A stretch of DNA of 64,000 nt from Candidatus Thiodiazotropha sp. CDECU1 (lineage in GTDB: Bacteria > Pseudomonadota > Gammaproteobacteria > Chromatiales > Chromatiaceae): contig NZ_OY734020.1 in the NCBI RefSeq assembly GCF_963455295.1, positions 930,001 to 994,000 of the forward strand. Direction: 5' to 3'. Below the pieces are notes generated by a model. It was not told the DNA's origin. It ran no database searches and saw only the letters and a list, made by a program, of their open reading frames with translations. The position numbers and the translations under genes were made by a program. Positions 1 to 64,000 of the stretch are shown here, piece by piece; position 1 is the stretch's first letter; each line of letters opens with the position of its first letter.

Positions 1-513
1 TCCGCGGTGAATAATCTTCTGCAACTCAAACCCACCCATGCCTTGACCGATCTTGGACGGGTCTGTATCAACACCACACTGGGTATATTCGGCCTATTCG
101 ATGTGGCATCCGATATGGGGATCCCAAACTACAAGGAGGATTTGGGACAGACCTTGGGCTTTTGGGGGATGGGTGATACCCCTTATCTGGTTGTGCCTTT
201 TCTCGGGCCCACCACACTTCGCGACCTGATAGGCTTGGCTGGCGACACCTGGCTGAACCCTATCAGTTACCCGAGTCAAGAGACATACTATGCCCTGACG
301 ACCTTGAGACTCATCGATGTGCGTGCCGATTTGCTTGAGGCAGGGGATGTTCTGGATGAGGCAGCAGTGGATAGATATGCCTTCCAAAGGGAGTTCTACC
401 TGCAAAAAAGGGATTCACAGATAAAAGATGGTCCCGATCATATGGATGAGGACGATCTCTTCGACGACACCTTTTTCGATGATGAAGAGGAGCTCCTGGA
501 AGAAAACGAATAG
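1..513 (+). CDS. mlaA: MlaA (VacJ)-family phospholipid-transport lipoprotein, C-terminal part
   Basis: The frame is open from the first base, so the N-terminus, including any lipoprotein signal, lies outside the window. About 170 residues remain. The segment with TLGFWGMGDTPYLVVPFLGP followed by a TLRD turn is the conserved core of the MlaA family. The later run LRLIDVRADLLEAGDVLDEAA is also typical of it. In known members, MlaA sits in the outer membrane with porins and removes phospholipid from the outer leaflet, passing it to MlaC. The C-terminus is a very acidic Asp/Glu tail of about 25 residues, longer and more acidic than I would expect. The gene ends 6 bp before the convergent pyrC stop. 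The family call is firm; orthology to E. coli mlaA is likely but not proven. Confidence 0.85.
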   Translation, partial: SAVNNLLQLKPTHALTDLGRVCINTTLGIFGLFDVASDMGIPNYKEDLGQTLGFWGMGDTPYLVVPFLGPTTLRDLIGLAGDTWLNPISYPSQETYYALTTLRLIDVRADLLEAGDVLDEAAVDRYAFQREFYLQKRDSQIKDGPDHMDEDDLFDDTFFDDEEELLEENE

Positions 514-519
514 CGCCTA

Positions 520-1551
520 TCAGCGGACCAGCTGCCAGCTGATTGTCTCACCACTACCCAAGGGGACTACCCGGTCTTGACCGAACTGGTAGCTCTCGGG
601 TGCTACCCACTCCCTCTTCTCCAGGGTGATGGTCTCCCGGTTCCGGGGCAGGCCATAGAAATCCGGCCCGAACAAACTGGCGAATCCCTCCAGCCTCTCC
701 AGTGCATCGACCTGTTCGAATAGCTCCGCATAGAGTTCAATTGCTGCATATGCGGTATAACACCCAGCGCATCCGCAGGCACACTCCTTGGCATGTTGAG
801 GATGGGGAGCGCTATCGGTGCCGAGGAAGAAGTGGGATTCACCGCTGGTTGCCGCTTCGATCAATGCCCTTTGGTGGCTCTCCCGTTTCAGGATCGGCAA
901 GCAGTAAAAGTGGGGGCGAATGCCACCGACCAGCATGGCGTTACGATTGTAGAGCAGGTGCTGCACCGTGATGGTCGCCCCAAGTCTGCCCTCATTGGCA
1001 CGCACGAAATCAACCGCCTGCTTGGTGGTGATGTGCTCGAAAACCATTGGCAGGGCAGGAAAGTCCCGGGTCAAGGGTTGTAGATGGCGATCGATAAACA
1101 CCTGCTCACGATCGAAGATATCCACATCCGGGTCGGTCACTTCGGCATGAATCAGTAGAGGGAGTCCCTCTTTCTGCATCGTTTCGAGGGCCGGATAGCA
1201 GCGGCGTATGTCTGTGACCCCCGCGTCTGAATGGGTTGTCGCACCCGCGGGGTAAAGCTTTATCCCTTTGATTATCCCACTATTTTTCGCGGCAATCACC
1301 TCGTCACTGCTGAGATGGTCAGTCATATAGAGTGTCATCAGGGGGGTAAAGTCACTGTTCTGCGGAAGTGCAGCGAGAATTCGCTCCCTATACGACATGG
1401 CCATGGCTGTCGTTGTAACCGGCGGTTTCAAATTGGGCATCACTATGGCACGGGCGAATCGTTCGGCGGTGTGGGCCACCACGGATGCCATGGCATCGTC
1501 ATCCCGCAGATGCAGGTGCCAGTCGTCTGGTCTGATTAGGCTAATTTGCAT
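520..1551 (-). CDS. pyrC: Dihydroorotase (class II, PyrC type)
   Basis: The product has 343 residues, close to the 348 of E. coli PyrC. It should catalyse reversible cyclisation of carbamoyl-aspartate to dihydroorotate, step 3 of de novo pyrimidine synthesis, in the cytoplasm. Visible zinc-site features are the N-terminal H-x-H (His12, His14 in DDWHLHLRD), the carboxylated lysine region (Lys98 in GIKLYPAGATT), the HAEV histidine, FEHITT, and GTDSAPH carrying the catalytic Asp. The gene is single, convergent with the mlaA fragment and divergent from the sulfur-globule-like genes. The 190-bp AT-rich gap upstream must therefore hold promoters for both directions. Nothing is truncated. Confidence 0.95.
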   Translation of the reverse strand: MQISLIRPDDWHLHLRDDDAMASVVAHTAERFARAIVMPNLKPPVTTTAMAMSYRERILAALPQNSDFTPLMTLYMTDHLSSDEVIAAKNSGIIKGIKLYPAGATTHSDAGVTDIRRCYPALETMQKEGLPLLIHAEVTDPDVDIFDREQVFIDRHLQPLTRDFPALPMVFEHITTKQAVDFVRANEGRLGATITVQHLLYNRNAMLVGGIRPHFYCLPILKRESHQRALIEAATSGESHFFLGTDSAPHPQHAKECACGCAGCYTAYAAIELYAELFEQVDALERLEGFASLFGPDFYGLPRNRETITLEKREWVAPESYQFGQDRVVPLGSGETISWQLVR

Positions 1552-1636
1552 GGAGTGCTATTTCGGTCCGGTTTTGGATTTCTGATTATATTAGAAAATG
1601 CCTATTTAATGTTTTTTTACAATTAAAAATCGCAAT

Positions 1637-1665
1637 TTGTTAATTTAAGTAATTTCTAATATTCT
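1637..1665 (+). promoter_or_regulatory. Probable sigma-70 promoter for the sulfur-globule-like genes
   Basis: A TTGTTA hexamer (1637-1642) lies 17 bp from TATTCT (1660-1665), inside an unusually AT-rich stretch between pyrC and the first Gly/Tyr-rich gene. Transcription would start near 1672, giving a leader of about 70 nt that ends in the strong Shine-Dalgarno sequence GAGGAGAG (1727-1734). Both hexamers match consensus only partly, so this is a visual prediction. Confidence 0.4.
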
Positions 1666-1740
1666 ATACCTCGAAGGCTACGCTATATCTGCTTTCTCAA
1701 AAAACATCATGATTACATTCTATCTCGAGGAGAGTGAATA

Positions 1741-2085
1741 ATGAAAAAGATCGTTCAAGCTTCTGCAGCTGCTGCATTGATCATTGCTTCCGCTTCCGCT
1801 TCCGCATGGTGGGGCGGCCCAGGCTACGGTAACCGGGGTTGGGGCAACGACGGTTGGGGCGACGGCTGGGGTGATGGCTCCGGTGACTTCAGCTTTGGTA
1901 TGAGCGGCAGTGCCCGTGGTTCCGGCTATGGTCGCGGCAACAACTACTATCGTGACTACTATGGTTATGGTCCCTATGGCTATGGCGCACCTTATGGTTA
2001 TGGTGCCCCTTATGGCTATGGCTACCCACCAGTAGCTCCGGTTGCACCGGCAGCTCCTGCAACACAGGCTGCACCTGCTAAGTAA
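1741..2085 (+). CDS. Exported Gly/Tyr-rich sulfur-globule-like protein (short form)
   Basis: The product has 114 residues. It starts with a clear Sec signal peptide (MKK, Ala-rich core, predicted cut after ASASA at residue 22) and the mature chain begins WWGG. The mature part is dominated by Gly, Tyr, Trp, Asn and Asp, with tandem [15 protein letters not shown] units, and ends in a Pro/Ala tail. Low-complexity, exported GYG-repeat proteins of this size resemble SgpA/B/C, which coat periplasmic sulfur globules in Allochromatium. The function is therefore inferred from composition and export; there is no enzymatic motif. A strong GAGGAGAG ribosome site precedes the ATG. A related gene follows 95 bp downstream, and both share the MKKI...NA/SA-WWG start, which suggests duplication. 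It could instead be another structural Gly-rich envelope protein. Confidence 0.65.
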
Positions 2086-2180
2086 AGCGGTTAAATACTT
2101 TAGCACAAGGACTTCTCGGCACAGGGACGTGCAAGGGCAGACAGCGTGGTTTTACACTAAAAAATTCTGGGTACTAAAAA

Positions 2181-2861
2181 ATGAAAAAGATTTCTATCAT
2201 TGCCGCGGCAATCGCCATGGCAGCCTCATCGGCAACCGTTAACGCTTGGTGGGGCAACGATTGGAGTGACGATTTCTTTGGTGACGGTTTCGGTGCTGGT
2301 GATTTCGACTTCAATTTTAACATGAGTGCACGCGGTAACGGTTATGGCCGCGGCTACAACAACTATCGCAACTACTATGGCTATGCTCCCTACGGATATG
2401 CGCCATACGGTCATGCCCCTGTTGTTCCTACAATGACCGAAGAGCAGAAGGCTGCCATGGAAGAGCAGCAGAAGGCTTTTGCCGAACAACAGAAGGCATT
2501 TGCCGAGCAACAACAAAAGGCCTTCGAACAGGCGGTTGCTGCGCAACGTGAATATGCCGAAAAATATAGTGCTGATCCCCGTGCTGCTATGGAAGCTGAA
2601 ATGAAGGCCTTCCAGGAGCAGATGCAGGCTCAGCGTGATCAGATGCAAACCCGTTATGACGGTATGGCTCCTGCCAGACCAGAGATGCCCGAAGCCATCG
2701 CTAAACGTATGGAAGAGTCTCAGGCTCGCCGTGACGAGATGGTCAAAGAGATGGAAGCGCGTCGCGCTGAGGCTATGAAAATGATGGAAGAGCGCCGCAA
2801 AGTTGCTATGGAGCGCAAACCCTTCGAAATGCCTGTGTTCGAGTCTCGCAAAGACATCTAA
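2181..2861 (+). CDS. Exported Gly/Tyr-rich sulfur-globule-like protein with long helical tail
   Basis: The product has 226 residues. Residues 1-22 are a signal peptide of the same length as in the preceding gene, and the mature start WWGNDW matches it. Residues 23-90 are a Gly/Asn/Tyr-rich block (GNGYGRGYNNYRNYYGYAPY) clearly related to the short paralogue. Residues 95-226 are quite different: Glu, Gln, Lys, Arg, Met and Ala rich, with KAFAEQQ repeats, and predicted by eye to be a continuous charged coiled coil. The gene therefore looks like a sulfur-globule-type domain joined to a rod. The rod might link globule coat proteins to each other or to the cell wall, which is speculation. There is no good Shine-Dalgarno before the ATG (only ACTAAAAA), so translation may depend on the upstream gene. 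A strong terminator follows 29 bp after the stop. Confidence 0.65.
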   Translation: MKKISIIAAAIAMAASSATVNAWWGNDWSDDFFGDGFGAGDFDFNFNMSARGNGYGRGYNNYRNYYGYAPYGYAPYGHAPVVPTMTEEQKAAMEEQQKAFAEQQKAFAEQQQKAFEQAVAAQREYAEKYSADPRAAMEAEMKAFQEQMQAQRDQMQTRYDGMAPARPEMPEAIAKRMEESQARRDEMVKEMEARRAEAMKMMEERRKVAMERKPFEMPVFESRKDI

Positions 2862-2890
2862 GAAGAATACCACTGCAGGCTACTAGTGAA

Positions 2891-2923
2891 GGCGCTACCG
2901 GTTAAACCGGTAGCGCCTTTTTT
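2891..2923 (+). terminator. Rho-independent terminator after the sulfur-globule-like pair
   Basis: A perfect 12-bp stem (2891-2902 with 2906-2917, GGCGCTACCGGT paired to its complement) closes a 3-nt loop and is followed directly by six T. This is one of the strongest terminators in the window. It separates the exported-protein genes from the pyruvate dehydrogenase genes. Confidence 0.9.
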
Positions 2924-3105
2924 ATATTGTTTGGAAGATGCTATCTGCCCAGGACACACCGGGTACTATCAGTCGCACTATTGCAGAATCGGGACCGCTG
3001 AGGTTTGGATCATGGTATGGCATGTTATTCTGGCACGCCCGACCAGGAAAGGTTAATTAACAGCAAAAACAGGGAATTAAGTCAGAAAAATAATCATCCA
3101 AAACG

Positions 3106-3134
3106 CTGAAAAGTAACCCGTCTTGCTGTATATT
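3106..3134 (+). promoter_or_regulatory. Possible sigma-70 promoter of aceE
   Basis: CTGAAA (3106-3111), a 17-bp spacer and TATATT (3129-3134) lie in the 329-bp non-coding stretch 2924-3252 between the terminator and aceE. The implied leader is about 110 nt. No other gene or strong repeat is visible in this stretch, apart from the palindrome listed next. Confidence 0.4.
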
Positions 3135-3154
3135 ACGCCTATCAATTCAAACCA

Positions 3155-3166
3155 TTGGCTAGCCAA
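3155..3166. promoter_or_regulatory. 12-bp palindrome, candidate operator of aceE
   Basis: TTGGCTAGCCAA is a perfect palindrome 20 bp downstream of the predicted aceE -10 box, where a repressor could block transcription. It does not match the PdhR site I know (ATTGGT-N3-ACCAAT). The regulator is unknown, and the site could be chance. Confidence 0.25.
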
Positions 3167-3252
3167 ATAGTTTCTCAGCCGTATGAGATAGATCCTGATC
3201 TCCAAGCTGGAGAACGGATTTTGTTTGCCAGAATAACCGTCAGAGAATAACG

Positions 3253-5907
3253 ATGCCGACTAGACCCGATACCGATCCGCTAGAGACACAGGAGTGGCTG
3301 GATGCCTTGGAGGCCGTACTCGAGAACGAAGGTGTGGATCGCGCCCACTTTCTCATTGAGCGCTTGGTTGATAAGGCCCGCCGGTCCGGTGCTTACCTGC
3401 CGTTCAGTGCAAACACGGCCTATGTGAATACCATACCGGTGACCAAGCAGCAGCGTTTCCCCGGCGATCGGGCCATGGAGCGTCGGATCAGGTCTTTCAT
3501 ACGCTGGAACGCCATGGCCATGGTGGTCCAGGCAAACAGGATATCCACAGAGTTGGGCGGTCATATTTCCAGTTTTGCCTCCGGTGCCACCCTATTCGAT
3601 GTGGGCTTCAACCACTTTTTCCACGCCCCCAGCAAGGAGCGGGACGGTGATCTGATCTTTTTTCAGGGACACTCCGCGCCTGGGGTATATGCCAGGGCAT
3701 ACCTGGAAGGCCGCCTGAGTGAAGAACAGCTCTACAGTTTTCGACAGGAGGTGGACGGTCAGGGCCTCTCGTCATATCCCCATCCCTGGTTGATGCCGGG
3801 ATTTTGGCAGTTTCCGACAGTGTCGATGGGTCTGGGCCCATTGATGGCTATCTATCAGGCGCGATTCATGCGCTATCTGCATGATCGTGGTCTGTTGAAT
3901 ACGGATGAGCGTAAAGTCTGGGCATTCTGTGGAGATGGTGAAATGGATGAGCCGGAGGCGCTCGGTGCCATCTCCCTGGCTGGGCGCGAGCGTCTGGACA
4001 ATCTGGTATTTGTCATTAACTGCAATCTGCAACGCCTGGATGGACCAGTGCGAGGCAATGGCAAGATCATTCAGGAGCTTGAGGCCGTATTTCGTGGTGC
4101 AGGCTGGAATGTGATCAAGGTGATCTGGGGTGGTTATTGGGATCCGCTTTTTGCGCGGGACAAGAACGGCATCCTGCTGAAGCGTATGGAGGAGTGTGTC
4201 GATGGCGATTACCAGGCATACAAGGCCAAGGGTGGCGCATATACACGCGAGCACTTCTTCGGTAGATATCCGGAACTCGATGAGATGGTCGCCAATATGA
4301 CCGATGAGGATATCTGGCGTCTCAACAGAGGTGGACACGATCCGCATAAGGTCTATGCGGCCTATGCGGAGGCGGTGTCACACAAAGGACAACCTACAGT
4401 TATTCTGGCCAAGACAGTTAAGGGTTACGGTATGGGTGTGGCCGGTGAGGGTCAGAATATCACCCACTCCCAGAAAAAGATGGGAGAAGCGGCCCTCAAG
4501 GCGTTTCGTGATCGTTTCAACATCCCGATCTCGGATGATCAGATAAGCGCCGCGCCCTTTTATAAACCACCGGCAGATAGCCCTGAAATGCAATATATGC
4601 ATGAGCATCGCCAGAACTTGGGTGGCTTTCTGCCGCAACGCCGGACCAAACTTGAGCCGCTGCAAGTGCCGACTCTGGAGGAATTCAAGGCCCTGTTGGA
4701 AGGCAGTGGGGAAAGGGAACAATCCACAACCATGGCATTTGTACGCCTGCTCAACATGCTGGTACGGAATAAAGTGGTTGGGAAGCAGATTGTTCCCATC
4801 GTGCCTGATGAAGCGCGTACCTTTGGCATGGAAGGCATGTTTCGCCAGTTGGGTATCTACTCCTCGGTGGGGCAATTGTATGAGCCGGTAGATGCCGACC
4901 AGGTGATGTTCTATCGGGAGGACAAGAAGGGGCAGATTCTGCAAGAGGGCATCAACGAAGCGGGTGCGATGTCTTCCTGGATAGCTGCCGCCACCTCCTA
5001 CAGTAATCACGGGATCAGCATGATCCCATTCTATATCTACTATTCGATGTTCGGCTTTCAACGGGTTGGCGATCTGGCTTGGGCGGCAGGGGATATGCAG
5101 GCCCGGGGTTTCCTTATCGGTGGTACCGCCGGTCGCACCACCCTGGCGGGAGAGGGGTTGCAACATCAGGACGGACATAGCCATATCATTGCCGGGACGA
5201 TACCGAACTGTGTCAGTTATGATCCGGCCTTTGCCTATGAATTGGCAGTGATTGTTCAGGATGGCATGCGGCGTATGTACCAAGAGCAGGATAATGTTTT
5301 TTACTACATTACCGTGATGAATGAAAACTATCTGCAACCCGCTATGCCTGAGGGAGTGGAGGAGGGCATAGTTCGCGGTTTCTATCTGCTGGATAGTGGT
5401 GGCAAACATAAGCAACGAGTGCAACTGCTGGGGAGTGGCACTATCCTGCGTGAAGTGATTGCCGCAGCGGAGTTACTTGAAAAAGAGTTCAAGGTCTCTG
5501 CGGATGTATGGAGCGTTACCAGTTTTAATGAATTGCGTCGTGACGGCTTGGATGTCGAGCGATGGAATACCCTGCATCCGGAAGAGAAACCAAAGTTAAG
5601 TTATGTCACTGAAAAACTAAGCGGTCAGAAGGGGCCTGTGGTGGCAGCTACAGATTATATTCGCAGTTATGCGGATCAGATCCGTCCCTTCATCAGCGCA
5701 AATTACAGTGTGTTAGGCACGGACGGATTTGGCCGGAGTGATATGCGCAGCCAGTTACGCAAGTTTTTTGAGGTAAACCGTTACTACATCGTGATCGCTG
5801 CCTTGAAGGCGCTTGCTGACCAGGGTGAGATCAAACCAGACAAAGTAAGTCAGGCGATCAAGAAGTACAAAATCGATCCAGACAAGCCCAACCCGGTTGA
5901 GGTTTAG
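3253..5907 (+). CDS. aceE: Pyruvate dehydrogenase E1 component, homodimeric type
   Basis: The product has 884 residues against 887 in E. coli AceE. It decarboxylates pyruvate with thiamine diphosphate and transfers the acetyl group to the lipoyl arm of E2. The thiamine-diphosphate/Mg motif begins with GDGEMDEP near residue 227 and runs on to the NCNLQRLDGP asparagine. The N-terminal TAYVNTIP and RRIRSFIRWNAMAMV blocks and the GHSSGAP-like segment (GHSAPGVYARAYLEGR) are typical of this family. So are the C-terminal transketolase-like blocks GRTTLAGEGLQHQDGHS and ATDYIRSYADQIRPF. The gene is followed 105 bp later by aceF. The ATG has only a weak purine-rich site (CAGAGAATAACG). The frame is intact over the full length. 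Confidence 0.97.
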   Translation: MPTRPDTDPLETQEWLDALEAVLENEGVDRAHFLIERLVDKARRSGAYLPFSANTAYVNTIPVTKQQRFPGDRAMERRIRSFIRWNAMAMVVQANRISTELGGHISSFASGATLFDVGFNHFFHAPSKERDGDLIFFQGHSAPGVYARAYLEGRLSEEQLYSFRQEVDGQGLSSYPHPWLMPGFWQFPTVSMGLGPLMAIYQARFMRYLHDRGLLNTDERKVWAFCGDGEMDEPEALGAISLAGRERLDNLVFVINCNLQRLDGPVRGNGKIIQELEAVFRGAGWNVIKVIWGGYWDPLFARDKNGILLKRMEECVDGDYQAYKAKGGAYTREHFFGRYPELDEMVANMTDEDIWRLNRGGHDPHKVYAAYAEAVSHKGQPTVILAKTVKGYGMGVAGEGQNITHSQKKMGEAALKAFRDRFNIPISDDQISAAPFYKPPADSPEMQYMHEHRQNLGGFLPQRRTKLEPLQVPTLEEFKALLEGSGEREQSTTMAFVRLLNMLVRNKVVGKQIVPIVPDEARTFGMEGMFRQLGIYSSVGQLYEPVDADQVMFYREDKKGQILQEGINEAGAMSSWIAAATSYSNHGISMIPFYIYYSMFGFQRVGDLAWAAGDMQARGFLIGGTAGRTTLAGEGLQHQDGHSHIIAGTIPNCVSYDPAFAYELAVIVQDGMRRMYQEQDNVFYYITVMNENYLQPAMPEGVEEGIVRGFYLLDSGGKHKQRVQLLGSGTILREVIAAAELLEKEFKVSADVWSVTSFNELRRDGLDVERWNTLHPEEKPKLSYVTEKLSGQKGPVVAATDYIRSYADQIRPFISANYSVLGTDGFGRSDMRSQLRKFFEVNRYYIVIAALKALADQGEIKPDKVSQAIKKYKIDPDKPNPVEV

Positions 5908-6012
5908 CGGGGTAATTCTAAGAACCGGTACTATCAAGCCGGTTACTAGGTGTGTGCTAAGGCAATGGTCTGAACGAAATAGATGATGCCAAACCGGCAA
6001 AGAGGACAAGAC

Positions 6013-7359
6013 GTGGGTAAAACGACAGATGTACTGATACCGGATATAGGTGATTTCGACTCGGTCGAGATCATTGAGATTCTGGTTTCAGAGGGTGACC
6101 GGGTCGCGGTAGAGGAGTCCCTGTTAACCCTTGAAAGCGATAAGGCTACGATGGAGATTCCCTCCCCCCATAGCGGCGAGGTTAAACAGCTGTTGCTCAA
6201 GGTTGGTGATCGGGTCAAGGAAGGAGACAAGATACTCGTCATTGAGGCTGAAGAGAGCGAGCAACAATCGGAGAGTGACGAAGCAACTACACCCACACCG
6301 GCGGCTGAAGAAGTAGAAACTGTGCAAGCACCGGCTCCGGCACCAAACAAAGAGCCAGCCTCAGCTTCTGAGCAGCCGGCGCGGCTTCCGGGTGAAAAAG
6401 AGGCCCGTGTGCCCCCCGTGCCTGTGGGATTCATCGAGAGCGGAGGACAGGCCACCCCACATGCCAGTCCGGCGGTACGTCGCTTTGCCCGAGAATTGGG
6501 TGTTGATCTTTCATCGGTCAAAGGTAGTGGTCCTAAAAACAGAATCCTGAAAGAGGATATTCAAAGGTTCGTCAAACGCTCCCTGCGGCAGGGTGACGAG
6601 GCAGCATTAACCCGGACACCCTTTGAGATGCCCCTGGGCCCGGATGTTGACTACAGCCGTTTTGGTGAGATTGAAACATCACCGCTGAATCGCATCAAGA
6701 AGATCAGTGGGGCTCATTTGCATCGCTGTTGGTTGAGCGTGCCGCATGTCACCCAGTTTGACGAGGCGGATATCACCGAGCTTGAGGCCTTCAGGCAGGG
6801 GCAAAAGGAGGCCGCGTCACAGCAGTCTGTACGCTTGACCTTGATGCCGTTTCTCATGAAAGCGGTAGCAGGGGCACTTAAGCAGATGCCGGTATTCAAT
6901 GCCGCCCTGTCTGCGGATGGGGAGTCCTTGATATATAGGAAATATATTCATATCGGGGTGGCCGTGGATACGCCCAATGGGCTGGTGGTGCCGGTGATAC
7001 GCGATGTGGATCAAAAGGGTGTCTTCCAGCTTGCCGGCGAGTTGATGGAAATCAGCGCCAAGGCACGGGATGGAAAATTGGCGCCGGCCGATTTGCAGGG
7101 CGGATGTTTCTCAATCTCCAGCCTTGGTGGAATTGGTGGTACTGCATTCACGCCTATTGTGAACGCCCCCGAAGTGGCGATCCTCGGCGTCTCCCGCAGC
7201 AGTATGCAGCCGGTCTGGGATGGGGAGGCCTTCCTGCCGCGCTTGATCTTGCCCCTCTCTCTATCCTACGACCACCGGGTGATCGATGGCGCAGATGGTG
7301 TCAGGTTCACCACCTATCTCTCTTCCATACTGGGTGATATTCGGCGCTTATTACTCTGA
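6013..7359 (+). CDS. aceF: Dihydrolipoyl acetyltransferase, E2 of pyruvate dehydrogenase
   Basis: I choose the GTG at 6013 because AGAGGA sits 6 bp before it and the protein then starts directly with the lipoyl domain. The frame also allows ATG at 5983 or 5986, but without a ribosome site. From 6013 the product has 448 residues. A single lipoyl domain spans residues 1-80, with Lys44 in ESDKATMEIPSP as the lipoylation site. An Ala/Pro/Glu linker covers residues 85-125. A peripheral subunit-binding domain (ASPAVRRFARELGVDLSSVK) follows, then the acyltransferase core ending in SYDHRVIDGADG with the active-site His. E. coli E2 has three lipoyl domains; one is common in other Proteobacteria. E2 forms the core that binds AceE and Lpd. 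Confidence 0.95.
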   Translation: MGKTTDVLIPDIGDFDSVEIIEILVSEGDRVAVEESLLTLESDKATMEIPSPHSGEVKQLLLKVGDRVKEGDKILVIEAEESEQQSESDEATTPTPAAEEVETVQAPAPAPNKEPASASEQPARLPGEKEARVPPVPVGFIESGGQATPHASPAVRRFARELGVDLSSVKGSGPKNRILKEDIQRFVKRSLRQGDEAALTRTPFEMPLGPDVDYSRFGEIETSPLNRIKKISGAHLHRCWLSVPHVTQFDEADITELEAFRQGQKEAASQQSVRLTLMPFLMKAVAGALKQMPVFNAALSADGESLIYRKYIHIGVAVDTPNGLVVPVIRDVDQKGVFQLAGELMEISAKARDGKLAPADLQGGCFSISSLGGIGGTAFTPIVNAPEVAILGVSRSSMQPVWDGEAFLPRLILPLSLSYDHRVIDGADGVRFTTYLSSILGDIRRLLL

Positions 7360-7646
7360 TCGCCAGGGACCGATCTGATCCGGACAATGGATGGTCTCTT
7401 CGGCGGTCCTGTCTGAAATATTCACAATATTCAAAAAAAACCTACTAATTCATAGGGTTAGAATAAAAGATCCACTCGCCCATGGGGTAAAGGGTGAGTG
7501 GGCATCCTAAGTTTATGGTTTTATTAGGTATCATCTCTTAAAGTTAGGAATGGAAAGACCGCTAACCTGTTGTGGGGAGCATTGCGTCACCCCACTATGG
7601 ATGATTTTTCTTCAGGGATGTCTAATGACGTCGCGCTCAGCGTCAA
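7360..7646. other. Intergenic region with an unassigned hairpin (7472-7501)
   Basis: This 287-bp gap separates aceF from the peroxidase gene. Positions 7472-7481 and 7492-7501 form a 10-bp stem (one G-T pair) around a 10-nt loop. No T-run follows on either strand, so it is not an obvious intrinsic terminator. It could be an RNA stability element or a regulator site. I see no convincing promoter or small gene here. Confidence 0.4.
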
Positions 7647-8612
7647 GTGTATATGAATATCCTGTTGAAACTACTACTGTTATTTGGGTTGATATCGTCC
7701 TTTACTCTAACTGCCGAGGTAAAGAACGAGCCGATAGGGCCATTGGCCTCCGATCCTGGCTTGGATGCAAGATTGGTATCCCTTGGGGATAAGTTGTTTC
7801 ACGATACCCGACTCTCCCAGGATAACAGTATCAGCTGCGCCAGCTGTCATATCCTCTCCACGGGCGGGACTGATGATAAGAAAAATTCTGTTGGCGTTGG
7901 GGGAAGTGTTGGCAACATCAAGACTCCCACCGTCTTCAATTCCAGCTACAATTTTGTCCATTTCTGGGATGGTCGTGCTCAGACATTGGAGGAACAGGCA
8001 CCCGGTCCTGTCCATAATCCTATCGAGATGAACTCCAACTGGGAGGAGGTCATTTCCAAACTGAGTAAAGACCCAGCCATCATGGAGGAGTTCGAAGAAC
8101 TGTTTCATGATGGTATGACCGGGGAAAATATTGCTGCTGCCATAGCGGTCTTTGAGCGTTCTCTAGTCACTGTCAATTCACGTTTTGATCGGTGGCTCAA
8201 GGGGGAGGAAAGGGTGCTCACCGAGCAGGAGCTGCGCGGTTATCGTCTGTTTAAGAGTTATGGCTGTGTCAGTTGTCACCAGGGTGTGAATGTGGGTGGT
8301 AACATGTATGGCATAATGGGTGCGAAGGGAGACTATTTTAAGGATACGCAACGCGAAATCACAGACGCTGACCTGGGTCGTTATAATGTCACCAAGCTGA
8401 GTGAAGACAAGCACTACTTCAAAGTACCCAGTTTGCGCCTGGCAGCAATCAATCCACCCTATTTCCATGATGGATCCGAGCCAACCCTGGAGGGAGCGAT
8501 ACGGATCATGGGTCGTTACCAATTGGGTCGTGAGCTACCGGATGATGATATCGAGGATATTATATCCTTCCTCTACACCTTGGTTGGTGAGCATATCAGG
8601 TTGAAACCATGA
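7647..8612 (+). CDS. Diheme cytochrome c peroxidase (CcpA/MauG family)
   Basis: The product has 321 residues: an N-terminal signal peptide (hydrophobic residues 5-22, cut near TLTA) followed by two c-type heme motifs, CASCH (around residue 67) and CVSCH (around residue 210). The sequences around the second heme (GYRLFKSYGCVSCHQGVNVGG) and the terminal PYFHDGSEPTLEGAIRIMGRYQLGRELPDDDI... region are typical of bacterial diheme peroxidases. These proteins reduce hydrogen peroxide to water in the periplasm using cytochrome c or azurin. The start is unsure: GTG 7647 or ATG 7653, neither with a good ribosome site. The stop overlaps the next gene by 4 bp, so the two are probably translated together. 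MauG-like oxidase activity is an alternative. Confidence 0.88.
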   Translation: MYMNILLKLLLLFGLISSFTLTAEVKNEPIGPLASDPGLDARLVSLGDKLFHDTRLSQDNSISCASCHILSTGGTDDKKNSVGVGGSVGNIKTPTVFNSSYNFVHFWDGRAQTLEEQAPGPVHNPIEMNSNWEEVISKLSKDPAIMEEFEELFHDGMTGENIAAAIAVFERSLVTVNSRFDRWLKGEERVLTEQELRGYRLFKSYGCVSCHQGVNVGGNMYGIMGAKGDYFKDTQREITDADLGRYNVTKLSEDKHYFKVPSLRLAAINPPYFHDGSEPTLEGAIRIMGRYQLGRELPDDDIEDIISFLYTLVGEHIRLKP

Positions 8613-11600
8613 ATATGCTCAAGCAGCTGTACAACAGACGCAGCCTATTGCTGGTATCGCTTTGGATTGCGTTTGTTCTACTGCTGGTCGTCTATTGGGA
8701 TAATGAAACCCAACATTACGCAGAACTCTCAAATGACCTGCTGCAGTTGAAGGAGACGGATGCGCGTCTTGATCGGGATGTCCTGAGAATCACCTCATTT
8801 CTGTTGAATCAATATGATCCACTGGTGCAGACCAACGATCGTCTTCGTCAGTTGCGTAAAAAGATTAACGTCAAAGTGGCGGAAGTGGATGACAACACTT
8901 TACTTGACCTTACAGAACAGTACTGGGGTGGTATGGATGAGAAACAGTCTGTTCTCGAAAAGATCAAATTTCAGGCAGCAGTGGTGCGCAACGGTATTCT
9001 CTATCTTCCTACTGCCGCACAAGAGCTTAAATCCGAGGACCCCAGGGTCTACCAGGATATTTTACAGCTGCTCAACTCCCTGTTGGCCTATGATCTCTTC
9101 TATTCCGATTCGCAGTTGGATGACTTCAATGCAACATTGAAGCAACTGAAGAGCTATGTGTTTTCTTCACCAGTAAGCAAACAGAAATTTGAACATGTAC
9201 TCTTCCATATGGAATCCAACCTGGAAGACTTGACACGGCTTGGGGCTTTGAAGGCGCGCTATTTGGCTATCCCGACACAGGAGTATTTCGAACTTATACA
9301 TTCAAGACATGAGCAAAGCCGGGTGGATGAAACCACCAATAAAAGACACTTGATCATGACGCTTTCAGCATTTGTAATCATCTTGCTGCTGAGTCTTTGG
9401 CAATTGATAAGGCGCCTGCAGACTGCGCACCATGAAGTCAATCGAGCATGGTTCCGGCTACGTGATGCGGTAGACAACCTTTCGGAAGCTTTTGCACTGT
9501 TTGACGCGGAGGGTCACCTGGTATTGTACAACCGACGTTTTACTGAGTTTTACTCCTGGCTGAAGGAGTGGATCAAAGAGGGCGTCAATATCGATGCATT
9601 GCAATCGGTTACGGGTAATCGGATCAAGACTTTGAGCCTCGAGGGTGAGCCGATTATTGAATCGATGCCCATGGGACAGTACCTGGAACAGATCGACAAT
9701 GGTGCTTGGTATCTTGCAAGTAATAGTTATACCAATGAAGGCGGCATTGTTTGTGTCAGGAGCGATATCACAGAGACAAAGCAGGCTGAAGTCGATTTAA
9801 GAAAGCTCGGCAGGGTGCTGGAGCAGAGTCCCGCGTCGGTGATGATAACGAATACCAGGGGTGTTATCGAGTATGTAAATCCGCGTTTCGAAAAGGTGTC
9901 CGGTTACAGTGCGGAAGAGGTGGTAGGCAAGAATCCACGCATACTCAAAAGTGGTGATAAGACCAAGGAAGAGTACAGAGCAATGTGGGATGCCTTACTG
10001 GCCGGCAGGGAGTGGCGCGGTATATTTCACAATAAGCGCAAGGATGGCTCAATCTACTGGGAGTCGGCATCAATATCGCCACTGCGAGACGACAGGGGGC
10101 AGATTACCCACTTTATCGCGGTAAAGGAGGATGTCACGGCACAAAAACGTGCTGAAGATCAATTGCGCATGAATGCAACGGTGTTCGATACGACCCAGGA
10201 AGGAATCATGGTCACCGATGCCGACAATATGATCAAGACCGTCAACCCCTCGTTTTCACGTATTACTGGCTACTCTCCCGAGGAGGTCATCGGTCAGCCG
10301 CCAAGCATGCTCAGTTCCGGCAGGCATGATGAAAGCTTCTATGAAGAGCTCTGGGATTCGATCTTGCATAAACGCTACTGGTCAGGTGAGATCTGGAACC
10401 GGCGCAAGGACGGCAGTGTATTTCCGGAATGGCTGTCGATAGCGGCAATCCCTGATGAAGAGGGTATAGCGAAAGAGTATGTGGCGGTCTTTTCGGATAT
10501 CTCCAAACATAAAGAGAATGAGGAGCAGATCCTTTATCAGGCAAACTACGATGCCTTGACCGGGTTGCCCAATCGTTCTTTGTTCTCCGATCGCCTGAAG
10601 CAGGCTATCGGATCAGCACACAGAGAACAGTGGAAGCTGGCCATTCTGTTTGTCGATTTAGATCAATTCAAAATGGTCAACGATACATTCGGCCATGTCA
10701 TGGGGGATGAATTGCTGCAGCTCGCCGCTGAGCGTATCAGTGACTGTGTCAGGGAATCGGATACCATTGCCCGGTTTGGTGGTGATGAGTTCGTGATATT
10801 ACTGCAGGACGTGAGTGATATGGACGCAGTGGCCAACATCGCCACAAAAGTAATCGATAGAATTACCAAGGTATTCACTCTTTATGAGCGTGAAATATTC
10901 ATTGGTGCGAGTGTTGGTATAACCATATTTCCTGATGATGCAATGAATGCGGATTCACTCTTGAGAAATGCGGATATGGCAATGTATCAGGCCAAGGATC
11001 GTGGCAGAAACAACTATCAGTTTTTTACCGCCTCGATGCAGCAGCGGACTTTGGAGCGACAGCAACTGGAACTTGATTTAAGACTTGCAGTTCAACGCTC
11101 TGAGTTGGAGATCTATTATCAGCCTGTTGTGGATGCCGAGTTTGGCAGGGTGATAAGCGTTGAAGCGCTGTTACGTTGGAATCACCCCCATAGAGGTATC
11201 ATCGGCCCCGATGTTTTTATACCGCTGGCTGAAGATAGCGGATTGATCGCTCCGATCGGTGATTGGGTGATAAGGGGCGCCTGTAACCAGTTAGGCAAGT
11301 GGCATAAGTCGGGGCATAGCGACCTTAGACTGGCGGTCAATCTTTCCAGCCGCCAGCGTGAGCTAGGCTTGGAGATAGACTTTCTGGAACAGGTCTTGCG
11401 TGACACGAATCTTGATCCGGACGTGCTGACCTTGGAAATTACCGAAAGCTTGCTGTTGAGAGATACGGAAGAAGCGATTACCTGGCTTACAGGCTTCAAA
11501 ACACTAGGTGTCAATCTCGCGGTAGACGACTTTGGAACCGGTTATTCTTCACTCAGTTATCTGAAGCGGTTCCCTGTTGATCTCCTCAAGATCGATCGCT

Positions 11601-11842
11601 CTTTTGTCAGTGACCTACCCGATGATGCCGAAGACGCCTCGCTGGTGAAGACGATTGTCGCCATGGCGAGCAGTTTGAATCTGGGATTGATTGCAGAGGG
11701 TGTCGAGACCGAAGCGCAGGCCGGGTTTCTTGTGCAGAATGGATGTACAAATCTGCAAGGCTACTACTATGCAAAACCGATGACCGCCAGTAACATGACG
11801 GCTTGGTTGCAACGGGACATTCAAGGCACCGGCACTTCCTGA
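8609..11842 (+). CDS. Membrane PAS-GGDEF-EAL c-di-GMP receptor
   Basis: The product has 1077 residues. A membrane segment (about 12-30), a mainly helical periplasmic domain (31-245) and a second membrane segment (about 247-265) form a sensor module. One PAS-like region (about 275-385) and two PAS domains (about 400-520 and 520-645) follow. The GGDEF domain has an intact GGDEF motif at about 724 and an RESD inhibitory I-site five residues upstream. The EAL domain has an intact motif (VEALLRW, about 851-857) and the EITESLLL and DDFGTGYSSL signatures. Both synthesis and breakdown of c-di-GMP therefore look possible. The ATG overlaps the peroxidase stop by 4 bp. This coupling suggests a receptor for periplasmic redox or peroxide state, as an inference from context only. 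Confidence 0.92.
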   Translation: MNMLKQLYNRRSLLLVSLWIAFVLLLVVYWDNETQHYAELSNDLLQLKETDARLDRDVLRITSFLLNQYDPLVQTNDRLRQLRKKINVKVAEVDDNTLLDLTEQYWGGMDEKQSVLEKIKFQAAVVRNGILYLPTAAQELKSEDPRVYQDILQLLNSLLAYDLFYSDSQLDDFNATLKQLKSYVFSSPVSKQKFEHVLFHMESNLEDLTRLGALKARYLAIPTQEYFELIHSRHEQSRVDETTNKRHLIMTLSAFVIILLLSLWQLIRRLQTAHHEVNRAWFRLRDAVDNLSEAFALFDAEGHLVLYNRRFTEFYSWLKEWIKEGVNIDALQSVTGNRIKTLSLEGEPIIESMPMGQYLEQIDNGAWYLASNSYTNEGGIVCVRSDITETKQAEVDLRKLGRVLEQSPASVMITNTRGVIEYVNPRFEKVSGYSAEEVVGKNPRILKSGDKTKEEYRAMWDALLAGREWRGIFHNKRKDGSIYWESASISPLRDDRGQITHFIAVKEDVTAQKRAEDQLRMNATVFDTTQEGIMVTDADNMIKTVNPSFSRITGYSPEEVIGQPPSMLSSGRHDESFYEELWDSILHKRYWSGEIWNRRKDGSVFPEWLSIAAIPDEEGIAKEYVAVFSDISKHKENEEQILYQANYDALTGLPNRSLFSDRLKQAIGSAHREQWKLAILFVDLDQFKMVNDTFGHVMGDELLQLAAERISDCVRESDTIARFGGDEFVILLQDVSDMDAVANIATKVIDRITKVFTLYEREIFIGASVGITIFPDDAMNADSLLRNADMAMYQAKDRGRNNYQFFTASMQQRTLERQQLELDLRLAVQRSELEIYYQPVVDAEFGRVISVEALLRWNHPHRGIIGPDVFIPLAEDSGLIAPIGDWVIRGACNQLGKWHKSGHSDLRLAVNLSSRQRELGLEIDFLEQVLRDTNLDPDVLTLEITESLLLRDTEEAITWLTGFKTLGVNLAVDDFGTGYSSLSYLKRFPVDLLKIDRSFVSDLPDDAEDASLVKTIVAMASSLNLGLIAEGVETEAQAGFLVQNGCTNLQGYYYAKPMTASNMTAWLQRDIQGTGTS

Positions 11843-11981
11843 CCCGATTGGATCGAGATTCCAACTAAAATCACCCTTTATCCTCCTTTCGCCGCTGAAT
11901 TCCGATTGTTCGGCTACGATCCGTCATGCAGAAGTGCTATAAATGGGGAGAATAGTTACAACAATAGACCGAGGAGCGTCC

Positions 11982-13709
11982 ATGAGCGGCATCGTAGAGA
12001 TTACCCTACCCGATATCGGTGATTTTGAGCAGGTGGATATCATTGAGATATTGGTTGCGGTAGGAGATAGGATCGAAGCGGAAGATTCTATCCTCACCCT
12101 GGAGAGTGATAAGGCCACCATGGATATACCTTCTCCTTATGCAGGTGTGGTGAAGGATCTGCATGTCAAGGTCGGCGACAAAATCTCCATGGGTGGGAAG
12201 ATACTCAAGCTTGAATTGTCTCAAGGCAGCGCATTGGATGATAAACCGTCACCGACCAAGGCACCTGTATCCGAGGCGGTTAGGGGCAGTGCCGACAAGC
12301 AGGTGGACGTGGTCGTGCTGGGTGCCGGGCCGGGTGGTTATACGGCGGCCTTCAGGGCAGCTGATCTGGGTAAAAAAGTGGTTCTGATTGAACGTTACGA
12401 TGATTTGGGTGGGGTATGCCTGAATGTGGGTTGCATACCCTCCAAGGCATTGCTGCATGCGGCTGATGTGATCAATGAGGCGGCAGAGATGACCAGCATG
12501 GGGATCAGCTTCGGTAAGCCGAAGATTGACCTGGATAAGCTACGCGCTGGCAAGGATAAGGTGGTGAAACGTCTGACCGGTGGTCTGAAGCAACTGGCCA
12601 AGCAACGCAAGGTGGAATTGGTGCATGGGGTTGCCCGCTTTGAATCGCCAAACAGGATCGCAGTCAAGACATCCAGCGGCTCTGTCTCAATCGGATTCAA
12701 CGACGCCATTATTGCCTGTGGCTCCAGACCGGTGCAGATACCTGGATTTCCCAATGATGATCCGCGTCTGGTCGATTCTACCGGTGCCCTGGCCCTTGCG
12801 GATGTCCCAAAGCGCATGTTGGTCGTTGGTGGAGGCATCATCGGACTCGAAATGGCCACAGTCTACAGTACCCTAGGCAGTGAGATCGATGTGGTGGAAC
12901 TGCAGGATGGTTTGATTCCGGGTTGTGATACAGACCTGGTGAGACCCCTGCAGAAGCGCATTGCAAAACGCTACAGACAGATCATGCTGGGTACCAAGGT
13001 TACCGATATCCAGGCCCTGAAAAGCGGCTTGAAGGTGACCTTCGAGGGTAAGCAGGCGCCAGAGAAACCGCAGACCTACGATCGTGTGCTGGTGGCTGTC
13101 GGTCGTACCCCCAACGGCAAGAAGATCAATGCGGAAGCGGCAGGTGTGGCGGTAGATGATGCAGGTTTTATCCCTGTCGATGAGCATATGCGTACCAATG
13201 TCCCGAATATCTACGCCATTGGTGATGTGGTTGGACAGCCCATGCTCGCTCACAAGGCGACCCATGAGGCCAAGGTTGCCGCAGAGGTCATCGCTGGCCT
13301 GCCGGCCAGCTTCGATCCCATGACCGTGCCGTCGGTGGCCTATACCGACCCGGAGGTTGCCTGGATGGGGCTGACGGAAACCGATGCCAAGGCCCAGGGT
13401 GTAGCCTATGAGAAGGGTGCTTTCCCTTGGGCGGCCAGTGGTCGTGCCCTGGGTATCGGTCGCGACGAGGGTTTGACTAAACTGCTTTTCGATCCGAGCA
13501 CGAAACGGATTCTTGGTGCAGGTATCGTCGGTCCGAACGCCGGTGAGCTGATCGGTGAAACCGTACTTGCCTTGGAGATGGGGGCCGATGCTGAGGATAT
13601 CGGATTGACCATACATCCTCATCCAACCTTGAATGAGACCATCTGTTTTGCCGCGGAGATGGCAGAAGGCTCGATTACCGATCTGCTGCCGCCGAAGAAA
13701 CGAAAATAG
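11982..13709 (+). CDS. lpdA: Dihydrolipoyl dehydrogenase with N-terminal lipoyl domain
   Basis: I choose ATG 11982 because GAGGAG ends 5 bp before it; an in-frame ATG at 11943 lacks a ribosome site. The product has 575 residues. Residues 1-78 are a lipoyl domain (Lys44 in ESDKATMDIPSP) closely similar to that of AceF here. A linker follows, then the flavoprotein: FAD motif GAGPGGYTAAFRAADLG, redox pair Cys146/Cys151 in GGVCLNVGCIPSK, NAD motif VVGGGIIGLEMATVYSTLG and the C-terminal HPHPTLNE with the catalytic His. Lpd reoxidises the lipoyl arms of E2. A lipoyl-bearing E3 is known from Neisseria and several Betaproteobacteria. No other lpd is visible near sucAB, so this enzyme may serve both complexes. 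Confidence 0.96.
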   Translation: MSGIVEITLPDIGDFEQVDIIEILVAVGDRIEAEDSILTLESDKATMDIPSPYAGVVKDLHVKVGDKISMGGKILKLELSQGSALDDKPSPTKAPVSEAVRGSADKQVDVVVLGAGPGGYTAAFRAADLGKKVVLIERYDDLGGVCLNVGCIPSKALLHAADVINEAAEMTSMGISFGKPKIDLDKLRAGKDKVVKRLTGGLKQLAKQRKVELVHGVARFESPNRIAVKTSSGSVSIGFNDAIIACGSRPVQIPGFPNDDPRLVDSTGALALADVPKRMLVVGGGIIGLEMATVYSTLGSEIDVVELQDGLIPGCDTDLVRPLQKRIAKRYRQIMLGTKVTDIQALKSGLKVTFEGKQAPEKPQTYDRVLVAVGRTPNGKKINAEAAGVAVDDAGFIPVDEHMRTNVPNIYAIGDVVGQPMLAHKATHEAKVAAEVIAGLPASFDPMTVPSVAYTDPEVAWMGLTETDAKAQGVAYEKGAFPWAASGRALGIGRDEGLTKLLFDPSTKRILGAGIVGPNAGELIGETVLALEMGADAEDIGLTIHPHPTLNETICFAAEMAEGSITDLLPPKKRK

Positions 13710-13888
13710 ACTTGGGCATTGGACAAGTTAGCGCAAGCCGCTCACTTATCAGATGGATTCAGCGGCCGTCAGCTTATCGATAGATTTCCAGAGCAAGGTG
13801 AGGATTCCCAGCTGATTATCCGGGGGATCCTCTGCATGGTCGAGCAGGAGTTGCTGTTTCGCCCCCATCCGGAATCCCTTGACCTGTT

Positions 13889-14668
13889 ATGAAAGAGCAT
13901 GCGGTCACATTACATTGTCGTGAGTTCGGCAATCCGGATCAGCCAACGCTCTGTCTCTTACACGGCCTCTTCGGATCGGCTAATAACTGGATGGGGGTTG
14001 TGAAACATCTAGAGGATGATTTCCATATCATCGCTCCCGACCTGCGCAATCATGGCAGGTCTCCCCACCATGAATGTATGAACTATGGGGTTATGGCCGG
14101 GGATCTGTTGCAACTGATCGATGATTTGGCTGTCGGTGAGGTAAGCCTGCTGGGACATAGTATGGGAGGCAAGGTTGCTATGTGGTTGGCCTTGCAGCAA
14201 CCTGAGCGGATTAAAAAGCTGGTGGTTGCAGATATTGCACCGGTGGCCTATGCACACAGTTTCGATAGTATCTTTCAGGGATTAAGCGGAGTGCCGCTGG
14301 ATGAGATTCAGCACCGGGATGCAGCAGATCAGCGGCTGGCCGAGTGGGTGGTAGATAGGGGTGTGCGACAATATCTGCTGCAGAATCTTGTCAAACAACC
14401 TGAGGGTTGGTCGTGGCGATTCAATCTTGAGGTGTTGCGTAAGTCGATTCCGGATTTAATCGGATTTCCCCAGCCAGACAGGCTTATCTACGCTGGTGAG
14501 GTACTCTTCATTCATGCTGAGAGATCGGATTACGTCATTGATGCCTATCGAGAGAGGATAGGCCAGCTCTTTCCCCATTATCGAAAACGCATGCTGCATG
14601 GTGCCGGACATTGGTTATACGCAGAGCAACCACTGCTTTTTGCTCAGGCTGTAAAAGGCTTCCTTTAG
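13889..14668 (+). CDS. Alpha/beta-hydrolase, YbfF-like esterase
   Basis: The product has 259 residues. It shows the oxyanion-hole segment LLHGLFGSANNW, the nucleophile elbow GHSMGGK, and the terminal GAGHWLYAEQP with the catalytic His, in the order of the alpha/beta-hydrolase fold. The sequence DLRNHGRSPH just before the elbow is typical of the YbfF subgroup, whose E. coli member is an esterase acting on short acyl esters including acyl-CoA and palmitoyl substrates in vitro. The physiological substrate is unknown. The ATG has no strong ribosome site. The gene ends 2 bp before a palindromic element. The 179-bp gap from lpdA holds nothing I can identify. Confidence 0.85.
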   Translation: MKEHAVTLHCREFGNPDQPTLCLLHGLFGSANNWMGVVKHLEDDFHIIAPDLRNHGRSPHHECMNYGVMAGDLLQLIDDLAVGEVSLLGHSMGGKVAMWLALQQPERIKKLVVADIAPVAYAHSFDSIFQGLSGVPLDEIQHRDAADQRLAEWVVDRGVRQYLLQNLVKQPEGWSWRFNLEVLRKSIPDLIGFPQPDRLIYAGEVLFIHAERSDYVIDAYRERIGQLFPHYRKRMLHGAGHWLYAEQPLLFAQAVKGFL

Positions 14669-14670
14669 AT

Positions 14671-14964
14671 AGGGCCTGTTAACACTAATCCAATGCACTC
14701 TGTTGTGCCTGAAAAAGCGCCAATCAAGGCGCGAGGAGAGAAGTTTGGTGACTCCAAATGAACGACGAGCAACGCTGAGTGGCGCTTTTTCAGGCGCACC
14801 CCAAGGGCACTTCCTTCGGGGCGCAATCCGAAGGGCTGGGGCTGTTTTTACGCCCAGCGGCGTTATCATTCGCTCATGTAGCCGGGCTACACTACGCTCA
14901 TTCTGCCTTGCTGGGCGCAAAAACAGTCCCAGCAGAGTGCATTGGATTAGTGTTAACAGGCCCT
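14671..14964. repeat. 294-bp palindromic element with 32-bp perfect terminal inverted repeats (MITE-like)
   Basis: The left end (14671-14702, beginning AGGGCCTGTTAACAC) is an exact reverse complement of the right end (14933-14964). Two nested inverted repeats lie inside: 14707-14721 with 14781-14795 (15 bp, perfect) and 14836-14858 with 14910-14932 (23 bp, two mismatches). The whole element could fold into a long branched hairpin. It has no credible gene of its own, which fits a non-autonomous miniature transposable element. I see no clear direct repeat flanking it. The last 10-14 bases of its ends recur at 38325-38344 and, decayed, at 46703-46740. It lies between the esterase stop and the TRAP receptor gene. 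Confidence 0.85.
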
Positions 14965-15001
14965 AGATGCAGTATCGTTGCCACAATTAGCAGGAGGATC
15001 T

Positions 15002-15961
15002 ATGAGCAAACTTATCACCCTATGGCTGTTGTTGTTGCCAATGCTCGGTTTCGCGGCCGAGCAACGCTTTACCAGTATCGGCACCGGAGGATTGACAGGT
15101 GTCTACTATCCAACCGGAGGGGCCATTTGCCGGCTACTGAATAAAGGTCGGGATAGCCATGGTATTCGTTGTTCCGTGGAGTCCACTGGTGGCTCGATCT
15201 TTAATCTCAATACCATTGCCAGCGGTGAACTCGATTTCGGTGTGGCTCAGTCAGACTGGCAATACCATTCCTACAATGGCACTTCGAAATTCAGCCAGCA
15301 GGGCCCATTCAAGTCCCTGCGCGCAGTTTTTTCCATTCACAGCGAACCGTTTACCGTGATGGCGCGTGACGATAGTCATATCAAGGTGTTCACCGATCTG
15401 AAGGGCAAGCGGGTCAATATCGGTAATCCGGGTTCTGGGCAACGCGGCACCATGGAAGTGCTGATGAACGAATATAACTGGAGCAAGGATGTGTTTAAAT
15501 TAGCCTCAGAGCTGAAGGCCACTGAGCAGGCCAGGGCACTGTGCGATAATAAAATCGATGCCATGATCTACACGGTGGGCCATCCGAATGCGTCAATCAA
15601 AGAGGCAGCTACCGCCTGTGATGCGAATTTGGTGCCGGTAAGCGGTGATGTGGTGAATGCACTGATCGCCGCCAACCCATACTATGCTCACGCGAGCATT
15701 CCTGCAGCCATGTACCGAGGTACTGAGAGTGCGACCTCTACCTTCGGGGTCAAGGCAACCTTGGTGACATCCGCGACGGTGGACGAGGAGGTTGTCTACC
15801 AGTTGGTCAAGGCCGTGTTTGAGAATCTACCGGTTTTCAGGAAACTGCATCCCGCTTTTTCCCATCTCCAGGCCGAGGAGATGCTGCAGGGAAACTCCGC
15901 TCCCTTCCATGCCGGTGCGCTGCGTTACTATAAAGAGAAGGGCTTACTAAGCGGAGATTAA
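15002..15961 (+). CDS. TAXI-family TRAP transporter solute receptor
   Basis: ATG 15002 follows a perfect AGGAGG (14991-14996); the in-frame TTG 14978 upstream is not needed. The product has 319 residues. A signal peptide covers residues 1-18 (cut at GFA-AEQ), and the mature N-terminus FTSIGTGGLTGVYYPTGGA is the hallmark of the TAXI subfamily. It captures a solute in the periplasm and delivers it to the membrane permease. For the few members studied the ligands are glutamate or dicarboxylates, and the substrate here is unknown. The fused permease gene follows 54 bp downstream. The palindromic element ends 37 bp before the start codon, so transcription probably crosses or starts at it. Confidence 0.93.
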   Translation: MSKLITLWLLLLPMLGFAAEQRFTSIGTGGLTGVYYPTGGAICRLLNKGRDSHGIRCSVESTGGSIFNLNTIASGELDFGVAQSDWQYHSYNGTSKFSQQGPFKSLRAVFSIHSEPFTVMARDDSHIKVFTDLKGKRVNIGNPGSGQRGTMEVLMNEYNWSKDVFKLASELKATEQARALCDNKIDAMIYTVGHPNASIKEAATACDANLVPVSGDVVNALIAANPYYAHASIPAAMYRGTESATSTFGVKATLVTSATVDEEVVYQLVKAVFENLPVFRKLHPAFSHLQAEEMLQGNSAPFHAGALRYYKEKGLLSGD

Positions 15962-16015
15962 GGACGCCCATTATTCTATTACCCACCCGACCAGGGGTTG
16001 TGTGTCTGAACCGCG

Positions 16016-18586
16016 ATGAACCAAGCGCAAAACAATAAACTGCAGCTTGAACTGGTCGAGGCGGCCGAGTTTGGCGGTAGGCGGCCGAAAGGCTTTGCAC
16101 GCAAGGTGCTGTTGGGGACAGCCCTGGCATGGGCCCTGTTTCAGCTGTGGGTCGCTTCGCCGGTGCCGTTCAGTTTGGGTATCGGGGTCTTTAATGACAC
16201 CGAGGTCCGGTCCATCCATCTCGCGTTCGCAATTTTTCTGGCCTATCTCTCTTTTCCCCGCCGCAAGGTGATTGCTCACGACATACCTTATATCGACTGG
16301 TTGCTCGCTTTCGCCGCTGCCATCTGTGCCATCTACCTGTTCCTCTTCTATGAGGCATTGGCAGACCGCTCAGGCGCGCCCACATCCTGGGATGTCATTG
16401 TCGCCATATTGGGTTTACTGCTGTTATTGGAGGCCACACGGCGCGCCCTGGGTTGGCCATTGATGGTGATCGGGGTCTGTTTCCTTGGCTATACGTTCGC
16501 CGGACCCTGGTTGCCCGATCTGCTTGCCCACAAGGGCGCCTCGCTAGCCCGGGTCGCATCCCATCAATGGTTGTCGACGGAGGGTGTTTTCGGTGTCGCT
16601 GTGGGCGTCTCCGCCGGTTTCGTATTTCTGTTCGTGCTCTTTGGCAGCCTGCTGGAACAGGCGGGAGGTGGTCACTATTTCATCCGTGTCGCCTATGCCC
16701 TGGTCGGGCATCGACGTGGAGGCCCGGCGAAGGCTGCAGTATTGGCATCGGGACTGACCGGTATGGTATCGGGATCCTCCATCGCCAACGTGGTCACCAC
16801 CGGTACCTTTACCATTCCGCTGATGAAGCGGGTGGGATTCAGTGCAGAGAAATCCGGCGCCATCGAGGTGGCAGCCTCGACCAATGGTCAGATAATGCCG
16901 CCGGTGATGGGGGCGGCCGCTTTCCTGATGGTGGAGTACCTGAATATCTCCTATCTCGAGGTGATAAAACATGCCTTTCTGCCAGCGGTATTGAGTTATA
17001 TCGGTCTTATGTACCTGGTACACCTGGAGGCGATCAAGGCCGGGATGCAGGCAGAGAAGCGCATCAGAGCCGTAACTGTCAAGCAGCGACTGCTGGGTTG
17101 GGGGTTGACCCTGTCGGGGGTGAGCTGTTTCCTGTTTCTGGCCTATTGGCTGCTTACTACGCTGAGCAGCCTGTTTGGCAGTTACAGTTTCTATGCCAAT
17201 GCTGGATTGATTCTGCTCTTTTATGGCTTGCTGATCTATTGCGAGGTGCGTTGTGGATTGCGCGCACGTGAGCAGCAATCAGCTAAAACCATGACTGTCA
17301 CTACAGCACTGTTGGGAGGACTTCACTTTCTGCTTCCAATCCTGGTGCTTGTCTGGTGTCTGATAATGTTGCGCCTCTCACCAGCCACCGCTGTGTTCTA
17401 CTCCATCTGCTTGATGATAGTGATTCAACTGACCCAGGAAGGGCTGCGTGCCCTGTACCAGGGTAACTCTGCAATCCACGGTTTTCGCCAGGGCTTTGAT
17501 GCATTGATTGTTGGACTGGAGAACGGTGCGCGAAACATGATCGGCATCGGTGTGGCGACCGCGACTGCGGGGATCGTGGTTGGTACAGTCAGTCTGACGG
17601 GTATAGGGCAGGTGATGGGGGAATTGGTCGAGACCCTCTCTCTCGGTTCGGTGTTCCTGATGCTGCTGTTAACCGCCTTGATCTGCATGATTCTTGGGAT
17701 GGGTCTGCCCACAACCGCTAATTATATCGTTGTCTCCACACTGATGGCGCCGGTGATCGTGCAGCTCTCGGCCGCCCACGGCTTGGATATACCACTGGTG
17801 GCCGTGCACATGTTTGTTTTCTATTTTGGTATCCTGGCCGATGATACGCCACCCGTGGGATTGGCTGCCTATGCGGCGGCCGGTATCTCGAACGGTGATC
17901 CGATCAGAACAGGCCTCCAATCCTTCTATTACGATATCCGCACGGCAATACTGCCATTCATGTTCATATTCAATACCAATCTGCTGCTGATTGGGATCGA
18001 TGGCCCGTTCGAGCTTCTGATGGTTGTAATTCAAGGTGTCACGGCAATGTTGCTGTTTGTTTCAGCAACCCAGGGTTGGTTGCTGGTGCGTAATCGCCTG
18101 TGGGAGACACTGGTGCTGTTGTTGCTCGTTTTTTCCCTCTTCCGCCCCGACTTTTTGCAGGGATATCTCTTCCCCGCCAAGCTGTGGCAGCCTGTGCAGG
18201 ATGTGGAATCATATATCGATTCCCTACCGACGGAGGCTAAGGTGCGGCTACAGCTTGAGGTGGAAGATATAGAGGGCCTGATGTCGACCCGGGAGATCCT
18301 TTTTGCAAAACCTGCATCATCGGCAGGTGGTTACCTGGAGAGCTTGGGCTTTATTACCGAGCCAGATGGCGATACCCTTCGTGTTATCGATATTGGCTTC
18401 CTCAGCGCGGCCGAGCAGGCCGGTCTCATGGCTGGATTCGATCATCGGATTACCGGTTACTACAGTCAGGGGGATCAGCCCCATAGGGGTTGGTTCCTGA
18501 TACCGCCGCTGCTGTTGCTTGGAGGTATACTGTGGCTCCAGTATCATCGCGGCAAGCTGCAGGAGCAGACAACCTCGGGAGTATAA
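16016..18586 (+). CDS. TRAP transporter permease, fused small and large subunits with DUF3394 tail
   Basis: The product has 856 residues. The N-terminal 200 residues hold four or more membrane helices equivalent to the DctQ subunit. Residues of about 200-690 form the DctM domain, with conserved GSSIANVVTTGTFTIPLMKR, EVAASTNGQIMPPVMGAAAF and DDTPPVGLAAYAAAGIS. The last 160 residues (soluble part plus a terminal membrane segment PPLLLLGGILW) match the DUF3394 region found only on fused TAXI permeases. It drives sodium- or proton-coupled uptake with the receptor encoded upstream. Spacing to the next gene is 2 bp. The ATG has no evident ribosome site, but no better start lies nearby. Confidence 0.93.
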   Translation: MNQAQNNKLQLELVEAAEFGGRRPKGFARKVLLGTALAWALFQLWVASPVPFSLGIGVFNDTEVRSIHLAFAIFLAYLSFPRRKVIAHDIPYIDWLLAFAAAICAIYLFLFYEALADRSGAPTSWDVIVAILGLLLLLEATRRALGWPLMVIGVCFLGYTFAGPWLPDLLAHKGASLARVASHQWLSTEGVFGVAVGVSAGFVFLFVLFGSLLEQAGGGHYFIRVAYALVGHRRGGPAKAAVLASGLTGMVSGSSIANVVTTGTFTIPLMKRVGFSAEKSGAIEVAASTNGQIMPPVMGAAAFLMVEYLNISYLEVIKHAFLPAVLSYIGLMYLVHLEAIKAGMQAEKRIRAVTVKQRLLGWGLTLSGVSCFLFLAYWLLTTLSSLFGSYSFYANAGLILLFYGLLIYCEVRCGLRAREQQSAKTMTVTTALLGGLHFLLPILVLVWCLIMLRLSPATAVFYSICLMIVIQLTQEGLRALYQGNSAIHGFRQGFDALIVGLENGARNMIGIGVATATAGIVVGTVSLTGIGQVMGELVETLSLGSVFLMLLLTALICMILGMGLPTTANYIVVSTLMAPVIVQLSAAHGLDIPLVAVHMFVFYFGILADDTPPVGLAAYAAAGISNGDPIRTGLQSFYYDIRTAILPFMFIFNTNLLLIGIDGPFELLMVVIQGVTAMLLFVSATQGWLLVRNRLWETLVLLLLVFSLFRPDFLQGYLFPAKLWQPVQDVESYIDSLPTEAKVRLQLEVEDIEGLMSTREILFAKPASSAGGYLESLGFITEPDGDTLRVIDIGFLSAAEQAGLMAGFDHRITGYYSQGDQPHRGWFLIPPLLLLGGILWLQYHRGKLQEQTTSGV

Positions 18587-18588
18587 TT

Positions 18589-19056
18589 ATGCGTGTTTTA
18601 GCGGCACTCTGTATGCTGTACCTCTTCACCAGTCTATGTATGGCAAACGGACCTGCCGAAACCCCCTCTCCGATAAAAGTCTACAAGTCGGAAGAACCCT
18701 TCGAGGATGTCCTGGAGAACATCAAGATGGCGATAATCGAAAGAGGGTTGTTGGTCAGCGGTACCCTGCATGTGAGTGATATGTTGAATCGCACCGCGCC
18801 GGATCTGGGTTACAGCGAGGTATTTACCAAGGCTGAATCGGTTGAGTTTTGCAGTGCATTGCTATCCCACAAGATGGCCCAGGCATCCCCTGAGAATATT
18901 GCCATATGTCCGTTCACCATTGCAGTCTATGTAAAGCATGCAGATCCGGAGCAGGTTTATGTTGCCTATCGTTCTCCACATCTCGCCGGCAATGCAAAAC
19001 AGGCAACAGATGAGATAATCACCCTGCTGGAGGGCGTTATTGAGGATTCCATTTGA
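18589..19056 (+). CDS. Exported DUF302-family protein
   Basis: I use ATG 18589, two bases after the permease stop, which gives 155 residues with a signal peptide (MRVLAALCMLYLFTSLCMA). The mature part has the DUF302 pattern: an amphipathic segment EDVLENIKMAIIERGLLVSG, then VEFCSALLSHKM and CPFTIAVYV. DUF302 proteins are small alpha/beta proteins of unknown role that often sit beside periplasmic redox or transport genes. The direct linkage to the TAXI transporter suggests a periplasmic partner or accessory function. It may be co-translated with the permease, as no separate ribosome site is visible. Confidence 0.8.
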   Translation: MRVLAALCMLYLFTSLCMANGPAETPSPIKVYKSEEPFEDVLENIKMAIIERGLLVSGTLHVSDMLNRTAPDLGYSEVFTKAESVEFCSALLSHKMAQASPENIAICPFTIAVYVKHADPEQVYVAYRSPHLAGNAKQATDEIITLLEGVIEDSI

Positions 19057-19508
19057 GTTTTTGACGCTCGATGTGTTGTAACTTATTGCATAAGTGGGGG
19101 GATCTGGCGGACACTATGCATTAAAGGAAATTTACCCTCGATCTATCCAGTCTGCTGCTGGGATAAATGTTCAGCCTTTTCTATAGCGACTCTAGGGTTG
19201 AGGGGATGCAAGGGGATGACAAAAGGATATTGGGTAACCATCATCGGCGACATCTCAGTCGAAAACCGACTAAAAAACTGCAGATTTATTGATCATAGTC
19301 AACTCGATATGCGTAGTAAATTGCAGCATAACTGACATCGTATTTGGGATTTGCTTTAATAATCATTAACTTGTGTGGCATGGATGAGGCCTGGTTATGC
19401 TCTGGCTGATCCTGCCCCGATTTAAGAACAGGCACATGTTGCCGTTTATATGGAGAATGGGATGCATAGGTCTGATCATTCCAATGGGGTCTACCGGAGC
19501 AAGGGGTA
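19057..19508. other. 452-bp intergenic region without recognised gene
   Basis: This stretch separates the TRAP genes from the MoxR-type membrane cluster. I see no convincing coding frame and no strong terminator. A small hairpin (AGTCG...CGACT, near 19257-19272) is followed by a run of A. The region just before 19509 presumably carries the promoter of the cluster, with AAGGGG as a modest ribosome site, but I could not single out a promoter. Confidence 0.4.
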
Positions 19509-20771
19509 ATGTCAGAAGTATATAAAGTCATCTATACCGGCAAGCTGAAACCGGGAACAAACCAGGATCGGATCATTGCCCTGTTCAGTGAAAAATTCAG
19601 ACTGGGACCGGAAAAGGCCAAAAAGCTGATTGTCAGCGGTCGCTCGGTGGCCTTGAAAAAGGATATCGATCTGGAAAAGGCGGAGAAGTATCAGGAGTCC
19701 CTTGAAAAGCTGGGTCTGATCATCGAAATCGATCCAAAACCGCCGGTGGAGGATACAATGATGCTCGACAACTCCTCCGAACTAACTCTCGCGGCAATCG
19801 ATAATGGGGATGATGATGCTACCGAGGTGTTGGATCCCACTATGAATCCCGCCGCTGATCGCTGTCCGAAGTGTGGCTCCTTGAACATGCAGATGGGGAT
19901 TTGCCAGAACTGCGGTATCGTGGCGGCCAAATATAAAGCGGCTCAGGCGAGAGAGGCCGATCTGGCCACTCAGGTCAATCAGGTAAGCAGCGACAGTGAA
20001 GCAGAAGAGAATCCCTACACCACACCGGAAGCTGAGCTGGTGCAGCCTGTGGAAGGGGATATGACTGGACCTCATGGTGTGTCCGCAGGGAATGGATTCA
20101 AATGGATCACAAGAGGCTGGTGGCATTTCAAACAGGCACCATTGACTTGGATTGCTATCATAGTCATCTGGTTTGTTTTGACCTTTGTGCTGAGTATGGT
20201 GCCCATCCTGGGTGCCCTGATTGTCAACGTTCTGACCCCAGTGTTGCTGGCCGGTCTGATGATCGGCTGTTATGAGCAAGACCAGGGGGACGATATATCT
20301 GTCAGCCATCTGTTTGCCGGATTCGCCAACAATGCGGGACAAGGGATACTGGTGGGTGTCTTCTATCTTATCTTTATGATCCTGTTTGTTGTCGGATTTG
20401 CCCTCTTCATGTTCGGCAGTATCGGAAGCCTGGCTACGCAACAAGCCGATCCTGAGGCGATGGCGATGATGTTCTTCTCATCCACATTCGTGATTGGACT
20501 GCTGATCGCATCCCTGCTGTTTATTCCGATTGTCATGGCCTACCTGTTTGCTCCGGCGTTGGTTGCATTGAACGATATGTCTGCTTGGGAGGCGATGAAG
20601 GCGAGCTTCATGGGTTGCATGAAGAATATCCTACCGTTTTTTCTCTACAGCTTGGCTGCGATTGGGCTGATGATTGTCGGTGTTATCCCCTTCGGCCTGG
20701 GACTGCTGATCGTCTCCCCGATCCTGATCGCCGCCATCTATGCGGCCTATCGGGATATCTACTATAGCTGA
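19509..20771 (+). CDS. Zinc-ribbon / BPSS1780-type membrane protein
   Basis: The product has 420 residues in three parts. Residues 1-78 are a small alpha/beta domain (VYKVIYTGKLKPG, FRLGPEKAKKLIVSGR, KYQESLEKLGL) found in gammaproteobacterial unknowns. Residues of about 117-137 form a zinc ribbon with two CxxC pairs (CPKCGSLNMQMGICQNCGIV). Residues 195-420 are a four- to six-helix membrane domain starting GWWHFKQAPLTWI, which matches the BPSS1780 family. No enzymatic residue is apparent. It begins a seven-gene run whose later members all overlap or nearly touch, and the RDD protein gene starts 3 bp after the stop. A role in membrane complex assembly or envelope maintenance is inferred from context only. 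Confidence 0.75.
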   Translation: MSEVYKVIYTGKLKPGTNQDRIIALFSEKFRLGPEKAKKLIVSGRSVALKKDIDLEKAEKYQESLEKLGLIIEIDPKPPVEDTMMLDNSSELTLAAIDNGDDDATEVLDPTMNPAADRCPKCGSLNMQMGICQNCGIVAAKYKAAQAREADLATQVNQVSSDSEAEENPYTTPEAELVQPVEGDMTGPHGVSAGNGFKWITRGWWHFKQAPLTWIAIIVIWFVLTFVLSMVPILGALIVNVLTPVLLAGLMIGCYEQDQGDDISVSHLFAGFANNAGQGILVGVFYLIFMILFVVGFALFMFGSIGSLATQQADPEAMAMMFFSSTFVIGLLIASLLFIPIVMAYLFAPALVALNDMSAWEAMKASFMGCMKNILPFFLYSLAAIGLMIVGVIPFGLGLLIVSPILIAAIYAAYRDIYYS

Positions 20772-20774
20772 TCC

Positions 20775-21488
20775 ATGCAGGTTGATCTGATAGAAGAGGA
20801 TGCTGTAGAGCCGCTAGATACCCTGCTGAGCTATGAGATCCCGGAGGGTGTGTTACTCGATTATCGCCTTGCCGGGCCAGTGGTACGTGCCTGTGCCTGG
20901 GGGATAGATGCCGCAGTGCGCGCTGTGATCTATCTGGTGCTGGTGGTTGTGATGTCCCTCTTGGGCGGCCTGGGCATGGCACTGATTCTAATCGGTTTTT
21001 TCCTCATTGAGTGGTTTTATCCTGTGGTGTTCGAGATGCAAAACGGTGCCACACCGGGTAAACGCGCCATGGGGATTTATGTCATACAGGACAATGGCAC
21101 ACCGGTGACGCCGAGTGCCTCGGTGCTCAGAAATCTATTGAGAACCGCTGATTTTCTACCTTTTCTCTACGCAACGGGTCTGTTGACTATGCTGGTCAAC
21201 AGACGCTTCAAACGCTTGGGAGATCTGGCAGCAGGAACCCTGGTGGTCTATCGTGATAAGCAGAAAACGCGTGAGCTTCCCCCCCAAGCGATTGCCACAA
21301 AACCGCCCATTGAGCTTTCCGAATCCGAGCAGCTGACCTTGCTGGCCTTTGCCGAGCGGGGGGAGAAGCTATCCCTCGGTCGACGCCAGGAGCTGGCTGA
21401 GTTGCTGACTGAACAGACAGGCTTGAGGGGTGGTGCGGCGGTCGACACACTGTATGCCTATGCAAACTGGATTCTCAAGGGACGCTGA
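20775..21488 (+). CDS. RDD-family membrane protein
   Basis: The product has 237 residues. Residues of about 25-155 form the RDD domain with its Arg and Asp marks: LAGPVVRACAWGIDAAVRA in the first helix, GATPGKRAMGIYV in the middle loop, and RFKRLGDLAAGTLVVYRD at the end. The C-terminal 80 residues are soluble and helical. RDD proteins have been proposed to be ion exchangers or assembly factors, and the role here is unknown. The TGA stop overlaps the start of the next gene by one base (TGATGA arrangement), which indicates translational coupling. Confidence 0.85.
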   Translation: MQVDLIEEDAVEPLDTLLSYEIPEGVLLDYRLAGPVVRACAWGIDAAVRAVIYLVLVVVMSLLGGLGMALILIGFFLIEWFYPVVFEMQNGATPGKRAMGIYVIQDNGTPVTPSASVLRNLLRTADFLPFLYATGLLTMLVNRRFKRLGDLAAGTLVVYRDKQKTRELPPQAIATKPPIELSESEQLTLLAFAERGEKLSLGRRQELAELLTEQTGLRGGAAVDTLYAYANWILKGR

Positions 21489-22477
21489 TGAGACAACAAC
21501 AGTTCGAAGCGGAAAATCAGTCCCTGTGGGATGAGATCGCGGCATTGATGGATGATCTCGGGCGGGCGCAGGGCAAACGGCATAGTTCCCTGTCAGAGCA
21601 GTTACGATTCCCCGCCCTCTATCGTCAGCTTTGCAGTCACTATGCACTGGCCCGAGGCCGCGGTTTCAGTCCAGCCCTGATTGAGCAGCTGCATGGCCAG
21701 GTATTGCGTGGGCACTCCCTGCTCTATCGCCAGCAGGGGGGGTGGCGTTGGCGAATACTTGGCTTTATCTACAGCGGATTTCCCAGTGCCGTGCGCCGTA
21801 GCGGCGGCTATTTCGCAATCGCTTTACTGTTCTTTCTGTTACCGGCTGTAGTGATGGGTGTGGGTTGTTATCTGCAGGAGGATTTGATCTACACCCTCAT
21901 CGATGAAACCACTGTGGCGCAGGTGGAGAGCAGTTACGATCCGACCAATCAAAGACTCGGTCGTGCCCTCGAGCGCAGTTCCGAAACAGACTTCACCATG
22001 TTCGGTTACTACATCATGAACAATATCGGAATCGGCTTCAGGGCCTTTGCCAGCGGAATAATATTTGCTGTCGGGACCCTGTTTATATTGTTGTTTAACG
22101 GTTTGGTGATCGGTGGCCTGGCCGGCCACTTGAGTCAACTCGGCTATCACGATACCTTCTGGCCATTCGTCTCCGGTCATGGCTCATTCGAGTTGACCGC
22201 CATCGTCATTTGCGGGGCTGCAGGACTGCGTCTCGGGCATGCGGTGATTGCACCTGGACAGCGGACCCGCGTACAGGCATTGCAGGAACAGGCACAAGAG
22301 GCATTGCAGCTGGTCTTGGGGGCGGCGCTGATGCTGCTCGTAGCGGCCTTTATCGAGGCCTTTTGGTCATCCATGCAGATCCAGCCCGCAACCAAATATG
22401 TTGTGGCGGCAATACTCTGGACGACGGTTATCGCCTATCTGTTACTGGTGGGCAGGGGGCGGCGTGGACCTCACTAG
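21488..22477 (+). CDS. SpoIIM-family (stage II sporulation protein M-like) membrane protein
   Basis: The product has 329 residues, with a soluble helical N-terminus (1-95) and five or more membrane helices. The segment FTMFGYYIMNNIGIGFRAFASGI and the HGSFELTAIVICGAAGLRLG block are characteristic of the SpoIIM/COG1300 family. In Bacillus, SpoIIM belongs to a cell-wall-remodelling complex. In Gram-negative bacteria the homologues stand in MoxR/DUF58 clusters, as here, and their role is not established. The gene overlaps the next one by 14 bp if GTG 22464 is the start there. Confidence 0.82.
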   Translation: MRQQQFEAENQSLWDEIAALMDDLGRAQGKRHSSLSEQLRFPALYRQLCSHYALARGRGFSPALIEQLHGQVLRGHSLLYRQQGGWRWRILGFIYSGFPSAVRRSGGYFAIALLFFLLPAVVMGVGCYLQEDLIYTLIDETTVAQVESSYDPTNQRLGRALERSSETDFTMFGYYIMNNIGIGFRAFASGIIFAVGTLFILLFNGLVIGGLAGHLSQLGYHDTFWPFVSGHGSFELTAIVICGAAGLRLGHAVIAPGQRTRVQALQEQAQEALQLVLGAALMLLVAAFIEAFWSSMQIQPATKYVVAAILWTTVIAYLLLVGRGRRGPH

Positions 22478-23948
22478 GATAGCCATCAAGTTGAGACCAC
22501 GGCAGGCCTGGGAGAGCATCGATCTGGGTTTTGCCATGGCTCGCAAGTGGTTCCTTCCGCTTTGGACCCTGTGGCTCTGCAGTGCACTACCAGTCATGAT
22601 CGTCCTGGCACTGCTGCCTCTGCCCCTGTGGCTGGCTGGTCTGCTGCTGTGGTGGTTCAAGCCCCTCTATGAGCCGGCTCTGCTCTATTGGTTGAGTCGT
22701 CGCCTGTTTGCTGAAACCACGTCGATCAAGACCCTATATCGCAGTGGGTTCAAGATTGTGCTGCCCCGATTAGTCGCCAATCTTACTTGGGGCCGGTTAA
22801 ATCCATCCCGCTCTTTTGTCATGCCGGTGGCACTCCTCGAGGGATTGAAGGGCCACCATCGCAGCAGTCGCATCGGGGTTCTCAGCAGAGGCACACATGC
22901 GGCCGGATGGCTGACCCTGGTAGGACTCCATTTTGAAATCATATTGGAGCTGGGTTTTATTTTACTCATCATCAGCCTGATCCCCCAGGAGATGCTGTGG
23001 ATCGATTGGCATAGTTACATTTTCGATCCAGACCCGTTGAGTGAGTGGCTGCATCATGGTTGCGCCTTGCTGGCGATGTCCATAGTCGCTCCCTTTTATG
23101 TATCCGGAGGCTTTGCCCTCTATCTCAACCGGCGTAGTCAGCTGGAGGCCTGGGACCTTGAAATCGGTTTGAGAAACATGGCTCAACGCCATCAGCGCAG
23201 GCGATTGATGGGTGCCGCATCGCTCCTTCTCGCCGCTTCTCTAACGATCATAGGGGTGCAACCCGGAACGGCTACCGCCCTGGAAATGGATTCCCAGGAG
23301 TCCCGGGATCTGATCAGTGAGATATTGGCTGACGATAGTTTCGGACGCTACCAAGAGCGCGGACACTGGAAGTTCATTGGAGAGGAGTCGGAGCAGGATG
23401 ATAATAATTGGTTGATTGAGTGGTTACAGCGGGTGCTTGGCGGCTTTGGCACCAGCATGGCATTTTACGCTGAGCTGATCATGTGGCTGGCTGCGGCCGG
23501 CGTACTCGCCTATCTGCTGCATTGGTTTTTGCAAAACCGTTCCCTGTTGCAGGGCAGGGGGGAATCTCAACGCAACAGCAACAGACATATTCCCACTCAG
23601 GTTGCCGGTCTCGACCTGCGTCCGGAGAGTTTACCGGCGGACCCGGCCACAGAGGCCGCCTCCCTGATTCAGGCCGGGGATTATCGAGGCGGATTCAGTC
23701 TTCTCTACAGGGCCGCCTTGTCGGTGCTGGTTCATGACCATGCCATACAGATCGTCGAGGGGGCAACCGAGGGTGAGTGCCTGCGCCGGGTCCGCGGCGA
23801 GATTGCAGATGAGACCAGCGCTTACTTCTCCAAACTTACCGGCATGTGGCAGCAAATAGCCTATGGACATATCCGGCCACCGGAAGAGAAGGCGCTGCTG
23901 CTGTGTCGTGATTGGCACGGTTTTTTTGGGGTGAGCAGTGCGCAATAA
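22464..23948 (+). CDS. Membrane protein with C-terminal DUF4129 domain
   Basis: I prefer the GTG at 22464, which has a purine-rich GGCAGGGGG before it and a sensible start (VDLTRIAIKL); an in-frame ATG at 22398 would overlap the preceding gene by 80 bp. The product has about 494 residues. The first 260 residues carry several membrane helices. Residues of about 275-340 are a periplasmic stretch with an Ala-rich hydrophobic start, then another membrane segment (around 345-370). The C-terminal 120 residues (DPATEAASLIQAGDYRGGFSLLYRAAL... VEGATEGECLRRV) match the DUF4129 domain typical of MoxR clusters. Function unknown. Confidence 0.75.
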   Translation: MDLTRIAIKLRPRQAWESIDLGFAMARKWFLPLWTLWLCSALPVMIVLALLPLPLWLAGLLLWWFKPLYEPALLYWLSRRLFAETTSIKTLYRSGFKIVLPRLVANLTWGRLNPSRSFVMPVALLEGLKGHHRSSRIGVLSRGTHAAGWLTLVGLHFEIILELGFILLIISLIPQEMLWIDWHSYIFDPDPLSEWLHHGCALLAMSIVAPFYVSGGFALYLNRRSQLEAWDLEIGLRNMAQRHQRRRLMGAASLLLAASLTIIGVQPGTATALEMDSQESRDLISEILADDSFGRYQERGHWKFIGEESEQDDNNWLIEWLQRVLGGFGTSMAFYAELIMWLAAAGVLAYLLHWFLQNRSLLQGRGESQRNSNRHIPTQVAGLDLRPESLPADPATEAASLIQAGDYRGGFSLLYRAALSVLVHDHAIQIVEGATEGECLRRVRGEIADETSAYFSKLTGMWQQIAYGHIRPPEEKALLLCRDWHGFFGVSSAQ

Positions 23949-25081
23949 CAGGCTCCCAATTGCCCTTGGTCTGATAGTGCTGATCCTCATAGGAGGGATC
24001 TTTGCTCATTGGTTTACGAATAATTTCGAGTATGTCTCGGAACAGGTTCGCGGCAACATGGGGAAAGAGGCAAGACGCAATCCCCTGCTGGCTGCCGAAT
24101 ACTATCTGTCTCGCCTTGGGATCTCTGTGCAAAGTCACTCGGGCCGTCAGCTTCTGGTCGAACCGCCGCCACAATCCGGGTTGCTTCTGGTGAGAGATCT
24201 TGGGCCCCCCCTGCCCGAGTCCCGCGTGGTTTCACTCTTGGCTTGGGTGGAGCGTGGCGGGCATCTGGTTGTGACCCCCGGCAATGCTGTGGAGGAGGGG
24301 AGCAGGCATCCGCTCCTGGAACATTTTGGCGTGGGAATAGAAACGGATGAGTTCGACGAAAGGGAGCAGGCCGGTTCGGTCATGTTGCCGTGGAGCGAGG
24401 TGATTTTGCAGATCGATTTCGATTTGGACAGGTGGTTCAGTGTGGATAGCGAGACGCCCTATTTTGCATCACCTGATGATGCTTACCCCCATCTGTTGCG
24501 TTTTTCCTGGGGCGCGGGCAAGGTTACCTTTCTCAGCGATAACAATTTTTTAACCAATACTCAGATTGGTGAAAAGGATCATGCCCTGCTATTGGCCTAC
24601 CTTGCCGATGATGTGGATGATGCCTGGTTGTTGTACGATTCCCAGGTGCCATCCCTGTTAACGCTATTGTGGCGTAATGCGCCTTATCTGATGATCAGCC
24701 TGGTACTGTTTGGAATAGTGGCTATCAGGCAACTCCAATACACCACCGGTCCACTGCTTACCCCACGCATGACAAAACACCGGGATCTGTTGGAACATCT
24801 GCAGGCAAGTGCAGGCTTTGCCTGGCGCTACAACCCGTCAGTGGGACTGCTTGAGGCTTCGCGTAGGGAGGTTGAAAAACGTTGGTTGGCCAGCCACCCT
24901 GTATTGCAACCGTTGGATCAAAAGGCCCGTTGCAACTGGCTGGCGAAACAGACGGGTATGACTGCCGAGTCGATACACAGAGCACTCTATTCCGAGCAAG
25001 GTGATACAGGTCAATTGATCAAAACCACAACCAATCTGCAGCGACTTTTTGCAGTGCTGCACCCAGAAAGGAACGAGTATA

Positions 25082-25107
<26 letters not shown>
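23938..25107 (+). CDS. DUF4350-type membrane-anchored protein
   Basis: The product has 389 residues from GTG 23938, which overlaps the preceding stop by 11 bp. An N-terminal membrane anchor (residues 7-24), an extracytoplasmic alpha/beta domain (30-235) and a second membrane helix (about 240-260) precede a cytoplasmic tail. The segment NPLLAAEYYLSRLGISVQS followed by LLVRDLGPPLPESRV... is the DUF4350 signature, related to the GATase-like fold of ABC gliding-type proteins. No catalytic residues are evident. It is a regular member of MoxR/DUF58/DUF4129 clusters, probably part of the same membrane complex. Confidence 0.78.
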
Positions 25108-26052
<945 letters not shown>

Positions 26053-26056
<4 letters not shown>

Positions 26057-27357
26057 TCCCCACATCCCGCCTGACAATCGCTCTGTCCCTGCTGTTGCTG
26101 CCGGCCCTGTTGGCGGTTTGGTTTCCGCCTTGGGCGTTACTCTGGAAGCTGCTCACTCCAACACTGCTGGTACTTGCCCTGCTCGATCTGCTGCGACTGC
26201 GGCGATTGCCTACACCTGAACTGGTGCGTGTTACCCGGACCAGTATTCCGGTGGGGGGTTGGACCGGGGTGGAGCTGGGTCTGCGCAACCCCTCGGACAT
26301 CGCACTCGATGTGGTGGTTCATGATCACTATCCCGCAGAATTCGAGGCGGACCAGCTGCCTCAATCCCTGGTTCTACCCGCACACCGGCAGACCAATCTG
26401 TTCTATCGTGTATTGCCCGAACGCCGGGGCGAGGGGCGATTTAGTGGCGCTGACCTGGTCATCCTCTCGCCTCTGGGTTTGTGGCGACAGAAGCGCTTTG
26501 TGGGTCATCTCTCACGGGTTCGGGTGTTCCCGAACTTTCGTGAAATTGCCCGCTATGCGTTACTGGCAACCGACAATCATCTCAGTCAAATGGGTGTTCG
26601 CAAGCGCCAGCGCCGCGGCGAAGGGAGTGATTTTCATCAGCTCAGGGAATACCGTACAGGGGACTCCTTGCGGCAGATCGACTGGAAGGCCAGTTCCCGC
26701 TATCGCCGCTTGATATCCAAGGAGTATCAGGATGAGCGGGATCAACAGCTTGTCTTCATGCTCGATTGCGGTAGGCATATGCGGCATGAAGATAGGGGGG
26801 GCGCTCATCTGGACCAGGCATTGAATGCGATGCTGTTGCTCTGCTATGTGGCGGATCGTCAGGGAGATGCTGTGGGGTTTCTAAGCTTTGGTGGAGACCA
26901 GCGCTGGCAGCCGCCAATGAAAGGTGGAGATGTGGTGCGCCGCCTCCTGGATCGAACCTACGATATCGAGCCTACCCTGCAGGCATCGGATTATCTCGGC
27001 GCTGCCCACAAATTGATGCCGTTGCAACGCCGTCGGGCCCTGGTGATTATTATGACCAACAGTCGCAACGAGGAGCGGGATGATCTGTTGAAGGCAGTGT
27101 CGCTGCTGGCGCGTAGACATCTGGTAGTCGTAGCGGATCTGCATGAGGCGTCCCTGGATGCAGTCGTACAAACCCCAGTGGTCAACCTGCAAGGGGCGTT
27201 ACGCTTTCAAGCCGTGATGGATTATCTTGGAGAGCGCAAACAGGTGCATGAGAGACTCGTTCACCGGGGTGCCCTGATGGTTGACTGTCGGCCTCAGCAA
27301 CTGCCTGTAACCCTGGTGAATGCCTATCTCGATGTGAAGGGATCGGGTCGCCTTTGA
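26053..27357 (+). CDS. DUF58 protein, MoxR partner
   Basis: The product has 434 residues. The start is GTG 26053 within a GTGA overlap with the moxR stop. Two hydrophobic segments (about 5-22 and 25-45) anchor it. The DUF58 core follows, with GEGSDFHQLREYRTGDSLRQ, IDWKASSRYRRLISKEY and LVFMLDCGRHM. The last of these is a degenerate MIDAS-like motif (DCGRH in place of DxSxS), so metal binding of the classic vWA type is doubtful. DUF58 proteins are presumed substrates or adaptors of MoxR ATPases. It is the last gene of the cluster, and no intrinsic terminator is obvious after it. Confidence 0.88.
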
Positions 27358-27445
27358 GCTGGCTGTCCACCCTCACCGACCCTCACCCCAAGAAATAATT
27401 ATAACTCCGTAAATGAACGCGAATCATCGCAAATGGTTATCTTGC

Positions 27446-27534
27446 GTAGGGTGTGGCTTGCCGCACCAATCGATAAGCATCAGTATGGTACTGGTGTAAC
27501 CGGATGGTTAAACGGTGGGGCAAGCCGGACCCAC
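27446..27534. repeat. Imperfect inverted repeat in the gap before pssA
   Basis: Within the 302-bp non-coding stretch 27358-27659, GTAGGGTGTGGCTTGCC... (27446-27467) and ...GGGGCAAGCCGGACCCAC (27514-27534) are imperfect reverse complements around a 46-bp centre. GC-rich GGCTTGCC arms of this type recur in many proteobacterial intergenic repeats. Further on, a TATAAT (27623-27628) may be the pssA -10 box, though no good -35 accompanies it. Confidence 0.5.
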
Positions 27535-27659
27535 TCATTATCACCCGGTCACCGATTCAGTGGCCGAACATTGTGGGTAAGCAGGTACCGCCAAGTGTGG
27601 CGCTTTTAACCATCAGCCTTGTTATAATCCTTAGAGTTTAAATTAAATGGGTCGGTACC

Positions 27660-28430
27660 ATGGAGCCTGAAGAGATCAAGCAGAAGAAACGCAGTCGAGG
27701 GATCTATCTGTTACCGAACCTGTTCACCACTGCCGCCCTGTTCGCCGGTTTCTATTCCATTCTCGCGGCCGTCAACGGTAAATTTGAGCTGGCTGCTGTT
27801 GCCATCTTTGTGGCTATGCTGATGGATGGCCTGGACGGGCGGGTAGCGCGGCTGACCAAGACCCAGAGCGCATTCGGCGCAGAGTATGACAGCCTGTCGG
27901 ATATGGTCTCGTTCGGATTGGCGCCGGCCCTGGTTGTCTATATGTGGGCATTGAGCGATCTGGGTAAGCTGGGGTGGTTGGCCGCCTTCATCTACACGGC
28001 TACAGGCGCCCTGCGTCTGGCCCGTTTCAACACCCAACTGGCCAGTGCGGACAAGAAATACTTCCAGGGACTGCCGAGTCCGTCAGCGGCCGCCATTATA
28101 GCGGCCGGTGTCTGGCTGGGTGTCGATTATGGTATGGATGGAGACACTCTTGGTTGGCCGGCGGCGGTTATCACCACCCTCACCGGTTTGCTGATGGTAA
28201 GCAACTTTCGTTACCACAGCTTCAAGGAGATCGATTTTCAAGGCAAGGTGCCCTTCATTGTCCTGGTGGTGGTGGTGATCGTGTTGGCGATTGTACAAAC
28301 CCATCCGCCCACGGTGCTGTTTCTGCTGTTTCTCGCCTATGGGGTCTCCGGGCCGGTGCTGACCCTGGCCCAGTTACGCAAGCATCGGGAGCATAGAACC
28401 GTCAGTGAGCGTAAGGGTGATGATGCCTGA
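27660..28430 (+). CDS. pssA: CDP-diacylglycerol--serine O-phosphatidyltransferase
   Basis: The product has 256 residues with about seven membrane helices. The CDP-alcohol phosphatidyltransferase motif is complete: Asp56, Asp59, Gly60, Ala63, Arg64, Gly73, Asp77 and Asp81 in the order DxxDGxxAR-x8-GxxxDxxxD. It makes phosphatidylserine, the precursor of phosphatidylethanolamine, at the inner membrane. The start RSRGIYLLPNLFTTAALFAGF and the later segment RLARFNTQ are typical of the membrane-type PssA and distinct from the E. coli phospholipase-D-like enzyme. It stands alone, with leuA 244 bp downstream. Confidence 0.95.
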   Translation: MEPEEIKQKKRSRGIYLLPNLFTTAALFAGFYSILAAVNGKFELAAVAIFVAMLMDGLDGRVARLTKTQSAFGAEYDSLSDMVSFGLAPALVVYMWALSDLGKLGWLAAFIYTATGALRLARFNTQLASADKKYFQGLPSPSAAAIIAAGVWLGVDYGMDGDTLGWPAAVITTLTGLLMVSNFRYHSFKEIDFQGKVPFIVLVVVVIVLAIVQTHPPTVLFLLFLAYGVSGPVLTLAQLRKHREHRTVSERKGDDA

Positions 28431-28572
28431 TTCCCATCCTGATGAATCTGCTAGCCTCCCCAGTGATCCAACTGCTGCCTGATTAGCCTGGCCGATAAGG
28501 GTATCTGGGCTTTGGCCCCGAGACCGATCAGTGCGGATTCATAACCCTAATTGAGAGATGGGATATGGATGA

Positions 28573-28601
28573 TTGGCATTCCCCAGGGGGTGGGTTATAT
28601 T
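28573..28601 (+). promoter_or_regulatory. Probable sigma-70 promoter of leuA
   Basis: TTGGCA (28573-28578), a 17-bp spacer and TATATT (28596-28601) lie 74 bp before the leuA start. The implied leader of about 67 nt has no leucine-rich short frame that I can find, so classic leader-peptide attenuation is not apparent. Confidence 0.55.
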
Positions 28602-28674
28602 CGATTGTTAACTTGAAAATAGCTGGATAGTCGGTCGCTAATCGCCACCGCGCTGAATCCCGCTGGAGCGGAGT

Positions 28675-30225
28675 ATGAGCCAAGCTGATCGATTGATCAT
28701 TTTCGACACCACTTTGCGCGATGGCGAGCAAAGTCCTGGTGCATCCATGACAAAAGATGAAAAGGTCCGCATAGGCAAGGCCTTGGAAAAACTGCGGGTC
28801 GACGTCATAGAAGCGGGATTCCCGATTGCAAGCCAGGGTGACTTCGAGGCCGTGTCTGCAGTGGCCAATGTGGTAAAGGATTCTACGGTTTGCGGCTTGG
28901 CCCGTGCCCTGGACAAGGACATCGACCGTGCGGGCGAGGCATTGAAGTCAGCCAATTCGGCGCGCATCCACACCTTTATCGCGACCTCGCCGATTCATAT
29001 GCAGCATAAACTCCGTATGACCCCGGAACAGGTCATCGAGCAGGCAGTGCATGCGGTCAAACGTGCCAGAAGGTATACCGACAACGTGGAGTTCTCTGCC
29101 GAGGATGCGGGTCGTTCCGAAATCGATTTTCTATGCCGAATCTTCGAGGCGGTGATCGATGCGGGCGCCTCCACCCTGAATGTTCCCGACACGGTGGGTT
29201 ATGCCATGCCTCACCAGTTCGGCGAGCTGATTCTGCGTATGCGTGAACGGATCCCGAACGCTGACAAGGCGATATTCTCCGTCCACTGCCATAACGATTT
29301 AGGTTTGGCTGTGGCGAATTCACTGTCGGCTGTCAGCAATGGTGCGCGCCAGGTCGAGTGTACGATCAACGGCCTTGGAGAGAGGGCCGGCAACGCATCC
29401 CTGGAAGAGGTGGTGATGGCAGCGCGTACGCGGCCCGATATCTTCTCTTGCCAGACCATGCTCGATACCACTCAGATCGTTGCCTGTTCCAAACTGGTTT
29501 CCAATATTACCGGTTTTCCGGTACAGCCAAACAAGGCGATTGTTGGCGCAAACGCCTTTGCCCATGAGTCAGGCATTCATCAGGATGGGGTACTGAAATC
29601 GAGGGAGACCTACGAAATCATGCGCGCCGAGGATGTGGGTTGGAGCCAGAACCGCATGGTCCTGGGCAAACACTCCGGACGCAATGCGTTTCGCACCCGG
29701 TTGGAGAGCCTGGGTATCAGTTTTGAGTCGGAAGAGGAGCTGAATGCCGCCTTTTCCCGCTTCAAGGAGCTGGCAGACAAAAAGCATGAGATCTTCGACG
29801 AGGATCTGCAGGCATTGGTGACCGATACCAAGACCGAATCATTCAACGAAAGGGTCAAGCTCATTGCCCTCAAGGTCTGTTCCGAAACCGGTGAAATTCC
29901 CCATGCAGAGCTGACCCTCAGCGTCGATAGCGATGAAGAGCCTGGAGCCGCCTCGGGCAGTGGTCCCGTGGATGCGGCCTTCAAGGCCATCGAAAGCATC
30001 GTCAATAGCGGTACGGAGCTGCAGCTCTATTCGGTAAACAACATTACCAGCGGCACCGATGCCCAGGGAGAAGTGACGGTAAGACTGGAAAAGGGCGGAA
30101 GAATCGCCAATGGCCAGGGCGCCGATACCGATATTGTCATTGCATCGGCCAAGGCCTATATCAATGCGGTGAACAAGATACTGGAACCGGTGGAGAAGGC
30201 CCATCCGCAAACCGGGGATGTGTAG
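28675..30225 (+). CDS. leuA: 2-isopropylmalate synthase
   Basis: The product has 516 residues (E. coli 523). It condenses acetyl-CoA with 2-oxoisovalerate, the first committed step of leucine synthesis. The catalytic TIM barrel begins [17 protein letters not shown], with the metal-binding HCHNDLG and the [10 protein letters not shown] block. The HESGIHQDG motif and the subdomain [17 protein letters not shown] follow. The C-terminal regulatory domain (about 390-510) for leucine feedback is present. GGAGCGGAGT just before the ATG is a good ribosome site. The next gene starts 4 bp after the stop. Confidence 0.96.
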
Positions 30226-30229
30226 CGGG

Positions 30230-30994
30230 ATGCTTGAGCCGCGCCGCAATCAATATCTGAAAGCGATGGGTCTCACCCTATGGCAACGCCGGGTGAGCGT
30301 CGAGGTCGGGCAGGTAGATGACATCCCGAATGCCGGGAACGAGGCCCAGCTGGCCGAGCCTGCAACGGACATGCTTAAAACCGACCACATAGAGGAGACT
30401 GAACACGTCAGGGAAGTGACGGCAAACGAGCAACCCGATTGGCAGGCACTGCAGCAAAGTGTCAAGGGATGCAAGGCGTGCGGGCTGCGTGCCGGTTGTA
30501 GGCAAACTGTATTCGGTGTCGGCGATCCCCAGGCAGACCTGCTGGTGATCGGTGAAGCCCCCGGTGCCGACGAGGATCGGCAGGGTGAACCCTTCGTCGG
30601 TCGAGCCGGTCAGCTGCTGAATGGGATGCTGTTGGCCATGGGCTACAAACGTGAAGCGGTCTTCATCGCCAACATTGTCAAATGCAGGCCCCCCGACAAC
30701 CGTGATCCTAAGCCCGAGGAGGCCCTCCACTGCGAACCCCATCTGTTAAGACAGATTGAACTGATAAAGCCGAAAGTGATACTCGCTGTAGGACGCATTG
30801 CGGCACAAAATCTGCTCAAGTCCGATATTGCCGTGGGTAAGCTGCGGGGGCGGATTCACAGCTTCGGACAAGCGGCTATTCCATTGGTTGTGACCTACCA
30901 TCCCGCCTATCTATTGAGATCCCCGGAACAGAAAGGCAAGGCCTGGCAGGATCTGCAACTGGCGCTTTCCGTATTACGGGAAGATTCAGTGTGA
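30230..30994 (+). CDS. Uracil-DNA glycosylase, iron-sulfur family 4 type
   Basis: I use ATG 30230, which starts [18 protein letters not shown], a conserved N-terminus in gammaproteobacterial homologues. The product has 254 residues. Residues 1-80 are a variable region. The catalytic domain then shows [10 protein letters not shown] (cluster Cys), [20 protein letters not shown] (the active-site loop), [11 protein letters not shown] and CEPHL (further cluster Cys), and [11 protein letters not shown]. These proteins remove uracil from DNA and carry a 4Fe-4S cluster. The stop overlaps rimI by 4 bp. Pairing with rimI is a common arrangement. Confidence 0.9.
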
Positions 30995-31458
30995 GTGCCC
31001 AGCTACTGGATCCACTGCTAGGCATCCGGCCCATGCAGACAGAGGATCTCCCCCAGGTCCTGACGATCGAGGAGTCGGTCTACCCCTTCCCCTGGACTCT
31101 GGGGATCTTTCATGACTGCCTGCGTGTCGGCTACTGCTGCTGGGTGCTGACCCTCGATCAACAGGTGATCGGTTATGGTGTGATGTCTGTGGTGATCGAT
31201 GAGTCACACATTCTCAACATCTGTATCGATCCCCAGTGGCAAGGCAAGGGGTTAGGCGTGAAGTTGATCCAACGCCTGTTGAAAATAGCCCGTCAACATG
31301 GCGCCGAGACAGTCTATCTGGAGGTCAGGGCCGGTAACATAGCTGCAATTGGGCTGTATGAAAAATTGGGTTTTGTGGAGATAGGCCAGAGACGTGGCTA
31401 CTATCCGGACCAGAATCAATCCCGGGAGGATGCATTGCTGATGTCACTGGAGTTGTAG
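30991..31458 (+). CDS. rimI: Ribosomal protein S18 alanine N-acetyltransferase
   Basis: The product has 155 residues, a single GNAT domain of the usual RimI length. The acetyl-CoA loop is Q-W-Q-G-K-G-L-G (residues about 83-90). The C-terminal AAIGLYEKLGFVEIGQRRGYY is the RimI signature. The start GTG 30991 overlaps the glycosylase stop (GTGA); an ATG at 31033 is a weaker option because it would cut into the first strand. Known RimI acetylates the N-terminal alanine of S18. It is the last gene of the leuA-side run and converges on the next minus-strand gene. Confidence 0.92.
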   Translation: MSAQLLDPLLGIRPMQTEDLPQVLTIEESVYPFPWTLGIFHDCLRVGYCCWVLTLDQQVIGYGVMSVVIDESHILNICIDPQWQGKGLGVKLIQRLLKIARQHGAETVYLEVRAGNIAAIGLYEKLGFVEIGQRRGYYPDQNQSREDALLMSLEL

Positions 31459-31503
31459 GGTCTGGCCAGGCAGATCCGATAGGGGACTGGAAAATGCAGC
31501 GGT

Positions 31504-32205
31504 TTATATCATCTCATCGATAACAGTGGGATTGCTGTGCAGGCTGGCCATACTGCCAACGGCTTTAAAGGATGCAATGGCCCGCTGCTCAAGCGGGGCG
31601 ACTTGATCCCTTGCCGGTTCCCCATCACTGCTACTGCCAGCCGCCTTACTTTGGTTTTCCGCAAGTTGCTGACGCTGCGCGGCTTGAACTTCACTTCTTG
31701 CCTGTGCTGCCATTGCCGAAGCTTGTGCCGCGACCTGACGATCCTGGGGAGACGGGTCAGCCGGAGCCAGGGCTGCGCGGCGGACTGTTTCGGCCTGCCT
31801 GACCCGCTGTTCCGGGCTGTTGGTTGAGGGCATGCGGATCGAAACCTCTCCGCCCACAGCGTAGTTACGGCCATCGGGGCCTCTTGTATAGGTGTAGCTG
31901 CCACCGGAAGCCAAACCGCCCGCGGCGGCCCGATGGGCGGCCTCATGGGCCCGGACCTCCCGGTCTCTCTTCTGCAACTCCCTGACTTCAGCCTTTTCTT
32001 CCTGGGTTAATTGGCTGCTCTCTGTGCTCTCACGAACCGGTCGTTGGGTGGTGCTTTCACGGGTAGCCGGGGTGGCGGCAGAGTCTGCATAGGCGCCGCC
32101 AGACGGGCTTGTCTCGCTGCTAGAGGCCTTGGCGCCGACTGAAGTTCGATCTGCCGCAGATGCGGTATTGCCGAGTCCAGATAGCATGCCGACGGAGAGA
32201 TCCAT
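31504..32205 (-). CDS. SprA-related putative metalloprotease family protein
   Basis: The product has 233 residues. The first 65 residues are Ser/Thr/Ala-rich and low in complexity. A charged helix (LTQEEKAEVRELQKRDREVRA) leads to HEAAH at residues 87-91, which looks like a zinc-protease HExxH motif. AAGGLASGGSYTYTRGPDG and YAVGGEVSIRM follow. This core is the conserved SprA/CJM1_0395 family pattern. The C-terminus is an Ala/Gln-rich helix. Catalysis has not been shown for this family as far as I know. No signal peptide is evident. It stands alone, divergent from prfC. Confidence 0.72.
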   Translation of the reverse strand: MDLSVGMLSGLGNTASAADRTSVGAKASSSETSPSGGAYADSAATPATRESTTQRPVRESTESSQLTQEEKAEVRELQKRDREVRAHEAAHRAAAGGLASGGSYTYTRGPDGRNYAVGGEVSIRMPSTNSPEQRVRQAETVRRAALAPADPSPQDRQVAAQASAMAAQARSEVQAAQRQQLAENQSKAAGSSSDGEPARDQVAPLEQRAIASFKAVGSMASLHSNPTVIDEMI

Positions 32206-32444
32206 AGTGTTACCAATTCATTTCACCTGCCACAATTATAAGCAACAAACCAAGCTATGGCTTGATAGCCACCAACAATACCTAAGCTTTCGGAATTAGC
32301 TTCCCGCCGCGTGTCCAATCACTATCCGGATATGGTTCATCTCCATTCTAAACCCTATGAGTGGGGCCTCAGGCTGAGTAAGTCACTACCCTGGCCATGA
32401 ATGGGGTATAATCCGCGGCTTTTTAACGGTGAAACTAGGCTTCA

Positions 32445-34025
32445 ATGTCCGAACTGCTTGAACAACTCAGCCGGCGACGTACTTTCGCCATCATCTCCCA
32501 CCCGGATGCGGGTAAAACCACCTTGACGGAGAAACTGCTCCTGTATGGGGGGGCGATCCAGATGGCGGGCACCGTCAAAGGGCGCAAAGCGGCAAGGCAT
32601 GCCACCTCCGACTGGATGGAGATGGAGAAGGAGCGGGGTATCTCGGTCACCTCGTCGGTGATGCAGTTTCCCTACCGGGATGAGATCGTCAATCTGCTCG
32701 ACACCCCCGGCCATGAGGATTTTTCGGAGGATACCTACCGTACCCTGACGGCGGTGGATTCCGCATTGATGGTCATCGATGTGGCAAAAGGCGTGGAGGC
32801 GCGGACGATTAAATTAATGGATGTATGCCGTCTGCGTGATACCCCGATTCTCACCTTCGTCAATAAACTCGACCGGGAGGGGCGGGATCCCCTGGAGATA
32901 CTGGATGAGATCGAGGAGGTGCTGAAGATCAAGTGCTCCCCTGTATCCTGGCCGATCGGCATGGGTAAGCGTCTGAAGGGGGTTTACGATCTGCGTAGCG
33001 ATACCACCCATCTCTTCAGCGCCACCCACGGCGGCAAGATCCAGGTGGGTGAGATCATCGAGGGGATCGACAATCCCAAGCTGGATGAGCTGATCGGCAG
33101 CCAGGCCGGGGAGCTGCGTGAGGAGATCGAACTGGTGCGTGGCGCCAGTCATGAACTGGATCTGGAGGCCTATGCCCGGGGTGAATTGACACCGGTGTTT
33201 TTCGGCTCGGCAATCAATAACTTCGGTGTCAAAGAGCTGTTGGATGCCTTCGTCGAGTATGCCCCGGGACCCCTGTCCCGCACTACCCAACAGCGCCTGG
33301 TAGAGCCGTCCGAGTCAAAGTTCAGCGGCTTTATCTTTAAGATCCAGGCCAACATGGATCCGCAACACCGGGATCGTGTTGCCTTTTTGCGTGTCTGTTC
33401 AGGCAGTTATCGCAAAGGCATGAAGATGCGGCAAGTCCGTATCGGCAAAACTGTGCAGATCAGTAATGCCATTACTTTCCAGGCCGATGAACGTCGCCAT
33501 GTGGAGGAGGCATGGCCGGGAGATATCATCGGTCTGCATAATCATGGCACCATCCAGATCGGTGACACCTTCACTGAAGGTGAAGCGCTGAAATATGAGG
33601 GCATCCCCTATTTTGCCCCGGAGCTGTTCCGCCGCGTGGTATTGAAAGATCCGCTCAAGCAGAAGGCGCTGTTGAAAGGGGTGTTGCAGCTGTGCGAAGA
33701 GGGCGCCACCCAGGTCTTCAGGCCATTGAAAAACAACGATCTTATTCTGGGTGCGGTGGGTGTGCTGCAGTTCGATGTGGCGGTGGCGCGACTGAAACAT
33801 GAATATAAGGTCGAGGCAATCGTCGAGCCGGTGAATGTGGTCACCACCCGTTGGATAGCCTGCCAGGATGAAAAAATGCTGGAGCGTTTCAAGGATAAGG
33901 CCCATGACAACCTGGCTTTGGATGGGGATGATCAACTCGTCTACCTGGCACCCACCCGGGTGAATCTCGACCTGGCCATGGAGCGTTGGCCCGATATCGA
34001 ATTTCTAGCCACACGGGAACTATAG
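32445..34025 (+). CDS. prfC: Peptide chain release factor 3
   Basis: The product has 526 residues (E. coli 529). It is a GTPase that recycles RF1/RF2 from the ribosome. The GTP-binding loops are visible: [10 protein letters not shown] (about 18-27), [16 protein letters not shown], and [10 protein letters not shown]. The RF3-specific segments [27 protein letters not shown] and VVTTRWI are all present. The 239-bp gap upstream contains TATAAT at about 32407-32412, a plausible -10 box. The frame is complete. Confidence 0.97.
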
Positions 34026-34212
34026 AATCCTCACCAATCGAGGTTACTCACGGTCACAGGGTCGGGAAAGCATGGAGCGCTAACTCCATACTCATAGCGC
34101 GTTGAAAATCGCCATTGCTAATCCATAATTACTATAGAAGCCTTGAAGATGATGGAGGCTCTTTAATTGTTAGGGTTGATCTCCACTGCCCTGGGTGAGA
34201 AGGAGGTAGTTG

Positions 34213-34422
34213 ATGTTTCTAATGCAGAAAAATAGTGAAAAGCTGGTTGAAGTATTGAGTCTGACAGACCTTTTTAATCCGAATCATCCTGATATCATTG
34301 GCCGCTTCCATGCGGGAGAAGAGATGCAGGATGCGGAGAAGTTTGCCAAGGATCAGATGAAATTCCCTTCCGGGGAATCACTCCCTCAATGCTGGTTGGA
34401 TTCCAAATATCGGCAGCATTGA
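34213..34422 (+). CDS. Small protein of unknown function
   Basis: The product has 69 residues from ATG 34213, preceded by a very strong AAGGAGGT (34200-34207), which argues that it is expressed. The sequence has no membrane segment or signal. Its core reads LVEVLSLTDLFNPNHPDIIGRFHAGEE, then KFPSGESLPQCW. The GRFHAGEE and FPSGE-LP-CW motifs look like conserved signatures, and I believe similar small proteins exist in other sulfur-oxidising Gammaproteobacteria, but I cannot name the family. It lies alone between prfC and the convergent isoaspartyl peptidase. Confidence 0.7.
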   Translation: MFLMQKNSEKLVEVLSLTDLFNPNHPDIIGRFHAGEEMQDAEKFAKDQMKFPSGESLPQCWLDSKYRQH

Positions 34423-34509
34423 TCGATCTCTGTGGCTACGACCAGGGGTTGATCCAATATCCAGTTCGATGCTTGCCCAGGTCCTGATCCAGGGTGTCTT
34501 GGTTCAGGA

Positions 34510-35445
34510 TCAGAAACTCGCATTGCTTTGGCCCGATTTTTCTATCCAGCCGTGGATCATCTTTTTGGTTGTAAAGTCGGCAGCACAGTTGCCCTGGTGG
34601 TCTACGACGATCATACCACCCCTGCCTTTGACCTTGCGTAGCAGATATTCGATGCCATACTCAACCGCTCCCTTGGCGTCACAGTTGAGAAATTCCATGG
34701 CATCAGAGACCGTCTTTGCAAGGACAGTGCGCATGAAATCCTCGCCAAATCCGGTCGTTGATACCGCGCAGGTCTGATTATCGGCAAATACACCTGCCCC
34801 GACGATCGGTGAATCACCCACCCGTCCCATGCGTTTGTTGACTATGCCCCCGGTGGATGTGGCAGCAGCCATATTCCCCTCCAGGTCCCGGGCGACGGCA
34901 CCGATGGTGCCGTACTTCTGCTCTTCGGAGGCCTCACTGCTGTCATCATGGTCGAGCATGATTCGGTGCTGCAGGCGCGCCTGTTCCAGCTGTTGAATAC
35001 GGTCAGGCGTGAAAAAATAGTGATCCGGCGTCAGGGGCATACCGCAGTGGGCGGCAAACTTCATCGCGCCCTCGCTGATCAACATCACATGTTCGCTCTC
35101 CGCCATCACCAGACGCGCCAATTGGACTGGATTGGCGATATTGCTCACCGCGGCGACTGCACCCGCGGAGAGGTCGCGACCATCCATGATAGCGGCATCC
35201 ATCTCCACCTTGCCGTTCTCATTGAGAACGGAACCGCATCCGGCGTTGAAAACCGGGTCGTCCTCCAACTGTGATGCGCATGACTCCACCACTTCCAGGG
35301 CATTACCACCGCGAATGAGTATCTCACGGCCGTGTTCCAGAACGGTACGGATGCTCTCCAGATAGCGTAGGGCTGTTTTATTATCCTTGACATTGTCCAG
35401 GGCACCGGCGCCGCCATGCACCATCAGCGAGAAGGTCTCTTGCAT
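34510..35445 (-). CDS. iaaA: Isoaspartyl peptidase / L-asparaginase (Ntn hydrolase)
   Basis: The product has 311 residues, the usual length of plant-type asparaginases. The autocleavage site is G-Thr180 in YGTIGAVARD, so maturation should release a small subunit with Thr180 as nucleophile. ATSTGGIVNKRMGRVGDSP and VGAGVFAD supply the substrate-binding residues. HGGAGAL near the N-terminus and NAGCGSVLNENG in the large subunit are also family marks. It hydrolyses beta-aspartyl dipeptides and asparagine. The gene is 34 bp downstream of an ATP-grasp gene on the same strand, probably one transcript. Confidence 0.93.
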   Translation of the reverse strand: MQETFSLMVHGGAGALDNVKDNKTALRYLESIRTVLEHGREILIRGGNALEVVESCASQLEDDPVFNAGCGSVLNENGKVEMDAAIMDGRDLSAGAVAAVSNIANPVQLARLVMAESEHVMLISEGAMKFAAHCGMPLTPDHYFFTPDRIQQLEQARLQHRIMLDHDDSSEASEEQKYGTIGAVARDLEGNMAAATSTGGIVNKRMGRVGDSPIVGAGVFADNQTCAVSTTGFGEDFMRTVLAKTVSDAMEFLNCDAKGAVEYGIEYLLRKVKGRGGMIVVDHQGNCAADFTTKKMIHGWIEKSGQSNASF

Positions 35446-35479
35446 TGTTTTCTGTGTTTGCGTTGATCCTGCTGTAAAG

Positions 35480-36637
35480 CTACCAGAGGCGTTGCTGCAA
35501 CTCTAGTTTGATTCGCTGACGTGTTGTCCGGTTACCTGCGATCATGAACATGACCTTGCCGACCAGGATCGTGCCCCAATTGACAATAATGACACCCTCT
35601 CCAGTTGACGGATTGTACTCGAGGTCACGAATATCCAAGCTATCGAGAGAGCGATGCCAGGTTGAAAAGTTACAAGATTCCCACTCATCAATACCGCATT
35701 TCATCGCTATCAAGGTTGGATAGGATGCGCCGTTGTAACGAGGATTGCACTCGATGGCGAGATACTCGCTCTTCTGCCCCTGTTGCAATACCGCCACATC
35801 GAAGGCAAGAATATCCTTGAAGCCGCGCTCTGCCATCCATTCGGCCATAGGCTCAACAATTCCCCAGGGTTCGTAAGGTGTGGGATAGAAATTTCCCTGG
35901 TGGGCCGTACCCTCGAGAATCTGTTCCGTGGCAAGCAGTCTCCTGCATTCTCCATCGGTTATCCGATACTGCAGATTGAGAAAGGTCTCTGTCTTAACCT
36001 CCTGTTGCAGTTGCACAGGAGTGTCTGCGGCAAAGTTTGACATCGCCAGTGATAAGGCATCCCGATCCTCGCATCGATAGATGCCGACGCCGGAAACCGA
36101 GATGGCGGCTTTGAGATAACAGGGGAAGGGGAAGGTGCTGAGCTCCTCATCCGATATCTCTGCGACACTGTTGAAACAGCTTGTCTTTGGTACAGGCACT
36201 CCCAACTCGTCTGCCAGGGACATGAAGTTGTTCTTGGAATTGATGAACTCGACGGTTTTGGCCCAGCCTATATCACCGCCCTTTTTAAGCTCCATGTCAC
36301 CATAGAAAAAGTGTGATGGGGTGATGCCGCCATGAACAGGCATATATTCAGGGCTGATGTCCCAGATTACATTGTGGCTGTGGTGCAGACCGATGCGCGA
36401 GTAGTGATCAGTAATCTCTTCCCATTCGCTCTTCAACAATGGGTGAAGTTGGATCATATCGTCATGTTCGGTGGCACCAAGGACTCTGCCGGAATAGAGG
36501 TAGTTGCCTTTTACGCCCTCGGCGGTGCATGACATGATATCGTGATTGAAGACCCTAGGATTTGTTGGTCTGGCCGGAATCTGGTGGACCACGCTACCTT
36601 TTGCCTGATGAATCCCTTGTGTTCCCTTTGTGATCAT
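35480..36637 (-). CDS. ATP-grasp ligase-like protein
   Basis: The product has 385 residues. The central and C-terminal parts have the ATP-grasp layout: a FPCYLKAAISVSGVGIYRC strand pair like the ATP-binding lysine hairpin, VQLQQEV, and EYLAIECNPRYNGASYPT, whose Glu and Asn would hold magnesium. The N-terminal 110 residues lack a known domain. Such enzymes form amide or peptide bonds through acyl phosphates; the substrates here are unknown. The next gene on the strand encodes an isoaspartyl peptidase, so a dipeptide or isopeptide metabolite is conceivable, as inference only. The start codon choice is provisional. Confidence 0.75.
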   Translation of the reverse strand: MITKGTQGIHQAKGSVVHQIPARPTNPRVFNHDIMSCTAEGVKGNYLYSGRVLGATEHDDMIQLHPLLKSEWEEITDHYSRIGLHHSHNVIWDISPEYMPVHGGITPSHFFYGDMELKKGGDIGWAKTVEFINSKNNFMSLADELGVPVPKTSCFNSVAEISDEELSTFPFPCYLKAAISVSGVGIYRCEDRDALSLAMSNFAADTPVQLQQEVKTETFLNLQYRITDGECRRLLATEQILEGTAHQGNFYPTPYEPWGIVEPMAEWMAERGFKDILAFDVAVLQQGQKSEYLAIECNPRYNGASYPTLIAMKCGIDEWESCNFSTWHRSLDSLDIRDLEYNPSTGEGVIIVNWGTILVGKVMFMIAGNRTTRQRIKLELQQRLW

Positions 36638-37091
36638 GAATCTGCCCTGTCTTTGTATCGGATGATTCCCCTCTCATCTGCAAAATAGGCGCCAGATTCT
36701 AGGATTTTGCATTTATACATCCAGGTTATCAGCGGCATTTAAATAGGTAGGTTCATGAATTGACTGGAAATATCGCAGGGATATCAATGCTCACCCGAGA
36801 TCATGCGCGGCTTTGTTATATGTGGATGTTGCGATTTGCCGAGGGGTGGTATGCGCTATCAGAGTGCACCGATGCTGTCGACACTGTCATTGGTGGATGA
36901 AAATAGTGCGCCCAACGGCCGTATGATCGATGGGTGGGAACAGTATTTGAGCTGTGAGCCGCAGGATTTGTTATTGAAATGGATATCCTTGTGTGGGACT
37001 GTTTCTTGCTTGTTCAGCTACCAAGATCTCACTTGGGAACCCTCGATAGGCAGATGGCTGTTGATGGGTCTTAGATATACCGGAGCAAAAG
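36638..37091. other. 454-bp divergent intergenic region without convincing gene
   Basis: This region lies between the ATP-grasp gene (minus) and glgC (plus) and must hold the promoters of both. An open frame at 36803-37102 (99 codons) overlaps the glgC start and has no recognisable features. Two repeats of the word GATATC near 36780 are too short to call. Confidence 0.35.
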
Positions 37092-38315
37092 ATGCTAGAT
37101 AAGACATTGACGGTCATCCTTGCGGGTGGTCAGGGTTCACGCCTGCAACCACTGACGCTGGAGCGTACCAAGGCCGCGGTACCCTTCGGCGGTCAATACA
37201 GGATTATCGATTTTTCCCTGGTCAACTGTCTCCACTCCGGACTCCGCAGGATTCTGGTACTGACCCAGTACAAATCCCACTCCCTGCAAAAGCATTTGCG
37301 AGATGGATGGTCGCTCTTCAATCCGGAACTGGGGGAATACATCACTGCGGTTCCACCGCAAATGCGTAGGGGCAGTGGTTGGTATGATGGTACCGCGGAT
37401 GCGGTCTACCAGAATCTCTACATGCTCAAGCGCAGTGGGGCTGAGCGGGTACTGATCCTGCCTGGCGACCATATCTACCGCATGGATTATGCTCCCATGA
37501 TCGCCTTTCACATGCAGCAGAATGCCAGTGTTACGGTTGCATGCATGCAGCGCCCTTTCCCAGAGGTCGGTCTTTCCGGGGTTTTGGATATGGACCAGAA
37601 CAGTCGAGTCAACACCTATGGGACCCTGCAGGTACAGCATCAGGTTGATGATGACGATGTTGCAACCGCCCAGGTTTCAATGGGGATCTATCTCTTCTCC
37701 ATCGATAAGTTGATCGAGGCGCTGGAGGAGGATCATGATCTGGCTGGTTCCAGCCATGATCTTACCCAGGACATCCTGCCAAGAATGGTTGGCGATGGGG
37801 GCGTCTACGCCTATCAATTCGGTGGCGAGGCAGGACGCGTCAGTCAGGATCGCTATTGGCGTGACGTAGCCACCATTGACAGTTACTACGACGCCAATAT
37901 GGAGTTACTGGACCCGGTTCCGTCACTGGATCTGTATCAACCTGAATGGCCGATCCGTACCCACCATGGGCAAAATCCGCCAGCCAGGACCGTACCGGGC
38001 GTCTCCGGCAGCGAGGGAATCTTTATCAACTCCATCGTCGCCAATGGCGTACTCATCGTCGGTGGCAGCGTGCAACACTCCATTCTGTTTCCTAAGACCC
38101 TGATCGGCGATGAAGCGGTGATCCACAACTCAATCCTTTTCGATGCTGTGAAGGTTGGCGATGGAGCGCAGTTGGAGAACTGTATCATCGACAAGGGTGT
38201 GGTGATCCCGCCAGGGGTGCGTATCGGATTTGATCAGGAGAGCGATGCTGCCCGCTTTACCGTTTCACCCAAGGGGGTGGTTGTGGTGCCAAAGGGTTAT
38301 CGCTTCAGAAGCTGA
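37092..38315 (+). CDS. glgC: Glucose-1-phosphate adenylyltransferase
   Basis: The product has 407 residues, slightly shorter than E. coli GlgC (431). It makes ADP-glucose for glycogen. The nucleotidyltransferase signature GGQGSRLQPLTLERTKAA opens the protein, and GDHIYRMDY, GTADAVYQN and the left-handed beta-helix C-terminus (about 300-400) are all visible. It stands alone without glgA or glgB next to it. A perfect palindrome made of element ends follows 7 bp after the stop and could serve as its terminator. Confidence 0.96.
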   Translation: MLDKTLTVILAGGQGSRLQPLTLERTKAAVPFGGQYRIIDFSLVNCLHSGLRRILVLTQYKSHSLQKHLRDGWSLFNPELGEYITAVPPQMRRGSGWYDGTADAVYQNLYMLKRSGAERVLILPGDHIYRMDYAPMIAFHMQQNASVTVACMQRPFPEVGLSGVLDMDQNSRVNTYGTLQVQHQVDDDDVATAQVSMGIYLFSIDKLIEALEEDHDLAGSSHDLTQDILPRMVGDGGVYAYQFGGEAGRVSQDRYWRDVATIDSYYDANMELLDPVPSLDLYQPEWPIRTHHGQNPPARTVPGVSGSEGIFINSIVANGVLIVGGSVQHSILFPKTLIGDEAVIHNSILFDAVKVGDGAQLENCIIDKGVVIPPGVRIGFDQESDAARFTVSPKGVVVVPKGYRFRS

Positions 38316-38322
38316 AAGGCCT

Positions 38323-38346
38323 CTAGGGCCTGTTAACAGGCCCTAG
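38323..38346. repeat. 24-bp perfect palindrome, collapsed copy of the palindromic element ends
   Basis: The core AGGGCCTGTTAACAGGCCCT (38325-38344) joins the outermost bases of the left and right ends of the 294-bp element at 14671-14964; one more CT/AG pair extends it on each side. It lies between glgC and the convergent reductase gene, where an RNA hairpin could end transcription both ways, though no T-run follows. Confidence 0.75.
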
Positions 38347-38369
38347 CCAGGATATCTTCTCAAGCTATC

Positions 38370-39356
38370 TTACAGGGTCACCAGGGTGCGCCCCACGATC
38401 TTGCCCGCCAGCATCTGTTCAAAGATCTCTGGCAGTTGTTCCATGGAGACTGTCTGGGTCAGGATGTCGTCCAGATGCCTGGGCCTGAGGTCGGTGGCCA
38501 GGCGCTGCCAGAGCTCCTCCCTGATCTCGCCAGGACAACCTGATGAGTTGATACCGAGCAGGCTCACGCCACGCAAGATAAAAGGCATCACCGTGGTGTT
38601 CAAATCGTGGCCGCCGGCCAGGCCTATGGCTGCGATGTTGCCCCAGGGTCTGATCTTACGTGTGATGCTTGAGAGCGTCTTACCACCCACGTTGTCCACA
38701 GCGCCGCCCCACACGCCTCTTTCCAGGGCATGGTGATAGCTGTTGACCTGCTCCCGCCCCAACACCTCTTGGGCGCCGAGGTGTTCCAGATAGGCCTGTT
38801 GATCGGCCTTGCCGGTGACAGCATGCACCTCAAATCCCTCGCCATCGAAGATGTTGACTGCGATACAACCCACGCCGCCTGTGGCGCCGGTGATCAGTAT
38901 CGGGCCCATGTCTGGGCGTTGGCCGTTGGTTTCCATCCTGTGCAGGGCCAAGGCAGCGGTGAAACCGGCAGTGCCCAAAATCATCGACTGGGAGGCTGAT
39001 AGGCCTTGGGGCAGGGGTACTGCCCAGTCTGCCGGTACCCTGAGATATTCGGCATATCCGCCATCAGCGGTGGTGGAGAGCTCATATCCTGTGACGATCA
39101 CCGTGTCACCGGGCTTGAAGCGCTTGTCACCGCTCTCGGCAACTTCTCCACAGGCATCGATACCGCCGGTGAGTGGATAGCGTCTGAGGATCTGCGCCTT
39201 GCCTGTCCCAGCCAGGGCATCTTTGTAATTGATGCTGGAGTATTGCACCCGGATCAGGATTTCACCCTTATCCGGGGTCTGTAACTCAAGCGCTTCAATC
39301 CCTGCTGAGTGCTGGGCATTGTCCCGATGTATACGAAAGGCTTTATAAGAAGTCAT
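38370..39356 (-). CDS. acuI: Acrylyl-CoA reductase (NADPH) / YhdH-type quinone oxidoreductase
   Basis: The product has 328 residues, a zinc-free medium-chain dehydrogenase/reductase. SSINYKDALAGTGKAQI near the N-terminus and the dinucleotide motif ITGATGGVGCIAVNIF are typical of the YhdH/AcuI group, as is the end segment LLGINSSG. AcuI reduces acryloyl-CoA to propionyl-CoA, protecting cells from reactive acrylate; YhdH of E. coli is an ortholog. The gene begins 6 bp after the fumarase gene ends, so they are probably co-transcribed. Substrate assignment rests on family similarity. Confidence 0.82.
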   Translation of the reverse strand: MTSYKAFRIHRDNAQHSAGIEALELQTPDKGEILIRVQYSSINYKDALAGTGKAQILRRYPLTGGIDACGEVAESGDKRFKPGDTVIVTGYELSTTADGGYAEYLRVPADWAVPLPQGLSASQSMILGTAGFTAALALHRMETNGQRPDMGPILITGATGGVGCIAVNIFDGEGFEVHAVTGKADQQAYLEHLGAQEVLGREQVNSYHHALERGVWGGAVDNVGGKTLSSITRKIRPWGNIAAIGLAGGHDLNTTVMPFILRGVSLLGINSSGCPGEIREELWQRLATDLRPRHLDDILTQTVSMEQLPEIFEQMLAGKIVGRTLVTL

Positions 39357-39362
39357 GTCGAA

Positions 39363-40886
39363 CTACTCCGATACAACTGGTATCTTTCCTATCTTGCCCC
39401 GCCATTCGGCAGGACCCATCTGATGAACGGAGTCACCGCGGCTGTCTACGGCCACAGTGACGGGGAAATCGACCACTTCGAATTCCCGTATCGCCTCCAT
39501 GCCGAGATCCTCGAATGCCAGCAGACGGGAGCTGCGAATCGCCTTGGAAACAAGATAAGCGGCACCGCCCACAGCCATCAGGTAGACGGCTTTATGGCGC
39601 TTTATCGCTGCCAGGGCTGCGGGCCCCCGTTCGGCCTTGCCGACCATGCCGAATAGACCCGCCTGATCCAACATCACTTCGCTGAACTTATCCATGCGTG
39701 TGGCAGTGGTGGGACCGGCCGGACCTACCACCTCATCGCGTACAGGATCGACCGGTCCCACGTAATAGATGAAGCGGCCATGGAAATCGATGCCGTCGGG
39801 GAGTGGCTGGTCGTTGGCATAGAGATCGGCAATACGCTTATGCGCGGCATCCCGTCCGGTCAATAGCTTGCCATTGAGGAGTATGAGTTCCCCCGGTTGC
39901 CAGCTTGCTATCTCCTCCTTGCTGATACTATCCAGATCGACCCGGCGGGCCTGCGGAGAGGCCTCCCAGGTGACATCAGGCCAGTCGTCCGGGGCAGGGG
40001 GGGTGAGCAGGGCCGGCCCGCTGCCATCCAGGGTGAACTCCACATGGCGGGTGGCGGCGCAGTTGGGGATCATGCCCACCGGCAGCGATGCTGCGTGGGT
40101 GGGAAAGTCGCTGACCTTTACGTCCAGCACGGTGGTCAAGCCACCGAGTCCCTGCGCACCTATACCCAATGCATTGACCTTGTCATAGATCTCCAGGCGC
40201 AGCTCCTCCTTGCGATTCTCCGGACCCCGTGCCTGTAATTCATGGATGTCGATGGGTTCCATGAGTGACTCTTTGGCCAGCAGCATGGCCTTTTCGGCCG
40301 AGCCTCCGACACCGATGCCAAGCATCCCGGGAGGACACCATCCGGCCCCCATTTTGGGCACCTCCTGCAACACCCAGTCCACAAGAGAACCGGAGGGATT
40401 GAGCACCTTGAAGCGGGATTTGTTTTCCGAACCGCCCCCCTTGGCAGCGACTTTCACCTCAACCTTGTCTCCCGGCACCAGTTCCATGTGAATAATCGCA
40501 GGGGTGTTGTCGCCGCTGTTCTTGCGACTGCCGAGTGGATCGTTGACCATGGAAAATCGCAACACATTGTCGGGATGGGCATAACCGTGCCGCACACCTT
40601 CATTGACCATATCGCTGATCGACATTTCGCCATCCCATTGAACCTGCATGCCGATCTTGAGAAACACCACCACCATACCGGTGTCCTGGCAGACGGGACG
40701 CCTCCCCTCGGCGCACATGCGGGAATTAACCAGGATCTGTGCCATTGCATCCTTGGCGGCGGGACTCTCCTCTTTGGCCCAGGCTTCACCCATGGCCTTG
40801 AGAAAGTCGACCGGGTGATAGTAGGAGATGAACTGCAGGGCATCGGCGATGCTGTGGATAAGGTCTTCCTGGCGGATGCGGGTCAT
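39363..40886 (-). CDS. Class I fumarate hydratase
   Basis: I choose ATG 40886 (MTRIRQEDLIHSIADALQ), with AGGA 7 bp before it; a TTG five codons upstream is less likely. The product has 507 residues. The alpha-like part holds the iron-sulfur ligand segments CQDTGM, GWCPPGMLGIGVGGSAEKA and HVEFTLDGSG; the beta-like part holds GRDAAHKRIAD and VGPAGPTTATRMDKF. It hydrates fumarate to malate with an oxygen-sensitive 4Fe-4S cluster. It lies 107 bp downstream of sucB on the same strand, forming a TCA block. Confidence 0.95.
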   Translation of the reverse strand: MTRIRQEDLIHSIADALQFISYYHPVDFLKAMGEAWAKEESPAAKDAMAQILVNSRMCAEGRRPVCQDTGMVVVFLKIGMQVQWDGEMSISDMVNEGVRHGYAHPDNVLRFSMVNDPLGSRKNSGDNTPAIIHMELVPGDKVEVKVAAKGGGSENKSRFKVLNPSGSLVDWVLQEVPKMGAGWCPPGMLGIGVGGSAEKAMLLAKESLMEPIDIHELQARGPENRKEELRLEIYDKVNALGIGAQGLGGLTTVLDVKVSDFPTHAASLPVGMIPNCAATRHVEFTLDGSGPALLTPPAPDDWPDVTWEASPQARRVDLDSISKEEIASWQPGELILLNGKLLTGRDAAHKRIADLYANDQPLPDGIDFHGRFIYYVGPVDPVRDEVVGPAGPTTATRMDKFSEVMLDQAGLFGMVGKAERGPAALAAIKRHKAVYLMAVGGAAYLVSKAIRSSRLLAFEDLGMEAIREFEVVDFPVTVAVDSRGDSVHQMGPAEWRGKIGKIPVVSE

Positions 40887-40993
40887 GGTCAATCCTGTCA
40901 ATACAGTGTCGACCGGTAGATACCGGTCTGTCGTTGATCTCGTATTTTTTCTATTTGTTGAGGCTGATTAGCAAGATTATTGTTAATGCAGAA

Positions 40994-42187
40994 TCAGATT
41001 TCCAGTAGCAAGCGACTGGGATCCTCCAGTAATTGCTTGATGGTTACCAGGAACTGTACTGCGTCCCGACCGTCGATAATACGATGATCATAGGAGAGCG
41101 CCAGATACATAACAGGACGTATCACGATCTCACCCTTTTCCGCTACCGGTCGTTGTTGAATGGAGTGCATGCCGAGAATCGCACTCTGGGGTGGATTGAG
41201 GATCGGTGTGGAGAGCATGGAACCGAATACACCGCCGTTGGTGATGGAGAATGTGCCCCCGGTCAGGTCATCATAACTCAATGATCCCTCCTTGGCCTTG
41301 AGGCCGTAATCCTTGATTCTCTGCTCGATGGCGGCGAAGCTGAGCTGATCCGCGTCACGCAGTATCGGTACCACCAGGCCGCGAGGGGAGGAGACAGCGA
41401 TACCGATGTCGAAGTAGCCGTGATAGAGGATATCGTCACCATCCATGGTGGCATTGATAATCGGATACTGTTTCAACGCCTCGACTGCTGCCTTGACAAA
41501 AAAGGCCATGAATCCCAGGCGTACATTGTGGCGTTTTTCAAACTCATCCCGATATTTAACCCGAAGATCGGAGACAGCCTGCAGATTCACCTCATTGAAG
41601 GTGGTGAGGATGGCGGCAGTCTGCTGCGCCTCCACCAATCGTTCCGCAACCCGCTTGCGCAGGCGTGTCATTGGCACCCTTTCTTCAACCCGGCCCGTTG
41701 GGGCAGGGGCGGGCGGAGTGGATGGCGTAGGTTCGACACGGCTTGTGGCTACCGCTGTACTGTTTTGTGCGGCGATGGCCGCTTCCACATCGGATTTGAC
41801 GATACGTCCGTTTTTACCGCTGCCCTGAATGCTGTTGGGATCGATACCGCTCTCCTTCACCAGTCGCCTTACAGCAGGAGAGAGTGCGGGTGGTTCTTGC
41901 TCCGCTTGCGGGGCTTCTGCTGGTTGCTCTTGAGTGGCGGGTGTCCCCGCACCGGCCTCCAGAACCCCCAATAGATCATCAGCCTCAACGGTTTCACCCT
42001 CTTTGAAGTGAATCGTGGTCAGGGTGCCTGATTGTGGTGACGGCACTTCAAGTACGACCTTGTCGGTTTCAAGATCGACCAGGGTTTCATCCTGTTCGAC
42101 ATGTTCACCCGGCTGTTTGTGCCAACTCAGAATAGTTGCATCTGTAACCGATTCGGGAAGTTGGGGAACGCGTAGTTCGATGCTCAT
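40994..42187 (-). CDS. sucB: 2-Oxoglutarate dehydrogenase E2, dihydrolipoyl succinyltransferase
   Basis: The product has 397 residues (E. coli 405). An N-terminal lipoyl domain carries Lys43 in [12 protein letters not shown]. An Ala/Pro/Glu linker leads to the subunit-binding domain [20 protein letters not shown]. The acyltransferase core ends with [17 protein letters not shown], giving the catalytic His and Asp. It transfers succinyl groups to CoA. The start overlaps the sucA stop by 4 bp. No lpd gene follows, which leaves the lipoyl-bearing Lpd at 11982 as a candidate partner. Confidence 0.96.
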
Positions 42188-45042
42188 TGATAGTCCTGGT
42201 TCCTGTAGTTCATGCGGGGGTTGATACGTCCGGTGAGGGCCTCGTCAATCAGGGTTTCCTGCTGCTTGATATGTACCGAGCGGTAACCGACGGAGGGGGC
42301 CGCTGCTGAAGCACGACCAACATAACAGAGCTGCCTGTTTTTCGAGGTTAGGGGGTAGAAGCGGTGTTTGATCTGATCCCATGCACCTTGATTTTGCGGC
42401 TCTTCCTGACACCAGATAACCATTTTTGCACTCTTGTAGCGTTTTACGACCTTGTCGAAATCCTTTTGCGGGAAGGGATACAGCTGCTCTATGCGGATTA
42501 TCGCCACATCATCCAGGCCACGGGAGCGACGGGTCTCCAGTAATTCATAATAGACCTTTCCGGAGCACATGATGAGGCGCTTCACCTTTTTCGGATCGAT
42601 GTCATCGATCTCGTCGATGACATTCTTGAATCCGCCTTCCAGCAGGTCTTGCTTGGGGGATGTGGCCAAACGGTGCCTGAGCAGGCTTTTCGGGGTCATT
42701 ACGACGAGTGGATGACGATAGGGTCGCAGCATCTGGCGTCTTATCAGATGGAATATTTGGGATGCCGAACTGGGTACGCAGACCTGGATATTGTGGTTGG
42801 CGCAAAGGCGCAGAAAGCGCTCCGGACGGGCTGAGGAGTGTTCGGCGCCCTGGCCTTCATAGCCATGGGGCAGGAACATGGTCAGACCGCATAACAGGCC
42901 CCACTTTTCACCGCCCGAGGTGATGAACTGATCGATGACAACCTGAGCCCCGTTGGCGAAATCACCGAATTGGGCCTCCCAGATCGTCAGGCAACCGGGC
43001 TCTGCGGTGGCATAGCCATACTCGAAACCGAGCACCGCCTCCTCGGATAACAGAGAGTCGATGACCAGGAAATCGGCCTGGTCAGGGGTCAGGTGCTGCA
43101 GGGGTATCAGGGATTCGCCGTCGGCCTGATTATGCAACACCGCGTGACGATGAAAGAAGGTCCCGCGTCCCGAGTCCTGGCCCGAGAGCCGCACCGGAAT
43201 GCCCTCTGTCAACAGCGAGGCATAGGCCAGGTTCTCGGCAAAACCCCAATCGACGAACTGATCACCGGTGGCCATGCGATGTCGCTCTGTCCATATCTTC
43301 TCAACCCGCGGGTGGAGTTCAAAGCCGCCTGGTACATGCAGGAGTTGATCTGCCAGCATTGCAAAACGCTCACTGTTCAGGCGGGTATCCACCGGGTGTT
43401 CCCATTCGATACCCTTATAGGCATTCCATCTCACGGCATAGGGATGACGCAGGGCGCAGGTTACAGGCCTTGCCACCACAATGCCCTGGTCCAGGGAGTC
43501 TCGATAGTTATTCACCAGATCCCGGGCGTGCTGGGGAGAGATCACCGATTCCTGCACCAGTTGATCCGCATACAGGGTTCGCAGGGTAGGGTAGTTGCGG
43601 ATCTTCTTGTACATCTCGGGTTGCGTGACGGCGGGTTCATCGGCTTCGTTGTGACCAAGGCGGCGATAGCAGATCACATCAATTACCACGTCCTTGCGAA
43701 AGCGCATGCGAAATTCGAGCGCCAAGCGGGTGACGTAGAGCACTGCTTCGGGATCATCCCCATTGACGTGAAAGATCGGTGCCTGCACCATCTTGGCCAC
43801 ATCGGTGCAATACAGGGTAGAGCGGGTATCCATGGGATTGCTGGTAGTGAACCCGACCTGGTTATTGATGATGATATGTACCGTGCCACCGGTGGTATAG
43901 CCACGGGTTTGCGACAGGTTCAGGGTCTCCATCACCACGCCCTGGCCGGCAAACGCCGAATCGCCGTGGATCAGGATAGGCAATACCCTGGATCCGTCAT
44001 GATCACCACGGCGGCGTTGCCGTGCTCTTACCGAACCTTCGATGACGGGATTGATGATTTCCAGGTGCGAGGGATTGAAGCCCAATGCCACATGCACCAT
44101 CTCACCCTCAGTGTTGATATCGGTGGAGAAACCCATGTGGTACTTAACGTCACCGGAGAGACGCACCGGATCGATTGTCACCCGGCCTTCGAATTCATCA
44201 AAGATATCCTGCGGCGGTTTGCCCAATATATTGGTCAGGACATTGATGCGCCCGCGATGGGCCATGCCGATGAGCACTTCGCTGATGCCGTTGGTGCCGC
44301 AATTTTGAATCAGATCATCCAGCAAAGGGATCAGGGATTCACCACCCTCCAGGGAGAACCTTTTCTGACCTACATAGCGGTTATGCAGGTACTTTTCGAT
44401 CCCCTCAGCCGCGGTCAGCAGGGTCAATAGCCAGATCTTTTGTTTATGGCTGAACTGTTGGAAGAGGTGCCGTTGCTCGATGCGTTCCTGGATCCAGCGC
44501 TTCTGCTGGGTGCTGGTAATATGTCCATACTCTGTGCCGATACTGCCGCAGTAACTTTTTTTGACCAGTTCGATAATATCCCGCAGTGGCATGCGCTCTG
44601 GCGCGAACAGTGAGCCGGTATTATAAATAGTGTTTTGGTCGATCCTGTCCAGCTTATGGTAGGCCAGGTCCAGGTCACGAACATACACCGGATCGCGCAA
44701 TTTGAGGGGATCGAGATCCGCGTTCTGGTGGCCACGCATACGATACCCATTGATATAGCGTAATACTGAAGCCTGCTGTTCAGCGGCACCGGGAGAGAGA
44801 TTCTCGTTTGCGGTAACGGTTGCAGAGCGCTTTTCATTGACCAGATGGAGAAAACGCTGGCGTATGGGTTCGTGGGCGGTGTCTATATGGTCTTGTTTCG
44901 GTAGACTGTCGAACTCTCTTCGCCAATCCTCCGGGATACTCTGCGGATCTTTGAGGTAATTTTCGTAGAGCTCTTCAACAAATGTGGCATTGCCGCCTGA
45001 ATAGGCGGAGGTGGATCTGAGTAAATCCAGATAATCGGTCAT
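42184..45042 (-). CDS. sucA: 2-Oxoglutarate dehydrogenase E1 component
   Basis: The product has 952 residues (E. coli 933). It decarboxylates 2-oxoglutarate with thiamine diphosphate. The N-terminal block [20 protein letters not shown] is the E2-binding region of this family. [32 protein letters not shown] and [19 protein letters not shown] mark the cofactor domain. [19 protein letters not shown] and [20 protein letters not shown] are the C-terminal transketolase blocks. It is first in the sucAB run. An AT-rich region of about 330 bp upstream must hold the promoter. Confidence 0.97.
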
Positions 45043-45373
45043 TTTTCAAAGCCCATTTGGGTGTTTGGTTGATGGATAATTTATTTTTGGGCAGCTATCA
45101 GTAAATGTTAGCACAGACAGCTAGATTGACAGAAGATAGTAGAAAAAATTCTATGTGCGTTTTATATAAAATATTGCTTTAATCAATACATTAACCATAC
45201 TCTATCTCGAATCATGCCCTAGCTCTGCTAAAATAGTGTGGTGTCTCATATGGATTATTGCTTTCTGTGGTTCGCCCATGAGGGTTTGAAAACAGCTTGT
45301 ACCGCAATGCTGTTGAGGTGTGTCTCCACTAGACACACTTAACGACAAGACTCTATGCTGAGTCCGTTTATTT
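45043..45373. other. 331-bp AT-rich divergent region with a hairpin
   Basis: The region upstream of sucA (minus) is markedly AT-rich around 45140-45200. GTGTGTCT (45318-45325), a 5-nt loop and AGACACAC (45331-45338) form a perfect 8-bp stem, possibly extended outward with a bulge. No T-run follows, so a protein or RNA site is more likely than a terminator. I found no gene in the region and no promoter clear enough to call. Confidence 0.4.
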
Positions 45374-45652
45374 GTGAGGCACCGCACATGGCAGTCAGGT
45401 GAAAAGAGAAAGCTATTGTCTGGACAAGATAGTAACAAATTAAGGGTCAATCTCAATCCGATCTCGTTGGAGGCGGATCTGGCCTATTTCGGTGCCCGGC
45501 TGGAACTGGTTGGAGAACCGGAAACCCATTATCAGGCAGCGCAGCTGAAGGTCTATAAGGCATTGGAAGCCGCATTGGAGGAGAACCTGAAACGCCTTCG
45601 CAGAAAGGAGTCCCGGTCTAAGACTAAGGTGAAAAAGAAGAAAAAGGGATGA
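45374..45652 (+). CDS. Small basic protein of unknown function
   Basis: The frame is open from GTG 45374 (92 codons), but a TTG at 45416 preceded by AAGAGAAAG gives a more natural 78-residue protein starting SGQDSNKLRVNLN. The middle part (ISLEADLAYFGARLELVGEPETHYQAAQLKVYKAL, split here for reading) looks like a compact helical domain. The C-terminus is a strongly basic Lys/Arg tail ending KVKKKKKG. I do not recognise the family. It converges on the DUF2934 gene, which has a similar lysine-rich tract at its other end. Confidence 0.5.
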   Translation: MRHRTWQSGEKRKLLSGQDSNKLRVNLNPISLEADLAYFGARLELVGEPETHYQAAQLKVYKALEAALEENLKRLRRKESRSKTKVKKKKKG

Positions 45653-45683
45653 TTTTTTAGGGCGCTGGCCTGGTGCCAACAGC

Positions 45684-45947
45684 CTATTTCGATTTGTCGG
45701 TTTTTAGCAAGGCATCTATCTGCTGTTCTGCCTGCTGCCAATCCAGGACCACCCTGTCTGGATCGAAACCGTGCTTTTCAGCGATAAAGTAGGCTGCTTC
45801 GGCGATCATGTCCAGGCGTTGGTCCTGATTGACTACAGAGCTTTTTTTAGCGCCTTTTTTCTCTTTTTTTGAGACATTTTTTTTATCTTTCTTGGTTAGC
45901 TTTTTGCCTTCCTTCTTGCTTTTCTCTTTGTCTCTTTTCTTCCCCAT
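45684..45947 (-). CDS. DUF2934-type small protein with lysine-rich N-terminus
   Basis: The product has 87 residues. Residues 1-38 are almost entirely Lys, Glu, Gly and Ser (KKRDKEKSKKEGKKL and similar), likely disordered. Residues 40-82 match DUF2934: MIAEAAYFIAEKHGFDP then DWQQAEQQIDALL. Function unknown; the basic arm could bind nucleic acid or polyphosphate, which is a guess. It starts 19 bp after the nuclease-fold gene on the same strand, probably one transcript. Confidence 0.72.
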   Translation of the reverse strand: MGKKRDKEKSKKEGKKLTKKDKKNVSKKEKKGAKKSSVVNQDQRLDMIAEAAYFIAEKHGFDPDRVVLDWQQAEQQIDALLKTDKSK

Positions 45948-45966
45948 CAGACCACCTCGTGATCGT

Positions 45967-46461
45967 TTATCTCAATGTTTGCCAAAAACCGAGTCCGCGA
46001 GTGCGGGCGGTGGCCTCGGCCTGTTTATAGCGTTTCAATCTCGATGCTTGCAGCCGGGGATGGTTTGCCGCCACGGCCAAACCATCGGATAACATCCTTA
46101 GAGAGATATCCGCTCCCCCATGTAGGACTGTTCCGAGTATAACACCCCTGGATGAAAGGGTAGTGTATTCCACGCTGACATAACGCCCCGCCAGTAACAT
46201 GCTTAGATGGCGTTTCGCTATCCTGGCCGAATCTTTATCCGGGCTTGGTATGCGAATGCCAAAAAGTTTGACCCCTCTATATGAACCATCCGACAATCTG
46301 ATGGTGATGCGATCGCCACTGTGTATCTCTACCACCTGGCCCTCTGCCGTGGCGGCATAGCAGCTGTTAAGGAGACTGACGCCGACCAACAGGAAGGTCA
46401 GCAACAATGGTTGTCGAGGGTGGTATTGGAAGATTTCCCAATGCAGCATCTGATTACTCAC
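45967..46461 (-). CDS. Exported staphylococcal-nuclease-fold protein, probably inactive
   Basis: The product has 164 residues from GTG 46461; ATG 46449 is also possible. A hydrophobic segment (about 18-36) acts as a signal or anchor, with Cys34 in an imperfect lipobox (LNSC). The remainder matches the SNase fold: VVEIHSGDRITIRL, then VKLFGIRIPSP, and the end LGFWQTLR. In active nucleases the middle motif reads RLxGIDAPE. Here the Asp is Arg70 and the Glu is Ser73, and the Arg is Lys65, so calcium binding and catalysis should be lost. It may be a binding protein. The tRNA-Arg gene lies 11 bp upstream on the same strand. Confidence 0.7.
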   Translation of the reverse strand: MSNQMLHWEIFQYHPRQPLLLTFLLVGVSLLNSCYAATAEGQVVEIHSGDRITIRLSDGSYRGVKLFGIRIPSPDKDSARIAKRHLSMLLAGRYVSVEYTTLSSRGVILGTVLHGGADISLRMLSDGLAVAANHPRLQASRLKRYKQAEATARTRGLGFWQTLR

Positions 46462-46472
46462 ATGATTCAGAT

Positions 46473-46549
46473 TGGCGCCCTCGACAGGAGTCGAACCTGT
46501 GACCTATCGCTTAGGAGGCGATTGCTCTATCCTGCTGAGCTACGAGGGC
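46473..46549 (-). tRNA. tRNA-Arg, anticodon CCT
   Basis: On the minus strand the 77-nt sequence folds as a full cloverleaf. The acceptor GCCCTCG pairs with CGAGGGC, followed by discriminator G and an encoded CCA (46473-46475 on the plus strand). The D arm is GCTC...GAGC. The anticodon arm ATCGC-CTCCTAA-GCGAT reads anticodon CCT. The T arm is CAGGTTCGACTCCTG. It decodes the rare arginine codon AGG. Confidence 0.97.
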
Positions 46550-46702
46550 GGATGTAAATGATTGACGCCATTTTTCTGAAACCTGCTAAAAGCGCTGACC
46601 ATGCAGCATGACCTGGTATAGGTCGCGCATTTCATGGGTGAGGCGAAGTTTACTGTGTCGTACCGGGCTCGGCAAACTGGGGACGTTATCAGCCCAAATT
46701 CA

Positions 46703-46740
46703 AGGGCCTGTTATCTTCACATTGGGAGTTACCAGGCCAT
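46703..46740. repeat. Possible decayed short copy of the palindromic element
   Basis: AGGGCCTGTTA (46703-46713) is identical to the outer 11 bases of the element at 14671, and GTTACCAGGCCAT (about 46728-46740) matches its right end at 11 of 13 positions. The two parts face each other 15 bp apart. It lies in a 210-bp non-coding stretch next to the tRNA gene. The similarity is short and could be partly chance. Confidence 0.45.
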
Positions 46741-46759
46741 CTTATCCAAATCCTCAAGT

Positions 46760-47005
46760 TCACTTTGCGCAAGCCAGATCGTTACAGTATCTTTCAAAGG
46801 GTTTGATCGTGATCAGTTTGTGAAACTTGCAGACCAGACATTGACCCGCCTGGTTGATCAGTGTGATGGCCGCGCCAGTGACAATCAGACCCCAGAATAC
46901 GGCATCGATCCAGGGATAGTTGACTAATCCCTCAAGCCCATAGACAAAAAATGACATCAGACCGAACAACATGGCAAGAACCAGGCCTAACAGTATGGGT
47001 AACAT
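46760..47005 (-). CDS. Small two-helix membrane protein of unknown function
   Basis: ATG 47005 follows AAGGAG at good spacing; a longer frame from 47035 is less likely. The product has 81 residues with two membrane helices (MLPILLGLVLAMLFGLMSFF and IDAVFWGLIVTGAAITL). The C-terminal 30 residues are soluble and hold three Cys (QCLVCK and YC). I do not recognise it. It is divergent from the ArsS gene, separated by 277 bp in which I see no further gene. Confidence 0.65.
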   Translation of the reverse strand: MLPILLGLVLAMLFGLMSFFVYGLEGLVNYPWIDAVFWGLIVTGAAITLINQAGQCLVCKFHKLITIKPFERYCNDLACAK

Positions 47006-47282
47006 TGCACTACTCCTTGGGATAATGGCAATCATAAGTAAATAAACAAAAACTAAAATATCCTCATACCAGGATAGAGTACGGGTTGCTGGAATGGTTC
47101 ATGGAATGTGCGGAATATATATCGGGTAGTTTTTAAAATAGTCATTAGATAACATATAGTTATACAGTATTGGCTGATGCTTGGTCAGATTGGATTTGTG
47201 TGCGGCATCACACAACGCATCTGAACTGTTTCTAGCCACGTATGATGTGGGTAACCTCAGAAAACAAGAATCGGGAGCAGAC

Positions 47283-48248
47283 ATGATCGATACGGCCCAC
47301 CTCCTTCAGCCCAGCACTTTTCCTGGCATCACCCGGGGAAGGCTGGAGACCCTGCAGGTCAATCTCGGATTCCGCTGCAACCTCTCTTGTGTCCACTGTC
47401 ATGTCAATGCCGGTCCAAAAAGGAAGGAGGAGATGGATAGGCGTACTGCCGATGATGTATTGACCTTCCTGCAACGACATAAACTGAAGCGCCTGGATCT
47501 TACCGGGGGCGCACCGGAGTTGAACGCCAATTTCCGCTATCTGGTAAAACAGGCAAGGCAGCTGGGTGTGCATGTCATCGATCGCAGCAACCTGGTTATC
47601 TTGCTGGAGCAGGGACAGCAGGATCTGGCCGATTTTCTGGCCCAACAGCGGGTTGAGATCGTCGCTTCCTTACCCTGCTATCTGGAGGAGAACGTAGACC
47701 AACAACGTGGCAAAGGGAGCTATGCAGGCAGTATCGAGGCATTGATCAAACTGAATCGCCTGGGCTACGGCATGCCTGAGAGTGGCTTGATGCTGAATCT
47801 TGTCTATAACCCGATAGGTCCCACCCTGCCACCGTCACAAGCTCCCCTCGAGTCGGAGTATAAAAAGCAGTTGCTGGAAGGTTATGGTATTCATTTCAAT
47901 CAACTGTTGACCATAACCAATATGCCGATCCAACGTTTTGGCAGCTATCTGCAATCCAAAGGTGAATTCAACAGCTATCTGCAGCTACTGCGGGATGCCT
48001 ATCGACCCTACAATCTGGAGAATGTCATGTGCCGCACTCTATTGAGTGTTGACTGGCGTGGTTATCTCTACGACTGTGATTTTAACCAGATGCTGAAGAT
48101 CCATCTTAAAATAGAGAACAGGGTGCGACCTCGCCTGAGAGATCTGTTCGAGGCGGATCTGACAGACCTGCCGATCCAGGTTGCAGAGCATTGCTACGGC
48201 TGTACTGCCGGTCAAGGTAGTAGTTGTGGGGGCGCATTGAAAGAGTAA
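47283..48248 (+). CDS. arsS: ArsS-type radical SAM protein (arsenosugar biosynthesis)
   Basis: I choose ATG 47283 after GGGAGCAGAC; a longer frame from 47181 has no ribosome site. The product has 321 residues. The radical-SAM cluster motif is Cys32, Cys36 and Cys39 in RCNLSCVHCHV. LTGGAPELNANFRYLV follows at the expected place. The C-terminal half (about 190-321) matches the extra domain of ArsS, with YDCDFNQML and CYGCTAGQGSSCGG supplying further Cys. ArsS transfers a deoxyadenosyl group to dimethylarsenic, an early arsenosugar step. Two glycosyltransferase genes follow in the same direction, supporting the call. No arsM is in this window. Confidence 0.87.
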   Translation: MIDTAHLLQPSTFPGITRGRLETLQVNLGFRCNLSCVHCHVNAGPKRKEEMDRRTADDVLTFLQRHKLKRLDLTGGAPELNANFRYLVKQARQLGVHVIDRSNLVILLEQGQQDLADFLAQQRVEIVASLPCYLEENVDQQRGKGSYAGSIEALIKLNRLGYGMPESGLMLNLVYNPIGPTLPPSQAPLESEYKKQLLEGYGIHFNQLLTITNMPIQRFGSYLQSKGEFNSYLQLLRDAYRPYNLENVMCRTLLSVDWRGYLYDCDFNQMLKIHLKIENRVRPRLRDLFEADLTDLPIQVAEHCYGCTAGQGSSCGGALKE

Positions 48249-48297
48249 TCCGATTTACCGGGATTTGGTGGTGTCTGGTCTTCACAACAACGACTCA

Positions 48298-48984
48298 ATG
48301 ATGATAAGCATTATTATCCCCTGCCTGAATGAGGGGCCGGGTTTAGAGCGCTGTTTGATGGATCTGCAACCATTGCGCGGAGCTGGCCATGAGTTGATTC
48401 TGGTTGATGGTGGCAGCCGTGATCTGGCGTTGATTGGGAATTTGCAATCCTATGTGGATAGAGTGCTGCATGTGTCTCCGGGAAGGGCGCGCCAGATGAA
48501 TAGTGGTGCCATGGAGGCATGCGGGGATATCTACTGGTTCTTGCATGCCGACAGCAGGGTTGGAGAAGCTATGGGGAGTGCCATTTTGCAGGCTGTCGGC
48601 GGCGAACCGAGGTGGGGACGTTTCGATGTCAGGCTGAGTGGCGCTCAGCCCCTGTTCCGGATAATTGAGCGGATGATGAATTGGCGCTCCTGTTTCAGTG
48701 GCATCGCAACCGGGGACCAGGGCATCTTTATGCATCGCCAGCTGTTTGAAAAGGTAGGGGGGTTTCCTGAACAACCGCTGATGGAGGATATCGCCATAAG
48801 TCGACGCCTGAAACGACTCACCTCCGGGGTTTGTCTGCCTGGCCCCCTGGTAACCTCCAGCCGTCGCTGGGAGTCACAGGGGATTATCCGCACCATTATG
48901 CTGATGTGGATGTTGCGCTTCGCCTATTGGATCGGTATCAGTCCAAAATTCCTTGTCAGGCTCTATCCAGCAGTGCCGGGCTGA
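48298..48984 (+). CDS. Arsenosugar-type family 2 glycosyltransferase (TIGR04283-like)
   Basis: The start is unsure. ATG 48298 (or 48301) begins the typical MISIIIPCLNEGPGLERCL. Earlier in-frame codons from about 48265 exist, without support. The product has about 228 residues. ELILVDGGSRD is the nucleotide-sugar acidic motif, GRARQMNSGA and FLHADSRV follow, and GDQGIFMHRQLFEKVGGFPE with MEDIAISRRLKR is characteristic of the subfamily found with ArsS. The exact sugar step has not been settled in what I know. It lies 49 bp after arsS and 7 bp before the next gene. Confidence 0.85.
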   Translation: MMISIIIPCLNEGPGLERCLMDLQPLRGAGHELILVDGGSRDLALIGNLQSYVDRVLHVSPGRARQMNSGAMEACGDIYWFLHADSRVGEAMGSAILQAVGGEPRWGRFDVRLSGAQPLFRIIERMMNWRSCFSGIATGDQGIFMHRQLFEKVGGFPEQPLMEDIAISRRLKRLTSGVCLPGPLVTSSRRWESQGIIRTIMLMWMLRFAYWIGISPKFLVRLYPAVPG

Positions 48985-48991
48985 ACCGGTC

Positions 48992-49618
48992 ATGCAGCAG
49001 TGTGCAATCCTGATCTTTGCCAAGACGCCTGCTGTGGGTGCAGTGAAAACACGCCTGATTCCCGCCATTGGCGAGGCGGCGGCGACCCAGCTCTATATCC
49101 GACTTCTGTTACGCCTGGTCGACTGGACTTGCAGGCAAACCCCGTATGCGACGGAACTCTGGGTGACCCCGGATCGTGGGCATCCCCTGTGGCAACAACT
49201 TGCCGCTGAGTATGAGTTGCCCATCCACCTGCAGCAAGGTGATGATCTGGGAGCGCGGATGGGGCTGGCTACACAACAGGCCCTTACCCGTCATCGCCAT
49301 ATCATACTGGTTGGGGTGGACTGTCCTGCATTGGCTCTACCCCATATAGAGCAGACCGCGCGTTGGTTGAGCGAGGGCGAAGAGGCGGTGCTGGGGCCAG
49401 CCGAGGATGGAGGTTATGTCCTGCTAGGTCTGAATAGCTACCACAGACGTCTTTTCGAGGGACACAACTGGGGTGGCGGCGATGTGGCGGCATCGACCAG
49501 ACAGGTGTTCTCTGAATTGGGCTGGCATTGGCGGGAGTTGGCGCAACTCTGGGATCTGGATAGACCCCAGGATCTGGAACGATTGCAGCGTGAATATCCT
49601 GGACTATGCCGGTTTTGA
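48992..49618 (+). CDS. Arsenosugar-type glycosyltransferase / nucleotidyltransferase (TIGR04282, DUF2064-like)
   Basis: I choose ATG 48992, 7 bp after the preceding stop; an upstream in-frame start at 48953 would overlap that gene. The product has 208 residues. CAILIFAKTPAVGAVKTRLIP is the GT-A-type N-terminus of the family. HIILVGVDCPALALPHIEQT and VLGPAEDGGYVLLGL hold the metal and nucleotide residues. Members are regularly paired with the TIGR04283 family and ArsS. The gene is convergent with flgN, and the space between them (41 bp) has no clear terminator. Confidence 0.85.
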   Translation: MQQCAILIFAKTPAVGAVKTRLIPAIGEAAATQLYIRLLLRLVDWTCRQTPYATELWVTPDRGHPLWQQLAAEYELPIHLQQGDDLGARMGLATQQALTRHRHIILVGVDCPALALPHIEQTARWLSEGEEAVLGPAEDGGYVLLGLNSYHRRLFEGHNWGGGDVAASTRQVFSELGWHWRELAQLWDLDRPQDLERLQREYPGLCRF

Positions 49619-49659
49619 GGGACCTCTGTACAACTACCTGATGCCGACTGAATGCGGGA

Positions 49660-50145
49660 TCAGGCCTTACCCAATGACTTTGAGGTGGTGTTGGGTTTCG
49701 ATTCACCGGAAGCGCCGTAGGTCTTGTCGCTTTGACTGATGCCACGCAGGATATCCAGTGATTGGGTGACATGGCGCTGATTGAGTTGAACGGCTCCGCC
49801 ATTGATCTCATTCTGCTTGTGGCACGCCTCCAGCAGGGAGGTGAATCGCTGCCAGGTGGCGGCCGCCCGCTGATTGTCGCTGCATTGTTGGATAAAGGTT
49901 TCTGTCCCTTGCTTGTCCGCAACAAGTCCCTGTTGTTCGATGAACCGGTTATGTGCAAGCACAGCGGCTTCCACCTGTGTCAGCTGTTGTTTTTTCTGCT
50001 CCAGCTGGTCCTGTAGCTGTTGCGGTGATCCCTTTTGCAACAGGGCATGTTCCGCACGCAGCAGATCGAGCAGCCGTTGGGACTGCTCAATCTCGTTATC
50101 CAGGATTTTGACGAAGGCCTCAGCGGTCTCGGATGAATAGTTCAT
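49660..50145 (-). CDS. flgN: Flagellar export chaperone FlgN
   Basis: The product has 161 residues, nearly all helix. FVKILDNEIEQSQRLLDLL starts a long coiled coil, and the C-terminal RHVTQSLDILRGI followed by YGASGES matches FlgN of polar-flagellate Gammaproteobacteria. FlgN escorts the hook-filament junction proteins FlgK and FlgL (encoded at the end of this window) to the export gate. It lies 5 bp after flgM in the same transcript. Confidence 0.9.
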   Translation of the reverse strand: MNYSSETAEAFVKILDNEIEQSQRLLDLLRAEHALLQKGSPQQLQDQLEQKKQQLTQVEAAVLAHNRFIEQQGLVADKQGTETFIQQCSDNQRAAATWQRFTSLLEACHKQNEINGGAVQLNQRHVTQSLDILRGISQSDKTYGASGESKPNTTSKSLGKA

Positions 50146-50150
50146 GGGAG

Positions 50151-50459
50151 TCAGGGCAGTGACAGTTCCATTGCCAACATCTTATCCGCTGCGGTCTGCG
50201 GATCGATGGTGAAGCTACCGGTGGCAAGGGCTTTCTGCACAGCCTCCACCTTCTGCGCATCGACGATGGGCATTGCGGCGATGCGTGCCTCCAATTCCAA
50301 CAGCTTGCCGGCAGAACCGGTCATATCAAACCGATCCTTACGGGAGGTTGTGGATGTGGCGGAACGTTTGCCTCCCGGCAAGCCAGAGCGTGTCACCAGA
50401 CCACTGTCTCCCGTACCCTTCAGATTACTGCTGGAGAGACTATTGATTTCAACCGCCAT
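50151..50459 (-). CDS. flgM: Anti-sigma-28 factor FlgM
   Basis: The product has 102 residues. The N-terminus MAVEINSL and a Ser/Gly/Thr-rich flexible part lead to the sigma-28-binding helices: ITGSAGKLLELEARIA-like segment, VDAQKVEAVQKALATGSFTI and the ending DKMLAMELSLP. FlgM holds FliA (sigma-28) inactive until it is exported through the finished hook. A sigma-28-type promoter lies just upstream, giving the usual self-limiting loop. Confidence 0.93.
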   Translation of the reverse strand: MAVEINSLSSSNLKGTGDSGLVTRSGLPGGKRSATSTTSRKDRFDMTGSAGKLLELEARIAAMPIVDAQKVEAVQKALATGSFTIDPQTAADKMLAMELSLP

Positions 50460-50492
50460 GGCTTATCCTCGTTTACTTGTCGCTTACTCTAA

Positions 50493-50519
50493 ATATCGAC
50501 TTCCGGCACTGTTACTTTA
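50493..50519 (-). promoter_or_regulatory. Sigma-28 (FliA)-type promoter of flgMN
   Basis: Read on the minus strand: TAAAGTAA, an 11-bp spacer and GTCGATAT. Against the consensus TAAAGTTT-N11-GCCGATAA each half matches at 6 of 8 positions with exact spacing. It ends 34 bp before the flgM start codon. Confidence 0.7.
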
Positions 50520-50576
50520 GTTGCTGACTCCCTTACTCGAGAGTTAGATTCCCCGGGAATCAGCCTCAAATTGTGT

Positions 50577-51290
50577 TCAGTCCACCCTTACCAGCCCTTC
50601 CGAGATGACTCGTGCTTGCAGCTTTTTCTTCGATTTTACATTCATCACCGGTATCAAGTCGCCCGGATTACCGTTTTTCATCGCCTTGCCCTGCATGCGC
50701 ACTTCGATGCTGCCCGCGGCCGCCAGTATGGTGACCTGTTCACCCCGTGCGACGGTCTTTTGCACCACCAGCAATGAAGGTGTAACGACCTTGCCCCTGC
50801 GGAGTGTGCGCTTCAGCGTCCGGCCGACGATCTCATCGACGGATTCATAATAACCTCTAAGCAGGTGAGTGGTATCTGAAATTTCCAGTTTCACGTCGGC
50901 TTTGGTGATTGCCTGGCCTCTGGCCAGATCCCGGGTCGCGATCACCACCGGTAATTCGAGACCGACCTTGGCGGAGACATACAGCGACCAGGGTGCCGGG
51001 CTCTCGCAGCGAACACCCACCGAGGTACGCCCCATTTTACTCCCGCCGGGTGGACTGAAGGTCTGCAATGGGCTATCGCATTGGCTCAGTTTGAGGCGGT
51101 GATCCAGGGGTGTAATGACAATCTTTGCATGGCTGTTCTGCTTCGCCACGCTTTGCAGCAGATACTCCTTGACCGCATCGGCGATTGAGTCATGGGACTG
51201 ATGGAGCCCATTCGCCCCGTGACTGATTGCTGTGGCCGTGAACAGGAGCATTGCCAGCAGTGTCTCAATTATCACTTTTTTCCGTAGCAT
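50577..51290 (-). CDS. flgA: Flagellar P-ring assembly chaperone FlgA
   Basis: The product has 237 residues. A signal peptide (residues 1-26, cut near ISHGA) sends it to the periplasm. The C-terminal SAF domain shows LARGQAITKADVKLEISDT, VGRTLKRTLRRGKVV and the ending GDLIPVMNVKSKKKLQARV, all typical of FlgA. It assists polymerisation of FlgI into the P ring. It is transcribed away from cheV, and a sigma-54-type site lies upstream. Confidence 0.93.
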   Translation of the reverse strand: MLRKKVIIETLLAMLLFTATAISHGANGLHQSHDSIADAVKEYLLQSVAKQNSHAKIVITPLDHRLKLSQCDSPLQTFSPPGGSKMGRTSVGVRCESPAPWSLYVSAKVGLELPVVIATRDLARGQAITKADVKLEISDTTHLLRGYYESVDEIVGRTLKRTLRRGKVVTPSLLVVQKTVARGEQVTILAAAGSIEVRMQGKAMKNGNPGDLIPVMNVKSKKKLQARVISEGLVRVD

Positions 51291-51324
51291 GATCTTGGTC
51301 TCTCGATTGATTGCTTAAATTATA

Positions 51325-51340
51325 TGCAATCACCATGCCG
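51325..51340 (-). promoter_or_regulatory. Sigma-54-type promoter of flgA
   Basis: On the minus strand: CGGCATG, 4 bp, TTGCA. The GG and GC dinucleotides are exactly 10 bp apart. The -12 half is perfect, and the -24 half matches 5 of 7 bases of TGGCACG. Confidence 0.6.
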
Positions 51341-51380
51341 TGATATTTGGCAGTGTAAATCGGACTATGGCTCGCAGCAC

Positions 51381-51407
51381 TAAAGGTCACTCCGTTAAAG
51401 CCGCCAT
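51381..51407 (+). promoter_or_regulatory. Sigma-28 (FliA)-type promoter of cheV
   Basis: TAAAGGTC (51381-51388), an 11-bp spacer and GCCGCCAT (51400-51407) match the sigma-28 consensus at 6 and 5 of 8 positions with exact spacing. It lies 43 bp before cheV. Confidence 0.55.
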
Positions 51408-51449
51408 ACTCTATGTAATGAACTTCTCGAACTACGGGGTGGAAAAACC

Positions 51450-52367
51450 ATGGCTGGCGTCTTGGACAATGTCGATTTACGAACCAAACTAGCCGGACAG
51501 AACCGATTGGAATTGTTGCTTTTTCGGTTGCAGGGACGCCAGGTCTTCGGCATTAATGTGTTTAAAGTGAAAGAGGTCGTACAGTGTCCTCATCTCACAG
51601 AATTACCTGGTTCCAACCCGGTTATTCGTGGTGTCGCCTCTCTCAGGGGCAACAATATACCGGTGATGGATCTGAGTAACGCCATAGGCGGCCCAAGGAT
51701 GGAGAAAGCAACGGACTATTTCATCATCATTACCGAATACAATCGTCGACAGCTCGCCTTTCTGGTTGGCAGTGTCGAACGTATTGTCAACACTCACTGG
51801 GAGGATATTCTGCCCCCACCTAAGGGATTGGGACGCAGCAGTTATATGACTGCAGTCACCGAAATCGATGATATGCTGGTTGAAATCATCGATGTGGAGA
51901 AGGTACTCAGTGAAGTGTTGGGTATCGATGAGGATTTGACTCAGCCTGTGGAGGAGACAGGTGCAGATCTGAGCAAGTTGAAGATTCTGGTGGTTGACGA
52001 CTCAATGGTGGCACGCAATCAGATCAAAAAGGTCTTGAATGAGATAGGCATAGAGGCGGTGCTGGCGAAAGATGGCAGCGAGGCGCTGAATCTGCTTCTT
52101 AAGTGGTCGGAAGAGGGTAACTTAAATGATTGGTTGGCAATGGTAATTTCCGATATTGAAATGCCGCAAATGGACGGCTACTCGCTGGTGACGGCGATAC
52201 GGGACAATCCCAAACTGTCAGATCTGTATGTCATCCTGCACTCTTCATTGAGTGGCGTATTCAATGAGAGCATGGTGAAAAAAGTAGGCGCCGATCATTT
52301 TCTCGCCAAGTTCATGCCGGATGAATTGGTCAGCCGCGTCACCGAGCGTATAAAGTGCTTGGCCTAA
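51450..52367 (+). CDS. cheV: Chemotaxis coupling protein CheV
   Basis: The product has 305 residues. Residues of about 15-160 form a CheW-like domain (LLFRLQGRQVFGINVFKVKE, RGNNIPVMDLSNAIGG) that couples receptors to CheA. Residues 175-300 form a receiver domain with the paired acid residues VVDD and the phosphate-accepting Asp in VISDIEMPQMDG. CheV tunes signal adaptation. It is directly followed by cheR (36-bp gap), matching the cheV-cheR-flgB order of polar-flagellate Gammaproteobacteria. Confidence 0.95.
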   Translation: MAGVLDNVDLRTKLAGQNRLELLLFRLQGRQVFGINVFKVKEVVQCPHLTELPGSNPVIRGVASLRGNNIPVMDLSNAIGGPRMEKATDYFIIITEYNRRQLAFLVGSVERIVNTHWEDILPPPKGLGRSSYMTAVTEIDDMLVEIIDVEKVLSEVLGIDEDLTQPVEETGADLSKLKILVVDDSMVARNQIKKVLNEIGIEAVLAKDGSEALNLLLKWSEEGNLNDWLAMVISDIEMPQMDGYSLVTAIRDNPKLSDLYVILHSSLSGVFNESMVKKVGADHFLAKFMPDELVSRVTERIKCLA

Positions 52368-52403
52368 CTGTTTTACCTGAATAAATAAGCTAGAAATAAA
52401 AAA

Positions 52404-53237
52404 ATGTATCATCGGTCAGCCAGCATATCACCGGCGGAGTATGAGTCGTTCAAGTCTTTTCTCCAGCAGGCATGTGGAATTTTGCTGGGTAGCGGAAAGG
52501 AGTATCTGGTCTCCAGTAGATTGAATAGTATAATAAAAGAGGCGCAGGTCGATTCTCTGGGCGCCTTGATGGATCTGATTCGATCACCAGCCCATACACG
52601 CCTGAAGGTGAAGGTCATCGATGCCATGACCACCAATGAAACCTTCTGGTTTCGGGATATTGGCCACTACATTTTGTTGAAAGAGACCATTCTGCCTGAT
52701 CTGAATCAGCAACGAGGCGGTTCGATACGTATCTGGTCAGCTGCCTGTTCGAGTGGTCAGGAGCCTTACAACATCAGCATGATCACACAGGAGTTTCAAA
52801 CCTTGAAACCCTCGGCCAGGCCGGTGCAGGTTGTCGCTACCGATATCTCGAGCAAGATGCTGGATGAGGCGCGCGCAGGTGTCTACTGTGGTCTCGCAGT
52901 TGAACGGGGCCTTACCCAGGAACAAAAAAACAGGTTCTTCCTGCCCAAAGAGCGCTGTCTCGAAGTAAAGCCTGAGATCAAGCGCCGGGTCAGTTTCAGT
53001 TCCCTGAACCTGGCTAGCAGCTATCACGGCCTGGGAAAATTCGATGTCATTTTCTGCCGTAATGTACTCATCTACTTCTCCAATGAATTGAAGCGAGATA
53101 TTGTCGACCGGATGGCTAACGCATTGAATCCAGGAGGCTATCTGTTTCTGGGGTCCACCGAATCGATCAACCAGCTGACCGATCGTTTTGAGATGAAGGT
53201 GGGTCACGGCGGCATCTCATATCGTTTGAAGTCCTAA
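52404..53237 (+). CDS. cheR: Chemotaxis methyltransferase CheR
   Basis: The product has 277 residues. A helical N-terminal domain (1-80, LLGSGKEYLVSSRLN) precedes the SAM-binding domain, with TNETFWFRD, IWSAACSSGQEPYNISM as motif I, and FDVIFCRNVLIYFSNELKRD. It methylates glutamates of chemoreceptors. The ATG is preceded only by an A-rich stretch (GAAATAAAAAA), so translation may be linked to cheV. Confidence 0.95.
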   Translation: MYHRSASISPAEYESFKSFLQQACGILLGSGKEYLVSSRLNSIIKEAQVDSLGALMDLIRSPAHTRLKVKVIDAMTTNETFWFRDIGHYILLKETILPDLNQQRGGSIRIWSAACSSGQEPYNISMITQEFQTLKPSARPVQVVATDISSKMLDEARAGVYCGLAVERGLTQEQKNRFFLPKERCLEVKPEIKRRVSFSSLNLASSYHGLGKFDVIFCRNVLIYFSNELKRDIVDRMANALNPGGYLFLGSTESINQLTDRFEMKVGHGGISYRLKS

Positions 53238-53326
53238 ACGGCAAAGCTTGCCGTGATGCGGCACCCCCTTGCCGCACTCCTGGCGTAAAAAGTCCCTTTC
53301 CCCTCCCAATACAGCAGCGAACAGGT

Positions 53327-53343
53327 TTGGCACGCTCCCTGCA
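53327..53343 (+). promoter_or_regulatory. Sigma-54-type promoter of flgB
   Basis: TTGGCACG (53327-53334), 4 bp and CTGCA (53339-53343) give GG-N10-GC with a perfect -24 half and a one-mismatch -12 half. It lies 34 bp before the flgB start, in the short gap after cheR. This is the best sigma-54 match in the window. Confidence 0.8.
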
Positions 53344-53376
53344 TCTTCAGTGGCAAAGAGAGCTGTGGAGCTATCC

Positions 53377-53766
53377 ATGAACTTCGACGATCTGTTTGGA
53401 ATACATGAAAGGGCATTGGTGCTGCGTTCGCAGCGAGCCGAGGTCCTTGCCGCGAATCTGGCGAATGCCGACACACCCGGTTACAAGGCCCGGGATTTCG
53501 ATTTCAAGGCACTTCTAAACAGTGAAATGAACAGTTCTACTCGTCTGAGGACCACTGACAATCAACATATTCAGCCTGAATCAGGTCCTGTGCCTCCATC
53601 ACAACTGCTCTACCGTACCCCTATGCAGCCATCACTGGACGGCAATACGGTGGATACCGAGCGGGAGCATGTGGCCTACAGCAGCAATGCGGTTGAGTAT
53701 CAGGCGAGTCTAAGCTTCATCAACAGCAAGATCAGTGGCATACGCAAAGCAATCAAGGGTGAATGA
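53377..53766 (+). CDS. flgB: Flagellar proximal rod protein FlgB
   Basis: I choose ATG 53377 (MNFDDLFGIHERALVLRSQR) with GGAG upstream; a longer frame from 53269 would place coding sequence over the sigma-54 site. The product has 129 residues. RAEVLAANLANADTPGYKARDFDF is the rod-protein motif (split ANLANADTPGYKARD), and the C-terminal helix SLSFINSKISGIRKAI completes the family form. It opens the run flgBCDE. Confidence 0.95.
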   Translation: MNFDDLFGIHERALVLRSQRAEVLAANLANADTPGYKARDFDFKALLNSEMNSSTRLRTTDNQHIQPESGPVPPSQLLYRTPMQPSLDGNTVDTEREHVAYSSNAVEYQASLSFINSKISGIRKAIKGE

Positions 53767-54182
53767 GCATGTCTCTCTTCAAAATATTTGATACGGCTGC
53801 ATCGGGTATGAGCGCACAGAGTCTGCGTCTCAATCTCGTCTCCAGCAATATGGCCAACGCCGATGCAGTGAGCAGCAGTCTCGATCAGACCTATCGCTCC
53901 AGACAGCCGGTATTCCAGACCCTGCTGGACCAGTCCAATCCGGATGCGGCAGCGAGTGGTGTGCGGATGGCGGGGGTTGTGGAAAGTCAGGCGCCCCTGG
54001 TGCAGGAGTACGCACCCGATCACCCCCTTGCCAACGAGGAGGGTTATATCTTTCGTCCGAACGTAAACATGGTTGAGGAGATGGCGAACATGCTCTCCGC
54101 TTCACGCTCCTATCAGGGGAATGTGGAAGTGGCTAACTCAGCCAAACAGCTACTGCTCGCCACCCTTCGCATGGGCCAGTAA
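53763..54182 (+). CDS. flgC: Flagellar rod protein FlgC
   Basis: The product has 139 residues. The ATG overlaps the flgB stop (ATGA); a second ATG two codons later is also possible. The N-terminal helix FKIFDTAASGMSAQSLRLN and VSSNMANADA, then YIFRPNVNMVEEMANML near the C-terminus, are FlgC marks. It forms part of the drive-shaft rod with FlgB, FlgF and FlgG. Confidence 0.95.
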   Translation: MSMSLFKIFDTAASGMSAQSLRLNLVSSNMANADAVSSSLDQTYRSRQPVFQTLLDQSNPDAAASGVRMAGVVESQAPLVQEYAPDHPLANEEGYIFRPNVNMVEEMANMLSASRSYQGNVEVANSAKQLLLATLRMGQ

Positions 54183-54192
54183 GGAGATAACC

Positions 54193-54870
54193 ATGACAGC
54201 CATCACCAGCCAATACGATCTGTATGAAGATATCGGTCTGACCAACAACAGCATTCAAGAGGAAAAGCAGCAGGGTCAGCTGGGACTGGAGGACTTCATG
54301 CAACTCCTGGTCACAGAGTTGACCCATCAAGACCCTTTCAAACCGATGGAAAACTCGGAAATGGCGACCCAGGTATCCCAGTTTGCCACGGTATCCGGTA
54401 TCGATGACTTAAATAGCTCGTTCAATGAACTGCGCGCTGCGCTGACTTCCGATCAGGCCCTACAAGCGGCAACCCTGGTGGGTCATGATGTGTTGGTTGA
54501 GAGCAGTGTCGGTGCGTTAACGAGTGGAGAGCCGTTGCAGGGCAGTGTCGTGCTTCCCTCGTCGGCAACCAATGTGCGGGTGATGATTACCAGTCAGTCC
54601 GGTGAACTGGTGCGTGAATTACAACTCGGTACCCACGAGGCCGGTCAGGTCGCCTTCAGTTGGGACGGTTATGACGATGCCGGCGACTATGTGGGTGACG
54701 GACTCTATCAGGTGAGTGCGATTGCCAATGTGGATGATGCTGAGATGGCCCCCAGCACCCTGGTATCCGCAGAGGTGGAGAGTGTCAATCTGGGTGGGTC
54801 AGGGGGTATTCAGCTCAACCTGAGTGGCCTTGGTCAGATCTCCATGAATGACGTGGCACAGATTCAATAG
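54193..54870 (+). CDS. flgD: Flagellar hook-capping protein FlgD
   Basis: ATG 54193 follows AAGGAG, which overlaps the flgC stop. The product has 225 residues. LGLEDFMQLLVTELTHQDPF followed by KPMENSEMATQVSQFATV is the conserved FlgD N-terminus. VAFSWDGYDDAGDYVGDGLY is the typical C-terminal turn with a Tudor/Fn3-like fold. It caps the growing hook. Confidence 0.95.
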   Translation: MTAITSQYDLYEDIGLTNNSIQEEKQQGQLGLEDFMQLLVTELTHQDPFKPMENSEMATQVSQFATVSGIDDLNSSFNELRAALTSDQALQAATLVGHDVLVESSVGALTSGEPLQGSVVLPSSATNVRVMITSQSGELVRELQLGTHEAGQVAFSWDGYDDAGDYVGDGLYQVSAIANVDDAEMAPSTLVSAEVESVNLGGSGGIQLNLSGLGQISMNDVAQIQ

Positions 54871-54930
54871 AACATCAGCAGCAATGCTGTCAGCGTTGCT
54901 TGCATACAGTGAAGAGACAGGAGAACAGAG

Positions 54931-56205
54931 ATGGCATTTCGTATAGCGCTTAGTGGATTGGATGCGGCATCCACCGACCTTGATGTGACTGGGCACAATA
55001 TCGCCAATGCGAGCACAGTCGGTTTCAAGGAATCCCGTGCCGAGTTTGCCGATATCTATGCAAATTCCATCAGTGATGTCAGTAGTTCAGTACCGGGAAG
55101 GGGCGTTCGCGTCACCCGGGTTGCACAACAGTTTGCCCAGGGCAGCACTGAATTTACTTCCAACAACCTGGATCTGGCGATCAACGGAGAGGGTTTCTTC
55201 GTGATGGAGGATTCCGCCGGTGACACGACCTATACCCGAGCCGGCGCCTTCAGCGTGGACCGGGATGGCAACGTGGTTGATCATACCGGTGCCAGGGTGC
55301 AGATCTTTCCCCGTATCGGCACCACCGGAACCCTGTTCAACACCGGTGATACCAGTGATCTGAATCTACCCGTGGTCTCCGGTACGCCACAGGCCACCAG
55401 CGATATCGATGCGACCCTCAATCTGAGCGCGGCGGAACAACCGCCGGTGGTCACTCTCGATCCGACTGCGCCTACCTTTACCTTTCCGCCGGATCCGCAG
55501 AGCTACAATCACTCCACCGCGACCACGATCTATGATTCCCTGGGAACCGCGCATACCACAACCATGTTTTACAGCAAGGTGGCGGACAATCAGTGGAACG
55601 TCTTTACCTTCGTGGACGGGGTGAATGTCACCGTGGGTGGTAACGCCTTCGCGGACGTTCAATTCACTACCGCGGGTGCCCTGGATACCGGTGTAGGGGA
55701 TGTGGATGCCTTGGGTAACGTGGCCATCGACACCTTCAACCCGGGTGGCGGCGCTGCGGATATCACCACCCTGACCTTTGATTACAGTGCAACCACCCAA
55801 TTCGGTTCAGGCTTTTCTGTGAATGAGTTGAGTCAGGATGGTTTTACCTCGGGCCGTCTGAGCGGTGTGGACGTGGATGGCACCGGGGTGGTATTTGCCC
55901 GCTTCACCAACGGTCAATCAGAACCTTTGGGTAAGATTGCAATGGCCCGCTTCAGTAATAACCAGGGGCTGCGCCAGATTGGCGATACCAGCTGGGCAGA
56001 GTCTTTCGCCTCCGGCGACGTGCAGTTGGGTGAGGCCGGTACCAGCAGTTTCGGTCTGATTCAGTCCGGTGCGCTGGAGAACTCAAACGTCGATCTGGCC
56101 AAGCAGTTGGTCAATCTGATTACCGCACAACGTAACTTCCAGGCCAATGCGCAGGTCATCACCACTGCGGATGCCGTTACCCAGACAGTCATCAATATCC
56201 GTTAA
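54931..56205 (+). CDS. flgE: Flagellar hook protein FlgE
   Basis: The product has 424 residues. The N-terminal MAFRIALSGLDAASTDLDVT and GHNIANASTVGFKESRAEF form the conserved coil, and the C-terminal AKQLVNLITAQRNFQANAQV matches it. The middle (about 150-330) is the variable D1/D2 hook domain, rich in Thr and Asp. AGGAGAACAGAG precedes the ATG. A strong terminator follows 13 bp after the stop, ending the flgBCDE unit. Confidence 0.95.
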   Translation: MAFRIALSGLDAASTDLDVTGHNIANASTVGFKESRAEFADIYANSISDVSSSVPGRGVRVTRVAQQFAQGSTEFTSNNLDLAINGEGFFVMEDSAGDTTYTRAGAFSVDRDGNVVDHTGARVQIFPRIGTTGTLFNTGDTSDLNLPVVSGTPQATSDIDATLNLSAAEQPPVVTLDPTAPTFTFPPDPQSYNHSTATTIYDSLGTAHTTTMFYSKVADNQWNVFTFVDGVNVTVGGNAFADVQFTTAGALDTGVGDVDALGNVAIDTFNPGGGAADITTLTFDYSATTQFGSGFSVNELSQDGFTSGRLSGVDVDGTGVVFARFTNGQSEPLGKIAMARFSNNQGLRQIGDTSWAESFASGDVQLGEAGTSSFGLIQSGALENSNVDLAKQLVNLITAQRNFQANAQVITTADAVTQTVINIR

Positions 56206-56218
56206 GAAGGCTGGGTAG

Positions 56219-56266
56219 TCGCCACTTCTGTCCTCAGTGTACGGGGGACGGGAGGGGCGATTTTTT
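56219..56266 (+). terminator. Rho-independent terminator after flgE
   Basis: Positions 56219-56233 pair with 56246-56260 over 15 positions with one mismatch and two G-T pairs, followed by six T. It separates flgBCDE from the flgF unit, which has its own promoter. Confidence 0.8.
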
Positions 56267-56360
56267 CTGAAGAGTTTTGAGTTATAAGTTTTTAGTTTTT
56301 AGTTAGTAGGTTCGCTACTCTCATTTTTTTCTTCCATCACCTAACTCAAAACTCAAACAG

Positions 56361-56377
56361 TTGGTTTGTTTCTTGCA
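56361..56377 (+). promoter_or_regulatory. Sigma-54-type promoter of flgF
   Basis: TTGGTTTG (56361-56368), 4 bp and TTGCA (56373-56377) give GG-N10-GC with a perfect -12 half. It lies 53 bp before flgF. The -24 half is weaker than at flgB. Confidence 0.65.
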
Positions 56378-56429
56378 GTGTTTCAGTAAAAGCCATAGCG
56401 CGAACTGAATCAAAGAACAGGAGCAACCC

Positions 56430-57170
56430 ATGGATCGCATGCTTTACGTCGCCATGAGCGGGGCAAAAGAGACCTTGATCGCCCAGGCCAGTAACTCCAA
56501 TAACTTGGCCAATGTGAATACCCCGGGCTTCATGGAAGACCTCAATCAATTCCGCAGTATGCCTGTGTTTGGCCAGGGATACCCGACCCGGGTCTACGCC
56601 CTGGATGAGCGCCCGAATATCAATTTTGACAAAGGCAGCATCCAGTCCACCGGTAATCCTCTCGACCTGGCGGTGAAGGGCGATGGCTATTTTGCGGTGC
56701 AGGTAGCCGATGGTTCTGAGGCCTATACCCGGCGCGGCGACCTGAGGGTGGATGCCAATGGACTGGTAACCAACGGCCAGGGTTTGCCGCTGATCGGCAA
56801 TGGCGGACCGATTGCATTGCCGCCCTATGAGCGCCTGGAGATCGCCCCAGACGGCACCATTACCGTATTGCCTGAGGGCGCTACCCCGGAGGCGCTGGCG
56901 ATTATCGACCGTATCAAGATGGTCAATCCTGATGCGGAGCAGTTGATCAAGGGGGAAGATGGCCTGCTACGACTGCAGGATGGTGAAGAGGCGGACGCGG
57001 ATGCCGCGACTGAGCTGGTATCCGGTGCCCTTGAGAGCAGCAACATCAATGTGGCGGACAGCCTGGTCACCATGATCGAGCTGTCACGTAAATTTGAAAT
57101 GCAGGTCAAGATGATGAAGACCGCTGAGGATCTGGACAGCGCCTCGGCCAAGCTCATGAGCATGAGCTGA
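56430..57170 (+). CDS. flgF: Flagellar rod protein FlgF
   Basis: The product has 246 residues. MDRMLYVAMSGAKETLIAQA and NNLANVNTPGFMEDLNQF form the rod N-terminus. LAVKGDGYFAVQVADGSEAY and the C-terminal ALESSNINVADSLVTMIELS complete the family pattern. AACAGGAGCAACCC is a good ribosome site. It belongs to the proximal rod, and a sigma-54-type site lies both before it and after it. Confidence 0.95.
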   Translation: MDRMLYVAMSGAKETLIAQASNSNNLANVNTPGFMEDLNQFRSMPVFGQGYPTRVYALDERPNINFDKGSIQSTGNPLDLAVKGDGYFAVQVADGSEAYTRRGDLRVDANGLVTNGQGLPLIGNGGPIALPPYERLEIAPDGTITVLPEGATPEALAIIDRIKMVNPDAEQLIKGEDGLLRLQDGEEADADAATELVSGALESSNINVADSLVTMIELSRKFEMQVKMMKTAEDLDSASAKLMSMS

Positions 57171-57172
57171 TG

Positions 57173-57189
57173 TTGGCAAGTAAATTGCT
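57173..57189 (+). promoter_or_regulatory. Sigma-54-type promoter of flgG
   Basis: TTGGCAAG (57173-57180), 4 bp and TTGCT (57185-57189) have exact GG-N10-GC spacing and are close to consensus in both halves. It starts 3 bp after the flgF stop and 75 bp before flgG. Confidence 0.75.
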
Positions 57190-57263
57190 GATATAGATAT
57201 TAGAGAGAGGCGTTGCACGGCAACGCATGACTAACCAGATTAATCAATTACGAGGAAGAGACT

Positions 57264-58049
57264 ATGTACCCGGCACTCTGGATCGCAAAAACCGGATTGG
57301 ACGCGCAACAGACCAACATGTCTGTGATATCCAACAATCTCTCCAACGTAAATACCACCGGTTTCAAACGGGACCGGGCCGTATTCAACGACCTGATCTA
57401 TCAGAACCTGCGTCAGGTGGGTGCTCAATCCTCCGAGAATACCGAGTTGCCTTCCGGCTTGATGGTGGGCACCGGTGTACGGGTGGTGGCGACCCAGAAA
57501 GAGCATAGTCAGGGCAATATCGTTCAAACCGGAAACTCATTGGATGTGGCCATCCAGGGCAAGGGTTATTTTCAGGTCCTGCATCCGGACGGCAATATCG
57601 TCTACACCCGTGACGGCACCTTCAGCCTCACCGCCGACGGCAACATCGTGACGCCTAACGGTTATGAGTTGCAGCCGGCGATGACCGTACCCAGCAACGC
57701 CACCAGCCTGACCATCGGCTCCGATGGCGTGGTCTCGGCACTGGTATCGGGCAACAACACACCGACCCAGATCGGACAGGTCGAGCTGGCCTATTTCGTC
57801 AATCCACAGGGCTTGGAACCGATCGGTGACAACCTCTATCGTGAGACCAATGCCAGCGGTGGCGTGAGTACCGCGATACCGGGTACCGATAGCACCGGTA
57901 CCCTGATCCAGGCGGCACTCGAGAGTTCGAATGTGAATGTGGTGGAGGAGCTGGTCAATATGATAGAGACCCAGCGCGCCTACGAGATGAACTCCAAGGC
58001 CATCTCCACCACTGATGAGATGCTCTCCTATGTCAATCAGCAACTCTAA
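57264..58049 (+). CDS. flgG: Flagellar distal rod protein FlgG
   Basis: The product has 261 residues, the typical FlgG length. [19 protein letters not shown] and [19 protein letters not shown] mark the N-terminus. [19 protein letters not shown] and the ending [20 protein letters not shown] mark the C-terminus. GAGGAAGAGACT precedes the ATG. It begins the flgGHIJKL run. Confidence 0.97.
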
Positions 58050-58063
58050 CGGGAGTCACTCTG

Positions 58064-58777
58064 ATGGATAGATTCCGCAACAGCATATTGATCATGATCA
58101 TGACCTTACCGTTGTTGGCGGGTTGCTATAGCACAACCCCGACCCGGGATGCAGCCTATGCACCGATTCGACCGGTCATGCCGCCGCCCGCGCCAAGGGG
58201 CAATGGCGCTATCTACCAGGCGGGTTACGAACAGGCCTGGTTCGAGGATATCCGGGCCCGGCGAGTCGGCGATCTGTTGACCGTGAATCTGGTTGAGAGT
58301 ACCCAGGCGAATAAATCGGCCACCACCTCTACGGCGAAAAGCAGCAGTAACAGTATCACCAATCCCACCCTGTTTGGTCAGTCGATGCAGTTCAACGTAC
58401 CCGGCTTCGTACCGGTTCCCAACAACAAGGACGTGGGGCTCGGTTTCAGTCTCGATTCGACCCACGATTTCAGTGGCGACGGCAGTGCCACCCAGAGCAA
58501 TGCCCTGAATGGCAGTATCACTGTCTCGGTGATCGAGGTACTGCCGAACAACCATCTCTACGTGCGGGGTGAAAAGCGTATCGGCATCAACCAGGGCACC
58601 GAGTATGTCCGCCTGTCGGGCATCGTTCGGCCCAGGGATATCACACCGGGAAATACCGTTGATTCCACCCGCATCGCCGATCCCACCATTACCTATGTGG
58701 GTGAAGGCGCCTTGGCGGATGCCAACTCCATGGGATGGTTGGCCCGTTTCTTTAACAGTGTGCTCTCGCCCTTCTGA
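58064..58777 (+). CDS. flgH: Flagellar L-ring lipoprotein FlgH
   Basis: The product has 237 residues. The lipobox LAGC puts the lipid on Cys21. [20 protein letters not shown] and the later [20 protein letters not shown] and VRPRDI are FlgH signatures. It forms the outer-membrane ring around the rod. It lies 14 bp after flgG and 11 bp before flgI. Confidence 0.96.
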
Positions 58778-58788
58778 GGTGTCATGCA

Positions 58789-59907
58789 ATGAACGTCATC
58801 GTACACAAAGTTATCATCGCGTTATCGATCTTCCTGTTGGCAAGCCAGGCCGTATGGGCGGAACGGATCAAAGACCTGGCCTCGATCCAGGGTGTGCGCA
58901 CCAATCAACTGATCGGATATGGTCTGATCGTGGGCCTTGACGGTACCGGCGATAAAGATACCGATTCGCCCTATACCATCAACAGCCTCAAGAACTTGCT
59001 CTCCCAATTGGGTGTGCAGATACCCGATGGTGTGAATATCAAGCCGAAGAACGTTGCTGCCGTGATCGTGCATGGCGACCTTCCCCCATTCAGCAAGGTG
59101 GGTCAGAAGATCGATGTCACGGTTTCATCACTTGGCAATGCCAAAAGCCTGCGTGGCGGTACCCTGTTGATGACGCCACTGAAAGGTGCTGATGGTAAGA
59201 ATTACGCCTTGGCTCAGGGCAACCTGGTGGTGGGCGGTCTCAGTGCAGAGGGGTCTGATGGCTCCAAGCTGACGGTGAATATACCCAGTGCAGGACGCAT
59301 CCCCAACGGTGCTACCGTGGAACGTGAAGTACCGAATGACTTCAACCAGGCGGCTTTGTTGACCCTCAATCTTAACGACGGGGATTTCACCACCGCCATG
59401 CGGGTGGCCGAATCGATCAATCTCACCATCGGCCCGGGTACGGCAAAGGCCGTTGACGCCACCTCGATTCGGGTCAACGCTCCCATCGATCCTGGACAAA
59501 AGGTCACTTTCATCTCCATGTTGGAGGAGCTGGAGGTCAAGCCGGGCAAGACCTCGGCCAAGGTGATCATCAACTCACGCACCGGTACGGTGGTGATCAA
59601 CAGTCAGGTCAGGGTCTATCCGGCCGCGGTCTCCCACGGCAACCTGGTGGTCAGCATCAGTGAGGAGACGGCTGTCTCCCAACCCGGTCCATTCGCCAGG
59701 GCAGGGCAGACTGCGGTGGTACCCCAGAGCCAGGTGACGATTACCGAAGAGGGCAAGGATCATATGTTTCTGTTCAACCCCGGTGCATCCCTGGATGATG
59801 TGGTGCGCGCCGTCAATCAGGTGGGTGCAGCACCCAGTGACCTGGTAGCCATCCTCGAGGCCCTGAAAGAGGCCGGTGCCCTGCGAGCCGAACTGTTGGT
59901 GATCTGA
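58789..59907 (+). CDS. flgI: Flagellar P-ring protein FlgI
   Basis: The product has 372 residues. A signal peptide covers residues 1-24 (cut at VWA-ERI). [20 protein letters not shown] and [13 protein letters not shown] open the mature part. The family blocks [20 protein letters not shown] and [20 protein letters not shown] are intact. It polymerises in the periplasm into the ring that surrounds the rod, helped by FlgA. It overlaps flgJ by one base. Confidence 0.97.
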
Positions 59908-60857
59908 TGAATACCTCCGGCGCCGCCCTCTATCACGACTTTTCCGGACTCACGGCCCTCAAGCATCAGGCGCGTGATGATCAGGCGGGAACGGCAGAAC
60001 AGGTAGCGCGACAGTTCGAATCCCTGTTCGTACAGATGATGGTCAAGCAGATGCGCCAGGCCAGCTTCGGCAACGGTCTGTTCGAGAGCAAGCAGAGCGA
60101 GTTCGTAAGGGATATGTATGACCAGCAACTCTCGGTCCACCTCTCTGAACAGCGCGGCCTGGGCATGGCGCAGCTGCTGCGCAATCAGCTGGGGGTGGAT
60201 GAAGCCGAGCAGTCTGAGCCGAATACCTCCCTGGAGTCATACTGGCTGCACCCATCGGCACTGGCAAGATCTCAGCTAGCGAATAGGGTGGAATCCAACA
60301 AGGGAGCGGCGGCAGTGCAGCCGTCGGCCGACATCGACTCACCGGAATCCTTTGTGGAGGCCCTCTGGTCGGCCGCCGACAGTGCCGCCAAGGAGCTGGG
60401 GTTGCCCACCGAGGCGCTGCTTGCCCAGGCGGCCCTGGAGACCGGCTGGGGTGGGCATGTGATGCAATCTGCGGATGGTAGAAGCAGCCACAACCTGTTT
60501 GGGATCAAGGCCGATCAGCGCTGGAGCGGTGACCGGGTAAGACAGGAGACCTTGGAGTTTGAACAGGATGTGGCGGTGCGCCGGCGTGAGTATTTCCGTA
60601 CCTACGCTTCATTCGATGAGAGTTTCAGGGACTATGTGGCCTTTCTCAAACAGAATCCGCGCTACACGGAGGCCCTGCAAAGTACCCAGGATGCCGCGGA
60701 ATACTTCAAGGCGCTGCAGGATGCGGGGTACGCCACCGACCCCGACTATGCGCAGAAGATAGTGCGGGTGATGCAGGGAACGGAGATGCAGACCGCCCTG
60801 AGCCGATTTAAGGGAATGGTCGAGCAGTCGATACAGAGTGAAACAGAGGCGATTTAA
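59907..60857 (+). CDS. flgJ: FlgJ: rod-assembly factor with muramidase domain
   Basis: The product has 316 residues. Residues 1-105 form the rod-binding domain (QFESLFVQMMVKQMRQASFG). Residues of about 150-300 form the glucosaminidase domain with LAQAALETGWGGHVM (catalytic Glu), LFGIKADQRWSG and the later YASFDESFRDYVAFLK. It cuts peptidoglycan so that the rod can pass. The two-domain form is typical of Gamma- and Betaproteobacteria. The ATG overlaps the flgI stop, and flgK follows immediately. Confidence 0.96.
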   Translation: MNTSGAALYHDFSGLTALKHQARDDQAGTAEQVARQFESLFVQMMVKQMRQASFGNGLFESKQSEFVRDMYDQQLSVHLSEQRGLGMAQLLRNQLGVDEAEQSEPNTSLESYWLHPSALARSQLANRVESNKGAAAVQPSADIDSPESFVEALWSAADSAAKELGLPTEALLAQAALETGWGGHVMQSADGRSSHNLFGIKADQRWSGDRVRQETLEFEQDVAVRRREYFRTYASFDESFRDYVAFLKQNPRYTEALQSTQDAAEYFKALQDAGYATDPDYAQKIVRVMQGTEMQTALSRFKGMVEQSIQSETEAI

Positions 60858-62819
60858 GTGAGCATACTATCCATCGGTGTCTCCGGGTTGATTGCCAATC
60901 GGCACGCCCTGGATACCACCGGACACAACATCTCGAATGTCAACACCGAGGGCTACAGCCGTCAGCGGATAGACTTTAACACCAGACAGCCGGATCTCAG
61001 CCCGGCAGGCTATATCGGTACCGGTGTCGAGAGCTCGGAAATCCAGCGCCAGTACGATACCTTCGTTGCCGGCCAGATGCGTACCAGCTTGACCGTCACC
61101 TCGGAATTGAGTGCCTATTATGAAGGCGCGCAACGACTCGATGATCTGGTGGCGGATCCGGATGCGGGTATTCAACCCACCATCCAGAACTTCTTCAATG
61201 CCCTGCAGGGACTGGCCGATGACCCCACCTCGATTCCGGCGCGTCAGCTGGTATTGACCGAGGCGGAATCGATGGCCGACCGTTTTCACTATTTCGAGCA
61301 GCAGTTCGAGAACAGCCGCACCACATTGAACAATCAGATCGGATTCAACGTGGGTGAGATCAACCGTGTGGCGCAAAACATCGCCGATATCAATGCGGAT
61401 ATCAAACTTGCCTACGGCAGTACCCCAAACGATCTGTTGGATCAGCGGGACCAGTTGGTCAACGAACTGTCGGAATTGGTGGATATCCAGGTCCTGCAGC
61501 AGAGCGACGGGGCCTACAATGTCTTCATCGGTAGGGGCCAGCCCCTGGTGATGGATACCAGTGCCGCCACCCTTGGCACCCAGCCATCCAGTCTCGATCC
61601 CACTCATATGGAGATCACCTTCAACTACTCATTTGGTACCCAGGTCATTACCGATCAGATCACCGGCGGCACCATTGGCGGCATGCTGAGGTTCCGCAGC
61701 GAGATTCTCGATCCAACTCAGGACAGGGTGGGCCTGGTCGCCCTCGGTGTTGCCGATCAACTCAATACCCAGCACCAGATGGGCCTGGATCTGGATGGCC
61801 TGGTCGGTACCGCCCTGTTCAGCACCAGCTCGGTTCAGGTGTTGTCGCAACCGGGCAACGGCAGCTCCATCACCGTCGATTACGACAATGTGGGCAATCT
61901 TACCGGTAACAGCTATGAGCTGACCTACGACGGTGCCGATTTTATCTTGCAGAACCTGGTCTCTGGTGCAACCCAGACCCTGGCGGCAGGTGCCAATATC
62001 GTTGACGGCCTGGATATCAATATCAATGCCGCCGGCGCCATCACCGGTGATACCTTTTTGATTCAACCGACCCGTACCGCTTCACAGGATCTCAATCTGC
62101 TGATCAGCGATGTGCGGCGGCTGGCGGCTGCCGGTCCCGTGCAGGTGCAGCCTGCGGTGGATGGCAACGGCAATCCCCTGAATAGCGGCGACGCCCGTAT
62201 TACCCAACCGGGCAACAGCTCCATGACCGGCCTGCCCCTGGTGGGCGGCGATATCCAGCTGGTGTACGACGACCAGGGTGGAGCCACCAGCGGCTTCGAG
62301 GTCTACTATCCCGGATCGACACCCGGTGTGGACCCGTTCGACGATTTCATCGTTTACGATAATCTCAATACGTCGACGATTGCCGGTACCAACGTGCCGA
62401 GTGCCCAATTTGCCTTATATGGCGATATCAGTTTCTCCATTGCCGGGGTGCCCGCCGATGGTGACAGCTTCACCATCAGCAACAATACCAATGGCAGCAG
62501 TGACAATCGCAACGCCCTCTCCCTGGACGGCCTGCAGAACCAGAACCTATTGCTGGGTGGAACGGCCAGCTTCGATGCCACCTATATCCAGATGGTCTCG
62601 GATGTGGGATCGAAAACCCGCCACGCGGAACTGAACCTGGGGGCCCAGGAGAGTCTGCTGGTCCGTTCGCAGGAGGCGATGGCGGAGATCTCGGGTGTCA
62701 ACCTGGATGAAGAGGCAGCCAAGCTGATTCAGTTTCAGCAGGCCTATCAGGCATCAGCCCAGGTGATCTCCGTTGCCGGGACCCTGTTCGACACCCTATT
62801 AGGCGCAGTCAGGAGGTAA
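60858..62819 (+). CDS. flgK: Flagellar hook-associated protein 1, FlgK
   Basis: The product has 653 residues, starting from GTG with no gap after flgJ. SILSIGVSGLIANRHALDTT and GHNISNVNTEGYSRQRIDF are the N-terminal marks. The C-terminal AKLIQFQQAYQASAQVISVA matches the conserved coil. The middle region (about 320-560) is rich in Gly, Asp and Thr and longer than in E. coli FlgK (547 residues), so it probably forms additional surface domains. It joins hook to filament with FlgL. Confidence 0.95.
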   Translation: MSILSIGVSGLIANRHALDTTGHNISNVNTEGYSRQRIDFNTRQPDLSPAGYIGTGVESSEIQRQYDTFVAGQMRTSLTVTSELSAYYEGAQRLDDLVADPDAGIQPTIQNFFNALQGLADDPTSIPARQLVLTEAESMADRFHYFEQQFENSRTTLNNQIGFNVGEINRVAQNIADINADIKLAYGSTPNDLLDQRDQLVNELSELVDIQVLQQSDGAYNVFIGRGQPLVMDTSAATLGTQPSSLDPTHMEITFNYSFGTQVITDQITGGTIGGMLRFRSEILDPTQDRVGLVALGVADQLNTQHQMGLDLDGLVGTALFSTSSVQVLSQPGNGSSITVDYDNVGNLTGNSYELTYDGADFILQNLVSGATQTLAAGANIVDGLDININAAGAITGDTFLIQPTRTASQDLNLLISDVRRLAAAGPVQVQPAVDGNGNPLNSGDARITQPGNSSMTGLPLVGGDIQLVYDDQGGATSGFEVYYPGSTPGVDPFDDFIVYDNLNTSTIAGTNVPSAQFALYGDISFSIAGVPADGDSFTISNNTNGSSDNRNALSLDGLQNQNLLLGGTASFDATYIQMVSDVGSKTRHAELNLGAQESLLVRSQEAMAEISGVNLDEEAAKLIQFQQAYQASAQVISVAGTLFDTLLGAVRR

Positions 62820-62823
62820 TGGT

Positions 62824-63729
62824 ATGGCACGCGTTTCCACATCCATGCTGTTCGACCGTGGTATCAATAGCATGCTGCAACGCCAGTCCGAGGTCAGCAG
62901 GGCGCAGATGCAGATCTCCACCGGCAAACGCATTTTGACCCCCAAGGATGATCCGCCCGGTGCCGCCTATGTGCTCGACCTGCGGACCTCCATTACCCAG
63001 GTTGAACAGTATCAGAACAATGCCGACCGGGCCCAGTCCCGGCTCGAGCTGCAGGAAGCGACGCTGAGGGGCGTGGATAACCTGTTGCCACGCATCATGG
63101 AGTTGGCCATACAGGGACAGAGCGATACCTATTCCCCTGCCGCTCGCCAGGCCATCGGCCAAGAGTTGCGCCAGCTCAATGATGAGCTGATGGCATTGGC
63201 CAATACCCGGGACAGTGACGGTGAATATATCTTCGCCGGTTATGATGCCGACAGCCTGCCATTCGACAATCCCGCGGACGGTGTCTTCGCCTACAGCGGC
63301 GACATGGGCACCAGGACCCTGCAGATCTCGGCCACCCGGCAGGTTCAGGATCGGGAAAACGGTTACGATGTGTTCATGAATGTTGAAACCGCCGCGGGCG
63401 GGAGACGCAATATCTTCGAAACCGTGCATGGCATTATCGCCGGCATGGAGGCGGATGCCCCGAACAGCGTGTTCATGGAGGATCTGCAGCTGGCTCAGGA
63501 ACACATGGTCACGGTCAGGGCGCGGGGCGGCGCACGTCTCAACACCATTGATGAACAGCGCTACATCAACGAGGACTTCATCTTCACCATGGAGAGCGCA
63601 CTCTCCGAAACCGAAGACCTGGATATCGCAGAGGCGATCAGTCGTTTCGAACAGGATCTGGTGGCCTTGCAAGCGGCGCAACAGACCTTCAACATGGTGC
63701 AGGGTCTTTCACTCTTCAACTATCTCTAG
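62824..63729 (+). CDS. flgL: Flagellar hook-associated protein 3, FlgL
   Basis: The product has 301 residues. The flagellin-like N-terminus (RVSTSMLFDRGINSMLQRQS, QISTGKRILTPKDDPPGAA) and the C-terminal helix (FEQDLVALQAAQQTFNMVQG then LSLFNYL) are intact. It forms the second junction layer between hook and filament. It lies 4 bp after flgK with GAGGTAATGGT before the ATG. The stop codon TAG coincides with the first three bases of a 183-bp palindromic element. Confidence 0.96.
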   Translation: MARVSTSMLFDRGINSMLQRQSEVSRAQMQISTGKRILTPKDDPPGAAYVLDLRTSITQVEQYQNNADRAQSRLELQEATLRGVDNLLPRIMELAIQGQSDTYSPAARQAIGQELRQLNDELMALANTRDSDGEYIFAGYDADSLPFDNPADGVFAYSGDMGTRTLQISATRQVQDRENGYDVFMNVETAAGGRRNIFETVHGIIAGMEADAPNSVFMEDLQLAQEHMVTVRARGGARLNTIDEQRYINEDFIFTMESALSETEDLDIAEAISRFEQDLVALQAAQQTFNMVQGLSLFNYL

Positions 63730-63909
63730 TACTCCGTCAACACAACAACGCGGATGGCTGCTTATCGGCTCGCCCTCCGGGAGCCCACCCAAACGGCCAA
63801 GGCGGCGTTGCACTCCTTGGAAAGGGTGCGCCATTCCCTGCGGACTGCGCCTTGCCTTGGCCGTTTGGGTGGGCTCTGCATCCATCATTATCATGTTGAC
63901 GGAGTACTA
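63727..63909. repeat. 183-bp palindromic element with 16-bp perfect terminal inverted repeats
   Basis: TAGTACTCCGTCAACA (63727-63742) is the exact reverse complement of 63894-63909. A 23-bp perfect inverted repeat lies inside (63781-63803 with 63854-63876; arm GAGCCCACCCAAACGGCC...). The architecture (outer repeats, inner palindrome, no gene) resembles the 294-bp element at 14671, but the end sequences are unrelated, so it would belong to a second family. It could also fold as a long RNA hairpin and help end flgL transcripts. Confidence 0.8.
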
Positions 63910-64000
63910 ATCTGGGAGGCTGCAGATCGAACCCCTGGCCTGATTCAGATAGGGCATTGGGATCGAATCCATAGCACCTGTTATTGGGCGGTAGCCTGGT
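63910..64000. other. Window end without recognised feature
   Basis: The last 91 bp contain no start with a ribosome site and no terminator that I can recognise. The gene following the flagellar block lies outside the window; in related gene orders it would often be a flagellin or a glycosylation gene. Confidence 0.3.

Follow-up and report, generated by a model that had tools for sequence, protein, structure and literature searches.

Tandem sulfur globule protein genes in Candidatus Thiodiazotropha, one joining a coat segment to an SgpD-homologous helical rod

Two neighboring genes of Candidatus Thiodiazotropha sp. CDECU1 probably encode exported proteins of the envelope around periplasmic sulfur globules, and the longer product unites an SgpA/B-type coat with a rod homologous to SgpD of Allochromatium vinosum. 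The genes lie in a stretch of 64,000 nucleotides (contig NZ_OY734020.1, positions 930,001 to 994,000, forward strand), which is called the window in the following. The match to the sulfur globule proteins (SGPs), the homology to SgpD, the conserved gene order and the predicted helix were all established by computation. The SgpA/B coat type and SgpD, which have been treated as separate, thereby meet in a single chain, which speaks for a function of the SgpD rod within the coat. Moreover, the range of SgpD-like rods now reaches beyond purple sulfur bacteria to Sedimenticola and to symbionts of lucinids, tubeworms and Solemya, in which their role is open to testing. A conserved hairpin in the intergenic spacer suggests how the carbon-storage regulator might act on sulfur storage, a link that can be tested.

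The short protein would act as an SgpA/B-type coat protein, and the mature long protein would begin with a Gly/Tyr coat segment that leads into the SgpD-homologous helical rod. The coat segment may embed the long form in the envelope of the sulfur, and the rod, polar and almost balanced in charge, would stand on or lie along the outside of the globule, where it might, as a brush or spacer, hold globules at a distance from one another and from the membrane. Both genes are probably co-transcribed, and binding of CsrA to the spacer hairpin would set the amount of the long form.

The gene pair and its sulfur globule signature

The short gene (1741..2085, + strand) encodes a protein of 114 residues and the long gene (2181..2861, + strand) a protein of 226 residues. 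Both pass the gathering score of 26.7 bits for PF17228 (Sulphur globule protein), the short protein with 79.7 bits and the long form with 48.9 bits. In the long form the match at residues 22–93 includes the coat segment (residues 23–83; 2247..2429, + strand), which is rich in Gly, Tyr, Asn and Phe and predicted to be disordered. It is followed by the rod (residues 84–226; 2430..2858, + strand), about 143 residues rich in Glu, Gln, Lys, Arg, Met and Ala. The preliminary description, which had reported exactly these open reading frames as adjacent sulfur-globule-like genes, the second with an added Glu/Gln/Lys/Met-rich helix of about 130 residues, is confirmed in its observation of tandem SGP-type genes of which the longer has a helix-rich extension. 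Its statement that the proteins share a 22-residue signal peptide is correct for the length and for the WWG start that follows the signal-peptide-like residues in both proteins (by eye), but loose for the sequence, as 10 of the 22 positions are identical. Likewise, the KAFAEQQ repeats that it mentioned comprise two exact copies, at residues 98 and 105, and a third that is degenerate.

The two open reading frames are 95 bp apart. A scan for transcription signals found no terminator-like stem-loop between them and no sigma-70-like promoter upstream of either gene. An intrinsic-terminator-like stem-loop of 15 pairs followed by a T run was found 3′ of the long form (2888..2920, + strand), which is weak by count alone with one found compared to 2.0 expected in shuffles. 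Further downstream lies an open reading frame of 884 residues (3253..5907, + strand), which is aceE-like by its sequence and is a syntenic neighbor of the pair of short SGP and rod genes. A search of NCBIfam gave no match for the short protein and three chance-level matches for the long one, and the plasmids searched contained nothing that matched the long form. The long form and a protein of a Ctena orbiculata symbiont MAG (L036) are 100% identical across 226 residues; the identity to a protein of Ca. Thiodiazotropha endolucinida (L038) is 91%.

That the genes are of the sulfur globule type, as had been proposed, is borne out by the PF17228 scores, by the dsrA-positive genome of the source and by the way in which the family tracks dsrA, a gene that is only a proxy for the oxidation of stored sulfur. 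In the genome of the source, a single contig of 4.46 Mb, four SGP genes pass the Pfam cut-off, dsrA passes its own, and csrA is present. In a sample of 274 genomes of the class, dsrA over the cut-off was found in 35 of 43 genomes with an SGP (E ≤ 0.001) compared to 52 of 231 without (Fisher p = 2.5e-13), and four of the eight class genomes with an SGP and without dsrA over the cut-off have a partial dsrA. In a sample of 146 genomes of the window's family, dsrA over the cut-off is absent from 12 of 16 SGP-less genomes compared to 13 of 130 with an SGP, and an SGP is absent from 12 of 25 genomes without dsrA over the cut-off compared to 4 of 121 with it (p = 5e-8), the overlaps of dsrA and SGP having been tallied by hand from listings and then tested. 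SGPs thus accompany dsrA, some fusion carriers without dsrA over the cut-off excepted (as an example, G055, which is 94% complete), and a concentration of the homologues in organisms that never store sulfur, which had been named as the finding that would speak against the assignment, was not seen in these samples.

Homology of the rod to SgpD

SgpA, SgpB and SgpC of A. vinosum are not known to have a rod. They have masses of 11–13 kDa according to a passage of PMC10386293, and the window's pair resembles them in its signal-like N-terminus, aromatic mature start, Gly/Tyr repeats, PF17228 match and dsr-bearing genome. The preliminary description did not name SgpD, the fourth envelope protein, which the rod resembles. 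In PMC10386293, SgpD is reported as the most abundant globule protein of A. vinosum, SgpD-mCherry co-localizes with the globules, and the strain without SgpD has no globule phenotype, with size and number unchanged.

The sgpD gene of A. vinosum was located via the terminator printed in a passage of PMC10386293, which has one match in the 146 genomes. The open reading frame at this locus (L143) starts, by eye, with a 22-residue signal followed by W; the printed promoter lies upstream and the next open reading frame follows 216 nt on, as printed, while the terminator lies 56 nt past the sgpD stop compared to 45 nt in that passage. The SgpD protein is identical in L143 and G124, and the neighbors of sgpD are, by eye, a response-regulator-like and an efflux-adaptor-like open reading frame.

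Homology between the rods of the long form and of SgpD was shown computationally. In a single blastp comparison the window's long form matched SgpD with E = 1e-7 and 30% identity over 132 columns. Alignment of a profile of 19 long forms to SgpD with hhalign gave a probability of 98.2 and covered the signal, the W and the helix regions, leaving the Gly/Tyr segment as a gap. Furthermore, a rod HMM built from 19 long forms, with SgpD not included, scored 64.9 bits on SgpD compared to maxima of 1.7 bits in 1000 full shuffles, 14.8 bits in 1000 shuffles within 20-residue blocks and 9.4 bits for reversed sequence. Used as a genome query at E ≤ 0.001, SgpD recovered 31 of the 34 genomes with coat-less rods and 21 of the 45 with fusions, missing 24 of the latter including the window's own genome and all five sampled congeners, so that in these genomes the evidence for the link to SgpD comes from the profile, the pairwise match and the gene order.

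The long form has in common with SgpD the 22-residue signal, the W at the mature start and an EQ-rich helix followed by a second stretch, of R-x-E-M type, next to the detectable homology. SgpD differs in its short stretch between W and rod, its Pro-rich center and the position of its gene beside the response-regulator-like and efflux-adaptor-like open reading frames. The distance from W to rod has a median of 13.5 residues in coat-less rods (18 rows) compared to 66 in fusions (49 rows), values for which a regular expression dropped 20 of 87 rows including SgpD, which was itself read by eye. The Pro-rich center is much reduced in fusions, with a median Pro content of 4.7% in fusion rods compared to 13.3% in coat-less rods. 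For SgpD a Pro-rich center with a P-X2-P pattern is described in a passage of PMC10386293; by eye, the window's rod contains one P-X2-P (PEMP), and the long form is therefore filed as SgpD-homologous and not as SgpD proper.

Distribution and gene order

Coat-rod fusions occur in at least 45 of the 146 sampled genomes of the window's family, and the earlier impression that such a fusion is unusual has to be given up. The long form found matches in 86 of these genomes, short SGPs included. From the listed matches of the long form and of SgpD that reached or lay near the rod, 92 stretches were picked in addition to the window, which makes all fusion counts lower bounds. When the 3906 open reading frames of these stretches were scanned with the rod profile, at least 87 matched, at least 53 of them fusions (coat E ≤ 1e-10) and 34 coat-less, one of the latter being a 74-residue fragment at a contig edge (L214) that was excluded from the rod tree. 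Seven stretches (L224, L225, L258, L259, L260, L261 and L264) have no open reading frame over the rod threshold and stand outside the rod counts; in the genome of L224, an SgpD-like open reading frame was noticed by eye only (L171). Counted by genome among the matches listed, fusions are present in 45, coat-less rods in 34 and both in two, G014 and G097, the co-occurrence in G097 resting on the contig-edge fragment.

In a separate collection, fusions are carried by symbionts of lucinids, Lamellibrachia, Escarpia and Solemya velesiana, by Sedimenticola, including the culturable S. selenatireducens (DSM 17993 and BK-1), and by a Thiolapillus brandeum MAG. The idea of a rarity of one strain is ruled out by these carriers together with the family counts. 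SgpD is called almost restricted to Chromatiaceae in a passage of PMC10386293, with exceptions including the Escarpia laminata symbiont; the sequence of this symbiont examined here carries a fusion (L053). A passage of PMC10952691 names sgpD within a globule-protein module that is called present in two other thiotrophs. A literature search covering titles and the beginnings of abstracts, mostly in non-subscription journals, found no description of the fusion or of the hairpin.

Among the matches listed, 48 of 53 fusion loci have a short SGP no more than 600 bp upstream, 29 of the 53 have aceE no more than 1500 bp downstream, and 28 have both neighbors. The aceE gene is not adjacent in the other 24 fusion loci, and at least 1500 bp of room was available in 49 of the 53. 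Coat-less rods (34 loci) have a short SGP upstream in five and aceE downstream in five, aceE not being adjacent in 29 including A. vinosum sgpD. Both neighbors are present in L219 and L227, and these coat-less rods in the order short SGP, rod and aceE back the link to SgpD independently of sequence. In a midpoint-rooted tree of the rods (86 rows), four label changes between fusion and coat-less rods were counted, with 37 of 83 inner branches unresolved; a first tree of 67 of the 87 rows, the rest lost to the regular expression for the signal peptide, had two.

Several single loci are recorded in addition. In G014, a fusion and a coat-less rod (L218 and L219) each adjoin a short SGP. Five genomes have two fusions, each with its own short SGP (L192/L193, L196/L197, L202/L203, L208/L209 and L212/L213); three of the pairs have one copy at aceE and two pairs have none there, within the stretch examined. 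In L148, L154, L156, L163 and L164, coat-less sgpD-like genes adjoin an open reading frame that is presumably glutamate-cysteine-ligase-like, forming a second recurrent neighborhood.

Nature of the rod and alternative readings

AlphaFold2, run on 31 sequences, predicted helices at residues 87–129, 133–162 and 171–211 with pLDDT blocks of about 60–83, in a model that is weak overall (mean pLDDT 57.5, pTM 0.23, residues 1–83 under 50). The preliminary description had called this extension a coiled-coil rod, a designation that is not supported. In one simple test of heptad hydrophobic periodicity on three stretches, picked before the structure model, 224, 500 and 483 of 500 shuffles were as high, and the mature chain contains no Leu, no Cys, two Ile and six Val. 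A canonical coiled coil was rejected for the lack of a heptad signal above shuffles and of Leu. A true coiled coil that di- or oligomerizes and thereby cross-links coats or tethers globules to one another would agree with the long predicted helices, with two KAFAEQQ heptads in register and with the discussion of SgpD as coiled-coil in a passage of PMC10386293. However, the same passage regards coiled-coil prediction as unreliable, globule size and number were unaffected by the loss of SgpD, and together with the heptad test and the residue content this makes such a coiled coil unlikely. As neither a heptad signal nor Leu or Cys is present, a polar helical brush or spacer, to which the 30 acidic and 26 basic residues of the window's rod would belong, is the likelier form.

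The assignment as envelope proteins with an SgpD-homologous rod competes with two further readings. The likeness of the rods might arise from biased composition only, the long form being an independent fusion of an SGP with a helix: both rods are rich in E, Q, K, R, M and A, the blastp identity is just 30%, the SgpD query misses 24 of 45 fusion genomes including the window's among the matches listed, and A. vinosum sgpD as well as 28 of the 33 other coat-less loci lie away from aceE. We hold this for very improbable, since shuffles that keep the local composition stay far below the score of SgpD (at most 14.8 compared to 64.9 bits), coat-less rods occur in the order short SGP, rod and aceE in L219 and L227, and fusions and coat-less rods nearly exclude each other by genome. 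No more credible, and ranked last, is an exported structural protein that sits off the globules, for example as a spacer that separates the membrane from the cell wall in the periplasm, a role that such a rod could in principle serve. The coat segment matches SGPs, an SGP gene is located just upstream in nearly all fusion loci (48 of 53 among the matches listed), and the relative SgpD sits on globules according to a passage of PMC10386293, all of which point back to an envelope protein of the globule.

A candidate CsrA/RsmA hairpin in the spacer

The 95-bp spacer contains the hairpin GCACAGGGACGTGC (2119..2132, + strand; stem GCAC/GTGC, loop AGGGAC), a putative CsrA/RsmA-type site with GGA in its loop, which is unchanged in six of six aligned congeners and lies 60 nt before the start codon of the long form. 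A stem-loop with ACARGGA and GGA in the hairpin loop corresponds to the CsrA/RsmA consensus. A second motif of this kind (ACAAGGA; 2105..2111, + strand) is situated 16 nt upstream of the hairpin's motif, with a matching second site in three close relatives (L174, L175 and L176). Across the sampled spacers, 38 places with the motif precede the first possible start by 8–128 nt, only two of them by less than 36 nt.

ACA[AG]GGA with a four-pair stem was found in 27 of the 51 spacers that separate the short SGP gene from the rod gene (25 of 44 genomes). It is absent from all 50 regions upstream of the short SGP and from all 35 upstream of aceE, and both strands of all loci together (1.51 million bases) contain it 43 times. 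The spacers in which the motif was counted are also those that served to define it, the controls being these two locations, shuffles and pair counts. The strict hairpin sequence is present in 24 of 53 spacers compared to 0.6% of shuffles, and a loose definition of a GGA hairpin was uninformative (39 of 53 spacers compared to 34% of shuffles). Pairing was analyzed in 25 rows selected as motif-bearing, which biases the result towards structure: 92% of the cells are paired, with the outermost pair open in 8 of 25 rows. In the same chosen rows, changes on both sides of the stem amount to 12 cells compared to a shuffled mean of 4.6, with 0 of 500 shuffles as high, and the number of pair types was reached by 274 of 500 shuffles. 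The change of an inner C-G to U-A occurs in five rows of one genus (g4) and represents one event.

The conserved spacer hairpin suggests post-transcriptional control of sulfur storage. The site resembles CsrA/RsmA hairpins and TwoAYGGAY (RF01731) in its ACARGGA with GGA in the hairpin loop and differs from them in being intercistronic. TwoAYGGAY is proposed to bind CsrA in a passage of PMC4333381. In PMC13137333, csrA heads Table 1, which lists highly transcribed genes of Ca. T. endolucinida, with about 78,000–85,000 median TPM in three hosts and rbcS higher in one. In the window's own genome, the 14-base hairpin pattern occurs at 12 places, three of them within TwoAYGGAY matches of 44.3 bits (gathering score 43) and of 41.9 and 40.6 bits (below gathering). 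The fit to the consensus, these overlaps and the abundant csrA transcript make direct control of the rod gene by CsrA through the candidate hairpin a plausible hypothesis. Alternatively, the stem-loop might be an RNA-processing hairpin.

A wider proposal holds both that SgpD is a coat-stripped branch of a broader coat-plus-rod family and that the operon is a direct CsrA/RsmA target via the hairpin. We advance this combination tentatively, as one that we doubt somewhat more than we believe. If true, the coat-plus-rod family would span chemosynthetic symbionts and free-living sulfur oxidizers, and the Gac/Rsm switch would determine how much plain coat there is relative to rod-bearing coat, and hence the mode of sulfur storage.

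Elsewhere in the genome of the source, the two weaker of the three TwoAYGGAY-like matches surround the hairpin pattern at C1:2634534 (L269, 41.9 bits) and C1:1415482 (L267, 40.6 bits). At C1:4137463–4137974 (L273–L275), three copies of the pattern follow each other at an exact spacing of 249 bp, the middle one in the match of 44.3 bits, and this tandem looks like CsrA-sequestering RNAs. A weaker TwoAYGGAY match of 36.3 bits lies two periods downstream of the tandem.
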